A stretch of 39,508 nucleotides of DNA from NCBI GenBank assembly GCA_020723205.1, contig DYJF01000004.1:1-39508 (forward strand), given 5' to 3'. Made by a program: the position numbers and the translations under genes. The notes below the pieces were generated by a model that did no database searches, had not been told where the DNA came from, and saw nothing but the letters and a program-made list of their open reading frames with translations. This document shows, piece after piece, positions 1 through 39,508 of the stretch. Source of the DNA: Bdellovibrio sp. (GTDB lineage: Bacteria > UBA10199 > 2-02-FULL-44-16 > DYJF01). Numbering within the stretch: the stretch's first letter is position 1; each line of letters starts with the position of its first letter.

Positions 1-626
1 ATCGCCTTGTCGAGCCATAGATAGCGCTCCAGCACCGCTTCGTGGTGCGGGTACGTCAGATGGGAGTACTCATCGATACCGGGAAAAACCGCGAAGAGAA
101 AACGGCATCCTTTTTTTAACGCGTCCATTACCTTCGCAAGCGCCGCCTCATCCGGCAAACCCCAGTGGTCGGTCAGGTGGGCATAATACCAGTACCAAAT
201 GCGCGCGTATCGCGTCCGGTTCCTGAAACCTTTTGCCCCGCGCGCGATGGGATTGAATATGCTGTACGATTCCGGAACGAGCTCGAAGACGGTCTTAATG
301 TGCGGCTCTACGTCACGCCCCATAAGGAAGCTCTCGAGCCCCACGTAGCTCCTGTGGCGCATGAGCGAAAAACATCCCCCGTCGAAGTACGCCTTATCGA
401 ACCATCTTATCCCGGGGACGTTGCACGTGCCGGGAAGACAACCGGTGAGGAACGGAAGATAGGCGGGACCCGTCGTTGACGGAAAACTGGTTACGGCCTG
501 AAGGGCGGTCCCTTTCTCCGCCAGCCAGCGCGAGACCTGCGGCAAGGCGCCCTTGCCCATCAGGTCAAAGAAGACATCAGCCCTCGCTCCGTCGGCGAGA
601 AGCACGATAGAACGTTTTACGGTCAT
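1..626 (-). CDS. Alkaline-phosphatase-superfamily phosphodiesterase, 3' part outside window
   Basis: Partial gene: about 208 N-terminal residues are visible and the reading frame runs off the left edge. The start MTVKRSIVLLADGARADVFF places an Asp in the first metal-binding loop. It is followed by a TSFPSTTGPAYLPFLTG segment, the nucleophile Thr/Ser region of type I phosphodiesterase / nucleotide pyrophosphatase proteins. A later PGIDEYSHL segment fits a second metal-ligand stretch (Asp, His). No N-terminal signal peptide is obvious. It starts 9 bases after the MlaC-like gene and is probably last or near last in that operon. The ATG has no clear ribosome site, so translational coupling is likely. 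The substrate cannot be told; nucleotide, phospholipid or sugar phosphodiesters are all possible. Confidence 0.72.
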   Translation of the reverse strand, partial: MTVKRSIVLLADGARADVFFDLMGKGALPQVSRWLAEKGTALQAVTSFPSTTGPAYLPFLTGCLPGTCNVPGIRWFDKAYFDGGCFSLMRHRSYVGLESFLMGRDVEPHIKTVFELVPESYSIFNPIARGAKGFRNRTRYARIWYWYYAHLTDHWGLPDEAALAKVMDALKKGCRFLFAVFPGIDEYSHLTYPHHEAVLERYLWLDKA

Positions 627-635
627 TGGAGCGTC

Positions 636-1376
636 TCAGCCATTCGAACGCCTCTTCCCCTTTATCTCTTCAAGCTTCTCGCTCATGCGCCGCACGAGAT
701 CCTGATAGCCGTGTTTCTTTATGATCGAGTCGAACTGGTAGCGATAGTTGTCCACGAGGCTCGCCTCGTCCACTATGACGTCGAATATCTTCCAGTCGCC
801 GTTCTGGCGCTTGAGCTTGTAGTTGAGGGCTATATCTATGTTCTCGGCGGGGACGATCACCTTGGTTCTCGTGAAAGCGGTCGTCTGCTTGGGATCGATG
901 AACTTATCGCCCCTGTAGACGACGCGGTATTTCTTTGCCGTTTTGCTCTTCGCCGCAAGCTGTTCCTTTGAAAAAAGCGCCTTCTCCTCAAGCAGGTCGG
1001 ACAGGAGCTTTACGAACTTATCCTGCTCCTGCGGAGATATCTCCGTCCAGTGCCTCGAGAGCGAGAGCCGGGAGAGTTCCCTTATATCGAACGTGCCCTG
1101 AATTATCGTGCGCTTGAGCTGGCGATTGTGCTCCTCCTGCTCGGCGGACAGTTTCGTGCCGATATAGAAATCGTCGAGCATGTCGTCCAACTCCTGGATC
1201 GCACGCGTGGGCGTCCCTTTTGAATAAAAATTGGTCTGTTTGACGCCGTCCACCTTCACCGACTCCTTCGCCGTAGTCTGCGCGACCGCCGCAACTTCCT
1301 GCTTGCCGGTCTGGGCAAGCACGGTCGTCACTGCGAACGCGGACATGAACATCAGGCAGACAAAAACTCTCTTCAT
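636..1376 (-). CDS. MlaC/Ttg2D-like phospholipid-binding periplasmic protein
   Basis: The 246-residue product begins with a signal peptide (MKRVFVCLMFMSAFAVTTVLAQ). The mature part has the MlaC pattern: an N-terminal helical segment, an FDIRELSRLSL stretch, a Q-x-x-KFVKLLSDLLE helix, then strands ending in GDWKIFDVIVDEASLVDNYRYQF. In the Mla system this family carries phospholipids across the periplasm between outer- and inner-membrane complexes. No MlaE, MlaF or MlaD partner is in this window; instead it follows a TolC-type channel by 17 bases. An AAGGAGGAA ribosome site precedes the ATG. The usual partners may lie elsewhere, or this carrier may serve a TolC-linked pathway (inference). Confidence 0.82.
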   Translation of the reverse strand: MKRVFVCLMFMSAFAVTTVLAQTGKQEVAAVAQTTAKESVKVDGVKQTNFYSKGTPTRAIQELDDMLDDFYIGTKLSAEQEEHNRQLKRTIIQGTFDIRELSRLSLSRHWTEISPQEQDKFVKLLSDLLEEKALFSKEQLAAKSKTAKKYRVVYRGDKFIDPKQTTAFTRTKVIVPAENIDIALNYKLKRQNGDWKIFDVIVDEASLVDNYRYQFDSIIKKHGYQDLVRRMSEKLEEIKGKRRSNG

Positions 1377-1393
1377 CGTTCCTCCTTCAATCG

Positions 1394-2836
1394 TTATTCG
1401 AGCGCCAGCTCATCGGGCTCGTCGTATCCGAACATCTCCAGCTCGTCCATCTGGGGGTGCGGGGTCAAGAGCTCATAGTTGATCTGTCCCACCTTCTGCT
1501 CAAGATCCGCAAGTGCCACATTATAATCGAAGACCGCCTGAAAGTACTGGGCGCGGGTCAGAAGGACAAGCTGCAGCGCGTCGGTATAGTCCTTCTCGTC
1601 GCCGATCCCGATCTCGTAATTGCTCTTCGACAGGAACAACATCTGGCGCGCCATTGATTCCGCTTTCCTGGCCCGCCTGATATCGTCCTGCTTGCGCTGT
1701 GCAGTGAGGTAGGACTTCTCGACGTCAAGCTTCAGGCCCTTAGTGGCGATCATCTTTTCGTAAGCCGCCTTGAAATATTCCGCCTTCGCTTTCTTGATCC
1801 TGCCCGATGAACCGTGAAAATCAAGCTTTCCCGACAACTGCAAACCGAGGCCCGCTCTCGAATAATCGAACGGGTCGTTGAAATCATCCTGAAACGCCAG
1901 ATTGCGTATGGGCGACGTCGTCCTTCCCACTTCGACGAAGAATGCGAACCCCGCGGTTGGCCCCATCTTCTGCTTTTCCAGCTTGTACTGCTTCTTCCTC
2001 GTGTCGACGCCGATGTCCAGAAGATGCACCTCGGGCCTGTGCTCCATCGATGCCGTAACGTAGTTCTCAAGAGAGGAGAGCTCCGCAAGGACCGGTTTTA
2101 AGAGATCATCCGAAATGCGAAACTTTACCTCCGGTTCGAGCCCCATCTGGATCCTCAAACCCTCTTTGGCGATCTCACGATTCTGCTTGGTCTCGGCAAG
2201 GCGCTTCTCAAGGTCCACCTTGAACACCTTGAGCTTTAAGAGGTCATACGGCGAATGGGTCGGCTCCTCTTCGTCCTCTTCGTCAGCGACCTTCTTTGAG
2301 ATCTTGTCCACCGCATCGGTCAATAACTTCTCAAGCTCCACGGCCAAAAGTATGCCGTTGTATAATTGTTTGACCGTGAAGACAGTCACCTCCCGCTCCT
2401 TGATATCGTTCTCCTTCGACGCGGTGACGCCGTTCTTGGCTAGCTGTCTTGCGGTCAAGAGCTGACCCGAAGCGAACATGGGCATGCCGACTGCAAATCT
2501 GAAACTGTTGAACAGAGCGAGCTCGCCTTCAAAGAAGGCATCGAAGGCGCGCGTCGCGTCGGTCGGGACCGGGGCAATGCGATATTGATATTCTATGATG
2601 GGCCACCATGCGGCGTTGGCCTCGCGAAGCTGCCCCTGCGCCGCATCTATCCCGAAACCCGAGCCGATGACCTTCTCGTTGTTCTCCAAGGCCATCTTGA
2701 TGCAATCATCGAGGTTCAAGATGATCTCTTTTGCCTGTGAGACATCGGCGTCTTGGGCAGACGACACCCTGCCCCAAAGGAGGCCTAATAAAATAAGGGC
2801 TAATGCCGCCCATAAAAAAATACGCCTATTCGGCAT
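1394..2836 (-). CDS. TolC-family outer membrane efflux channel protein
   Basis: From the ATG at 2836 the product is 480 residues, starting MPNRRIFLWAALALILLGLL, a signal peptide with cleavage near SSAQ. A longer frame starts at a TTG at 2857, but that region is a hairpin and lacks a usable ribosome site, so the ATG is preferred. The body shows the long amphipathic helices of TolC proteins, for example MAR-QMLFLSKSNYEIGIGD, followed by a second helical pair. Such proteins form trimeric outer-membrane tunnels for RND or ABC exporters, but no exporter gene is adjacent. It lies between a histidine kinase and an MlaC-like gene, all on one strand. Confidence 0.85.
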   Translation of the reverse strand: MPNRRIFLWAALALILLGLLWGRVSSAQDADVSQAKEIILNLDDCIKMALENNEKVIGSGFGIDAAQGQLREANAAWWPIIEYQYRIAPVPTDATRAFDAFFEGELALFNSFRFAVGMPMFASGQLLTARQLAKNGVTASKENDIKEREVTVFTVKQLYNGILLAVELEKLLTDAVDKISKKVADEEDEEEPTHSPYDLLKLKVFKVDLEKRLAETKQNREIAKEGLRIQMGLEPEVKFRISDDLLKPVLAELSSLENYVTASMEHRPEVHLLDIGVDTRKKQYKLEKQKMGPTAGFAFFVEVGRTTSPIRNLAFQDDFNDPFDYSRAGLGLQLSGKLDFHGSSGRIKKAKAEYFKAAYEKMIATKGLKLDVEKSYLTAQRKQDDIRRARKAESMARQMLFLSKSNYEIGIGDEKDYTDALQLVLLTRAQYFQAVFDYNVALADLEQKVGQINYELLTPHPQMDELEMFGYDEPDELALE

Positions 2837-2839
2837 AGT

Positions 2840-2863
2840 GGGGGTTTTGACTAACAAAACCCC
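2840..2863 (-). terminator. Hairpin between the kinase and TolC genes
   Basis: GGGGTTTTG (2841-2849) and CAAAACCCC (2855-2863) form a perfect 9-bp stem with a 5-base loop, 18 bases downstream of the kinase stop and just before the TolC ATG at 2836. No T-run follows on the minus strand. It is therefore either a weak terminator or attenuator, or a structure controlling entry to the TolC start. Confidence 0.5.
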
Positions 2864-2880
2864 TGAAGGAAATCAACGAT

Positions 2881-4287
2881 TTATAGAGGGGAAATTTCGG
2901 GGTGGGAAATGCCGGTCGGCTTAATGGGCAAAGTCACGAAAAACTGGCTCCCTTTCCCCAGTTTGCTTGAAAACCAGAGCCGCCCCCCGTGCAGGGCCAC
3001 TATTTTTTTTGAGATGGCAAGGCCTATACCCAGACCTTCATTTTCGCGGTTCACACCGCCGTCCACCTGATAGAAACCTTTCAGGACCTGGGCCTGCTTG
3101 TCTTCAGGTATGCCAAGGCCGGTATCGGCGACCGTGATCTTGAGCATTTCACCGCATTTTACGGCCCCGACCGTGACCCTGCCGCGCTTGGTGAACTTCG
3201 CGGCATTGCCCAGAAGTTCGGCGAACACCTGCCTCAAACGCAGTTCATCGCCGTAAACCGACGGCGTCTCGTCGTCGATATCGGCTGAAAACTGCGTATC
3301 CCCATTGAAATTGACGGTTTGAGCGACTTCCGTGACCAAACGCTTCAGATTCACCTTGCCGACATTGAGTTCAAGATGATTCGCCTCGACCTTGGAAAGA
3401 TCAACGATCGCATTGACCGTTGTAAGCAGTCTCTTTCCGGAATTGTGTATCAGGGCCGCATGCTCCAAGGCCTCCGTGCCCATCTGCCCGTCGCCGCCGT
3501 CCTTCATGATCTCTGAAAGGCCTATGATACAATTGAGCGGCGTGCGAAGTTCGTGCGAAAGATTTTTGAGAAGCCGGTCACGGAGCTGCATCGCCTGCTC
3601 CAAAGAGAAGTTCTGCCTCATAAGCGCGCTGTGCAGATCTACGTTACGTATGGCGGCGGTAAAATATGATGCGAGCAGACGCAGCAGGTCCCTCGTGTGC
3701 CGGTCGAACTCGCCACTGCGCCTAGCGCCTATGTTGAGCATGCCGTAGAGGGTCTCCCCCAAAAAGAGCGGGACCAAGGCCTCGCAGTTGAACTGAACGC
3801 AGTAGCGAAGACCGTCGCTTTTCATCTCGGAGAACTGCTTGGATTCGACAAACTGGGCACGTGTTGCGACGACACGTTTCTTCTCGATCCATTCAAGAAA
3901 TTGCTTGAGGTTGCCGACGTCGAAGGAGAAGGTCTCCAGCCCTTCCTCGGCGCAAAGCTGAAAATTGCCCGAGCTGTCGCGTATCAGAAGAGAGGCGCCC
4001 CTCGCTCCTATCGTCCGGCACGTGGCGTTGAGGATCGCGGGATAGAGTTCGCTATGGATCTTGATCTGGTTGAAACGGTCGAGATAATCGGCGAAGATCT
4101 TGCGGTAATCGTATTCCGCCCTCAAAAGTACGTATTTTCTGAAAAAACGGACGATCGAGTGCCAGCGGTAGAGCCCACCTACGATCGCCAAAAGGCCGGT
4201 GACTATACCCGTGGAGGTCCATATAACGGGCATAGAAGCCGATAAGAACTGTGCTGAAACGTGGACTAATTCCACCCTCTCCCCCAT
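2881..4287 (-). CDS. Membrane-anchored GAF-domain sensor histidine kinase
   Basis: The 468-residue protein has one N-terminal membrane segment (about residues 20-42), a GAF-like domain (about 65-215), a coiled linker, and a HisKA/HATPase core. The H-box NLSHELRTPLN places the phosphoacceptor at His245. The N-box is AELLGNAAKFTK, the G1 box is VADTGLGIP, and the G2 box is GLGIGLAISKKIVALHGG. All residues needed for kinase activity look present. No response regulator is next to it on this strand; the nearest receiver protein is the single-domain one at 8592. The ATG at 4287 has little ribosome site. A GTG at 4275 preceded by GGGGGAGAGG is a possible alternative start. Its promoter (TTGTCA-17-TATAAT) lies inside a large dyad. 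Confidence 0.9.
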   Translation of the reverse strand: MGERVELVHVSAQFLSASMPVIWTSTGIVTGLLAIVGGLYRWHSIVRFFRKYVLLRAEYDYRKIFADYLDRFNQIKIHSELYPAILNATCRTIGARGASLLIRDSSGNFQLCAEEGLETFSFDVGNLKQFLEWIEKKRVVATRAQFVESKQFSEMKSDGLRYCVQFNCEALVPLFLGETLYGMLNIGARRSGEFDRHTRDLLRLLASYFTAAIRNVDLHSALMRQNFSLEQAMQLRDRLLKNLSHELRTPLNCIIGLSEIMKDGGDGQMGTEALEHAALIHNSGKRLLTTVNAIVDLSKVEANHLELNVGKVNLKRLVTEVAQTVNFNGDTQFSADIDDETPSVYGDELRLRQVFAELLGNAAKFTKRGRVTVGAVKCGEMLKITVADTGLGIPEDKQAQVLKGFYQVDGGVNRENEGLGIGLAISKKIVALHGGRLWFSSKLGKGSQFFVTLPIKPTGISHPEISPL

Positions 4288-4304
4288 TTGAATGAGCTGG
4301 TCGT

Positions 4305-4333
4305 ATTATATCGAAACTTCAATAGGTTGACAA
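4305..4333 (-). promoter_or_regulatory. Sigma70-type promoter of the histidine kinase gene
   Basis: On the minus strand, TTGTCA (4333-4328) and a perfect TATAAT (4310-4305) are separated by 17 bases, upstream of the kinase start at 4287. The -35 hexamer lies at the inner end of the left outer arm of the concentric dyad at 4319-4376. Confidence 0.65.
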
Positions 4334-4376
4334 GATAATCTCATAAATTTATGAGCTTTTTTCTCAAACCTATTGA
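4319..4376. promoter_or_regulatory. Concentric dyad between two divergent promoters (candidate operator)
   Basis: The outer arms TCAATAGGTT (4319-4328) and AACCTATTGA (4367-4376) and the inner perfect 16-bp palindrome CTCATAAATTTATGAG (4340-4355) share exactly the same centre, 4347.5. The structure covers the -35 element of the leftward kinase promoter and reaches the -35 region of the rightward S41 promoter. It could be an operator for a dimeric or tetrameric regulator, or a cruciform-forming site. The inner palindrome followed by CTTTTTT could also act as a weak rightward terminator. Confidence 0.6.
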
Positions 4377-4399
4377 TGTATAGGGGGAGTTAATATAAT
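4373..4399 (+). promoter_or_regulatory. Promoter of the S41 peptidase gene, possibly leaderless
   Basis: A perfect TATAAT sits at 4394-4399, with a weak TTGATG (4373-4378) 15 bases upstream. The start codon at 4410 is only 11 bases from the -10 hexamer, so transcription would begin at or a few bases before the ATG. The GGGGGAG at 4383-4389 is about 20 bases from the ATG and upstream of the -10, so it cannot serve as ribosome site. Confidence 0.45.
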
Positions 4400-4409
4400 A
4401 TCGCGGCCG

Positions 4410-7163
4410 ATGAAAAAACGACCAAAGATCTTCAAATATCTCCTGCCCATATCTTCCGTTATTATGGTCCTCATCGCTGTTACCGCCTCACGGCAGGGAC
4501 CGTCTTCGGTTAAAAAGAGCCAGTATTCCCTGCCCCAGGCCCATTATGTTTCAGCAACCCTTTCAGCCGTACAGAGGGAGTACCTGGACAGGGACAGGAT
4601 ACGGCCGCGTCAGATGCTTGAAGGGGCGCTTGATCAAGTACAGCGCAGGATCCCGGAGATTTTGGCCCAGTTCGAGGGCACAAGGACGGTGCTCGTAACA
4701 GTGGACGTCGCTTCAAAGCGTTTCTCGCTCAAGGACGTCGATTCCCTGGGCGGCCTCAAGAACACTCTCCAGGAGATACTCGCCTTCATCGATGCTCATT
4801 ATACGGGCGACACGGAAAGGCCGGAGATAGAATATTCGGCGATAGACGGAATGCTCAACACACTGGACCCGCATTCATCGTTCCTGCCGCCTAAGGCCTA
4901 CAGTGAGTTCAAGATCGGCACCAGGGGCGAATTCGGCGGGCTTGGCATAGTCATCAGCGTGAAAGACGGCGACCTTACGGTCATAGCGCCGCTCGACGGC
5001 ACACCTGCGGCAAAGGCGGGGATCAAGTCGGGGGACAAGATCGTACAGATCGGCGACGAGTCCGCGATCAACATGTCGCTCACAGATGCGGTGAATAGGT
5101 TGCGCGGGGACGTCGGGACCAAGGTGAAGATCGTTCTTGAGCGTTCCAACCGGACGGAGCCGATATCAATGGTCTTAACGCGAGCGCTGATCAACATCGA
5201 CAGCGTCCAGCATGCCCTCATCGAGCACGAGGGGAAAAGGATCGGATATCTCAAGGTGAAGAGCTTTCAGTCTAACACTGACGAGGACGTCGAAGCGGCT
5301 CTCGAAGAGCTTCATGCCGGCGAGGCCAAGCTGGACGGACTGATACTCGACCTGCGCAACAACCCGGGCGGACTTCTGAACCAGGCCATCGATCTGGCGG
5401 ATATCTTCATACCTAAGGGCACGATCGTTTCTACCGTCGGGATGGGCGGAACGATCCTTGAATCGAACGACGCACATTCGGCGGGAACGGAACCCAACTA
5501 TCCTATCGCGGTGCTGATCAACGAAGGATCCGCCTCCGCATCCGAGATAGTCGCCGGCGCGATCAGGGAACAGGGGCGCGGCATAGTCATTGGACGCCGC
5601 TCCTTCGGCAAGGGTTCGGTGCAAACGATCTTCGAGGTCGGCGGTTCCGCGGCCTTAAAACTCACTATCGCAAAATACCTCCCTGCGGGGACCCTTCCCA
5701 TCCAGTCGGTCGGGCTCTCACCGGACATCGAGCTTCTGCCCGTCACCGTCGACCGCAAAGACATGAACCTCGCTGAAGACGAGACGATGACCGAAAAGAG
5801 TTTGGAAAAACACTTCGAGGAGAGCGCCAAGATCGAACCGTCCGCCTACCGCATAAGGTTCCTTCAGCCGAAGGAAGATGAATCCGACGAGGTGAGAAGC
5901 GCCAGAGAGTACACAAAGAGGCCCAAGATCGAGAACGATTTTGCGATACTCTTGGCAAGGGACCTTTTCGCCGGCATTAAGAGCGCCGACCGCAAGAGCA
6001 TTATAAAGGAGATCGGACCTGCATTGGTCAAGGCAGAGGGACTTCAGGATGAGGAGATAGCAAAGCGGCTTAAGTTGCTGGGCATCGACTGGAGCGCGGG
6101 ATCGGACGGCGGAAAACCGCAACTGAAGGTCGCCTTCGACATCAAGAAGGGGACGTCCCTTCTCAAGGACATAAAAGCGGGAAGCGAGGCCATGCTTGAA
6201 CTGAAGGTAACGAACGTCGGTGACGGGCCGCTTTACCGCCTTCTGGGCGTGGGCAAGTCCGATTCACCCTTCCTCGTCAACAAGGAATTCGTCTACGGCA
6301 GGCTCATGCCGGGCGAAACAAAGGGCTGGCAGACGCCTGTTAAGATACCGGAAGCGCTGCCCACCGAAGAGATCTCAATGGAAGTGAAATTCGAAGATCT
6401 TCATAAGAGCATCCCCGCTGCGATCAACGCCATCGTGCCAGTCAAAGGAAAAGAGCCGCCACGGTTCGCCTTCATGTGCAGGACGCCCGACGGCGCCAAC
6501 TTAAAGCCGAACGTATCGGTTCATATGAACTGCGAACTTACGAACATCGGCAGGGGCGCAAGCCACAAGGACACGGCGGCCCAGATATCCAACAAGAGCG
6601 GCGAAGGCGTTTTCATAGAGGCAGGCCGCGTGGGGCTTGGCGTGTTGCCGCCCGGCGCATCGAAAGCGGCGACCTTCCGTTTCCACACGACGCCTGATTT
6701 TTCGGACGAGAACGTAGAGCTTGAGCTCTCCGTGCTCGATTCGATGAGGGTCGACGCCATCAACCAGAAAATTAAGATCGAAACAAGCTCAGGCCGGATG
6801 TCCCCTCCCGCCGGCAAGAGGTACGAGCCCCCTGTCATTGAAGTGGCCCAGTATCCCCTTTCGACCGCCGACAGCGACGTGAAGATCAGCGGCACCATAC
6901 GCGACAACGAAGCGGTCCACGATTATTTCGTCTTCGTGGGGGACAAGAAGATCACTTACGTCTCCAACCCCAATCGCACCAACGAAGTGCCGTTCGAGGT
7001 AACATTGCCGCTCAAACCGGGCGAGAACCTCATCGTCGTGGCCGCCAGAGACACCGATAAGCTCATGGGCCGACTCCTCCTTGCAATTTCGAGAACTTCT
7101 GGCAAGAAGAACGACAAGGGGCCCGCGGACTCGATCCCCACCCTCCCGGGCGTTGAAGACTGA
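4410..7163 (+). CDS. S41 (CtpA/Prc) serine peptidase with PDZ domain and long C-terminal extension
   Basis: The 917-residue product has an N-terminal membrane anchor or signal (about residues 10-26), a helical region, and a PDZ domain around GEFGGLGIVISVKDGDL through AKAGIKSGDKIVQIGDE. The S41 core has the catalytic Ser376 in GSASASE and Lys401 in SFGKGS, exactly 25 residues apart as in CtpA. After the protease core, about 450 further residues contain two CARDB-like beta domains (LKVTNVGDGPLYRL; CELTNIGRGASHKD) and a last beta domain. Typical C-terminal processing peptidases are 400-480 residues, so this is about twice the usual length. It probably cleaves C termini of envelope proteins. Its stop overlaps the ribF start (TGATG). 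Confidence 0.9.
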   Translation: MKKRPKIFKYLLPISSVIMVLIAVTASRQGPSSVKKSQYSLPQAHYVSATLSAVQREYLDRDRIRPRQMLEGALDQVQRRIPEILAQFEGTRTVLVTVDVASKRFSLKDVDSLGGLKNTLQEILAFIDAHYTGDTERPEIEYSAIDGMLNTLDPHSSFLPPKAYSEFKIGTRGEFGGLGIVISVKDGDLTVIAPLDGTPAAKAGIKSGDKIVQIGDESAINMSLTDAVNRLRGDVGTKVKIVLERSNRTEPISMVLTRALINIDSVQHALIEHEGKRIGYLKVKSFQSNTDEDVEAALEELHAGEAKLDGLILDLRNNPGGLLNQAIDLADIFIPKGTIVSTVGMGGTILESNDAHSAGTEPNYPIAVLINEGSASASEIVAGAIREQGRGIVIGRRSFGKGSVQTIFEVGGSAALKLTIAKYLPAGTLPIQSVGLSPDIELLPVTVDRKDMNLAEDETMTEKSLEKHFEESAKIEPSAYRIRFLQPKEDESDEVRSAREYTKRPKIENDFAILLARDLFAGIKSADRKSIIKEIGPALVKAEGLQDEEIAKRLKLLGIDWSAGSDGGKPQLKVAFDIKKGTSLLKDIKAGSEAMLELKVTNVGDGPLYRLLGVGKSDSPFLVNKEFVYGRLMPGETKGWQTPVKIPEALPTEEISMEVKFEDLHKSIPAAINAIVPVKGKEPPRFAFMCRTPDGANLKPNVSVHMNCELTNIGRGASHKDTAAQISNKSGEGVFIEAGRVGLGVLPPGASKAATFRFHTTPDFSDENVELELSVLDSMRVDAINQKIKIETSSGRMSPPAGKRYEPPVIEVAQYPLSTADSDVKISGTIRDNEAVHDYFVFVGDKKITYVSNPNRTNEVPFEVTLPLKPGENLIVVAARDTDKLMGRLLLAISRTSGKKNDKGPADSIPTLPGVED

Positions 7164-8104
7164 TGGATAGATATTTCGGTTCGGAAAAATTCGCGAGACT
7201 TCGAGCGGGAACCGTTGTCGCCCTCGGCAACTTTGACGGCGTCCATCTGGGCCACAGATACATAATTGAAAGAACGATCGGCATAGCGAAGCGGCTCAAG
7301 GCCGCATCCGTCGTCTATACCTTTGATCCTCATCCGGTAAGGATACTGGCGCCGGAGAGCTGCCCCAAGCTCATACAAACGATCGGCCAGCGCCTCTCAT
7401 CGCTTGAAGCCCTAGGTATCGATGCTTGCGTCGTCGAGACCTTCACGCACGATTACGCGCAGCAAAGGCCCGATGATTTTTTCACCGGCATCCTGATCGG
7501 GCGGCTCGGGGCAATATCCGTGGTGGTGGGATACGATTTCACGTTCGGCTACCATCGCGGCGGGACGGTCGAGCTACTGGAGCGGCTTGGCAAGGAACGC
7601 GGAGTGGAGATCATAGCCGTCGAAGCGCAGTTCGCTGGTGAAGCGCTCTTGAGCTCTTCCGAGATCAGGCATTTCATCGCAAGCGGCCGGGTCGAAGATG
7701 CGACCGCTCTTTTAGGCAGGCACTATGCGCTTGAAGGCAAGGTAGTCTCCGGCAAGGGCCTTGGCGGCTATTTGGGGGCTCACACCGCGAACATCGCGCC
7801 GGCGAACGAGCTCTTGCCGGGCAGCGGAGTCTATATAACGGTTACCGGTCTCGGGGCCGAAAAAAAGAAATGGCCCTCCGTCACAAGCGTCGGGACGAAC
7901 CCGACGTTTCCGGGAGGCGCTCTCACCGTAGAAACGCACCTCATCGGATTCGAGGGCGATCTTCTCGGCCGGGTTCTGGAGGTTGAGTTCATAAAAAAGA
8001 TGCGCGATCAGATCGCCTTTCCGTCCGTGGAAAAATTGCACGACCGGATCGCGGCCGACATTGAGAAAGCGAGGAAATTCCATGAAAAAAATGGAACACT
8101 ATGA
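7163..8104 (+). CDS. ribF: Bifunctional riboflavin kinase / FAD synthetase
   Basis: The 313 residues match RibF in length. The N-terminal FAD synthetase domain starts with GNFDGVHLGHRYII, the nucleotidyltransferase HIGH-type motif. It continues with FDPHPVRIL and GYDFTFGYHRGG. The C-terminal riboflavin kinase domain has GKGLGGYLGAHTANIAP and the SVGTNPTF motif. It makes FMN and then FAD from riboflavin and ATP in the cytoplasm. The start codon overlaps the stop of the S41 gene by one base (TGATG), so the two are translationally coupled. The FMN and FAD products are needed by PyrD/PyrK and the flavodoxin-like protein of this window. Confidence 0.95.
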   Translation: MDRYFGSEKFARLRAGTVVALGNFDGVHLGHRYIIERTIGIAKRLKAASVVYTFDPHPVRILAPESCPKLIQTIGQRLSSLEALGIDACVVETFTHDYAQQRPDDFFTGILIGRLGAISVVVGYDFTFGYHRGGTVELLERLGKERGVEIIAVEAQFAGEALLSSSEIRHFIASGRVEDATALLGRHYALEGKVVSGKGLGGYLGAHTANIAPANELLPGSGVYITVTGLGAEKKKWPSVTSVGTNPTFPGGALTVETHLIGFEGDLLGRVLEVEFIKKMRDQIAFPSVEKLHDRIAADIEKARKFHEKNGTL

Positions 8105-8477
8105 GTTCGAGCCGCCGAAGCTGCTCGGTATCCTGTGCGACAGGTCGGTGCCGGCTTCGTTTCAAAAGAGGATCGATCTTATCCTGAAGCGCCGCGCACT
8201 CCCCTTCGTATGCCTCCCCTTCAAAGTTGAGGCCAAGTACTTAAAGAACGTGATCGCATGCATGCGTCTCATGGACATAGAGGGTTTGATCGTCCTGGGA
8301 AAACACGAGAGGACCATGAAAAAACATGTTGGTCATCTTTCTCCTGAGGCGAAAAGAGCACGCACCGTCAACGTCATCGTCAAAAAAAACAAAGTGTTTA
8401 TCGGACACTACGTTCAAAGAACTCCATCCTTCCTTCCAGACATCGTCAAATTATTGACGAATAAAGGACATTTCTGA
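8082..8477 (+). CDS. Small orphan protein resembling the N-terminal domain of shikimate dehydrogenase, active site lost
   Basis: From the ATG at 8082 (GAGGAAATTCC ribosome site) the product is 131 residues. An upstream ATG at 8061 lacks such a site. Its layout follows the AroE substrate-binding domain: LLGILCDRSV like the opening GLIG-x-PV strand, then a helix, then LPFKVEAKYLKNVI like the PF-V-x4-L helix. Next come DIEGLIVLGKHER at the NVT-x-PHK position, LSPEAKRARTVNVIVK at the AVNTVV position, and KVFIGHYVQ at the LVGHNTD position. The catalytic Lys and Asp would be replaced (Glu and Gln) and the NVT motif lost, and there is no NADP-binding domain. It overlaps the ribF end by 23 bases. The relation is my own reading of the pattern; function unknown. 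Confidence 0.6.
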   Translation: MKKMEHYEFEPPKLLGILCDRSVPASFQKRIDLILKRRALPFVCLPFKVEAKYLKNVIACMRLMDIEGLIVLGKHERTMKKHVGHLSPEAKRARTVNVIVKKNKVFIGHYVQRTPSFLPDIVKLLTNKGHF

Positions 8478-8550
8478 CCCACCAGCCGTTTTCTGACCAA
8501 AATACCCCTTTTTTATCAGATAATTAGTCCCTGATCCCGCACGTCCACTG

Positions 8551-8566
8551 TGGCATGCAATTTGTA
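8551..8566 (+). promoter_or_regulatory. Sigma54-like -24/-12 element upstream of the receiver gene
   Basis: TGGCATG, four bases, then TTGTA resembles the consensus TGGCACG-N4-TTGCA. The GG at -24 is intact but the -12 GC is GT. It lies 26 bases before the start at 8592. No good -10/-35 pair is seen nearby. Confidence 0.35.
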
Positions 8567-8591
8567 TTTTCAAAGTCCGCAGGAGGCCCAA

Positions 8592-9050
8592 ATGGGGGAA
8601 TCGAAGAGATTTCCGCGCGTGATGATCGTCGAGGACGACCCGACTTTTCGCTCGTTCTGGGTGAGGTTCTTTGCGGGGATAGGAGTCAACAATTACGTGC
8701 TGCTCTCGGATTCGGTGGAGGCGATGCGGCGGCTGCAAAATGAGCGATACACGCTTCTGATAAGCGACGTCGTGATGCCCCATTGCACCGGATACGATCT
8801 GGCGAAGTTCGCGTGCAAAAAATGGCCGGATCTTCAGATCCTGCTCACAACCGGCTATTCGACCGACCTGTCGCGCTTCGATCTCAAGGACTGCCGCTTC
8901 CATCTCCTGCACAAGCCGTATTGCAACATCGCGGAGATCAAGAAAATGATCCTGCATCTGATAAACGGCGAGAACGTATTTGAGGACGCGTCGGAGGACT
9001 CATTTTCCGAGAACGAGGATTATCCGTGCGTCACCGAATGGCGGCTGTAA
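8592..9050 (+). CDS. Stand-alone response regulator receiver protein
   Basis: The 152-residue product starts at the ATG at 8592 behind AGGAGG (8581-8586). It has the receiver fold: acidic pair Asp15/Asp16 in IVEDDP, phosphoacceptor Asp59 in LLISDVVMP, Thr86/87 in LLTTGYS and Lys108 in LHKPY. About 40 residues follow, with no DNA-binding domain but an acidic C-terminal tail (EDASEDSFSENED). Such proteins pass phosphate or bind partners rather than DNA. The orphan kinase at 2881-4287 is a possible partner by proximity only. The lipoprotein gene follows 12 bases later with its own AAAGGAGGGG site, so the two are likely co-transcribed. Confidence 0.88.
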   Translation: MGESKRFPRVMIVEDDPTFRSFWVRFFAGIGVNNYVLLSDSVEAMRRLQNERYTLLISDVVMPHCTGYDLAKFACKKWPDLQILLTTGYSTDLSRFDLKDCRFHLLHKPYCNIAEIKKMILHLINGENVFEDASEDSFSENEDYPCVTEWRL

Positions 9051-9062
9051 AAAGGAGGGGTT

Positions 9063-10736
9063 ATGAAGAGAACATACGCATCTTTGCTCATCGCGGCTCC
9101 GCTGCTTTTGTTCCTCTGGGGATGCCAGGTCGGCGGAGGGGCCATCCGGCTCGACACCGGCTCCGACACGACGATAGCTTCTTCCATCACCGACGTGGCC
9201 AAGGTGGCCGGCACGCGCGCGACTGTCCAGTTCGCCGTATCGGAGGACATACTCTACACGACGGCCGCGCTCAAATGCATGGACACGATCTACGGCACTA
9301 CATGGAACGACAACGCGGCCGTAGCGTGCAGCTCCGCAGTAGATCTTACACCGGGTGAAACGGAGACCGTGACACTGACGGGCCTCTTGCCTGACAAATC
9401 GTATCTGGTGAAGGCGTTCGTGCCAACATCTCAAGCGATGTCGGTCAAGAGCTCTTCAACTGAAACTGCGCTATCCCCTTCGTTCGAGATCAGCACCGCT
9501 TTGAGCGTCGTCTTTTCCGACTCGTGGCTCGTTTCCTTCGGCTTCGTGTGCGACACGGGCGACGCCAACGGAGACGGCAATACCGACATCCTGTGCGGCG
9601 GGACCACAGGCGATGATATCGGAACGGGCGCGCAGGTCGGCATGATGCTGGGGACCGGCTCCATCCCATCTTCGGGATTTTCCGTCGTCAAGTTCTCATC
9701 TGACCCGGTCAACGGCTCCTCTCCGGGCTGGTGCTCATTGTTAGAGGACATAAACGGCGACGGCCATGACGACGTCGTGATAAGCGATTTCAGATGGGAC
9801 GATCCAATAACAGCCGGCGACGAATCAAACGGCGCCCTCTACTTCTTCTACGGCCCGCTCGCCGTGAGCGCCGGCGACACGCTGTCACTGCCCAACGACG
9901 CCAATCAGGTGATCACCGACTCCATGGCCGGCGTGGAGTTTTTGGGCCAGTCGTGCGCGTACTATCCGGACCTGAACGTTCTTCTGGTCGGTTGGCCGGG
10001 CTATACCTGGGCGAGCGGGTCCTGCAACGGCGGGGAAAACTGCGGCGGCATCATGGGCTATCAGTGGAGCAGTTCTCTGTCCCAAATGGTCGAAGCGTTC
10101 GATGGGCCGATCCTTAAGGACTATACAGTGGCGGACGCGAAACTGGGAGAGAGGATGAACGTCGGCGACTACAACGGAGACGGCGTTGTTGATCTCCACT
10201 ACCTGTTCACGAAGAACGGGACCTACGGGACAAGGTGCCACGACACGAAGGTGATACTCGGAGGATCGACCACACCGCCGGGCACGGCCTTGCACACATC
10301 GACGTACTGTCTGCCCGATCAGGGCGCGTTCCTTATGGGCACAAGCTACCTCGACGTCAATCAGGACGGCTACGACGATTTTGTCGTGTACGAGCTGGTG
10401 GTCTCGCCGGCCGACTACAAGGTGACCATCTACTACGGCGGCGCCACGGTGGACCCCACGCGCTCCGAAGTGCTCGAAGGATCTGACGAGTGGCTCGTAG
10501 GAGTTGCGGCGGCAGACGTCGATTACAACGGCACAATGGAAGTGGTGCTGACCGGCACTTTTGAAACCTCGATATACGACATATTGAGCGAAAGAATCGG
10601 CGACGAACTCGGCGTCCTCGCCATGCGCGACCGCTTCAACGCCGTCATAATGGATCTGAACGGCGACGGCTATCCCGAGTTCATCAATGTCGGAACCGAT
10701 TATGCCTACAGCGCCTATTTCGCGATCAGCTATTGA
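9063..10736 (+). CDS. FG-GAP/VCBS-repeat surface lipoprotein
   Basis: The 557 residues begin with a lipoprotein signal, hydrophobic MKRTYASLLIAAPLLLFLW followed by the lipobox Cys in LWGC. A short beta domain (about residues 40-135) precedes a series of FG-GAP-type calcium-binding loops: DANGDGNTD, DINGDGHDD, DYNGDGVVD, DVNQDGYDD, a degenerate DVDYNGTME, and DLNGDGYPE. This DxNxDGxxD pattern is that of integrin-alpha-like beta-propellers, which bind calcium and usually act outside the cell in adhesion or recognition. Several Cys residues in the propeller may form disulfides. The gene ends in a strong terminator. It shares a transcript start region with the receiver protein; a joint role is inference. 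Confidence 0.85.
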   Translation: MKRTYASLLIAAPLLLFLWGCQVGGGAIRLDTGSDTTIASSITDVAKVAGTRATVQFAVSEDILYTTAALKCMDTIYGTTWNDNAAVACSSAVDLTPGETETVTLTGLLPDKSYLVKAFVPTSQAMSVKSSSTETALSPSFEISTALSVVFSDSWLVSFGFVCDTGDANGDGNTDILCGGTTGDDIGTGAQVGMMLGTGSIPSSGFSVVKFSSDPVNGSSPGWCSLLEDINGDGHDDVVISDFRWDDPITAGDESNGALYFFYGPLAVSAGDTLSLPNDANQVITDSMAGVEFLGQSCAYYPDLNVLLVGWPGYTWASGSCNGGENCGGIMGYQWSSSLSQMVEAFDGPILKDYTVADAKLGERMNVGDYNGDGVVDLHYLFTKNGTYGTRCHDTKVILGGSTTPPGTALHTSTYCLPDQGAFLMGTSYLDVNQDGYDDFVVYELVVSPADYKVTIYYGGATVDPTRSEVLEGSDEWLVGVAAADVDYNGTMEVVLTGTFETSIYDILSERIGDELGVLAMRDRFNAVIMDLNGDGYPEFINVGTDYAYSAYFAISY

Positions 10737-10756
10737 TGGGACAAATACATAGATAA

Positions 10757-10782
10757 GCCCGCCTTCAGGGCGGGCTTTTTTG
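10757..10782 (+). terminator. Rho-independent terminator after the lipoprotein gene
   Basis: GCCCGCC (10757-10763) pairs with GGCGGGC (10769-10775) around a 5-base loop, followed by a T6 run. It lies between the convergent lipoprotein and helicase genes. On the minus strand the hairpin directly follows the helicase stop but has no T-run. Confidence 0.92.
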
Positions 10783-12969
10783 TTACAGAGGAACAAGTCC
10801 CGCCTTTTCGGCGATCAGCCGCTTGACGAAACCGCTCTTGAACTGCACCGTGACCTTGTGGCCGGCGGACGACGGCTCGCACTTTTTAACGAACCCCATG
10901 CCGAATGTGGAATGATGCACCTTTGTCCCTGTCGCAAACATCGTGGTGCGTTCCTCGGGAGGGCGCTGGTCGAAATCATCAAAAGACGCGAGACGCGAGA
11001 CGCGAGACTCAAAACCCGTAAACACTGCCGGTGTTGCCGGCCTCACCAACATCTTTTCGGAGCTCAATGATGATTTGAACTCGTCTGGGATCTCGTCCAA
11101 GAACCTGGACGCCACCCCGTACCTCGTCGTCCCGAACGTGCGCCGCCTGAAGGCGTGCGACATAGCAAGCTTTTCCTTGGCGCGCGTCATGCCGACATAG
11201 CATAGGCGCCTCTCCTCTTCGAGCTCGTCGGGGTCTTCAAGTGAGCGCGCGTGAGGGAAAAGCCCCTCTTCCATGCCGGCCATGAAGACCACGGGAAACT
11301 CCAGCCCCTTCGCCAGATGGAGCGTCATGAGCGTGACCGCGTCGTCCCCCTCCTTCATCCCGTCCAGATCGCTCACCAGCGCCACCTGGTCCAGAAACTG
11401 CGTCAGCGCCGGAGTGTCGGGATCGGCATCGAACTCCTCCACAGCTGCAACGAGCTCGTTTATGTTCTCGAGCCGCTCCTCCGATTCAACGGACTTTTTG
11501 AGGGTCAGATCCCCGACATAACCGCTCCTCTCCAGAATGTCCTGCAAGAGCTCCGGGAGGGACCTCGTCAAGGCATCCTTGTTCAGATCCTCGATCATGT
11601 CGCAGAACAAGGTCAGTTTCTTCGCAACGGCGGGCCTTGCGGCCGGAGAGGATGCAAATTCCCTAATCGCCTCGAAGAACGGAAGAGAGCGGGCGGCGGC
11701 CAGATCGCGAATTGCGGAAATGGTCTCCTTGCCGATACCGCGCGGAGGGACATTTATAATGCGCATGAGAGAGACGTCGTCCCTTTGTTCCGCGATAACC
11801 CTAAGATAGGCAAGCGCATCCTTGATCTCTTTCCTTTCGTAAAAGCGAAAACCACCGAAGATACGGTGAGGGACCCCCGCCTCCATAAAAACGTCCTCGA
11901 AGGGTCTCGACTGGGCGTTCGTCCTGTAAAAGATCGCGATATCGTTCAAGGAGCGGCCGCCCTTCCTCATCTCTCCTATTTTTTCCGCGATAAGCTCGGC
12001 TTCACCGCGCTCGCTTGCGGAGGCAAAGACCTCGATCGGCACGCCCTTCGCGTTGTCTGTCCAGAGCGTCTTGGGTTTTCTTGCCGCGTTGTTCGCGATG
12101 ACCGCCCCGGCGGCGTCTATGATGGTCTTCGTGGAACGATAGTTCTGCTCAAGCCGTATCACCGTCGCGCCGGAAAAGTCCTTCTCGAAACGCAGGATAT
12201 TGGAGATATCGGCGCCGCGCCACCTGTAGATGCTCTGGTCCTCGTCGCCAACGACGCAGATGTTCTTATGGTCGCGGACCAGCATCTCTATGAAACGGTA
12301 CTGCGCGTGGTTCGTGTCCTGATACTCGTCAACAAGCACGTACTGAAAACGCCTGCGATACGATCCAAGGATATCCTCGTTCTTCTCGAACAGCAGGACG
12401 GCAAGACGGATCAGATCTCCGAAATCCATCGCCTGCATCTCCAGCATGCGCCTCTGATAGAGATCAAAAACGTCCGCCATCTTCTCCTGCCAGAAATTGC
12501 CGGCAAAGGCGCGGTATTCGTCGGCGCCGTGGCAGCGGTCCTTGGCCCTGTAGATCTGGTCCAGCGCCGATCCGGGTTGTATGAGCTTTTCGGCAATGTC
12601 CAGCTCCTTCAGGCATCCCTTCACGAGCTGAAGACTGTCGGCCTCGTCGAACACCCTGAAATTGGGCCCGTAGCCGACCTCCAGCGGATGTCTCCTCAAT
12701 ATCCTAAGACACGTTGAATGGAACGTTGCGATGAGAAGGTCGCGCGCTCGCGGCCCTAACATCCTCTCGAGACGGGCCCTCATCTCTCCCGCCGCCTTGT
12801 TCGTGAAGGTCACCGCGAGGATGTTCGCCGGATGGACATTGTGATGCGATATCAGGTGAGCGATCCGGTGGACGATCACGCGGGTCTTGCCGCTGCCGGC
12901 GCCCGCCACGACGAGGAGAGGGCCGCTGCCGTGCCGGACGGCTTCATTCTGTTGAGGATTGAGGTCCAC
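10783..12969 (-). CDS. pcrA: UvrD/PcrA-type superfamily 1 DNA helicase
   Basis: The 728 residues match PcrA/UvrD in length and order. Visible motifs are the Q-motif LNPQQNEAV, Walker A AGAGSGKT, motif II VDEYQDTN, motif III VVGDEDQSIYRWRGA, motif IV EQNYRST, motif V VTLMTLHLAKGLEFPVVF, and motif VI RLCYVGMTRAKE. A Tudor-like C-terminal domain (about the last 60 residues) follows a linker. It unwinds DNA in repair and removes RNA polymerase or recombinase from DNA. The start is a GTG at 12969, two bases after the glmS stop, so the genes are coupled. The linker before the Tudor-like domain is encoded by a heptamer tandem repeat (10985-11005). The choice between pcrA and uvrD as symbol is uncertain. 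Confidence 0.93.
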   Translation of the reverse strand: MDLNPQQNEAVRHGSGPLLVVAGAGSGKTRVIVHRIAHLISHHNVHPANILAVTFTNKAAGEMRARLERMLGPRARDLLIATFHSTCLRILRRHPLEVGYGPNFRVFDEADSLQLVKGCLKELDIAEKLIQPGSALDQIYRAKDRCHGADEYRAFAGNFWQEKMADVFDLYQRRMLEMQAMDFGDLIRLAVLLFEKNEDILGSYRRRFQYVLVDEYQDTNHAQYRFIEMLVRDHKNICVVGDEDQSIYRWRGADISNILRFEKDFSGATVIRLEQNYRSTKTIIDAAGAVIANNAARKPKTLWTDNAKGVPIEVFASASERGEAELIAEKIGEMRKGGRSLNDIAIFYRTNAQSRPFEDVFMEAGVPHRIFGGFRFYERKEIKDALAYLRVIAEQRDDVSLMRIINVPPRGIGKETISAIRDLAAARSLPFFEAIREFASSPAARPAVAKKLTLFCDMIEDLNKDALTRSLPELLQDILERSGYVGDLTLKKSVESEERLENINELVAAVEEFDADPDTPALTQFLDQVALVSDLDGMKEGDDAVTLMTLHLAKGLEFPVVFMAGMEEGLFPHARSLEDPDELEEERRLCYVGMTRAKEKLAMSHAFRRRTFGTTRYGVASRFLDEIPDEFKSSLSSEKMLVRPATPAVFTGFESRVSRLASFDDFDQRPPEERTTMFATGTKVHHSTFGMGFVKKCEPSSAGHKVTVQFKSGFVKRLIAEKAGLVPL
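10985..11005. repeat. Heptanucleotide tandem repeat inside the helicase gene
   Basis: Three perfect copies of GACGCGA in a row, followed by the partial unit GAC. They encode the SRVSRLAS linker ahead of the C-terminal Tudor-like domain. Gain or loss of one 7-base unit would change the frame and remove that domain. Confidence 0.9.
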
Positions 12970-12971
12970 TG

Positions 12972-14804
12972 TTATTCGACCGTTACGCTCTTGGCCAGGT
13001 TCCTTGGCTGGTCAACGTCCGTTCCCTTGTGATCGGCGACGTAATAGGCAAGCAGTTGCAAGGGCAACGAAGCCAGAAGCGGCGTTGTGAACCAGCTGGC
13101 CTTGGGCAAGCTTATCATGTGCGAGGATTTCTCCGCTACCTGCCTGTCCCCGTTCGTCGATATAGCGATGATGTTCGCGCCCCGCGCCCTCACCTCTTCG
13201 ATGTTCGAAAGGACCTTTTCGTAGGTCGAGTCCTTCGGGACTATGGCGACCACCGGCACACCCCTGTCTATGAGAGCTATGGGGCCGTGCTTCAGCTCGC
13301 CGGCCGCGAACCCCTCCGCGTGCACGTAGGAGATCTCCTTGAGCTTAAGGGCGCCCTCGAGGGCTATCGGGAAATTCACTCCGCGCGCGATGTAAATGAC
13401 ATGCGACGCTGAAAGCGTGCCCTCCGCGATCTTTTTCACGCACGAGGCCTTTTCAAGGACCGCCTTCATCTGGCGCGGGACCATCACCATCTCGTCTATG
13501 CGCTCCCTAAGGAATGAGCTGTCTACGTTCCCGACGCGCCGGCCGAGGTACAGGCCCAACATAAGAAGGGCGGCGAGCTGCGCGGTGAAGGCCTTCGTCG
13601 AGGCAACACCGATCTCCGGACCCGCGTGCGTGTAAAGATGCGCGTTCGACGCCCTCGCTATTGAGCTCCCAACGACGTTGCATATCGAGAGGACCTTCGC
13701 GCCCTTTTCGCGGACCATGTGCACCGCGGCGAGCGTGTCGGCGGTCTCGCCAGACTGCGAAATCGGGATCACAAGCGTTCTCTTCCCCACTATCGGCTCG
13801 CGGTAACGGTACTCCGAAGCGAGATCGATGTACACGGGGATGCGCGCTAGGGATTCGATATAATATTTTCCGACGAGCCCCGCGTGCCACGACGTTCCGC
13901 ACGCTATGATGTCTATCTCGTCGAACGGAAGCTTCTTGCCCGCAAACAGCGATTCCGCGTCGTCAAGTGCGATCGTCCCCTTCGACGGGATAAGCCGCCC
14001 GGCGAAAGTATCCTCGATGGCCGTGGGCTGCTCGTGGATCTCTTTGAGCATGAAGTGCTTGAAGCCGCCCTTCTCCGCCATCAGCGGGTTCCACGGGATA
14101 CGCTCCGGTTCGCGGCTGATCCTTGTTCCGTCCACCGAAAAGATATCGAGCTTGTCCGACGTAACGACGCCGACCTCTCCGTCCTCTATGAAAAGGACCT
14201 TCTTCGTGTACGGAAGAAGCGCCGGAATATCCGAAGCGATGAAGTTCTCCCTGTCGCCGAAGCCGGCCACAAGGGGATTTCCGTGTTTTGCAATATAGAG
14301 CTTTCCGGGGTCCTTTGCGTTCATGATTACGAGCGCATAAGAGCCGCGAATCTGCTCAAGGGACATCTTGATGGCGTCCATCACAGGGGCGCCGCGGTCG
14401 GTATGATAGCGGACCAGATGGCAGATGACCTCGGTGTCGGTCTCGGAACTGAACTCGTGCCCCTTTTTGATGAGGAACCTTCTAAGCTCGGCGTGGTTCT
14501 CTATTATCCCGTTATGCACGACAACGATGTCGCCGGACCTGTGGGGATGGGCGTTCGTTTCAGAGGGGCGCCCGTGCGTTGCCCAGCGCGTGTGGCCTAT
14601 GCCTATCCTGCCTTCGGGCGGGTCCTTGCGCACCAGCGCCTCAAGGCGGTTGAGCTTCCCCTCGGAGCGCTTGATATTTATTCCGCGATGATTGTGGATT
14701 GCAATGCCCGCGGAATCGTATCCGCGGTATTCAAGGCGCTTCAACCCGTCAAGCAAAATAGGGGTTGCCTCACGACGGCCGACATAGCCGATGATTCCGC
14801 ACAT
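12972..14804 (-). CDS. glmS: Glutamine--fructose-6-phosphate aminotransferase (isomerizing)
   Basis: The 610 residues show the full enzyme. The N-terminal glutaminase domain starts MCGIIGYVG with the catalytic Cys2, then GYDSAGIAI and GHTRWATHG. Two SIS isomerase domains follow, with IACGTSWHAG, ISQSGETADTLAAV and VASTKAFTAQ. The C terminus ends in QPRNLAKSVTVE as in the family. It makes glucosamine-6-phosphate from fructose-6-phosphate and glutamine, the first step to UDP-GlcNAc. It lies downstream of glmU in the same direction, and an AAGGAG site precedes the start. No glmS ribozyme is visible in the 119 bases upstream. Confidence 0.97.
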   Translation of the reverse strand: MCGIIGYVGRREATPILLDGLKRLEYRGYDSAGIAIHNHRGINIKRSEGKLNRLEALVRKDPPEGRIGIGHTRWATHGRPSETNAHPHRSGDIVVVHNGIIENHAELRRFLIKKGHEFSSETDTEVICHLVRYHTDRGAPVMDAIKMSLEQIRGSYALVIMNAKDPGKLYIAKHGNPLVAGFGDRENFIASDIPALLPYTKKVLFIEDGEVGVVTSDKLDIFSVDGTRISREPERIPWNPLMAEKGGFKHFMLKEIHEQPTAIEDTFAGRLIPSKGTIALDDAESLFAGKKLPFDEIDIIACGTSWHAGLVGKYYIESLARIPVYIDLASEYRYREPIVGKRTLVIPISQSGETADTLAAVHMVREKGAKVLSICNVVGSSIARASNAHLYTHAGPEIGVASTKAFTAQLAALLMLGLYLGRRVGNVDSSFLRERIDEMVMVPRQMKAVLEKASCVKKIAEGTLSASHVIYIARGVNFPIALEGALKLKEISYVHAEGFAAGELKHGPIALIDRGVPVVAIVPKDSTYEKVLSNIEEVRARGANIIAISTNGDRQVAEKSSHMISLPKASWFTTPLLASLPLQLLAYYVADHKGTDVDQPRNLAKSVTVE

Positions 14805-14923
14805 TAGTTCCGCTCCTTGATTTCAAATCCCCTGCAAAAGACCGGCAATTGGTGGGGTCGTATAACAAAAAATCAGGCAAACGGTCAAGGGCTAAAGGCC
14901 AATGGCGAAAGCCCTTTATCCCT

Positions 14924-16312
14924 TCACCTTTTACCTTTAACCTGTCTCTTAGGTTTCCAATTTTTAACTATAACTTGGGGCGACCTTGTGAGGGCCAAGG
15001 CCTTGGGCGGCACATCCTTGGTTATCGTTGAGCCGGCGCCGATGGTGGCGCCCCTTCCTATCCTGACCGGTGCCACGAACTGCGTGTCGCTGCCGATGAA
15101 CGCCCCCTCGCCCACGAAGGTCCTGTACTTCGCCCTGCCGTCGTAATTGCACGTTATCGTCCCGCAGCCGACGTTAACGCGGGGTCCTATGGTCGCGTCG
15201 CCCAAATAGGTGAGATGGTTCGCCTTCGCGCCTTCCTTTATCTCGCTCTTCTTTATCTCGACAAAATTTCCGATGCGGACGTTCTTCCCTATCACCGATG
15301 CGGGCCTCAAACGGGAGAAGGGCCCCACGACTGCGGCGCGCGCGATCGAACTGTCCTCTATCACGCTGTACGACCTGATATGAACGCTATCGTCCACCGT
15401 GCTGTTCTTGAGAACGACGCCGTTCTCTATCGTGCACGCCGAACCGATGCGGCTCTTCCCGAGAAGCATGGCTCCAGGCCAGATAGTGGTATCGTTGCCT
15501 ATTCTGACGTCCGCATCGATGTAGGTCCGTTCAGGGTCAACGATGCTGACGCCGGCAAGCATATGGCGGCGGTTGATGCGCTCCCTCATGCAAGCGGTCG
15601 CCTCCGCAAGGTCGACGCGCGTATTGACGCCCAGAAACTCGCGCGGGTCCCCTCCTCCCGGAAACGCGACCATTTTTTTCCCTTCGCTTATCGCACGATG
15701 CGCGATGTCGGTAAGGTAATATTCCTTCTGGTGGTTTTTCGGTTCGATCTTCGTGAGCGTGTCGAAGAGCCATTTCTTCTCAACGCAGAATATGCCGCTG
15801 TTGACCTCTTTCACCGCGAGGTCGTCTTTGTGCGCATCCCTTGCCTCGACTATCCGCACCGGCTGGCCGTCCAGATCACGTATGATCCGCCCGTAGCTTC
15901 CGGGGTCCTTCATCTCCATCGTGAGCACACCGCAGACCGCATTTTGTTCTTCAACCTCGCTGACGAATTTCTTCAGCGTCTCTTCCCTTACCAGAGGGGC
16001 GTCCCCGCAAAGTATCAGGACGCGGCCCTTGAAACCGGACAGGGCCGGCCTTGCCTGAAGCACGGCATGGCCCGTGCCCAGCGCCTCCCGCTGTATCGCG
16101 ACGATCCCGCCCCTCGACTTCACCTCGGCCATCACATCCCGCTGGTCGGGACCGGCCACGACGACAAGGGGCCTGACATTAACGGCTGCGGCCGCCTCAA
16201 TAGAATAGGTTATAAGGGGCCGGCCGGCCAATAAATGCATGACCTTGGATGTCTTGGACTTCATCCGCGTGCTCTTACCCGCGGCTAGGATGACGACGGC
16301 TAATTTCCCCAT
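14924..16312 (-). CDS. glmU: Bifunctional GlmU: GlcNAc-1-P uridyltransferase / glucosamine-1-P acetyltransferase
   Basis: From the ATG at 16312, behind AAAGGAGCC, the protein is 462 residues; a longer TTG-started frame to 16333 includes the ribosome site and is rejected. The N-terminal domain has LAAGKSTRMKSKTSKVMH, the nucleotidyltransferase signature. The C-terminal left-handed beta-helix shows hexapeptide repeats, including GVVLKNSTVDDSVHIRSYS and VRIGNFVEIKKSEI, and the acetyltransferase segment GDATIGPRVNVGCGTITCNYDG. It makes UDP-GlcNAc from GlcN-1-P. It is followed by glmS, so two UDP-GlcNAc enzymes form one unit with the helicase. The last codons run into a heptad-like AAGG-rich tract. 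Confidence 0.96.
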   Translation of the reverse strand: MGKLAVVILAAGKSTRMKSKTSKVMHLLAGRPLITYSIEAAAAVNVRPLVVVAGPDQRDVMAEVKSRGGIVAIQREALGTGHAVLQARPALSGFKGRVLILCGDAPLVREETLKKFVSEVEEQNAVCGVLTMEMKDPGSYGRIIRDLDGQPVRIVEARDAHKDDLAVKEVNSGIFCVEKKWLFDTLTKIEPKNHQKEYYLTDIAHRAISEGKKMVAFPGGGDPREFLGVNTRVDLAEATACMRERINRRHMLAGVSIVDPERTYIDADVRIGNDTTIWPGAMLLGKSRIGSACTIENGVVLKNSTVDDSVHIRSYSVIEDSSIARAAVVGPFSRLRPASVIGKNVRIGNFVEIKKSEIKEGAKANHLTYLGDATIGPRVNVGCGTITCNYDGRAKYRTFVGEGAFIGSDTQFVAPVRIGRGATIGAGSTITKDVPPKALALTRSPQVIVKNWKPKRQVKGKR

Positions 16313-16375
16313 TTTGGCTCCTTTTTTTAGCAACTTCGGGAGTCTACATTCCGAAAATGGCTATGACAAGGCCTT

Positions 16376-16405
16376 TTGACAACCGCCACACCTACGTGCT
16401 ATGGA
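16376..16405 (+). promoter_or_regulatory. Candidate sigma70 promoter for the 16437 gene
   Basis: A perfect TTGACA (16376-16381) and TATGGA (16400-16405) are 18 bases apart, ahead of the start at 16437. The -35 is strong and the -10 matches half of consensus. It lies in the divergent region between glmU and the membrane protein gene. Confidence 0.5.
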
Positions 16406-16436
16406 AGGCCCATCGGGGGACAGCGAGGAGGAGCAT

Positions 16437-17099
16437 ATGAGCGAGACAAAGGCAAAGAGTGGAAGGCATCCTTCAAACATCATCTTCAATCTCATCGCGC
16501 TTGGCCTTCTGCTGACGGTGATCGTCTTTCTCCACCAGATACTCAAAAAACCGAAACCGGAAGCGCCCGTTGAAACGGCGAAGTCGGTCTCCGCACTTCC
16601 CGCGCCCGTGTCCCAAACACTGCCGCCGCTCGAACCCGTTGCGGTCGAACCGGAGAAAGAAAAGGCCGCCGTCGTGGAGCTGCCCGTGAAAGAGCCGGAG
16701 GCGAAACCGGTCGTTCTGAAGGCGGAGACAAAACCGGTAACGAAAAAGAGTTCATCGATAGCCGAGAATGAGATAAGCCCCGCGGAACTTGACGGTGAGG
16801 AGGCGCGCAGGCGCTATATCGAGGACAACAAGCGGCTCTCATCCGGCGATGCTAAGATCGAAAGATCGCCGACAAAGGCGGCTCCGAGATCGGCTTCAAA
16901 CGAGCTTGACCGCGAGGCGGCAACCCGCTTCGAACCTAGAAGCTCGTACGATCTTGATGACGAAGCGGCGAGACAAAAATACAATGACGAGAACCGCCGC
17001 CTTTCACGCACCGTTAACACGCGGGAACGGCCGAAAGAGGAAGCGAGAAAACCGGCATCCACCGGGGGCGACGAGTATATCCCGTTCGAGAACAGATGA
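16437..17099 (+). CDS. Single-pass membrane protein with proline-rich linker and short acidic/basic repeats
   Basis: From the ATG at 16437, behind GGAGGAG, the product is 220 residues. One membrane helix (about residues 15-35, NIIFNLIALGLLLTVIVFL) is followed by a Pro/Glu/Lys-rich linker (about 38-110), like the spacer of envelope-spanning proteins. Next come three related segments. Residues 119-136 read DGEEARRRYIEDNKRLSS, residues 174-191 read DDEAARQKYNDENRRLSR, and a shorter DREAATRFEPR lies at 158. The protein ends in GGDEYIPFENR. I do not recognise the family. Its stop overlaps the tldD start (ATGA), so the two are coupled. An envelope scaffold or a substrate of TldD/TldE processing is only a guess. 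Confidence 0.7.
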   Translation: MSETKAKSGRHPSNIIFNLIALGLLLTVIVFLHQILKKPKPEAPVETAKSVSALPAPVSQTLPPLEPVAVEPEKEKAAVVELPVKEPEAKPVVLKAETKPVTKKSSSIAENEISPAELDGEEARRRYIEDNKRLSSGDAKIERSPTKAAPRSASNELDREAATRFEPRSSYDLDDEAARQKYNDENRRLSRTVNTRERPKEEARKPASTGGDEYIPFENR

Positions 17100-18475
17100 T
17101 CGAAGAACTTCCCCTCGATAAAATATTCAGGGCTGCCCTGTCGCACGGGGGCGATCTTGCCGAGATTTTTTTCGAACACTCCTTCGTAAGCACCATCGTC
17201 AACGACGACAAACGTCTGGAGAACATCTCCACATCGCTCAACGCAGGTATCGGCATCAGGGTAATTAGCGATACAAAGACCGCTTACGGTTCCACCAACG
17301 ACAAGGAAGCGCTCGTCGGGCTTGCAAAGTCGGTGGCCAAAGCGGCCAGAAAGCGGGAATCTTCGCCTCCGGCGATCCGATGGACGCATGCGCAGCCCCG
17401 CTTCAGCCTCGCGGTCAAGCAGCATCCCTTCGGCACGCCTCTCAAGAGAAAAAGCGAAGCGGTCATGCGCGCTGTGGATGTCGCGTGGAACACGGGTCCC
17501 CAAATCCGTCAGGTGCGCGTGACCTATCGGGACAAGGTCAGAAAGATCGGCATCGCCACGTCGGACGGAATGATCGCGTGTGACGAACAGCCCGAAACGC
17601 TCTTCTTTGTTCACGTTGTCGCATCCAACGGCGAGACCATCCAGACCGGTTACGAGCCGGTGGGCGGGACCGTCGGCTTCGAGCTCTTCGAGACATCGAC
17701 CCCTGAAGAAGTCGCAACGACGGCGGCAAAGCGGTCCCTAAGAATGCTAAGGGCGCATTGCATCAAGTCCGGCCAAATGCCGGTCATTTTGGCGTCCGAC
17801 GCGGGCGGCACAATGATACACGAGGCGGTCGGCCACGGCCTCGAAGCAGACCTTGCCGGCCAGGGATTATCCGTTTATTCGGGGCGCGAGGGCCGGCAGG
17901 TGGCAAGTCCGCTGATAACTGTCTTTGATGACGCAACAATCCCCACACGCCGCGGCTCCTTCGCGTTCGACGACGAAGGCACGCCCTCGCAGAGAACGTG
18001 TCTCATAGAAAAAGGCGTCCTCAAGACATATCTTTCCGACAGGGTTTGGGCGCTTCGCTCCGGCTCCGCATCGACCGGCAACGGCAGGCGCGAATCCTAT
18101 GCGTACCCGCCGATAGTCCGCATGACGAACACGATGATCGCGTCCGGGACCGACGATCCTCAAGCAATATTGAGATCTACCGACAGCGGCCTCTTCGTCA
18201 CCCGCATGGGCGGCGGTCAGGTCAACACGGTCAACGGCGATTTCATTTTCGAGGTTCAGGAGGGCTACAGGATTGAACACGGGAAAATCGGCGAACCGGT
18301 CAGAGGCGCAACGCTCATCGGGAACGGACCGAAGGTCCTTGAGATCATCGACAAGGTCGGGACCGATCTGGGATTTTCGATAGGAACATGCGGGAAGAAC
18401 GGCCAGGAAGTCCCCGTTTCAAGCGCTCAACCCACCATCCGCATCCCTCAGATCGTCGTGGGCGGAACTCGATAA
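17096..18475 (+). CDS. tldD: TldD-type metalloprotease
   Basis: The 459 residues match the TldD subunit of the TldD/TldE protease. The zinc-binding HEXXXH motif is HEAVGH (residues 242-247) in GTMIHEAVGHGLEADL. Further family segments are GRRESYAYPPIVRMTNT, GLFVTRMGGGQVNTVNGDFIF and GEPVRGATLIGNGP. TldD with TldE (PmbA) trims peptide natural products such as microcin B17 and degrades unfolded peptides. The TldE partner is not in the window. The start overlaps the stop of the membrane protein gene by four bases. A Lys/Arg-rich short C terminus ends the protein, with no extra domain. Confidence 0.93.
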   Translation: MIEELPLDKIFRAALSHGGDLAEIFFEHSFVSTIVNDDKRLENISTSLNAGIGIRVISDTKTAYGSTNDKEALVGLAKSVAKAARKRESSPPAIRWTHAQPRFSLAVKQHPFGTPLKRKSEAVMRAVDVAWNTGPQIRQVRVTYRDKVRKIGIATSDGMIACDEQPETLFFVHVVASNGETIQTGYEPVGGTVGFELFETSTPEEVATTAAKRSLRMLRAHCIKSGQMPVILASDAGGTMIHEAVGHGLEADLAGQGLSVYSGREGRQVASPLITVFDDATIPTRRGSFAFDDEGTPSQRTCLIEKGVLKTYLSDRVWALRSGSASTGNGRRESYAYPPIVRMTNTMIASGTDDPQAILRSTDSGLFVTRMGGGQVNTVNGDFIFEVQEGYRIEHGKIGEPVRGATLIGNGPKVLEIIDKVGTDLGFSIGTCGKNGQEVPVSSAQPTIRIPQIVVGGTR

Positions 18476-18544
18476 AATGCGTAAGCCAGTCGACCCCCGG
18501 GGCCGTTGCAAAGCCCGGAGGCGCAGGACCGGAGTGCCTGCATG

Positions 18545-19231
18545 CTACTTAATATATATGAAATTCACTTGACGGGAAGCGTCGGTCTTTTCGCGGCGAT
18601 AAGAGGCAAAGTCTCCTCCGAAACATGAAGTGCAAAGATCGAGCATCGCGATCCGGCCTTTCGAAACGCCCGCTGCGATCAGCAATCCCATGCTCGCCCT
18701 CTTGAGATTGAGCGAGTAGCTGTTCCTCGAAGGCAATTCGGTCCACAGATCATCAGAGAAGCCGTTGCGAGTGAACTCCTCGATGACCTCGCCTCCCACG
18801 TCGTAACACGAGGGGCATATCGACGGACCGACGGCGGCCAGAAGATCTTGGGCCTTGGATCCGAAGTTCTCCGTCATCGTCCTTATCGAGCGCCCTATGA
18901 CATCGCACACATGCCCCCGCCAGCCGGCGTGTATCGCGCCGACTGCGCGGTTTTTTGGATCGCAAACAAGTATGGGAACGCAATCGGCAGTTCTCACAAA
19001 ACAAACGACCCCTTGCGAATCCGTGACGAACGCATCGCCCTCGAGCGTTCCTTCCCGTCCCGCGCCGTCAAGGACGAACACGCGATTCCCGTGGATCTGG
19101 TTCGTCCTCGCGAACACGGCGTTCTCAACGCCCAGATTCCCCAAATAATGGTCGAGCGTTATACCGCGCGTCCCGAACCCGTGCTCGAGCCACCGGATAT
19201 TCGAAAAATTGTCCGCCCTGTACAGTTTCAT
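18545..19231 (-). CDS. pgeF: Laccase-domain protein, PgeF/YfiH family
   Basis: The 228 residues carry the multicopper-like motifs of the YfiH/LACC1 family: the metal-binding TADCVPILVCDP (Cys), AIHAGWRGH (His) and VGPSICPSCYDVGGEV (Cys). The opening LEHGFGTRG is typical. Members act as peptidoglycan-editing factors that remove wrongly built cytoplasmic muropeptides, and also show purine nucleoside phosphorylase/deaminase activity. The start overlaps the stop of the rluD-type gene by four bases (ATGA). The two genes are often neighbours in bacteria, which supports both calls. Confidence 0.9.
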   Translation of the reverse strand: MKLYRADNFSNIRWLEHGFGTRGITLDHYLGNLGVENAVFARTNQIHGNRVFVLDGAGREGTLEGDAFVTDSQGVVCFVRTADCVPILVCDPKNRAVGAIHAGWRGHVCDVIGRSIRTMTENFGSKAQDLLAAVGPSICPSCYDVGGEVIEEFTRNGFSDDLWTELPSRNSYSLNLKRASMGLLIAAGVSKGRIAMLDLCTSCFGGDFASYRREKTDASRQVNFIYIK

Positions 19232-20202
19232 AATCTCTTCAGCAGATCTTCAAGGTCCTTGGGCAACGGCGCCTCGAACTCCATCCACGTTAGCTTTCCC
19301 GGATGCTCGAAACCCAACTTTGAGGCGTGCAGCGCCGGGCGGCGAAACCCTTCCACCACACTTCGCCGTTCCGGGTCCGTGACGCGCTTAAGCTGCCCCT
19401 TGCTTCCGTAGACCGTGTCGCCGACAAGCGGGTGTCCCGCCTCCGCAAAGTGGACGCGTATCTGGTGCGTACGTCCCGTGTGCAGATTTATCTCCAGCAG
19501 CGCAACGTCGCTTCCGAATCGTTTCACAACCCTCCATTCGGTGAGCGCCGACCTGCCCTTCCGCGTTCGGGCCGAAAATTTCTTGCGGTCGCCGACCGAA
19601 CGACCGATCGGCGTGTCGATGACGCCTGAATCCCTCTTCGGCGAGCCGAACACGAGCGCTCTGTAGACCTTTTTGATGCTTCGCGCCTTGAACTGGCGCG
19701 TGAGCGAAAGATGCGAGCGGTCGTTCTTGGCGGCTACAATGACGCCCGTCGTCCCCTTGTCGAGCCGGTGAACGATGCCGGGCTTGAGTTCCCCGCCTAC
19801 GCCGGAAAGGTCCCTGCAGCGGGCCAGAAGCGCGTTGACAAGGGTCCCCTGCCAGTTTCCCGCAGCCGGATGCACCCCCATATCGGCGGGTTTGTTGACG
19901 ACTATGATATCGCCGTCCTCATAGAGCACGTCCAAAGGGATATCCTCGGGGACAGCGTGGTGAACCGCAGGCGGCGGCACATGAACCTTTATCTCATCGT
20001 TCGTTTTGACCTTGCGGGCGGACTTGACCGCGAGCCCGTTGACCAAGACGTTCCCGTCGGCGATCAGTTTCTGCAATCTCGCGCGCGTGAAACCTTTGAG
20101 AACGGACGCAAGATACACGTCCAAACGCTTTCCGGCAAAAATGGGATCTATTTTGAAATGATATCGCGTCATTTCCGAGAGTCGGCGAGTTTCGACGATC
20201 AC
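19228..20202 (-). CDS. rluD: RluA/RluD-family pseudouridine synthase
   Basis: The 324 residues consist of an N-terminal S4 RNA-binding domain (RLDVYLASVLKGFTRARLQKLI) and the pseudouridine synthase domain. The domain includes VVNKPADMGVHPAAGN, the catalytic Asp in HRLDKGTTGVIV, and HTGRTHQIRVHFAEAGHPLVGD. It isomerises uridines, probably in 23S rRNA helix 69. The frame opens at a GTG at 20202 that overlaps the HNH gene stop; an ATG at 20172 (MTRYHFK) is an equally likely start, giving 314 residues. It is upstream of pgeF in the same transcript. RluD versus RluC/RluA specificity cannot be settled from sequence alone. Confidence 0.92.
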   Translation of the reverse strand: MIVETRRLSEMTRYHFKIDPIFAGKRLDVYLASVLKGFTRARLQKLIADGNVLVNGLAVKSARKVKTNDEIKVHVPPPAVHHAVPEDIPLDVLYEDGDIIVVNKPADMGVHPAAGNWQGTLVNALLARCRDLSGVGGELKPGIVHRLDKGTTGVIVAAKNDRSHLSLTRQFKARSIKKVYRALVFGSPKRDSGVIDTPIGRSVGDRKKFSARTRKGRSALTEWRVVKRFGSDVALLEINLHTGRTHQIRVHFAEAGHPLVGDTVYGSKGQLKRVTDPERRSVVEGFRRPALHASKLGFEHPGKLTWMEFEAPLPKDLEDLLKRL

Positions 20203-20795
20203 TCTTCGAGTTCGACGTTCCAGTAGCTGTAGTCAACGATGTTGAAGAACGGGCGCCACTCCTCATACTTTATGGGACCCAGCGACGCATCCAGAAAGGG
20301 CGCCACGTTCGGGCGCACCGGGGAACGTATGAGCTTGATCCCCGCCTCTTCGGGAAGCAGACCGCCCTTTTTGCGGTTGCACTTATGGCAGCTCGTCACC
20401 ACGTTCTCCCACGTCGTCTTGCCGCCGCGCGAACGCGGTATGACGTGGTCCAGGTTCAGTTGAGAGCGCGGCAGGCGCAGTCCGCAATACTGGCAGGTAT
20501 GCCGGTCCCTGATAAGGATGTTCATGCGCGAAAATCTTATGTGCCGCTTCGGAAGGCGGTCGAACGCCGTAAGAACTATCACGCGGGGCACCCTGACCAC
20601 CCTGCCGACGAGCCCCACGGTCTCGTCATGCACGGCGGTCGAAAGCTGCGACCAGCTGTCAAAATCGAAGGTCTGGTATTCCTTGTCCACGACGCGCGCG
20701 ATGCCGGAATAGAGCATGCAGAACGCACGTTTGAGATTGGTAACGTGAATCGGGAAGAACGAACGGTTCAAGACAAGTACGGAAGAAGTCAGCAT
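20199..20795 (-). CDS. HNH endonuclease family protein
   Basis: The 198-residue product has a C-terminal HNH domain with zinc ligands CQYCGLRL and SCHKCNRKKG, and the catalytic LDHVIPRSRGGKTTWENVV. The N-terminal half (VLVLNRSFFPIHVTNLKRAFCMLY) matches the usual N-terminal region of this housekeeping HNH family. That family is widespread in bacteria and its biological role is poorly known. It starts seven bases after the GntR gene and overlaps the pseudouridine synthase gene. The position is that of a stable chromosomal gene, not of a phage or an intron. Confidence 0.9.
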   Translation of the reverse strand: MLTSSVLVLNRSFFPIHVTNLKRAFCMLYSGIARVVDKEYQTFDFDSWSQLSTAVHDETVGLVGRVVRVPRVIVLTAFDRLPKRHIRFSRMNILIRDRHTCQYCGLRLPRSQLNLDHVIPRSRGGKTTWENVVTSCHKCNRKKGGLLPEEAGIKLIRSPVRPNVAPFLDASLGPIKYEEWRPFFNIVDYSYWNVELEE

Positions 20796-20801
20796 AAGCG
20801 A

Positions 20802-21485
20802 TCAGCGCCTTATCCCCTGCAAAACGTCCCGTATCATGAGCTCCTTTCCCAGAAGCGCGTTGGATTTCACAAGCTCCTCGGCGCGGCCGGGGTTTCTCGT
20901 ACGGAACGCGTTTATTATCTCGCGATGCTGCAACACCGCTTCCGGGTTCTTTCCCGAAAGCGCCAGCAATATAGTGAAGCGCTGGAACTTGTTCGTGAGC
21001 TGCTTGAGCATGGAAGAGAGCTGCTCGTTGCCAGAGGCGTCAAGAAAGATGTTATGGAACTCGGTGTGTATCCTTGCGATCTTTTTCAGGTCCCCCTTCT
21101 GGTGGCAGCGCTCAATCTGATCGTTTAGCTGCTCCATCTTCAGAAAATCCTTCTCCTGCAATTTTGACGTTGCAAGGCGCGCCGCATATCCTTCCAGCAC
21201 CGATTTGAGATCGTAAAATTCGGAGACGTCCTTTTCGGTCAGGAACGCCACCCTCGCACCGCGCCTTGGCGTAAGCCAAAGGAATCCCTCCGCCGCGAGT
21301 TGTCTGAACGCCTCGCGGACGGGGGTTCTAGATATGCCGTAACGGGCGGCGACCTCCGGTTCAGAGACCCGTTCACCTGCCTTAAGTTTTCCGTGTATTA
21401 TCTCATCGCGGATGGAGTCCGCAATTCGCTCACGGAGCGTGAGGTGGGAAACGATCTTCGCCCTGTTGTTCTTTGAGATCAGCAT
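20802..21485 (-). CDS. GntR/FadR-family transcription regulator (FCD domain)
   Basis: From the ATG at 21485 the protein is 227 residues; a longer frame begins with a TTG at 21497. The N-terminal winged helix has the recognition part YGISRTPVREAFRQLAAEGFL. The all-helical FCD ligand domain follows from about residue 85, with the metal-site pattern HTEFHNIF. Such regulators bind an organic-acid effector and leave DNA. Upstream lies a TGTGTACACA palindrome just after a -10 element, which suggests autoregulation. It heads a run with HNH, rluD and pgeF genes, but the effector and targets are unknown. Confidence 0.9.
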   Translation of the reverse strand: MLISKNNRAKIVSHLTLRERIADSIRDEIIHGKLKAGERVSEPEVAARYGISRTPVREAFRQLAAEGFLWLTPRRGARVAFLTEKDVSEFYDLKSVLEGYAARLATSKLQEKDFLKMEQLNDQIERCHQKGDLKKIARIHTEFHNIFLDASGNEQLSSMLKQLTNKFQRFTILLALSGKNPEAVLQHREIINAFRTRNPGRAEELVKSNALLGKELMIRDVLQGIRR

Positions 21486-21527
21486 TTGAAATATCAACGT
21501 TATTTCAATAGGTTATATAGCTTTACC

Positions 21528-21569
21528 TGTGTACACAAGACAAATATGAAAAAAATGCCAGTCTGTCAA
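21528..21569 (-). promoter_or_regulatory. GntR gene promoter with overlapping TGTGTACACA operator
   Basis: On the minus strand, TTGACA (21569-21564) and TATTTG (21546-21541) are 17 bases apart. The perfect palindrome TGTGTACACA (21528-21537) sits where transcription should start, which suits repression. It resembles FadR-type GntR operators (TNGTNNNACNA style). A second dyad, TTGAAAT (21486-21492) and ATTTCAA (21502-21508), lies just before the start codon. Confidence 0.55.
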
Positions 21570-21583
21570 GGGGTTGCAAGAGA

Positions 21584-22498
21584 TCAGATCTGTAGTTGGC
21601 CTATGATACGGTTCACCGAATCAAAATGCTCTTCCAGCAGGTATGAGCGGATCTCCGAAATGATATCGGGCGCCGCAGTGGGCCTCACAAAATTTGCCGT
21701 TCCCACCTGAACCGCGGATGCGCCAGCCAGAAGAAATTCGATCGCATCGGTCCCGTTCATTATCCCGCCCACACCTATGACCGGTATGTTGACCGCCTTG
21801 GAAGCTTCATGGACCATGCGCAGCGCTATCGGCTTGATCGCCGGCCCCGACAGTCCGCCGGTCACATTCGCCAGAACGGGCCGCCTTGTCCTTGCATCGA
21901 TCGCCATGGCCGGGATCGTATTGATAAGCGATATCGCGTCCGCGCCGGCGCCGGCCACCGCACCTGCCATTTCGGCGATGTTCGTGACCTGCAAAGAGAG
22001 CTTCACTATAAGAGGGAAGGACGTGACCTTTTTCACAGTCCGGGTGACCATTTCCGCCGTCCCGGGATCGGTGCCGAAACAGGCGCCGCCCGCGGCCACG
22101 TTCGGACATGAGATGTTGAGCTCAAGCGCCGCGATCCCCGTCGTCCCCTCCAGTTTCAGCGCCACGGCTACGTATTCCTCCACCGACTCGCCGAATATGT
22201 TCACGACGACGGTCGCCTGCGCCTTTCTTAGGAACGGCATCTTCTCCTTCAAGAACACTTCTACTCCGACGTTGGCAAGACCTATGGCGTTGATCATTCC
22301 GGACGGCGTTTCGATGACGCGCGGCATGGGGTTCCCTTCGCGCGGTTTGAGCGAGATGCCTTTGGTAACGACGGCCCCAAGCTTGGAAATGTCATAGAGC
22401 TCCGCGAACTCCTCGCCGTATCCAAACGTGCCGGAGGCGACCATCACGGGGTTCTTGAGTTCCAGTTTGCCGATATTTACTTTGAGGTTCGGTTGCAT
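21584..22498 (-). CDS. pyrD: Dihydroorotate dehydrogenase B, catalytic subunit
   Basis: From the ATG at 22498 the protein is 304 residues, the usual class 1B length. It shows the FMN-binding barrel: NPVMVASGTFGYG, KGISLKPREGNPMPR, IGLANVGV, and the active-site loop NISCPNVAAGGACFG (catalytic Cys in SCPN). Further segments are KLSLQVTNIAEMA and VGGIMNGTDAIEFLLAGASAVQVG. It oxidises dihydroorotate to orotate and passes electrons to PyrK. The frame is open upstream to 22567 but overlaps pyrK, whose stop is at 22515; the ATG at 22498 is preferred. It is last in the eno-rimI-pyrK-pyrD set. Confidence 0.95.
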   Translation of the reverse strand: MQPNLKVNIGKLELKNPVMVASGTFGYGEEFAELYDISKLGAVVTKGISLKPREGNPMPRVIETPSGMINAIGLANVGVEVFLKEKMPFLRKAQATVVVNIFGESVEEYVAVALKLEGTTGIAALELNISCPNVAAGGACFGTDPGTAEMVTRTVKKVTSFPLIVKLSLQVTNIAEMAGAVAGAGADAISLINTIPAMAIDARTRRPVLANVTGGLSGPAIKPIALRMVHEASKAVNIPVIGVGGIMNGTDAIEFLLAGASAVQVGTANFVRPTAAPDIISEIRSYLLEEHFDSVNRIIGQLQI

Positions 22499-22514
22499 AT
22501 TTTTTAGCGATCCG

Positions 22515-23273
22515 TTAATCCCATAAAACAACTTCGGAATCGAACACCGGTCCCTCTCTGCAAGCACGTTGATAAGATCCGTCCTTCATCTTGACTACGC
22601 ACCCCAAGCACACGCCGATCCCGCACGCCATGTATCGTTCCAGCGAGACCTGCGTGGGAACATTGTCCCTTGCCGCCAGCTTTGAGACCGCCGAAAGAAG
22701 CCCTTCGGGTCCGCACGCGAAGAAAGCCGCGCCTTCGAAGCCGCTCATCTCTTTTTCAATGCGCTCCGTGACGAGGCCCTTTTCGCCTGCGCTTCCGTCC
22801 TCCGTTGCGAGCCGCAGTTCGACCCCGAGGGACTTCAGTCCGTCGAGATATAGAAGGTCTGCCGACCTTTTTGCGCCGTAATAGAAAATGATCTTTTTCT
22901 GTCCCGAAAGCGACGCCGCCAGCGCAAAAAGAGGGGCCACTCCGTAGCCCCCCGCTATGAGGACCGCCGTGTCTTTCTCCTTCTGAACTGAAAAACCGGT
23001 TCCCAGAGGGCCCAACACGGAGACTGTCTGTCCCGGCTGTAACAGCGAGATGGCGCTTGTCCCCTTGCCCACCACTTTTATGCATATCTCAAGCACGCCG
23101 CCGGCGAGCTTCACGATACCGAACGGGCGCCGTAAAAGAGTTCCGCCTGACGGGACCTCGAGCATGACGAACTGGCCGGCGACGAACTCGTTCCAGCCGG
23201 TCTTAAGTCCCAAGCGAAAATATTTCTCGCCGTCGATCTCCTTGTAAGCGACCTGGGCCTCGGTCTCCTTCAT
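22515..23273 (-). CDS. pyrK: Dihydroorotate dehydrogenase B, electron-transfer subunit
   Basis: The 252 residues are a ferredoxin-reductase-like subunit. They include an FAD-binding LRRPFGIVKL segment and an NAD-binding AVLIAGGYGVAPLFALA. The C-terminal 2Fe-2S loop is ACGIGVCLGCVVK with a last Cys in QRACREGP. It carries electrons from PyrD to NAD+. The start overlaps the rimI stop by four bases (ATGA). Next to pyrD in the same direction, it makes the heterotetrameric type 1B enzyme, the NAD-linked version rather than the quinone-linked one. Confidence 0.95.
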   Translation of the reverse strand: MKETEAQVAYKEIDGEKYFRLGLKTGWNEFVAGQFVMLEVPSGGTLLRRPFGIVKLAGGVLEICIKVVGKGTSAISLLQPGQTVSVLGPLGTGFSVQKEKDTAVLIAGGYGVAPLFALAASLSGQKKIIFYYGAKRSADLLYLDGLKSLGVELRLATEDGSAGEKGLVTERIEKEMSGFEGAAFFACGPEGLLSAVSKLAARDNVPTQVSLERYMACGIGVCLGCVVKMKDGSYQRACREGPVFDSEVVLWD

Positions 23274-23718
23274 GGAAGCTCCATCCTCATCACGAGGGCG
23301 TCCTCGAAATTGTCCCTGTAATATCCGCGCCGCGCCCCTATAACATGGAAGCCGAAGCTTGTGTATAGAGAACGCGCGGGCGCGTTGGACGGCCTTACCT
23401 GCAGGAATATGCGTTTGACGCCGCGTTTTTCAGCGTCGGCCGTCATATGCTCCATCATTTTTTTTGCGACGCCGGTCCTTCTGTGAGAGGGCGAGACGGC
23501 GATCGTGTGGAGCTCCATCTCCTCGGCCCATCTCTGGTAGAGCATGTATCCTACGATCTCCCCCTTGAGCTTGACCACGAAGAAGGAGATGGAATCGAGC
23601 GGCGCAAGATCAAGATAGCATTGCCTCGTCCACGGCGTCGGAAAAGAAGCGTTCTCGATCCCCATGATGACATCGAGGTCTCCCTCTTCGAACGGAACGA
23701 TTGCCAACGTTTCCGCCA

Positions 23719-23719
<1 letters not shown>
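23270..23719 (-). CDS. rimI: RimI-like N-acetyltransferase (GNAT)
   Basis: The true start is the ATG at 23719, giving 149 residues; the frame stays open far into eno (to 24187) by chance. The GNAT fold is clear: ENASFPTPWTRQCYL at the N terminus as in RimI, IVGYMLYQRWAEEMELHTIAVSP, and the acetyl-CoA loop HRRTGVAKKMMEHM. It ends with the VRPSNAPARSLYTSFGF helix. RimI acetylates the N terminus of ribosomal protein S18. Here it overlaps the eno stop (TAATG) and the pyrK start. Other N-terminal acetyltransferase targets are possible. Confidence 0.9.
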
Positions 23720-25100
<1,381 letters not shown>

Positions 25101-25108
25101 TAATTCTG

Positions 25109-26038
25109 TCAATTATTACTAAGAAAATCAGAAGTTTCTTTCACGATCGCGGCTGCCTGCGACGGAGTGTGCCACTTGACGCCGCTCTCCGACCTGAACC
25201 ACGTCAGCTGGCGCTTCGCAAAACGCCTTGAGTTGCGCTTTATGAGATCGACCGCGTCCGCTAGAGGCATCTCGCCCGAAACGTGCCGCAAAAGCTCCCT
25301 GTAACCTATCGCGCTGAAGGCCTGCGCTTCACCGCCGTATCTCAACTTCAGCGCCTCCACTTCACGCAGCCATCCGTCATTCATCATCCTGTCCACGCGC
25401 TCGTCTATTCTCGCATAGAGATCGTCCCGCGGCATATCGAGGCCGATCTTTAAGGCCCTGTAGCGCAACTCCTCAAAGCGGTGCCGCCTGTAGAACTCGC
25501 TGGCGGGTATGCCGGTCGAGTCGTATATCTCTATCGCCCGCACTATGCGGGTGCGGTCGTTCTTGTGCACGAGCTTCGCCGTGACGGGATCGATCTTCGA
25601 GAGATATTCGTGAAGCCCTTCAATACCGCCCTTTTCGATGACCCGCGCGAGCTTCGCCCTAAGTTCCGCGTTCCGCGGCGGCGCGCCGCACAGCCCGTGA
25701 ACGAGCATCCTAAGATACATGCCGGTCCCGCCTACGACGAGCGCGTTCCTGCCCCTCCTCAAAATATCGCATATCACTTCGTCGGCGAGCTTGACGAAGA
25801 GCGCGGCGTCGAAGTGCTCGTCCGGCTCCACGATGTCGATCAGATGGTGCGGCACTCGGGAGCGCTGGACCGCGTCGGGTTTCGCGGTGCCGATATCAAG
25901 CCCGCGCCACACAAGCTGCGAATCGGCGTTGACCACTTCGAAATCGAAACGTTCCGCGAGGGCGACAGCGGCGGCCGTCTTGCCCACAGCCGTGGGACCG
26001 CAGATGACGACGATCTTCTTCAGCTTCTCTTGAACCAC
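25109..26038 (-). CDS. miaA: tRNA dimethylallyltransferase
   Basis: The 309 residues have the P-loop GPTAVGKTAAAV and the substrate segment DSQLVWRGLDIGTAKP. They also show HHLIDIVEPDEHFDAA, VGGTGMYLRMLVHGL and the tRNA-binding region ending in RNSRRFAKRQLTWFR. It adds a dimethylallyl group to A37 of tRNAs that read codons starting with U. The start is a GTG at 26038 behind GGAGG, all within the mutL end, so the genes overlap by 19 bases. mutL-miaA is a common gene order in proteobacteria. Confidence 0.96.
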   Translation of the reverse strand: MVQEKLKKIVVICGPTAVGKTAAAVALAERFDFEVVNADSQLVWRGLDIGTAKPDAVQRSRVPHHLIDIVEPDEHFDAALFVKLADEVICDILRRGRNALVVGGTGMYLRMLVHGLCGAPPRNAELRAKLARVIEKGGIEGLHEYLSKIDPVTAKLVHKNDRTRIVRAIEIYDSTGIPASEFYRRHRFEELRYRALKIGLDMPRDDLYARIDERVDRMMNDGWLREVEALKLRYGGEAQAFSAIGYRELLRHVSGEMPLADAVDLIKRNSRRFAKRQLTWFRSESGVKWHTPSQAAAIVKETSDFLSNN

Positions 26039-27732
26039 TTCTCGACCTCCGAACGCTCGATCTCTATCGTGGCGGGCCGCCCGTGAGGGCAGTGCGATAT
26101 GCCGGAGCGTTCGATATCCATGACCAGCTGACGCATCTCTTCAAATGAGAGCGTGTCGCCCGCCCTGACCTGACTGTGACATGCGATGACGGAGAATATC
26201 TTGTCGATCTCCCCTTCGACGGCGCCTGATGAACCGAAATCGGAGAGCTCGGCCGCCATCTTTTCGAAGATATTCTTAAGCGAAACGTCACCCAAGATGG
26301 CGGGAACGGCTTTGATCACGATCGTGCCCCCTCCAAAATCCTCTATCTCAAAGCCCGCGGTCTCGATGACTTTGACATGCTCCATGACCACGGTCTTTTC
26401 TTTCGGCGAAAGATCGATTTGTTCCGGCAAAAGCAAGCGCTGAACCTCGACGCGCCCGTTCGCAAGCTGCTCCTTCAACACTTCGAACCCCAGCCGTTCG
26501 TGCGCGGCATGTTGATCGATCAGGACCAGCTTTCCCCCTTCCCCCTCGCAGACGATGAAAGCGCGATCCAGATGCCCGATGACACGAAGACGGAGTTCTT
26601 CTCCCCCTTTGTCTGCCCTTAGCAAGGTCGAAGGGTAAGGGGGAGTTAGAGGGAGCATATCTACCCTCCCTGCCCCTCCCTTACAAAGGGAGGTGACCGG
26701 AGCATCGCCGTCGCTCCTCGCATACGCAACGTACTCTCTTGCGGCCTTTCCGGCCACCGCCTTGCGAACCGACAACGAAACAAAATCATGTACCATCGCT
26801 GCATTCGCAAAACGGACCTCGCGCTTCGTTGGATGCACGTTCACGTCCACTGCGGCGGGGTCGATCGTCAGATATAGAACGGCGATGGGATATTCCCCCC
26901 TGCCCAGAAATGTTCCGAATCCGCTCATGAGCGCGTGCTGAATTATTCGATCCTTGATGGACCTTCCGTTTACGAAAAGATGTATATCCTTGGCGGTCGC
27001 CCTTGTAACGCCGCCTTTTACTACAAATCCCTTGAGTTCGATCCCATCTCCCTTTTCGCCGAATTCAAACAATGCTCCACTGACATCATCGCCCAACACG
27101 TCTCCGATGCGGGTCTTTATGTCGCCCGTCCTGCTACAAAGGATTCTCGTCTCGCCGCCATGTGACAGATGGAAACGAACGGATGGGTTCGCAAGCGCCG
27201 CTTCGCAAAACGCGTCGGCAATATGACCGTATTCGGAGGCGTCGGATTTCAAAAATTTCTTTCGCGCCGGCACGTTGAAGAAAAGATCGGAAACACTGAC
27301 ACAGGTCCCTTTAGGACAGCCGGCTGCCCTTGTTTCCTTGACGACGCCCCCCTCCACATTAACGAGCGTTCCCTCGAGCTCCCCCTCCATTTTCGTCTCG
27401 AGCGTGAATTTGGAGACGGAGGCGATAGCCGAAAGGGCCTCTCCCCTGAAACCCATAGTGCGGACCGCAAAAAGATCGGCATCAGACGTTATCTTGCTGG
27501 TCGCATGCCTTTCTACGCAGCGATTCGCATCCTTCGCGTCCATTCCGCAACCGTCATCGATGATGACTATCCTCTTCTTGCCGCCCTCCGCCACGTCCAC
27601 TTCGATCGAAGCGGCGCCCGCGTCGATCGCATTATCGAGGAGCTCCTTGACGACGGAGGCCGGTCGCTCGACCACTTCGCCAGCGGCGATCTTTGCGATC
27701 ACATGCTCCGGCAGGACCTTGATGTTGCCCAT
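26020..27732 (-). CDS. mutL: DNA mismatch repair protein MutL, with a palindromic repeat inside the linker
   Basis: From the ATG at 27732 (AGGAGG site) the protein is 570 residues; the frame upstream to 27867 is chance. The GHKL ATPase domain has IAAGEVVERPASVVKELLDN, VIIDDGCGMD and TMGFRGEALSAIASVS. The C-terminal domain has the endonuclease motif DQHAAHERLGFE, fitting DQHA-x2-E-x4-E, and the CPHGRP motif near the end, so it should be a nicking MutL. Between the two domains, about residues 347-378 are encoded by the palindromic repeat at 26601-26693, inserted in frame in the flexible linker. This is an unusual feature for a housekeeping gene. Confidence 0.95.
   Translation of the reverse strand: MGNIKVLPEHVIAKIAAGEVVERPASVVKELLDNAIDAGAASIEVDVAEGGKKRIVIIDDGCGMDAKDANRCVERHATSKITSDADLFAVRTMGFRGEALSAIASVSKFTLETKMEGELEGTLVNVEGGVVKETRAAGCPKGTCVSVSDLFFNVPARKKFLKSDASEYGHIADAFCEAALANPSVRFHLSHGGETRILCSRTGDIKTRIGDVLGDDVSGALFEFGEKGDGIELKGFVVKGGVTRATAKDIHLFVNGRSIKDRIIQHALMSGFGTFLGRGEYPIAVLYLTIDPAAVDVNVHPTKREVRFANAAMVHDFVSLSVRKAVAGKAAREYVAYARSDGDAPVTSLCKGGAGRVDMLPLTPPYPSTLLRADKGGEELRLRVIGHLDRAFIVCEGEGGKLVLIDQHAAHERLGFEVLKEQLANGRVEVQRLLLPEQIDLSPKEKTVVMEHVKVIETAGFEIEDFGGGTIVIKAVPAILGDVSLKNIFEKMAAELSDFGSSGAVEGEIDKIFSVIACHSQVRAGDTLSFEEMRQLVMDIERSGISHCPHGRPATIEIERSEVEKWFKRS
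26601..26693. repeat. Palindromic repeat, copy 2, inserted in frame in mutL
   Basis: The outer parts CTCCCCCTTTGT and TAAGGGGGAG make the first hairpin; the second is CCTCCC-TTACAAA-GGGAGG near 26676-26693. The first hairpin is enlarged by a CTGCCCTTAGCAAGGTCGAA-type segment, itself like a second, common extragenic repeat. The element is about 93 bases, or 31 codons, so the mutL frame is kept. Confidence 0.8.
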
Positions 27733-27850
27733 AGAGAGGCCTCCTATCACCATAACGGCGGTAAAGGCAAGCGGGGCTGTTCGTTTTTTTGCCTTGAACG
27801 CTATTTTCACATAAAGCATGATATGCTGTTCGATAATCCAAGGAGGACAT

Positions 27851-28327
27851 ATGACGACGATGCTCATTTCCTATCTCTCGAAGAGCGGACATACGAAGAA
27901 GATGGCGGAGTCGATCGCCAAGGGGGCGAACGGGACCGGCTGCACGGTGATATTAAAGGAGATCCAGAAAACGACCGTGGACGACTTGAAAGGCGCCAAT
28001 GCCATCGTCATCGGAAGTCCGACATATTACGGTTCCATGGCCTGCGACGTGAAGCGGCTCTTGGACGATAGCGTCAGGGAACACGGCAAGCTCTCCGGCC
28101 GGCTCGGCGGCGCGTTCGCCTCCTCGGGAATGATAGGCGGCGGCAACGAAACCACGCTTCTTAGCATCATAGAGGCGCTGCTCATACACGGCATGATCGT
28201 AATGGGGAACGCCGACATCGGCCACTACGGGCCCGTTGCGATAGGCGCGCCGGATGAACGCGCCGTTAAGGAGTGCGAGACCTACGGCAAGCGCCTGGGA
28301 GAACTGGCGATACGTCTCGCAAAATGA
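27851..28327 (+). CDS. Flavodoxin-fold FMN-binding protein (WrbA-like)
   Basis: From the ATG at 27851, behind AGGAGG (27841-27846), the product is 158 residues. The FMN phosphate loop is SYLSKSGHTKKMA near the N terminus, followed by VIGSPTYYGSMACDVKRLLDD and the aromatic/Gly-rich FASSGMIGGGNETTLLSI, as in WrbA-type NAD(P)H:quinone oxidoreductases and flavodoxins. It ends with the expected helix. It starts a plus-strand pair with plsB, whose start overlaps its stop (ATGA), so they are coupled. Its electron partner is unknown. Confidence 0.88.
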   Translation: MTTMLISYLSKSGHTKKMAESIAKGANGTGCTVILKEIQKTTVDDLKGANAIVIGSPTYYGSMACDVKRLLDDSVREHGKLSGRLGGAFASSGMIGGGNETTLLSIIEALLIHGMIVMGNADIGHYGPVAIGAPDERAVKECETYGKRLGELAIRLAK

Positions 28328-30831
28328 TGAAGAAGCGACCGCTTCACCTTCTGGCGATTTATCCCATATACCGTCTGATAAGACGGTACAGGCCGGAGTG
28401 GTGCCGCATCCCCGAAGGGACCGCGGTCGACACCTACGCTTCGGCGATGCTCCAAAAAGGCAACGACCTCTTTCGCCTCATCTTCCCGCCCTTCTTTCAA
28501 AAGATCCGTTTCGAGATAGCCGACGAGAACGAGCTCATAAGGGCCTCGCGCGAGGGGACGCTCGTCTACGTCGCGCGGGGCATAGGCCAGCTCGAGTACA
28601 ATTATTTTGCCCATCTCTTCCGCGAGGTGGGGCTCCCCCGCTCCATGTTCGTCAACGATATCTCATGCAGGAGATGGATGCCGTGGCCGGAGCTCAAGGC
28701 GACGGTGATCAAGCAGCTTAAGGCCATCGAGAGACACGGGGGGATCTACGATCCCGTCAGCTCCGGCTGGCTCACCGAACTTGTGGCGTCGGGCAAGAGC
28801 GCTCTCCTGTCATTGAATCCTTCCGAGCTCGAGGACGACTCGGTCTTGCTCTCACGTTCGCAAAAGCTCCTCTCGGCCGTCATCGCGGCGCAGAAGAAGG
28901 ATGCGCGCCCGGTATATATCGTGCCTCTCGATTTCGTGTGGAACAGGAGACCCTCGCACGCGGAACGTTCCATCGTAGACATCCTCTTCGGAGAAAAGGA
29001 GAACCCGGGCCGCATCCGGAAGATAGTCCTGTTCTGGCGCAACTACAATTACCGCGCCGTAGTGAAGGTGGGCGAGCCCGTGGACCTGACGAAGTTCGTG
29101 ACCGAAGCGGAGGAGGAAAAGGCGGAGGAGACCGCGCGGCGCCTCGGCAAGAGGATCCACACGATCATACGCCTTGAGAGAAGGACGGTGACCGGTCCCT
29201 TGATCCGCCCCAAAAGCTGGTTCGTGGAAAGGGTCCTCGTGGACGATAAGTTCCAGCAGAGGATCTGCGAGCTCGCTGCGACGTTGGGCAAACCGGCCGA
29301 CGACGTCATGCACCTTGCGCGGCGCTACGTGAAAGAGATAGCGGCCGACATCAACTACACATACATCGAGCTGGGCGCCGTCGTGTTGCGATGGGTCTTT
29401 AGGTCCCTGTTCAGCGGCCTTGTCTTCAATCAGGAAGGTCTCTCGCAGGCCAAGCGGCTCTACGCAAAGGCGCCGGTCGTATTTGTTCCCAACCACAAGA
29501 GCCACGCGGACTATCTTATCCTTTCCTATATCCTCTATGAGAACAACATGACCGTGCCCCATGTGGCGGCCGGTTTGAACCTGTCCTTCTGGCCCTTGGG
29601 CCCGTTCTTCAGGCATTGCGGTGCATATTTCATCAGGAGGAGCTTCGAGAATAATTTGCTCTACAGGACCGCGGTCGAGACCTATCTTCGCGTCCTTCTG
29701 GAGGAGGGATACAGTCAGGAGTTCTTCATCGAGGGCGGCCGCTCGCGAACGGGAAAGCTGATGCGCCCGAGGTACGGGATGCTCAAGATGCTCACGGAAA
29801 CCGTCGGCTCCGGAACCGTCGAGGATTTGCATTTCATTCCGGTGTCCTTGACGTACGATAAAGTGCCGGAAGAGAGGTCCTACGAAGAGGAGCTCGCAGG
29901 CGCGCAGAAAGAGAGCGAAAAGGCCTCCCATCTTTTGCGGCTCGTCAAGTATCTGAAGCGCCAGAAGGGACGCTACGGAAAGATATATGTCACGTTCGGA
30001 CGATCCGTTTCGTGCAAGGGCAAGGACGTGGAAACGATCGCGCAGGGCATTTGCCGCGAAATCAACCGGAACATAGTTGTCACGCCGCAATCACTGGCGG
30101 CCGCCGCGCTTCTTTCGCGCCCGAAAGCGTTCCCGGCAAGGGACGAGGTCCTGAAGCTGACATCCCTTTACCTCGACTGGCTGAAGACAAAGGGCGCGCC
30201 GTTGTCCCAATCGCTCATTGCCGACGAGAGGTCGGCAATAGAGAACGCCGTCGACGTTCTTTCCTCGAACCGCGAAGAGGCGAAACGGCGCAAGCTCGAT
30301 TATCTCAAGAACGGCTCGATCCACTTCTTCGCATCAATAGCGGTCGTCGCCACGCTATTAAGGAAGCAGGAGCGCTGCGATATGGAGCAGTTGGCCTCTG
30401 ATTTCACCGTCTGCCGCGACATCTTGAAGCGCGAGTTTCGCTTCGGCACAAGGGAGCCGCTCGGCGCGCACCTGAAGAAGATAACCGATTTTCTCGATCA
30501 AAAGGGGATCTCTGCGCTTGAACCTTTCTCCGCGCTCATCAGAAACTACTTCGAGTCCATAAAGATCGCCGTCACGACGGTGAAACGGCAGACCGTGGAG
30601 ATGGTCGACGAAAAGGAGCTCTTGAAGATGATGACGGCCACGGGAAAGAACATGCTGCTACTGGGCCATATATCCTTTGAAGAGGCGATCTCAAGGGTGA
30701 ATTTCTCGAACGCGCTGCGTCTGCTTTGCGACACGAACATCCTCTCGGAACCAAGCCGGAGGATCTATTCTTCTACGAAAGACATCCGCGCCGCCAACAA
30801 CCTTCAAGTTCAACTTGAACGGCTCACATAA
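28324..30831 (+). CDS. plsB: Glycerol-3-phosphate 1-O-acyltransferase
   Basis: From the ATG at 28324 the protein is 835 residues, like PlsB of Escherichia coli (807). The acyltransferase core has all four motifs: His391-x4-Asp396 in PNHKSHADYLI, GAYFIRRSF, FIEGGRSRTGKL and FIPVSLTYDKVPEE. A long N-terminal region with a degenerate acyltransferase-like fold, and a C-terminal helical part, are as in the family. It adds the first acyl chain to glycerol-3-phosphate at the inner membrane. It is coupled to the flavodoxin-like gene through an ATGA overlap. The gene borders a DnaA-box-rich gap. Confidence 0.95.
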   Translation: MMKKRPLHLLAIYPIYRLIRRYRPEWCRIPEGTAVDTYASAMLQKGNDLFRLIFPPFFQKIRFEIADENELIRASREGTLVYVARGIGQLEYNYFAHLFREVGLPRSMFVNDISCRRWMPWPELKATVIKQLKAIERHGGIYDPVSSGWLTELVASGKSALLSLNPSELEDDSVLLSRSQKLLSAVIAAQKKDARPVYIVPLDFVWNRRPSHAERSIVDILFGEKENPGRIRKIVLFWRNYNYRAVVKVGEPVDLTKFVTEAEEEKAEETARRLGKRIHTIIRLERRTVTGPLIRPKSWFVERVLVDDKFQQRICELAATLGKPADDVMHLARRYVKEIAADINYTYIELGAVVLRWVFRSLFSGLVFNQEGLSQAKRLYAKAPVVFVPNHKSHADYLILSYILYENNMTVPHVAAGLNLSFWPLGPFFRHCGAYFIRRSFENNLLYRTAVETYLRVLLEEGYSQEFFIEGGRSRTGKLMRPRYGMLKMLTETVGSGTVEDLHFIPVSLTYDKVPEERSYEEELAGAQKESEKASHLLRLVKYLKRQKGRYGKIYVTFGRSVSCKGKDVETIAQGICREINRNIVVTPQSLAAAALLSRPKAFPARDEVLKLTSLYLDWLKTKGAPLSQSLIADERSAIENAVDVLSSNREEAKRRKLDYLKNGSIHFFASIAVVATLLRKQERCDMEQLASDFTVCRDILKREFRFGTREPLGAHLKKITDFLDQKGISALEPFSALIRNYFESIKIAVTTVKRQTVEMVDEKELLKMMTATGKNMLLLGHISFEEAISRVNFSNALRLLCDTNILSEPSRRIYSSTKDIRAANNLQVQLERLT

Positions 30832-30859
30832 GACTACTGCTTTCGTTCGAAAGCGTCCC

Positions 30860-31054
30860 TTATGCACAAGTTGTGGAAAATAGGCGCCTCAAGGTGCAAA
30901 AAATCGTCGAATGCTGCGCATCGCTCAAACAACCGGATCTGCGGCGGAAAAGATGCCCAATATTTGTGCACTCCAATTTTTGCGTTACGAAACGGGCCTG
31001 AAATCTCAAAGACCCCCACTTGTCCACAAGGTTATCCAGAGTTACTGTGGGAAA
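30860..31054. other. DnaA-box-like cluster 1 in the plsB downstream gap
   Basis: This is the 313-base gap 30832-31144. It holds TTATGCACA (30860-30868, exact TTATNCACA), TGTGGAAAA on the other strand (30872-30880, one mismatch), TTGTCCACA (31020-31028, one mismatch), TTATCCAGA (31032-31040, one mismatch) and a weaker TGTGGGAAA (31046-31054). An A8/T4 tract (about 31063-31074) follows. No gene is seen here. It may be part of a replication origin or a DnaA-controlled site. Confidence 0.5.
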
Positions 31055-31144
31055 CGAGATCGAAAAAAAATTTTCGGATAAAAAGTGGAGCGTTAGACGA
31101 AATAGTGAATGATGAATTGACGTGTTGAAAATAAGCGTGCGTGC

Positions 31145-32395
31145 TTAAACGGGAATTGTCTCTTCTTCTTCGTCTTCGCTTTCATCGTGACTGTCGTCGC
31201 GGCCGGAGCTTCCCTGTCCATCCTGATGATCCGGGGAATTGCCCCTTGCGCCGACATTATGAACTTCGTGCTCGGCCCTTTGGTTCGCGCTCATCACCGC
31301 CGCAAGCGGTGCGCCGTCGCTAGACGGCATAAAGAACATCGGCGAGCCGATGAAGGTGAACTCCATCCCTTCCCCGGCCGTGTCCATGCTCAGCGGACTG
31401 GCACCCGGTTCAGATATCCTAACCGTCTCGGGGGCAAAAGAAGCTTCCTGAACGACCGGATCGCCGGCAACCGCCTGGACGTGTGCGACTTCAGGGGCAG
31501 TTTCGCTCGACACGTTGGGATCGAAGACAGGTTCCGGAACATCATCACCCGGCGCCTCCGGAGCCATCATCGGAGTCTCAACACCGGCTATCCAAGACCG
31601 GATTTCGCCGTCCGGCGCGAGGACCTCCAATATTTCAGACAAGATATCCGGCATCACGCCGGGTTCATCTGAAGACATTCCCAATGCCGACCGAAGTATC
31701 GACGCGCCTTGAGAAACGGCGATCGCGATCTCGCAATCGTGCGCGACCGGATGCGCCGTCTGCGAATCCTGTTCGGATTGCAGGACTTCGCCGCGCGACA
31801 TTAACATTACAGGTGCGCCGGCCATTTTGCCCTGATCTGCGTCGGCCGGGATCGAATAACCCTGATGAACCTCCGGCTCTGCGGTTTCGACCGTCGCAAG
31901 CGTTCCCGAGGACCGGTGGGATGTTCCCACATCATGCGACGGGGCCGTAATACCGTCTGAAGAATGGTCTTCCGTGACATCCGGCGACCGCTGCGATTTT
32001 TTCGGTTTTGTCGAAGTTGTTTGCTGTTCTGACGTGGTTGATGCCGGCGCCTCTTCGGCAAAACGCTGCGAGGCGTTCTGCATCTGGCTCGTATCGTCGT
32101 GGTAGAACCAGCAGGACTGCTCTTCGGGATTGCAGCTTCCGTCTTCCGCGTAGTAGTAGCCGTCCTCCGGGACCTCCACGCACTGACCGTTCGCAAGATC
32201 GTCGTATCCGGTGACGTTGCCGTCTTCATCGCGCCAGACTATCGCTATCTCATTACCTTCGCTGTCGTATATCTTGAAGGACCCGTCCGCTTGCGGTTCG
32301 TATCCGTAGCCGTCGACCGAGGACGATTTCGCCGCATAGGAAGCCCGCGGCGGAAAAAGGTGATTGAGAGTATCGATGAGGCGTTTTTCGATCAT
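31145..32395 (-). CDS. Unknown large acidic protein, low-complexity tail
   Basis: From the ATG at 32395 the product is 416 residues; a GTG at 32422 with AGAGG too close upstream gives nine more. I do not recognise the family. The N-terminal 110 residues form a compact-looking domain rich in Tyr, Asp and Gly (YGYEPQADGSFKIYDSEGNE; CWFYHDDTSQ) with three Cys residues. The rest is Ser/Thr/Glu/Pro-rich, with one hydrophobic helical stretch (GMSSDEPGVMPDILSEILEVL). The tail is very acidic (DDSHDESEDEEEETIPV). There is no signal peptide or membrane segment. Low complexity and no neighbours of known function leave the role open. Codon use looks like the surrounding genes, so it is probably a real protein. 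Confidence 0.6.
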   Translation of the reverse strand: MIEKRLIDTLNHLFPPRASYAAKSSSVDGYGYEPQADGSFKIYDSEGNEIAIVWRDEDGNVTGYDDLANGQCVEVPEDGYYYAEDGSCNPEEQSCWFYHDDTSQMQNASQRFAEEAPASTTSEQQTTSTKPKKSQRSPDVTEDHSSDGITAPSHDVGTSHRSSGTLATVETAEPEVHQGYSIPADADQGKMAGAPVMLMSRGEVLQSEQDSQTAHPVAHDCEIAIAVSQGASILRSALGMSSDEPGVMPDILSEILEVLAPDGEIRSWIAGVETPMMAPEAPGDDVPEPVFDPNVSSETAPEVAHVQAVAGDPVVQEASFAPETVRISEPGASPLSMDTAGEGMEFTFIGSPMFFMPSSDGAPLAAVMSANQRAEHEVHNVGARGNSPDHQDGQGSSGRDDSHDESEDEEEETIPV

Positions 32396-32557
32396 AAATG
32401 TCGCACGAGGGCGGACTTCCACCCTCTGGTATTATTATCGGCACACCCCTCCCATAAGTTGCGTGGTTTTTTGGGGTGTAACTAATTGATAATGGGCCAT
32501 TTTTGGGCGACCCTGAAGCGTAGGGTATCTCTCCGCAATTTTTCGGCCTAGACAGTC

Positions 32558-32608
32558 GGGACGCTTCTCCTGTTCGCGAGAGTCCCACGCGAAAATGAGA
32601 AGCGTCCC
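32558..32608. repeat. REP-like stacked hairpin with concentric arms
   Basis: Outer arms GGGACGCTTCTC (32558-32569) and GAGAAGCGTCCC (32597-32608) and inner arms TTCGCG (32573-32578) and CGCGAA (32588-32593) share the same centre, 32583. It looks like a repetitive extragenic palindrome of the type mobilised by REP-associated transposases. Only one copy was seen in the window. Confidence 0.7.
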
Positions 32609-32615
32609 CTCCGGC

Positions 32616-32621
32616 TATAAT
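32616..32621 (+). promoter_or_regulatory. Candidate -10 element upstream of the tRNA-Gln locus
   Basis: A perfect TATAAT lies 49 bases before the first tRNA copy at 32670. No clear -35 is found; the preceding bases are in the stacked hairpin. It is the best promoter candidate for the disrupted and intact tRNA copies. Confidence 0.3.
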
Positions 32622-32669
32622 TTCTGTTGATTCTTTTTCTCAATTGGTTAGTTTTCCGCGGGACATTTT

Positions 32670-32794
32670 TCGGGGATCGTCTAACGGCAGGACTGCAGAC
32701 TCTGACTCTGCATATCTAGGTTCGGCCCGCCATGCGGCGGGCCGCCCCGCTGAATCCCGCCATTCGGCGGGATGAATAGCGGGGCGAATCCTAG
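32670..32794 (+). pseudogene. tRNA-Gln copy 1, broken: 60-bp palindromic insert in the T-loop and 3' acceptor lost
   Basis: Bases 32670-32724 are identical to the first 55 bases of the intact tRNA-Gln(CTG). They cover acceptor 5' strand, D-arm, anticodon arm and T-stem 5' strand up to TTCG of the T-loop. A 60-base insert (32725-32784) of two GC-rich hairpins follows, then CGAATCCTAG (32785-32794) resumes the T-loop and T-stem. The acceptor 3' strand TCCCCGA is replaced by CCAAGTT. It cannot make a working tRNA. Confidence 0.85.
32725..32784. repeat. GC-rich palindromic element inserted in a tRNA T-loop
   Basis: It consists of GCCCGCC-ATGC-GGCGGGC (32725-32742) and a second hairpin 32745-32784. 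The inner part of the second is CCCGCCATTCGGCGGG and its outer arms are CCCCGCT and AGCGGGG. The intact T-loop TTCGAAT reads TTCG, insert, CGAAT here, so a CG is duplicated at the borders. Confidence 0.8.
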
Positions 32795-32802
32795 CCAAGT
32801 TT

Positions 32803-33072
32803 ATGTATTACGTTTATATTTTGAAATTATGTAACGGCCAACTATATACGGGGTTTACTGAAGATCTAAAACGTCGTTTTTCGGAGCACAAATTGGGTAA
32901 AGTTGAGTCCACCCGGTATAGAAAACCGTTATCGTTGATACATTACGAAGCATATAGTAAAGAAAGTGACGCGCGCCGAAGGGAAAACTTTCTTAAGAAA
33001 TCTGAAGGTAAGAAGTATTTAAAGCTTCAAATCAGAGATTTATTGAAGGAATTAAATTCGGGGATCGTCTAA
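32803..33072 (+). CDS. Small GIY-YIG nuclease-domain protein
   Basis: The 89-residue product is a stand-alone GIY-YIG domain: YYVYILKLCNGQLYTGFTEDL holds the VYI and YTG motif strands, DLKRRFSEH the conserved Arg, and ARRRENFLKK the metal-binding Glu. The gene is about 35-40% GC, far below its neighbours, and has no clear ribosome site. It begins eight bases after tRNA copy 1. Its last codons and the TAA stop (33070-33072) lie inside the acceptor and D-arm of the intact tRNA-Gln. This short family is common in bacteria and of unclear role. The location suggests an insertion into, or spread with, the tRNA locus. Confidence 0.85.
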   Translation: MYYVYILKLCNGQLYTGFTEDLKRRFSEHKLGKVESTRYRKPLSLIHYEAYSKESDARRRENFLKKSEGKKYLKLQIRDLLKELNSGIV

Positions 33073-33128
33073 CGGCAGGACTGCAGACTCTGACTCTGCA
33101 TATCTAGGTTCGAATCCTAGTCCCCGAG
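33058..33128 (+). tRNA. tRNA-Gln(CTG), intact copy
   Basis: It folds as a complete 71-base cloverleaf without encoded CCA: acceptor TCGGGGA/TCCCCGA, D-stem GTCT/GGAC, anticodon stem GCAGA/TCTGC with loop CTCTGAC, T-stem CTAGG/CCTAG with loop TTCGAAT, discriminator G. The anticodon is CTG (reads CAG). The weak first pair U1-A72 and G73 are the known glutaminyl-tRNA synthetase identity features. The downstream bases are GCATAA, so CCA must be added. Confidence 0.95.
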
Positions 33129-33131
33129 CAT

Positions 33132-33160
33132 AAAAAAACTCCCCTTGCGGGAGTTTTTTT
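33132..33160 (+). terminator. Terminator after tRNA-Gln
   Basis: ACTCCC and GGGAGT pair around a CCTTGC-type loop, flanked by A7 before and T7 after. It starts four bases after the tRNA. Confidence 0.9.
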
Positions 33161-33174
33161 GTGCTCATGGTTGG

Positions 33175-33275
33175 ATGAGAACCGCCCGCCAAAGGCGGGC
33201 TGGTTCTGACCGAGCGCGGGTACCCACGAAGTGGGTGCGCGAGGAAATACCCGAAGCGCGACAGCGCGAAGGGTG
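33175..33275. repeat. Three GC-rich palindromes between tRNA-Gln and its duplicated 3' end
   Basis: In order: AACCGCCCGCC-AAA-GGCGGGCTGGTT, GCGCGGGTACCCAC-GAA-GTGGGTGCGCG type, and CCCGAAGCGCGACAGCGCGAAGGG type. No gene is seen. They resemble the insert in tRNA copy 1 in their CCCGCC/GGCGGG core. Confidence 0.7.
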
Positions 33276-33294
33276 GAATCCTAGTCCCCGAGCA
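33276..33294 (+). pseudogene. tRNA-Gln copy 3: 3' end only
   Basis: GAATCCTAGTCCCCGAGCA is an exact 19-base copy of 33112-33130, from mid T-loop to three bases beyond the acceptor stem. The break is in the T-loop, close to the break point of copy 1. Confidence 0.85.
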
Positions 33295-33326
33295 AAAAAA
33301 AGACCCCGGTTTTGCCGGGGTCTTTT
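33294..33326 (-). terminator. Terminator of the aldolase gene
   Basis: On the minus strand GACCCCGG/CCGGGGTC forms an 8-bp stem followed by a T8 run (33301-33294), 19 bases after the stop at 33345. On the plus strand it has a T4 run only. Confidence 0.88.
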
Positions 33327-33344
33327 GCTTCGCTGTCGTGACTA

Positions 33345-35387
33345 TCAGTCGGCGTTGGGATTGTTGTCCTGCCCTATCTCCGCAAGGGCCGCACCGCCGC
33401 CGAATCTTCTGGCGACATCCACCGGCGCGATGAACCTGTCCACCACACCTGCGCTCCCTCCGATATTGAGCTCCCTGAAGAGCATCTCGAACTTGCCGCC
33501 AAGTTCTTCCATTATCTGCAGCCGCGCCGCATAGCGAAGCGACCAGATGTGGCGCTTGAACGGGCCAAAACCGTTCTTCCTGACGGTGTAGATGGCCTGC
33601 CCCCACGTCATCTCCTTTCCTTTCTTCTCCGCCTTTTCGACCTCCGCTCTTGCTTTGTCCGCCAGTGTTCCGTAGATCGTCTCCCTCAATGCGGATGGGA
33701 ACGCTTCGGAATCGTAGATCCCGTTCTGGAATCCCGTGGCCAGATGGATCTCTCCGGTCCCCATTTCACGTATGAGATGGAACAGCTCGTCCGGGAGGGT
33801 GGATGCGCCGTGCTGCACCACGCCTACAAGGCCGTACTCCTCACGCGCGATCCTGCCCAGCTCTTGAAGCACAGGGAGGGAGATCTTGACCTCGACCGTG
33901 CTCTTGCCGTCGGCAGCGGGAATCCCGCCATGCTTCGTGCCGGTCTGTATCGATATCTTGCTTAGGCCCGTCAGACCCGGTCCGAAACCGGCGAGCGTCC
34001 TGTTGTAGCCGTCCATGAAGGCGCGGAGCTCCTCCGGTGTCGAATTCTCCGTCCCGATCTCTCCGATCTCACCGCCGACGGAGATGGTGATACCTTCAGG
34101 CTGGATGGAGCGGATGAATGCCGTCAACTCCGCGGCCACCTCATAATTTGCCCTCTGCTGCTCATCCACGGTCCCCTTTGAGAGATCGACGAGCGTTGAG
34201 GTATCAAGATCGATATTGTAGAATCCCGCCTCGACCGCTTCCTTTATGAGGTCCTTGACGCCTTGGAGTGCCGCCTTGGGATCCTTCTGGTAATCCTTTG
34301 CTGCGACCTGAAAGTGATCGCCCTGAAGGAAGACCGGTCTGTTCCAGCCCTCGCGGATCGCCGCGGCAAGCACCGTCGCGGCAAACTCCGCGGGCCGCTG
34401 ATCAGTATAGCCGATCTCCGACTTGGCTATCTCAAATATCGCCGCGGCGGCGTCTATCTCCTTGAGCTTTCTGAAGATAGCTCGCGCCATGTCGTAGGTA
34501 AGACCGCGGATGTTGATCGCGGGCACCGTCATATTAGACCATTCGCCCTTCGCACGCGCCATATATAGATTGTGGATCGAGGATGAGACGGCGCCCGTTC
34601 TCTGAGAACCCTCCCAGATTATCCAGCGCGCGAGATTACGAACATCTTCATTGGGATTGAAGACAGCATTTCTGACAAGATCATCCATGGCTTTACTAAG
34701 ACCATTACCCGGACCACGAACAAACATAGGATTAGGATCATGTCTATTGCTCCTGACGATCGTAAAAGCATCTTTGTGGGCGGCGAACATTTCCTCCGCC
34801 GAACCCCATAATCTGACGTAACCGTCCTCATGCCCTTTCATCACATCCGCATAGAGTGTCCTTCCGCCCTGAAGGACCGCTGCCGCCTGCTTTTGCGCGG
34901 CTATCGAAGGCGAACTCTCTTTCGCCTGCAAAGCGACCGCTGCGGCGTCGTCCCTCGTCGCCTGCAGCACAAGAAGCGAGAGGTTCGGATCGCCCTGCAC
35001 TCCGCCGTAAACGCTCAAGCTCGTGACCCAACCCGGTATCGCACCTTCGACCGCAACTCCTTCATCTTCGTGAACATATCCCTTGGCATCGCGCTCCGCA
35101 GCGGCAAGCGCTGCGACCCCAAGATCGAGCGCCTCGCTGTCGGAAACCGCAAGCGTCCCTTCCGTCGCGAACATCCGGCCGGCGAGCCGCTCCATTGCAT
35201 CTGCGGCGCTCCTGTCGGACGTGCGCATTATCATCCTGTAACGTTCGTTACCCAGCAGGTGTTCGCTGATGTTGCCGAACTGGGCGACGCCCCTCGGCAG
35301 CATCTGCGCCGCGACCTGCACGTTCATGAGCCCTAAAGGTCCCATGACTCCCATCACGCTCACCGACGGCAAAAATGTTGTACCCAT
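33345..35387 (-). CDS. Class II (zinc) fructose-bisphosphate aldolase-like protein with N-terminal extension
   Basis: From the ATG at 35387, behind AGGGGAG, the product is 680 residues; an ATG at 35411 is less likely. Residues from about 230 form a class II aldolase: FTVPAINIR-type TVPAINIRGLTYDMARAIF, zinc ligand His358 in LQGDHFQVA, ISVGGEIGEIGTE, KHGGIP, and VVQHGASTLPDE. It has the long GFQNGIYD and FGPFKRHIW segments of the form found in candidate-phyla bacteria. The first about 230 residues are unrelated, with helical Ala/Glu-rich parts and no signal peptide; I do not recognise them. It probably splits fructose-1,6-bisphosphate, but a different sugar phosphate cannot be excluded. A TTGACA (35463-35468) lies upstream. 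Confidence 0.8.
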   Translation of the reverse strand: MGTTFLPSVSVMGVMGPLGLMNVQVAAQMLPRGVAQFGNISEHLLGNERYRMIMRTSDRSAADAMERLAGRMFATEGTLAVSDSEALDLGVAALAAAERDAKGYVHEDEGVAVEGAIPGWVTSLSVYGGVQGDPNLSLLVLQATRDDAAAVALQAKESSPSIAAQKQAAAVLQGGRTLYADVMKGHEDGYVRLWGSAEEMFAAHKDAFTIVRSNRHDPNPMFVRGPGNGLSKAMDDLVRNAVFNPNEDVRNLARWIIWEGSQRTGAVSSSIHNLYMARAKGEWSNMTVPAINIRGLTYDMARAIFRKLKEIDAAAAIFEIAKSEIGYTDQRPAEFAATVLAAAIREGWNRPVFLQGDHFQVAAKDYQKDPKAALQGVKDLIKEAVEAGFYNIDLDTSTLVDLSKGTVDEQQRANYEVAAELTAFIRSIQPEGITISVGGEIGEIGTENSTPEELRAFMDGYNRTLAGFGPGLTGLSKISIQTGTKHGGIPAADGKSTVEVKISLPVLQELGRIAREEYGLVGVVQHGASTLPDELFHLIREMGTGEIHLATGFQNGIYDSEAFPSALRETIYGTLADKARAEVEKAEKKGKEMTWGQAIYTVRKNGFGPFKRHIWSLRYAARLQIMEELGGKFEMLFRELNIGGSAGVVDRFIAPVDVARRFGGGAALAEIGQDNNPNAD

Positions 35388-35438
35388 CCCCGCTCCCCTT
35401 TCTTCCCCCATTGGTTGTTGACCAAGTTACAGCGAAAC

Positions 35439-35468
35439 CTTCTAAGTCGTATAACGCTTGATTGTCAA
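35439..35468 (-). promoter_or_regulatory. Weak promoter candidate of the aldolase gene
   Basis: On the minus strand a perfect TTGACA (35468-35463) is followed after 18 bases by TAGAAG (35444-35439), 52 bases before the start at 35387. Confidence 0.35.
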
Positions 35469-35483
35469 TCCAGAATATCAGGA

Positions 35484-35760
35484 CTATTCCGGACCTTCCT
35501 TTAAATATATGACGGCGGGTATGGCGCCCTGCGCTGCGCTCCCGATGGCCCCCAGTGCGTCCATGGCGCTAAGGACCAGATGCGGGTTCTCCGTGTCGTC
35601 CATCATGATCTTCATGAGCACGGATCCTCATCCTTGAGATAGCCAATCAGCACATGGATATCGGACGTCGCCTCTTCCGTCATATCGGAGGAGCGGATCG
35701 CACACGCACCGGTGAAGGGTTTCAAAGGACGCCACACCTCCGATGAGTTCGAAGCAAAGA
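35484..35760 (-). pseudogene. HEAT-repeat protein remnant with frameshift
   Basis: Two minus-strand frames read as adjoining HEAT-like segments: ACAIRSSDMTEEATSDIHVL with LIGYLKDEDP in one frame, then VLMKIMMDDTENPHLVLSAM and DALGAIGSAAQGAIPAVIYL in another, ending at 35484. The frame changes near 35617-35630 by one base. No start codon with a ribosome site is found, and upstream sequence is the DnaA-box region. It looks like the end of a decayed HEAT-repeat gene. Confidence 0.45.
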
Positions 35761-35771
35761 TCTTGGATGGG

Positions 35772-36220
35772 TTATTCACAGCCCTCTCGCTATCCACAGC
35801 TGTGAATTTCAATTTTTGATATGAGGTTTCTTGTGGATAATACGCCGCTGAAGGGGAATTATCAGATATGACCCTTGAAGACGCCCAACAAAACAATCGG
35901 GGAGATTCAACTCTCATGCTGTCCTCCGCTTTTATCTCTCCCCACGGCGGCATATTTGCCCGCTGGACACCGCGTTTGCAACTCAAAAAATAATTTCTAG
36001 TAAACGTTTCTGCATATTTCAATACGTTGATATTCTTAATTAATTTGACACTGACACCGATTCTGAAGATTTTTGTCGATAAATTGGCAATTTTGACCTC
36101 ATATTTGATGTTTTGGATATAGAATTAACCATTTTTAACAATTTTACGCGTGACTGGTCAAAAATGAATTTTCCTAGCAACTTTGGCCTTTGTCCTGCCG
36201 ATAATATATATAGTTACGCA
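35772..36220. other. DnaA-box cluster 2 with AT-rich tract (candidate replication origin)
   Basis: This is most of the gene-poor stretch 35761-36279. Boxes: TTATTCACA (35772-35780, exact), CTATCCACA (35790-35798, one mismatch), TGTGAATTT (35801-35809, weak, other strand) and TGTGGATAA (35832-35840, exact TTATCCACA on the other strand). From about 35985 to 36220 the sequence is strongly AT-rich, with runs such as CTTAATTAATTT and ATAATATATATAG, as in an unwinding element. No gene is supported here. dnaA, dnaN and gyrB are not nearby. Confidence 0.5.
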
Positions 36221-36224
36221 AAAT

Positions 36225-36258
36225 AAAAACCCGGGTTGCCTTGGCAACCCGGGTTTTT
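36225..36258 (-). terminator. Strong bidirectional terminator after the small gene
   Basis: AAAAACCCGGGTTGCC and GGCAACCCGGGTTTTT are a near-perfect inverted repeat with A and T runs on both sides, so it works on either strand. It follows the stop of the small gene at 36280 by about 22 bases. Confidence 0.92.
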
Positions 36259-36279
36259 GCTTATAAAGCCCCAAAGAAC

Positions 36280-36450
36280 CTAGAATTTCACCTTAAAGAA
36301 GACGCCGATCCCTCCCCGTTTTAATGAAACTTCGGCAGATGCCATTTTACTTCCACCTTTAAAGGGGTTTCCGGGGAGCGTCAACGGAAGAACCCTTCCC
36401 ATCTGCATCGTGGGCCTCTGTCTTATCTCTTTGCGCTTCTGGGCCTTCAT
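36280..36450 (-). CDS. Small basic protein of unknown function
   Basis: A 56-residue product begins at the ATG at 36450 behind GGAGG. It is rich in Lys/Arg (MKAQKRKEIRQRPTMQMGRV) and ends GGIGVFFKVKF, a beta-strand-like tail with a terminal Phe. There is no signal peptide. A perfect TATAAT upstream, a good ribosome site and a strong terminator make up a complete transcription unit, which supports a real gene despite its size. The function is unknown. Confidence 0.6.
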   Translation of the reverse strand: MKAQKRKEIRQRPTMQMGRVLPLTLPGNPFKGGSKMASAEVSLKRGGIGVFFKVKF

Positions 36451-36480
36451 ATCGCCTCCATATCCATTGAATTCGATATC

Positions 36481-36509
36481 ATTATAACACGAAACGGTGC
36501 CCGACACAA
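36481..36509 (-). promoter_or_regulatory. Promoter of the small basic protein gene
   Basis: On the minus strand TATAAT (36486-36481) follows TTGTGT (36509-36504) by 17 bases. The -35 lies in the left arm of a 22-base inverted repeat. Confidence 0.55.
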
Positions 36510-36540
36510 AAGGCCCGTTTTGTGTCGGACACCGCTTTCG
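36490..36540. repeat. Long inverted repeat between the M24 gene and the small gene
   Basis: Arms CGAAACGGTG-C-CCGACACAAAA (36490-36511) and TTTTGTGTCGG-A-CACCGCTTTCG (36518-36540) pair almost fully around a 6-base loop, with one mismatch and one bulge. It lies 9 bases after the M24 stop and could end that transcript, though no T-run follows. Confidence 0.75.
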
Positions 36541-36549
36541 ACAATATAT

Positions 36550-37674
36550 TCAGCGCACCTCAAGTCTTTTGGGATAACGGCTCAATATCTCGCACCCTTT
36601 TTTTGTCACATAGACCAAGTCCTCGATGCGCACACCGCCGACGGCCGCATAATAGAGGCCCGGCTCGACGCTGGTTACGTATCCCATTGGTACTATGAAG
36701 TCGCGGGGACCTAGGCGACCCGGCTCCTCGGGAAGATCGAGGGCTATGCTGTGGCCGGTGGAATGAAAGAACCCCTGCCTGCGGCCGCCCTTCACTCCGG
36801 TCACGTACCCCTTCTTCTCAAAATATCTCATGATGGATTCATGCACGAGCCGGCCGTTCACGCCCGCGCGCAATTTGGAGATGCCAAGCTCCTGCCCTTC
36901 CTTCACCGTCGCGTACATTCTCTTGAGCGCGTCCGGAGCGCGTCCCTTGCAGAAGGTCCTCGTCGCATCACCGTAATACATCGTAGCGCTCGATCTCGGG
37001 AATATGTCCACGATGATCGCTTTATGCGGTCTTAAAGGCCCCGCCCCCCTGTCGTGCGGATCGATAGAGTGCATTCCGCAGGCAACGATTATCTCCGGCG
37101 CGAAATGGTTCCGCTCCAAGAGGAACACCCGCAGTATCTGCTGCATCATTTCAGATGTCAGAGTTTTACCGCGATAGGCCAAGCGATCCCCTTTGATACG
37201 GCTTTTCTCCAGCGTTTCCCGCGCCAAACGCATCGCCTCGAAGATGACCCTCTGCGAGCGCTCTATGAGCTTTCTCTCCTCCGGCGTCTTGGCCAACCGC
37301 TCCTCGTAGAACGGAACGGGGCCGGGCTCCACCCTGAAGCCCTTTTTGCGTAGGGCATCAGCCATAGCGAATGACATGGTCTGCGGAACGACAAGCTTCT
37401 TTATGCCGTGCTCCGAGAATATCTCCTTTAAGACGTCGACGATAGTGAAGGATCTGTTCTTCTTCTCCGCTAGTTTCGCATAAGAAGCGAGGGACAGAAC
37501 ACGCTCAACCGTAGCGATTTTTTTTCCGCGGTCGATCTCAAGATCGGAAAGCACCAGATATTTTTTCCCCCTGACCTCGAAATATATGAACGGATCGGGC
37601 GCGGCGAACCTTGTCGCATAATAGAGGTCCGCGTTCCTTTCAGCCGAATCATAGATGAATTTTGCGTCCGCCAT
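36550..37674 (-). CDS. M24-family metallopeptidase (Xaa-Pro aminopeptidase-like)
   Basis: The 374 residues have the creatinase-like N-terminal domain (1-150) and a pita-bread peptidase domain. The metal ligands are visible: Asp in IIVDIFPRS, Asp in GDATRTF, His in FHSTGHSIALD, Glu in TSVEPGLYY and Glu in VRIEDLVYV. It hydrolyses N-terminal residues next to proline or a related dipeptide bond in the cytoplasm. A G-rich AGGGGG lies 12 bases upstream of the ATG. The gene is alone on its strand between two inverted repeats. Exact substrate preference is unknown. Confidence 0.88.
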   Translation of the reverse strand: MADAKFIYDSAERNADLYYATRFAAPDPFIYFEVRGKKYLVLSDLEIDRGKKIATVERVLSLASYAKLAEKKNRSFTIVDVLKEIFSEHGIKKLVVPQTMSFAMADALRKKGFRVEPGPVPFYEERLAKTPEERKLIERSQRVIFEAMRLARETLEKSRIKGDRLAYRGKTLTSEMMQQILRVFLLERNHFAPEIIVACGMHSIDPHDRGAGPLRPHKAIIVDIFPRSSATMYYGDATRTFCKGRAPDALKRMYATVKEGQELGISKLRAGVNGRLVHESIMRYFEKKGYVTGVKGGRRQGFFHSTGHSIALDLPEEPGRLGPRDFIVPMGYVTSVEPGLYYAAVGGVRIEDLVYVTKKGCEILSRYPKRLEVR

Positions 37675-37857
37675 GGTCTTTTACCCCCTTGTCAAGATAT
37701 TTTATTCCAAAGGATTTTTTTTTGTTGTCGGGTTGCTTCCCCTTTGTCTAGTATCTCGGACATACATTCCGAAGCGTCGTTCTCCGAAAAGCTGGTTCAA
37801 TAAGAAGTAACTCAAATAATTTATTTCGGCTTTCAATATAAAGTGAAGTTCAGGTTT

Positions 37858-38316
37858 ATGTCCAATAAAAAGGCATCATACGTACGCTTTGCCGTGTTCG
37901 CCCTTATACTGACGCTCGCCGCCTGCGCGCCTTACCATGCCCGCAGAAAAGCGATCCAGTACGACGCCACCGGCGTCGCATCGTGGTACGGACCCGGGTT
38001 TGCCGGCCGCAAGACCGCGTCAGGGGAGCGTTACAGGCCGGCGGGCATGAGCGCGGCCCACCGCACGCTTCCGTTCGGCACGGCGGTCAAGGTCACGAAT
38101 CTCGATAACGACAAGAGCGTCATCGTGAAGATAAACGACCGCGGGCCCTTCGTCCGCGGCCGCATCATCGACATGTCGCAGGGGGCCGCCAAGAAGCTGG
38201 GCATGATGGGCAGCGGCACCGCCCGCGTCAAGGTAGTGGCCCTGCACGTCAAACTCCCCAAGGACCTCACCGAAGAGATGAAAGAGATCGCCCAGAAGGA
38301 CGAAGGCGAATTCTAG
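37858..38316 (+). CDS. rlpA: RlpA-like septal lytic transglycosylase lipoprotein
   Basis: From the ATG at 37858 the product is 152 residues (a GTG at 37843 gives 157). The lipobox LAAC follows a hydrophobic stretch. The double-psi beta-barrel domain has ASWYGPGFAGRKTASGERY, MSAAHRTLPFGTAVKVTNL, NDRGPFVRGRIIDMSQGAA and the catalytic His/Asp pair of RlpA. There is no SPOR domain, so it is a short version. RlpA cuts glycan strands lacking stem peptides at the division site. It is followed by a terminator. Upstream (37675-37842) no convincing promoter is seen. Confidence 0.92.
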   Translation: MSNKKASYVRFAVFALILTLAACAPYHARRKAIQYDATGVASWYGPGFAGRKTASGERYRPAGMSAAHRTLPFGTAVKVTNLDNDKSVIVKINDRGPFVRGRIIDMSQGAAKKLGMMGSGTARVKVVALHVKLPKDLTEEMKEIAQKDEGEF

Positions 38317-38337
38317 CACTGTGTTGCTGCTCTCATG

Positions 38338-38367
38338 ATCCTCCTTAATCAGGGGGATTTTTTTTTG
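38338..38367 (+). terminator. Terminator after rlpA
   Basis: ATCCTCC (38338-38344) pairs with GGGGGAT (38352-38358) with one G-U pair and a 7-base loop, followed by a T run of about nine. Confidence 0.8.
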
Positions 38368-38376
38368 ACATAAGTC

Positions 38377-38445
38377 CCTCCCCTTTGTAAGGGGAGGATA
38401 GGTGGGGTAGATCTACCTCCCCTTCCCCTCCTTACAAAGGAGGGG
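38377..38445. repeat. Double-hairpin palindromic repeat, copy 3
   Basis: CCTCCCC-TTTGTAA-GGGGAGG (38377-38397) and CCCCTCC-TTACAAA-GGAGGGG (38425-38445) face each other, with a palindromic GGTAGATCTACC in the middle. The arrangement is that of copies 1 and 2. It lies between rlpA and the dehydrogenase gene. Confidence 0.85.
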
Positions 38446-38466
38446 GGAATCATCAAGGAGGAATGA

Positions 38467-39508
38467 ATGGTCACCCCTTTCAGGAACGAGCCCTTCACCG
38501 ATTTTTCGGTCCCCGAAAATAAAACGGCCATGGAGATGGCCTTAGCCAAGGTTGAAGGCGAGTTCGGCCGCGAATATCCGATCGTGATCGGCGGCGAGAA
38601 AATAACTACGACGGAAAAGATACGCTCCATAAACCCCTCCAACAGAAATGAGATCGTCGGAGTCGCCCAGAAAGGGACAATAGAACTCGCCGAAAAGGCC
38701 CTTGCCGCAGCGTGGAAGGCCTTCGAAACGTGGAAGAACGCGCCGGCATCCGACAGGGCCGGCTATGTTTTCAAGCTCGCCTCCATCATGCGCGAAAGGA
38801 AGCACGAGCTGTCCGCCACGATGGTGCTGGAAGACGGCAAGAGCTGGGCCGAGGCCGACGCCGACACGGCGGAGGCGATCGATTTCTGCGAATTTTACGG
38901 CCGCGAAGCGCTGCGCTACGCCGGAGAACAGCCGGTCGAAAAATGGCCGGGAGAAAAGAACGAACTCGTCTATCTTCCCCTGGGCGCCGGCGTTATCATT
39001 CCGCCTTGGAACTTTCCGCTGGCGATACTCGTCGGCATGACGACCGCGGCCATAGCTGCGGGCAACACCGTCGTACTGAAGCCTGCCAGCGACACACCCG
39101 TCATCGCCGCGAAGTTCATGGATATAGTGGCGGAGGCGAAGGTGCCTTACGGGGTCGTGAATTTTTTGACGGGCAGCGGAGCGGACGTCGGCGAGATGCT
39201 CATCGGCCATCCGAAGGTGCGCTTCATATCGTTCACCGGCTCAAGGGAAGTCGGCCTCCACATAGTCGAGGAGGCCGGCAGGACGAGGCCCGGCCAGATG
39301 TGGATAAAAAGAGTCGTCGCAGAGATGGGCGGAAAGGACGCGATCATCGTCGACGACGAGGCCGATATCGACGCGGCCGTCGAAGGCGTTGCGACTTCAG
39401 CGTTCGGGTTCCAGGGGCAAAAATGTTCCGCGTGCTCGCGTGCGATAGTGTCGCAGAGGATATACGACCAGTTCGTCGAGAAACTTGCGGCGCGGGTGAA
39501 AAAGATCG
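38467..39508 (+). CDS. L-glutamate gamma-semialdehyde dehydrogenase, 3' end outside window
   Basis: Partial: 347 residues are visible and the frame is open at the right edge. The start (MVTPFRNEPFTDF) is characteristic of the PruA/RocA 1-pyrroline-5-carboxylate dehydrogenases. Aldehyde dehydrogenase motifs are PPWNFPLAILVG, NTVVLKPASDTP, SFTGSREVG, the general base Glu in AEMGGKD and the catalytic Cys320 in GFQGQKCSACSR. It oxidises glutamate semialdehyde to glutamate with NAD+ in proline breakdown. The ribosome site AAGGAGG is five bases upstream. Whether a proline dehydrogenase domain or gene accompanies it is outside the window. Confidence 0.9.
   Translation, partial: MVTPFRNEPFTDFSVPENKTAMEMALAKVEGEFGREYPIVIGGEKITTTEKIRSINPSNRNEIVGVAQKGTIELAEKALAAAWKAFETWKNAPASDRAGYVFKLASIMRERKHELSATMVLEDGKSWAEADADTAEAIDFCEFYGREALRYAGEQPVEKWPGEKNELVYLPLGAGVIIPPWNFPLAILVGMTTAAIAAGNTVVLKPASDTPVIAAKFMDIVAEAKVPYGVVNFLTGSGADVGEMLIGHPKVRFISFTGSREVGLHIVEEAGRTRPGQMWIKRVVAEMGGKDAIIVDDEADIDAAVEGVATSAFGFQGQKCSACSRAIVSQRIYDQFVEKLAARVKKI

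Follow-up and report, generated by a model that had tools for sequence, protein, structure and literature searches.

In one contig of a Bdellovibrio sp. (DYJF01000004.1), a nuclease gene stands between a disrupted and a complete copy of the same tRNA-Gln gene. We consider it probable, at roughly two chances in three, that this locus is a very small mobile element whose sole gene encodes a single-domain GIY-YIG nuclease of the SLX1/UPF0213 fold, and which would enter a tRNA gene at one of its loops, duplicating tRNA sequence and leaving a complete tRNA in place. Elements of this sort are apparently a widespread and undescribed kind of mobile element, entering tRNA genes of many phyla without destroying them. 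For the element in the window (the whole analysed stretch of 39,508 nucleotides), the insertion model is supported by sequence comparisons with other loci; that the nuclease drives the mobility is what we infer.

Three pieces of a tRNA-Gln gene

The locus occupies positions 32670-33326 of the forward strand and reads, in order, as a first tRNA-Gln copy with a double hairpin in its T-loop, the GIY-YIG gene, a complete tRNA-Gln, a terminator-like hairpin, a three-hairpin element, a tRNA-Gln 3' end and a second terminator-like hairpin. The original prediction had placed three pieces of tRNA-Gln(CTG) here, and all three are borne out. Copy 2 (33058-33129) is a complete tRNA-Gln(CTG) according to ARAGORN and Rfam (RF00005, 58.2 bits); 56 nt of copy 1 (32669-32724) are 100% identical to it, without a mismatch, and chance is therefore excluded; and copy 3 (GAATCCTAGTCCCCGAGCA, 33276-33294) is, as had been claimed, only the 3' end from the T-loop on, matching tRNA bases 55-73 exactly. 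Copy 1 (32670-32794) had been thought to end at a break in the T-loop. The loop is indeed interrupted, by an insert at 32723-32786, but the tRNA resumes after the hairpins with AATCCTAG (32787-94); copy 1 therefore retains the 3' strand of the T-arm and spans bases 1 to ~63, with only the 3' strand of the acceptor stem gone. From its initial TT (32721-22) the interrupted loop continues as CG, hairpin 1 (32725-32742), CG, hairpin 2 (32745-32784, itself nested) and CG, the CG of TTCGAAT thereby being present three times around the two hairpins (TT-CG-hp1-CG-hp2-CG-AATCC), and the same architecture is found at the loci L233, L234 and L235. A long imperfect palindrome (32549-32617; 30-nt arms, 80%) lies just 5' of copy 1.

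The GIY-YIG gene (32803-33072, 89 codons, PF01541 at E 8.8e-14) is the sole gene of the block in the open reading frame listing, with no integrase, and its stop codon TAA (33070-33072) falls inside the complete tRNA-Gln. Downstream of that tRNA, a terminator-like inverted repeat (33126-33166) is followed by the structured three-hairpin element, here called E (33177-33281, ~104 nt; 98.7 bits against its covariance model), which directly precedes copy 3 and reaches into the tRNA 3' end, and by a second terminator-like inverted repeat (33298-33326). Neither the window hairpins nor element E match an Rfam family, and a known RNA family was rejected as their source. A group I intron splicing out of an interrupted tRNA was likewise rejected: no Rfam intron matches at the window locus, and a complete tRNA copy is there instead.

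A single-domain nuclease

The predicted nuclease is 84-89 aa long and PF01541 is the only domain found in it, a separate DNA-binding domain besides the catalytic one being absent; such an extra domain is usual, though not universal, among free-standing GIY-YIG homing endonucleases. The active-site residues Y5, Y15, R25 and E61 are invariant in ten relatives. Among known structures, a profile built from ten relatives finds UPF0213 proteins (1zg2 and 1ywl, E about 1e-15) and, weakly, the SLX1 homologue 7wme (E 8e-6), and a group I intron endonuclease model matches one of the ten. The window nuclease has no match among the defence families of PADLOC. Its phage or plasmid relatives are few and distant, on which grounds an origin from phages or plasmids was rejected. 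At a locus of another genome (L126, G208:C26 ~175228-175803), two GIY-YIG genes are adjacent to one another with no tRNA detected nearby.

Recurrence beside tRNA genes across bacteria

Relatives of the nuclease were gathered in two ways: by a profile from 385 genomes, in which 88 genes of the same subfamily were counted with the profile-seeding members left out, and independently by using the window protein alone as a query against named genomes, which gave 80 loci, mostly from Patescibacteria, with others from Planctomycetota, Bacteroidota and further groups. Within 100 bp of the genes in the first sample lie 39 tRNAs on the same strand and none on the opposite one (2.2/kb, against a background of 0.02-0.04 tRNA/kb at 600-1480 bp, where the 900-1200 bp bin is empty); the second sample has 44 and none (2.8/kb vs about 0.1/kb beyond 1.1 kb). 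These counts, in which many records are MAGs and related rows are included uncorrected for kinship, amount to an enrichment of at least 20-fold over background in both samples and to a strand agreement of 83 to 0 within 100 bp over the two. A tRNA is found within 400 bp at 48 of the 80 second-sample loci, and about 40% of close homologues have none, which counts against the element as proposed. The UPF0213-type genes, more remote relatives present in the same genomes, are without a tRNA within 200 bp. Assembly artefact is an unlikely source of the arrangement because several carriers are single-contig genomes (e.g. G104, L101).

The original prediction had suggested looking for the same arrangement at other tRNA genes, and it is found at many isotypes: among the loci with a tRNA within 400 bp, a significant, disrupted repeat of that tRNA lies across the nuclease gene from the complete one in 77 of 111. 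The complete tRNA lies upstream of the gene in 44 of the 111, with the disrupted copy, where found, downstream. At 20 of the 67 loci with a downstream tRNA the GIY-YIG stop codon falls inside the complete tRNA, and the pseudo-tRNA often ends a few bases 5' of the nuclease start codon. Ten loci, including the window and L233, carry a further tRNA piece beyond the complete downstream tRNA. Two other associations were noted in passing. Near the GIY-YIG genes of L002, L019 and L026, tRNA-Thr or tRNA-Asn genes interrupted by introns of 260-295 nt, possibly group I introns, are predicted when ARAGORN is allowed to place introns; and at L001 and L010, repeats of the CCTGAGC..GTCGAAGG kind lie on either side of UPF0213-type GIY-YIG genes, which may be a separate association with REP sequences.

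Hairpins, the invaded loop and nuclease clades

Hairpins are concentrated around the nuclease genes (2.35/kb within 100 bp vs 0.2-0.3 beyond 800 bp) and, within disrupted tRNA copies, in loops: 36 of 47 internal insertions fall there, with 41% expected by length, and none of 64 hairpin events falls in the acceptor stem. On a tree of 55 nucleases, in which the shortness of the protein leaves many forks weak, the loop that is invaded (D, anticodon or T) changes 17 times; shuffles give 22.7, and 2 of 500 are as low. The isotype switches often, with 33 changes among 53 rows. The insertion site follows the nuclease clade, while the isotype varies. The clade of the window nuclease (support 95/87) comprises the window genome, two Patescibacteria records and one Planctomycetota record at tRNA-Gln, Tyr, Ser and Ser, and the T-loop site is the same in all four (TT-CG-hp-CG-hp-CG-AATC). 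Its closest member to the window, L233 (69% identity, at tRNA-Tyr), repeats the window layout, with a 5' copy bearing the double hairpin, the nuclease, a complete tRNA-Tyr, and finally a T-arm, in which these hairpins recur, together with the tRNA 3' end.

In a D-loop group, a pair of 15-nt hairpins is fitted into exactly 30 nt. All 84 of 84 cells in these hairpins are paired, 11 of them compensatory, and none of 500 shuffles, nor any slide, does as well in paired cells, compensatory cells or covariation score; the hairpins are therefore kept as structures. Whatever their role, compensatory change is expected of DNA hairpins as well as of RNA, and this bears on a reading in which the hairpin pseudo-tRNA acts as RNA, a tRNA-like leader or trailer by which the nuclease mRNA and the tRNA would be regulated in their processing or translation, the nuclease itself having a host function such as repair or defence. 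The compensatory changes would fit such a role, as would pseudo-tRNAs ending just before start codons and stop codons lying inside tRNAs; yet the first of these is equally expected of DNA, the order of complete and disrupted copies is reversed at the 44 loci described above, and no defence family was matched. We regard this reading as very improbable. Still less credible, to our minds, is the proposal that a Y1 transposase (RAYT) mobilises the hairpins as REP/REPIN-type elements, with tRNA loops merely as their target: the paired, inverted 15-nt hairpins do resemble REPINs and Y1_Tnp genes occur in six of eight genomes tested, but no Y1_Tnp (PF01797) was found in the window genome (G000) or in G008, both about 83% complete, and both the architecture of the hairpins and the loop that holds them are particular to the GIY-YIG clade. 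RAYT was rejected as the mover on the strength of the window genome.

Filled and empty alleles of a sister element

A pair of congeneric genomes provides the comparison that bears most directly on insertion. Genome G159 carries a GIY-YIG element (L093) in tRNA-Pro(CGG), with its insertion point in the D-loop, and in its congener G296 matching flanks (98%, 93% and 88% identity) enclose one complete tRNA-Pro, without hairpins, duplication or nuclease. The difference between the two starts at the tRNA 5' end and measures 379 bp, and removal of one unit gives the arrangement of G296. At the right end of the insert, tRNA bases 1-19 are repeated, restoring the 5' end of the tRNA, and a GIY-YIG open reading frame is the only gene of the insert, which has no integrase. 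Filled and empty alleles, a feature of homing endonucleases, are present for this sister of the element in the window, and the pair is direct evidence that the sister inserted into a tRNA loop and that the gene was restored. A single pair is compatible with gain or with precise loss; loss would need the exact removal of both hairpins and duplication.

The earlier proposal that a GIY-YIG block entered the tRNA loop and restored the gene thus gains from this pair and from the shared layout of L233, but the comparison it had recommended, the same locus without the block in relatives, revealed no empty state of the window locus; no tRNA adjoins the aldolase orthologues of the order. Between L042 and its congener G021 one flank only could be aligned, and no tRNA lies near the break.

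Broken tRNA copies without the nuclease

Element E has a distribution of its own. Six copies occur in the window genome, of which the five examined (in the window, C51 and C78) reach into a neighbouring tRNA 3' end, and its covariance model, in which compensatory changes are seen, matches in 20 of 46 genomes of the class. Most full-length matches follow a complete tRNA (Gln, Glu, Ala, Ser, Arg, Leu, Pro or His) at a distance of ~41-57 nt and lead directly into an exact 3'-end copy from the T-loop, and most of these sites have no nuclease gene nearby. In a control, partial tRNA copies were found at 24 of 116 flanks of 60 tRNA genes in seven genomes, some of them being cross-matches between tRNAs. 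As the E sites and the control fragments show, broken tRNA copies extend in these genomes beyond the nuclease loci. A nuclease element on the side of copy 1 and an E element on the side of copy 3 may both be present at the window locus; the single block of ~550 bases in the original prediction draws support from the recurrence of the three-copy layout in L233, but copy 3 is part of an element that usually lacks the GIY-YIG gene, and the locus may be of two layers.

Several further arrangements were observed. Positions 33-97 of the E model correspond to a dispersed REP-like repeat in G028, with about 60 copies of E's inner part. Contig C78 of the window genome (L181/L223) has tandem units of a tRNA-Ala(CGC) 3' end, a terminator and element E, and a third, different hairpin element before the same tRNA-Ala(CGC) 3' end, which looks like segmental amplification. 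In G035 (L170 and L176), complete tRNA-Lys and tRNA-Met are followed by a hairpin element holding inverted tRNA bases ~18-34 and then by the remainder of the tRNA towards its 3' end, starting at the D-loop or anticodon stem; the tRNA-Lys also has an upstream 5' piece, so that, without any GIY-YIG gene, a split copy encloses a full tRNA.

It could be argued from such cases that tRNA genes were duplicated in tandem in the ordinary way, that REP-like hairpins then entered the redundant copy, and that the GIY-YIG gene is a passenger between the copies and not the cause. Element E and other disrupted copies without the gene speak for this, as do the repetitive nature of part of E and a two-hairpin pseudo-tRNA-Ala upstream of tRNA-Ala in G271, which lacks the nuclease present in its congener G131, a state that fits either a lost gene or hairpins inserted independently of the gene. 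Against a passenger, duplication, hairpins and gene are all present in G159 and all absent from G296, the insertion loop tracks the nuclease tree, and strand agreement near the genes is complete. On balance we think it rather unlikely, while taking it more seriously than the RNA and transposase readings above.

A possible mechanism and its limits

Under the mobile-element reading that we prefer, the nuclease would cut a tRNA gene in one loop characteristic of its clade, here the T-loop TTCGAAT, and repair of the break would copy the element in, in the direction of transcription. Some tRNA sequence would be duplicated at the same time, leaving the element between a complete tRNA and a disrupted copy, the outcome seen in the filled and empty alleles of the D-loop sister. 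The hairpin pair sits exactly in the attacked loop of the disrupted copy, where it may remove the cut site or serve as the element's recognition end. The tRNA's own promoter would transcribe the nuclease gene, a suggestion made because of the strict co-orientation and the stop codons inside tRNAs. Copy 3 would stem from E, another T-loop element with a dispersal of its own, which would have entered this tRNA as well. It sits awkwardly with this scheme that the complete tRNA keeps the presumed cut site in the carrier itself, and that interrupted tRNA copies are also seen where no GIY-YIG gene is present, in the control flanks, with element E and in G271.

A bolder version, which we offer only tentatively, would make these a class of minimal mobile elements that read tRNA genes by shape. 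The SLX1-like nuclease would recognise a stem-loop of the tRNA in its DNA form, as hairpin or cruciform, cut the loop and leave in it the double hairpin of conserved structure as a module for recognition and immunity, with non-autonomous forms such as E moved in trans.

Relation to known systems

The nearest known system is SegB, a free-standing GIY-YIG homing endonuclease of phages T4/T6 that is enriched near tRNA genes of many isotypes, cuts inside tRNA genes at RAWTSGAAC and drives amplification of tRNA segments by recombination, as described in a survey of phage and archaeal-virus proteins (PMC13096335). The reverse complement of its motif, GTTCSAWTY, is the tRNA T-loop; this is our own reading, the T-loop being unmentioned in the main text of that paper (PMC13096335). 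Within 32.6-33.3 kb of the window the motif occurs in the complete tRNA only and is lost in copies 1 and 3. The bacterial genes resemble SegB in being statistically tied to tRNA genes of many isotypes. Whereas SegB is a phage enzyme in tRNA clusters, they are chromosomal, single-domain and inside one tRNA gene, and their elements, unlike SegB, restore the tRNA and carry clade-specific hairpin pairs in its loop. UPF0213 and SLX1-like proteins have the same fold by sequence profile, the UPF0213-type genes being without the tRNA neighbourhood.

tRNA genes are classic landing sites for integrases, and integrative elements with tyrosine recombinases enter a tRNA gene, restore it by a carried copy and leave a 3' fragment. 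The present elements also enter and restore a tRNA gene, but the 379-bp insert has a GIY-YIG gene only and no integrase, the site is a loop chosen by the clade (D, anticodon or T), and what accompanies the insertion is a complete extra tRNA or a 5' duplication, not the 3' end alone. With REP/REPIN sequences they share short paired palindromes dispersed in genomes; in contrast to those mobilised by RAYT, the hairpins lie in tRNA loops beside a GIY-YIG gene. A literature search, with preprints and most subscription journals outside its scope, found phage, mitochondrial and intron cases and no bacterial chromosomal GIY-YIG element resident in a tRNA gene.

A nuclease of ~85 residues without an integrase thus appears to use tRNA genes much as integrases do, in many phyla and, among the records sampled, most often in Patescibacteria, and the tRNA appears to be kept working by duplication. 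Elements of this kind would account for a large set of unassigned GIY-YIG genes and for scattered partial tRNA copies, and they provide a compact nuclease-target pair for biochemistry. If recognition by shape were true, one nuclease lineage could hop between isotypes and phyla with its loop unchanged, and if shape recognition by the hairpins were proven, the elements would deserve a class of their own. The finding makes testable the idea that the nuclease clade determines which loop of a tRNA gene is invaded.
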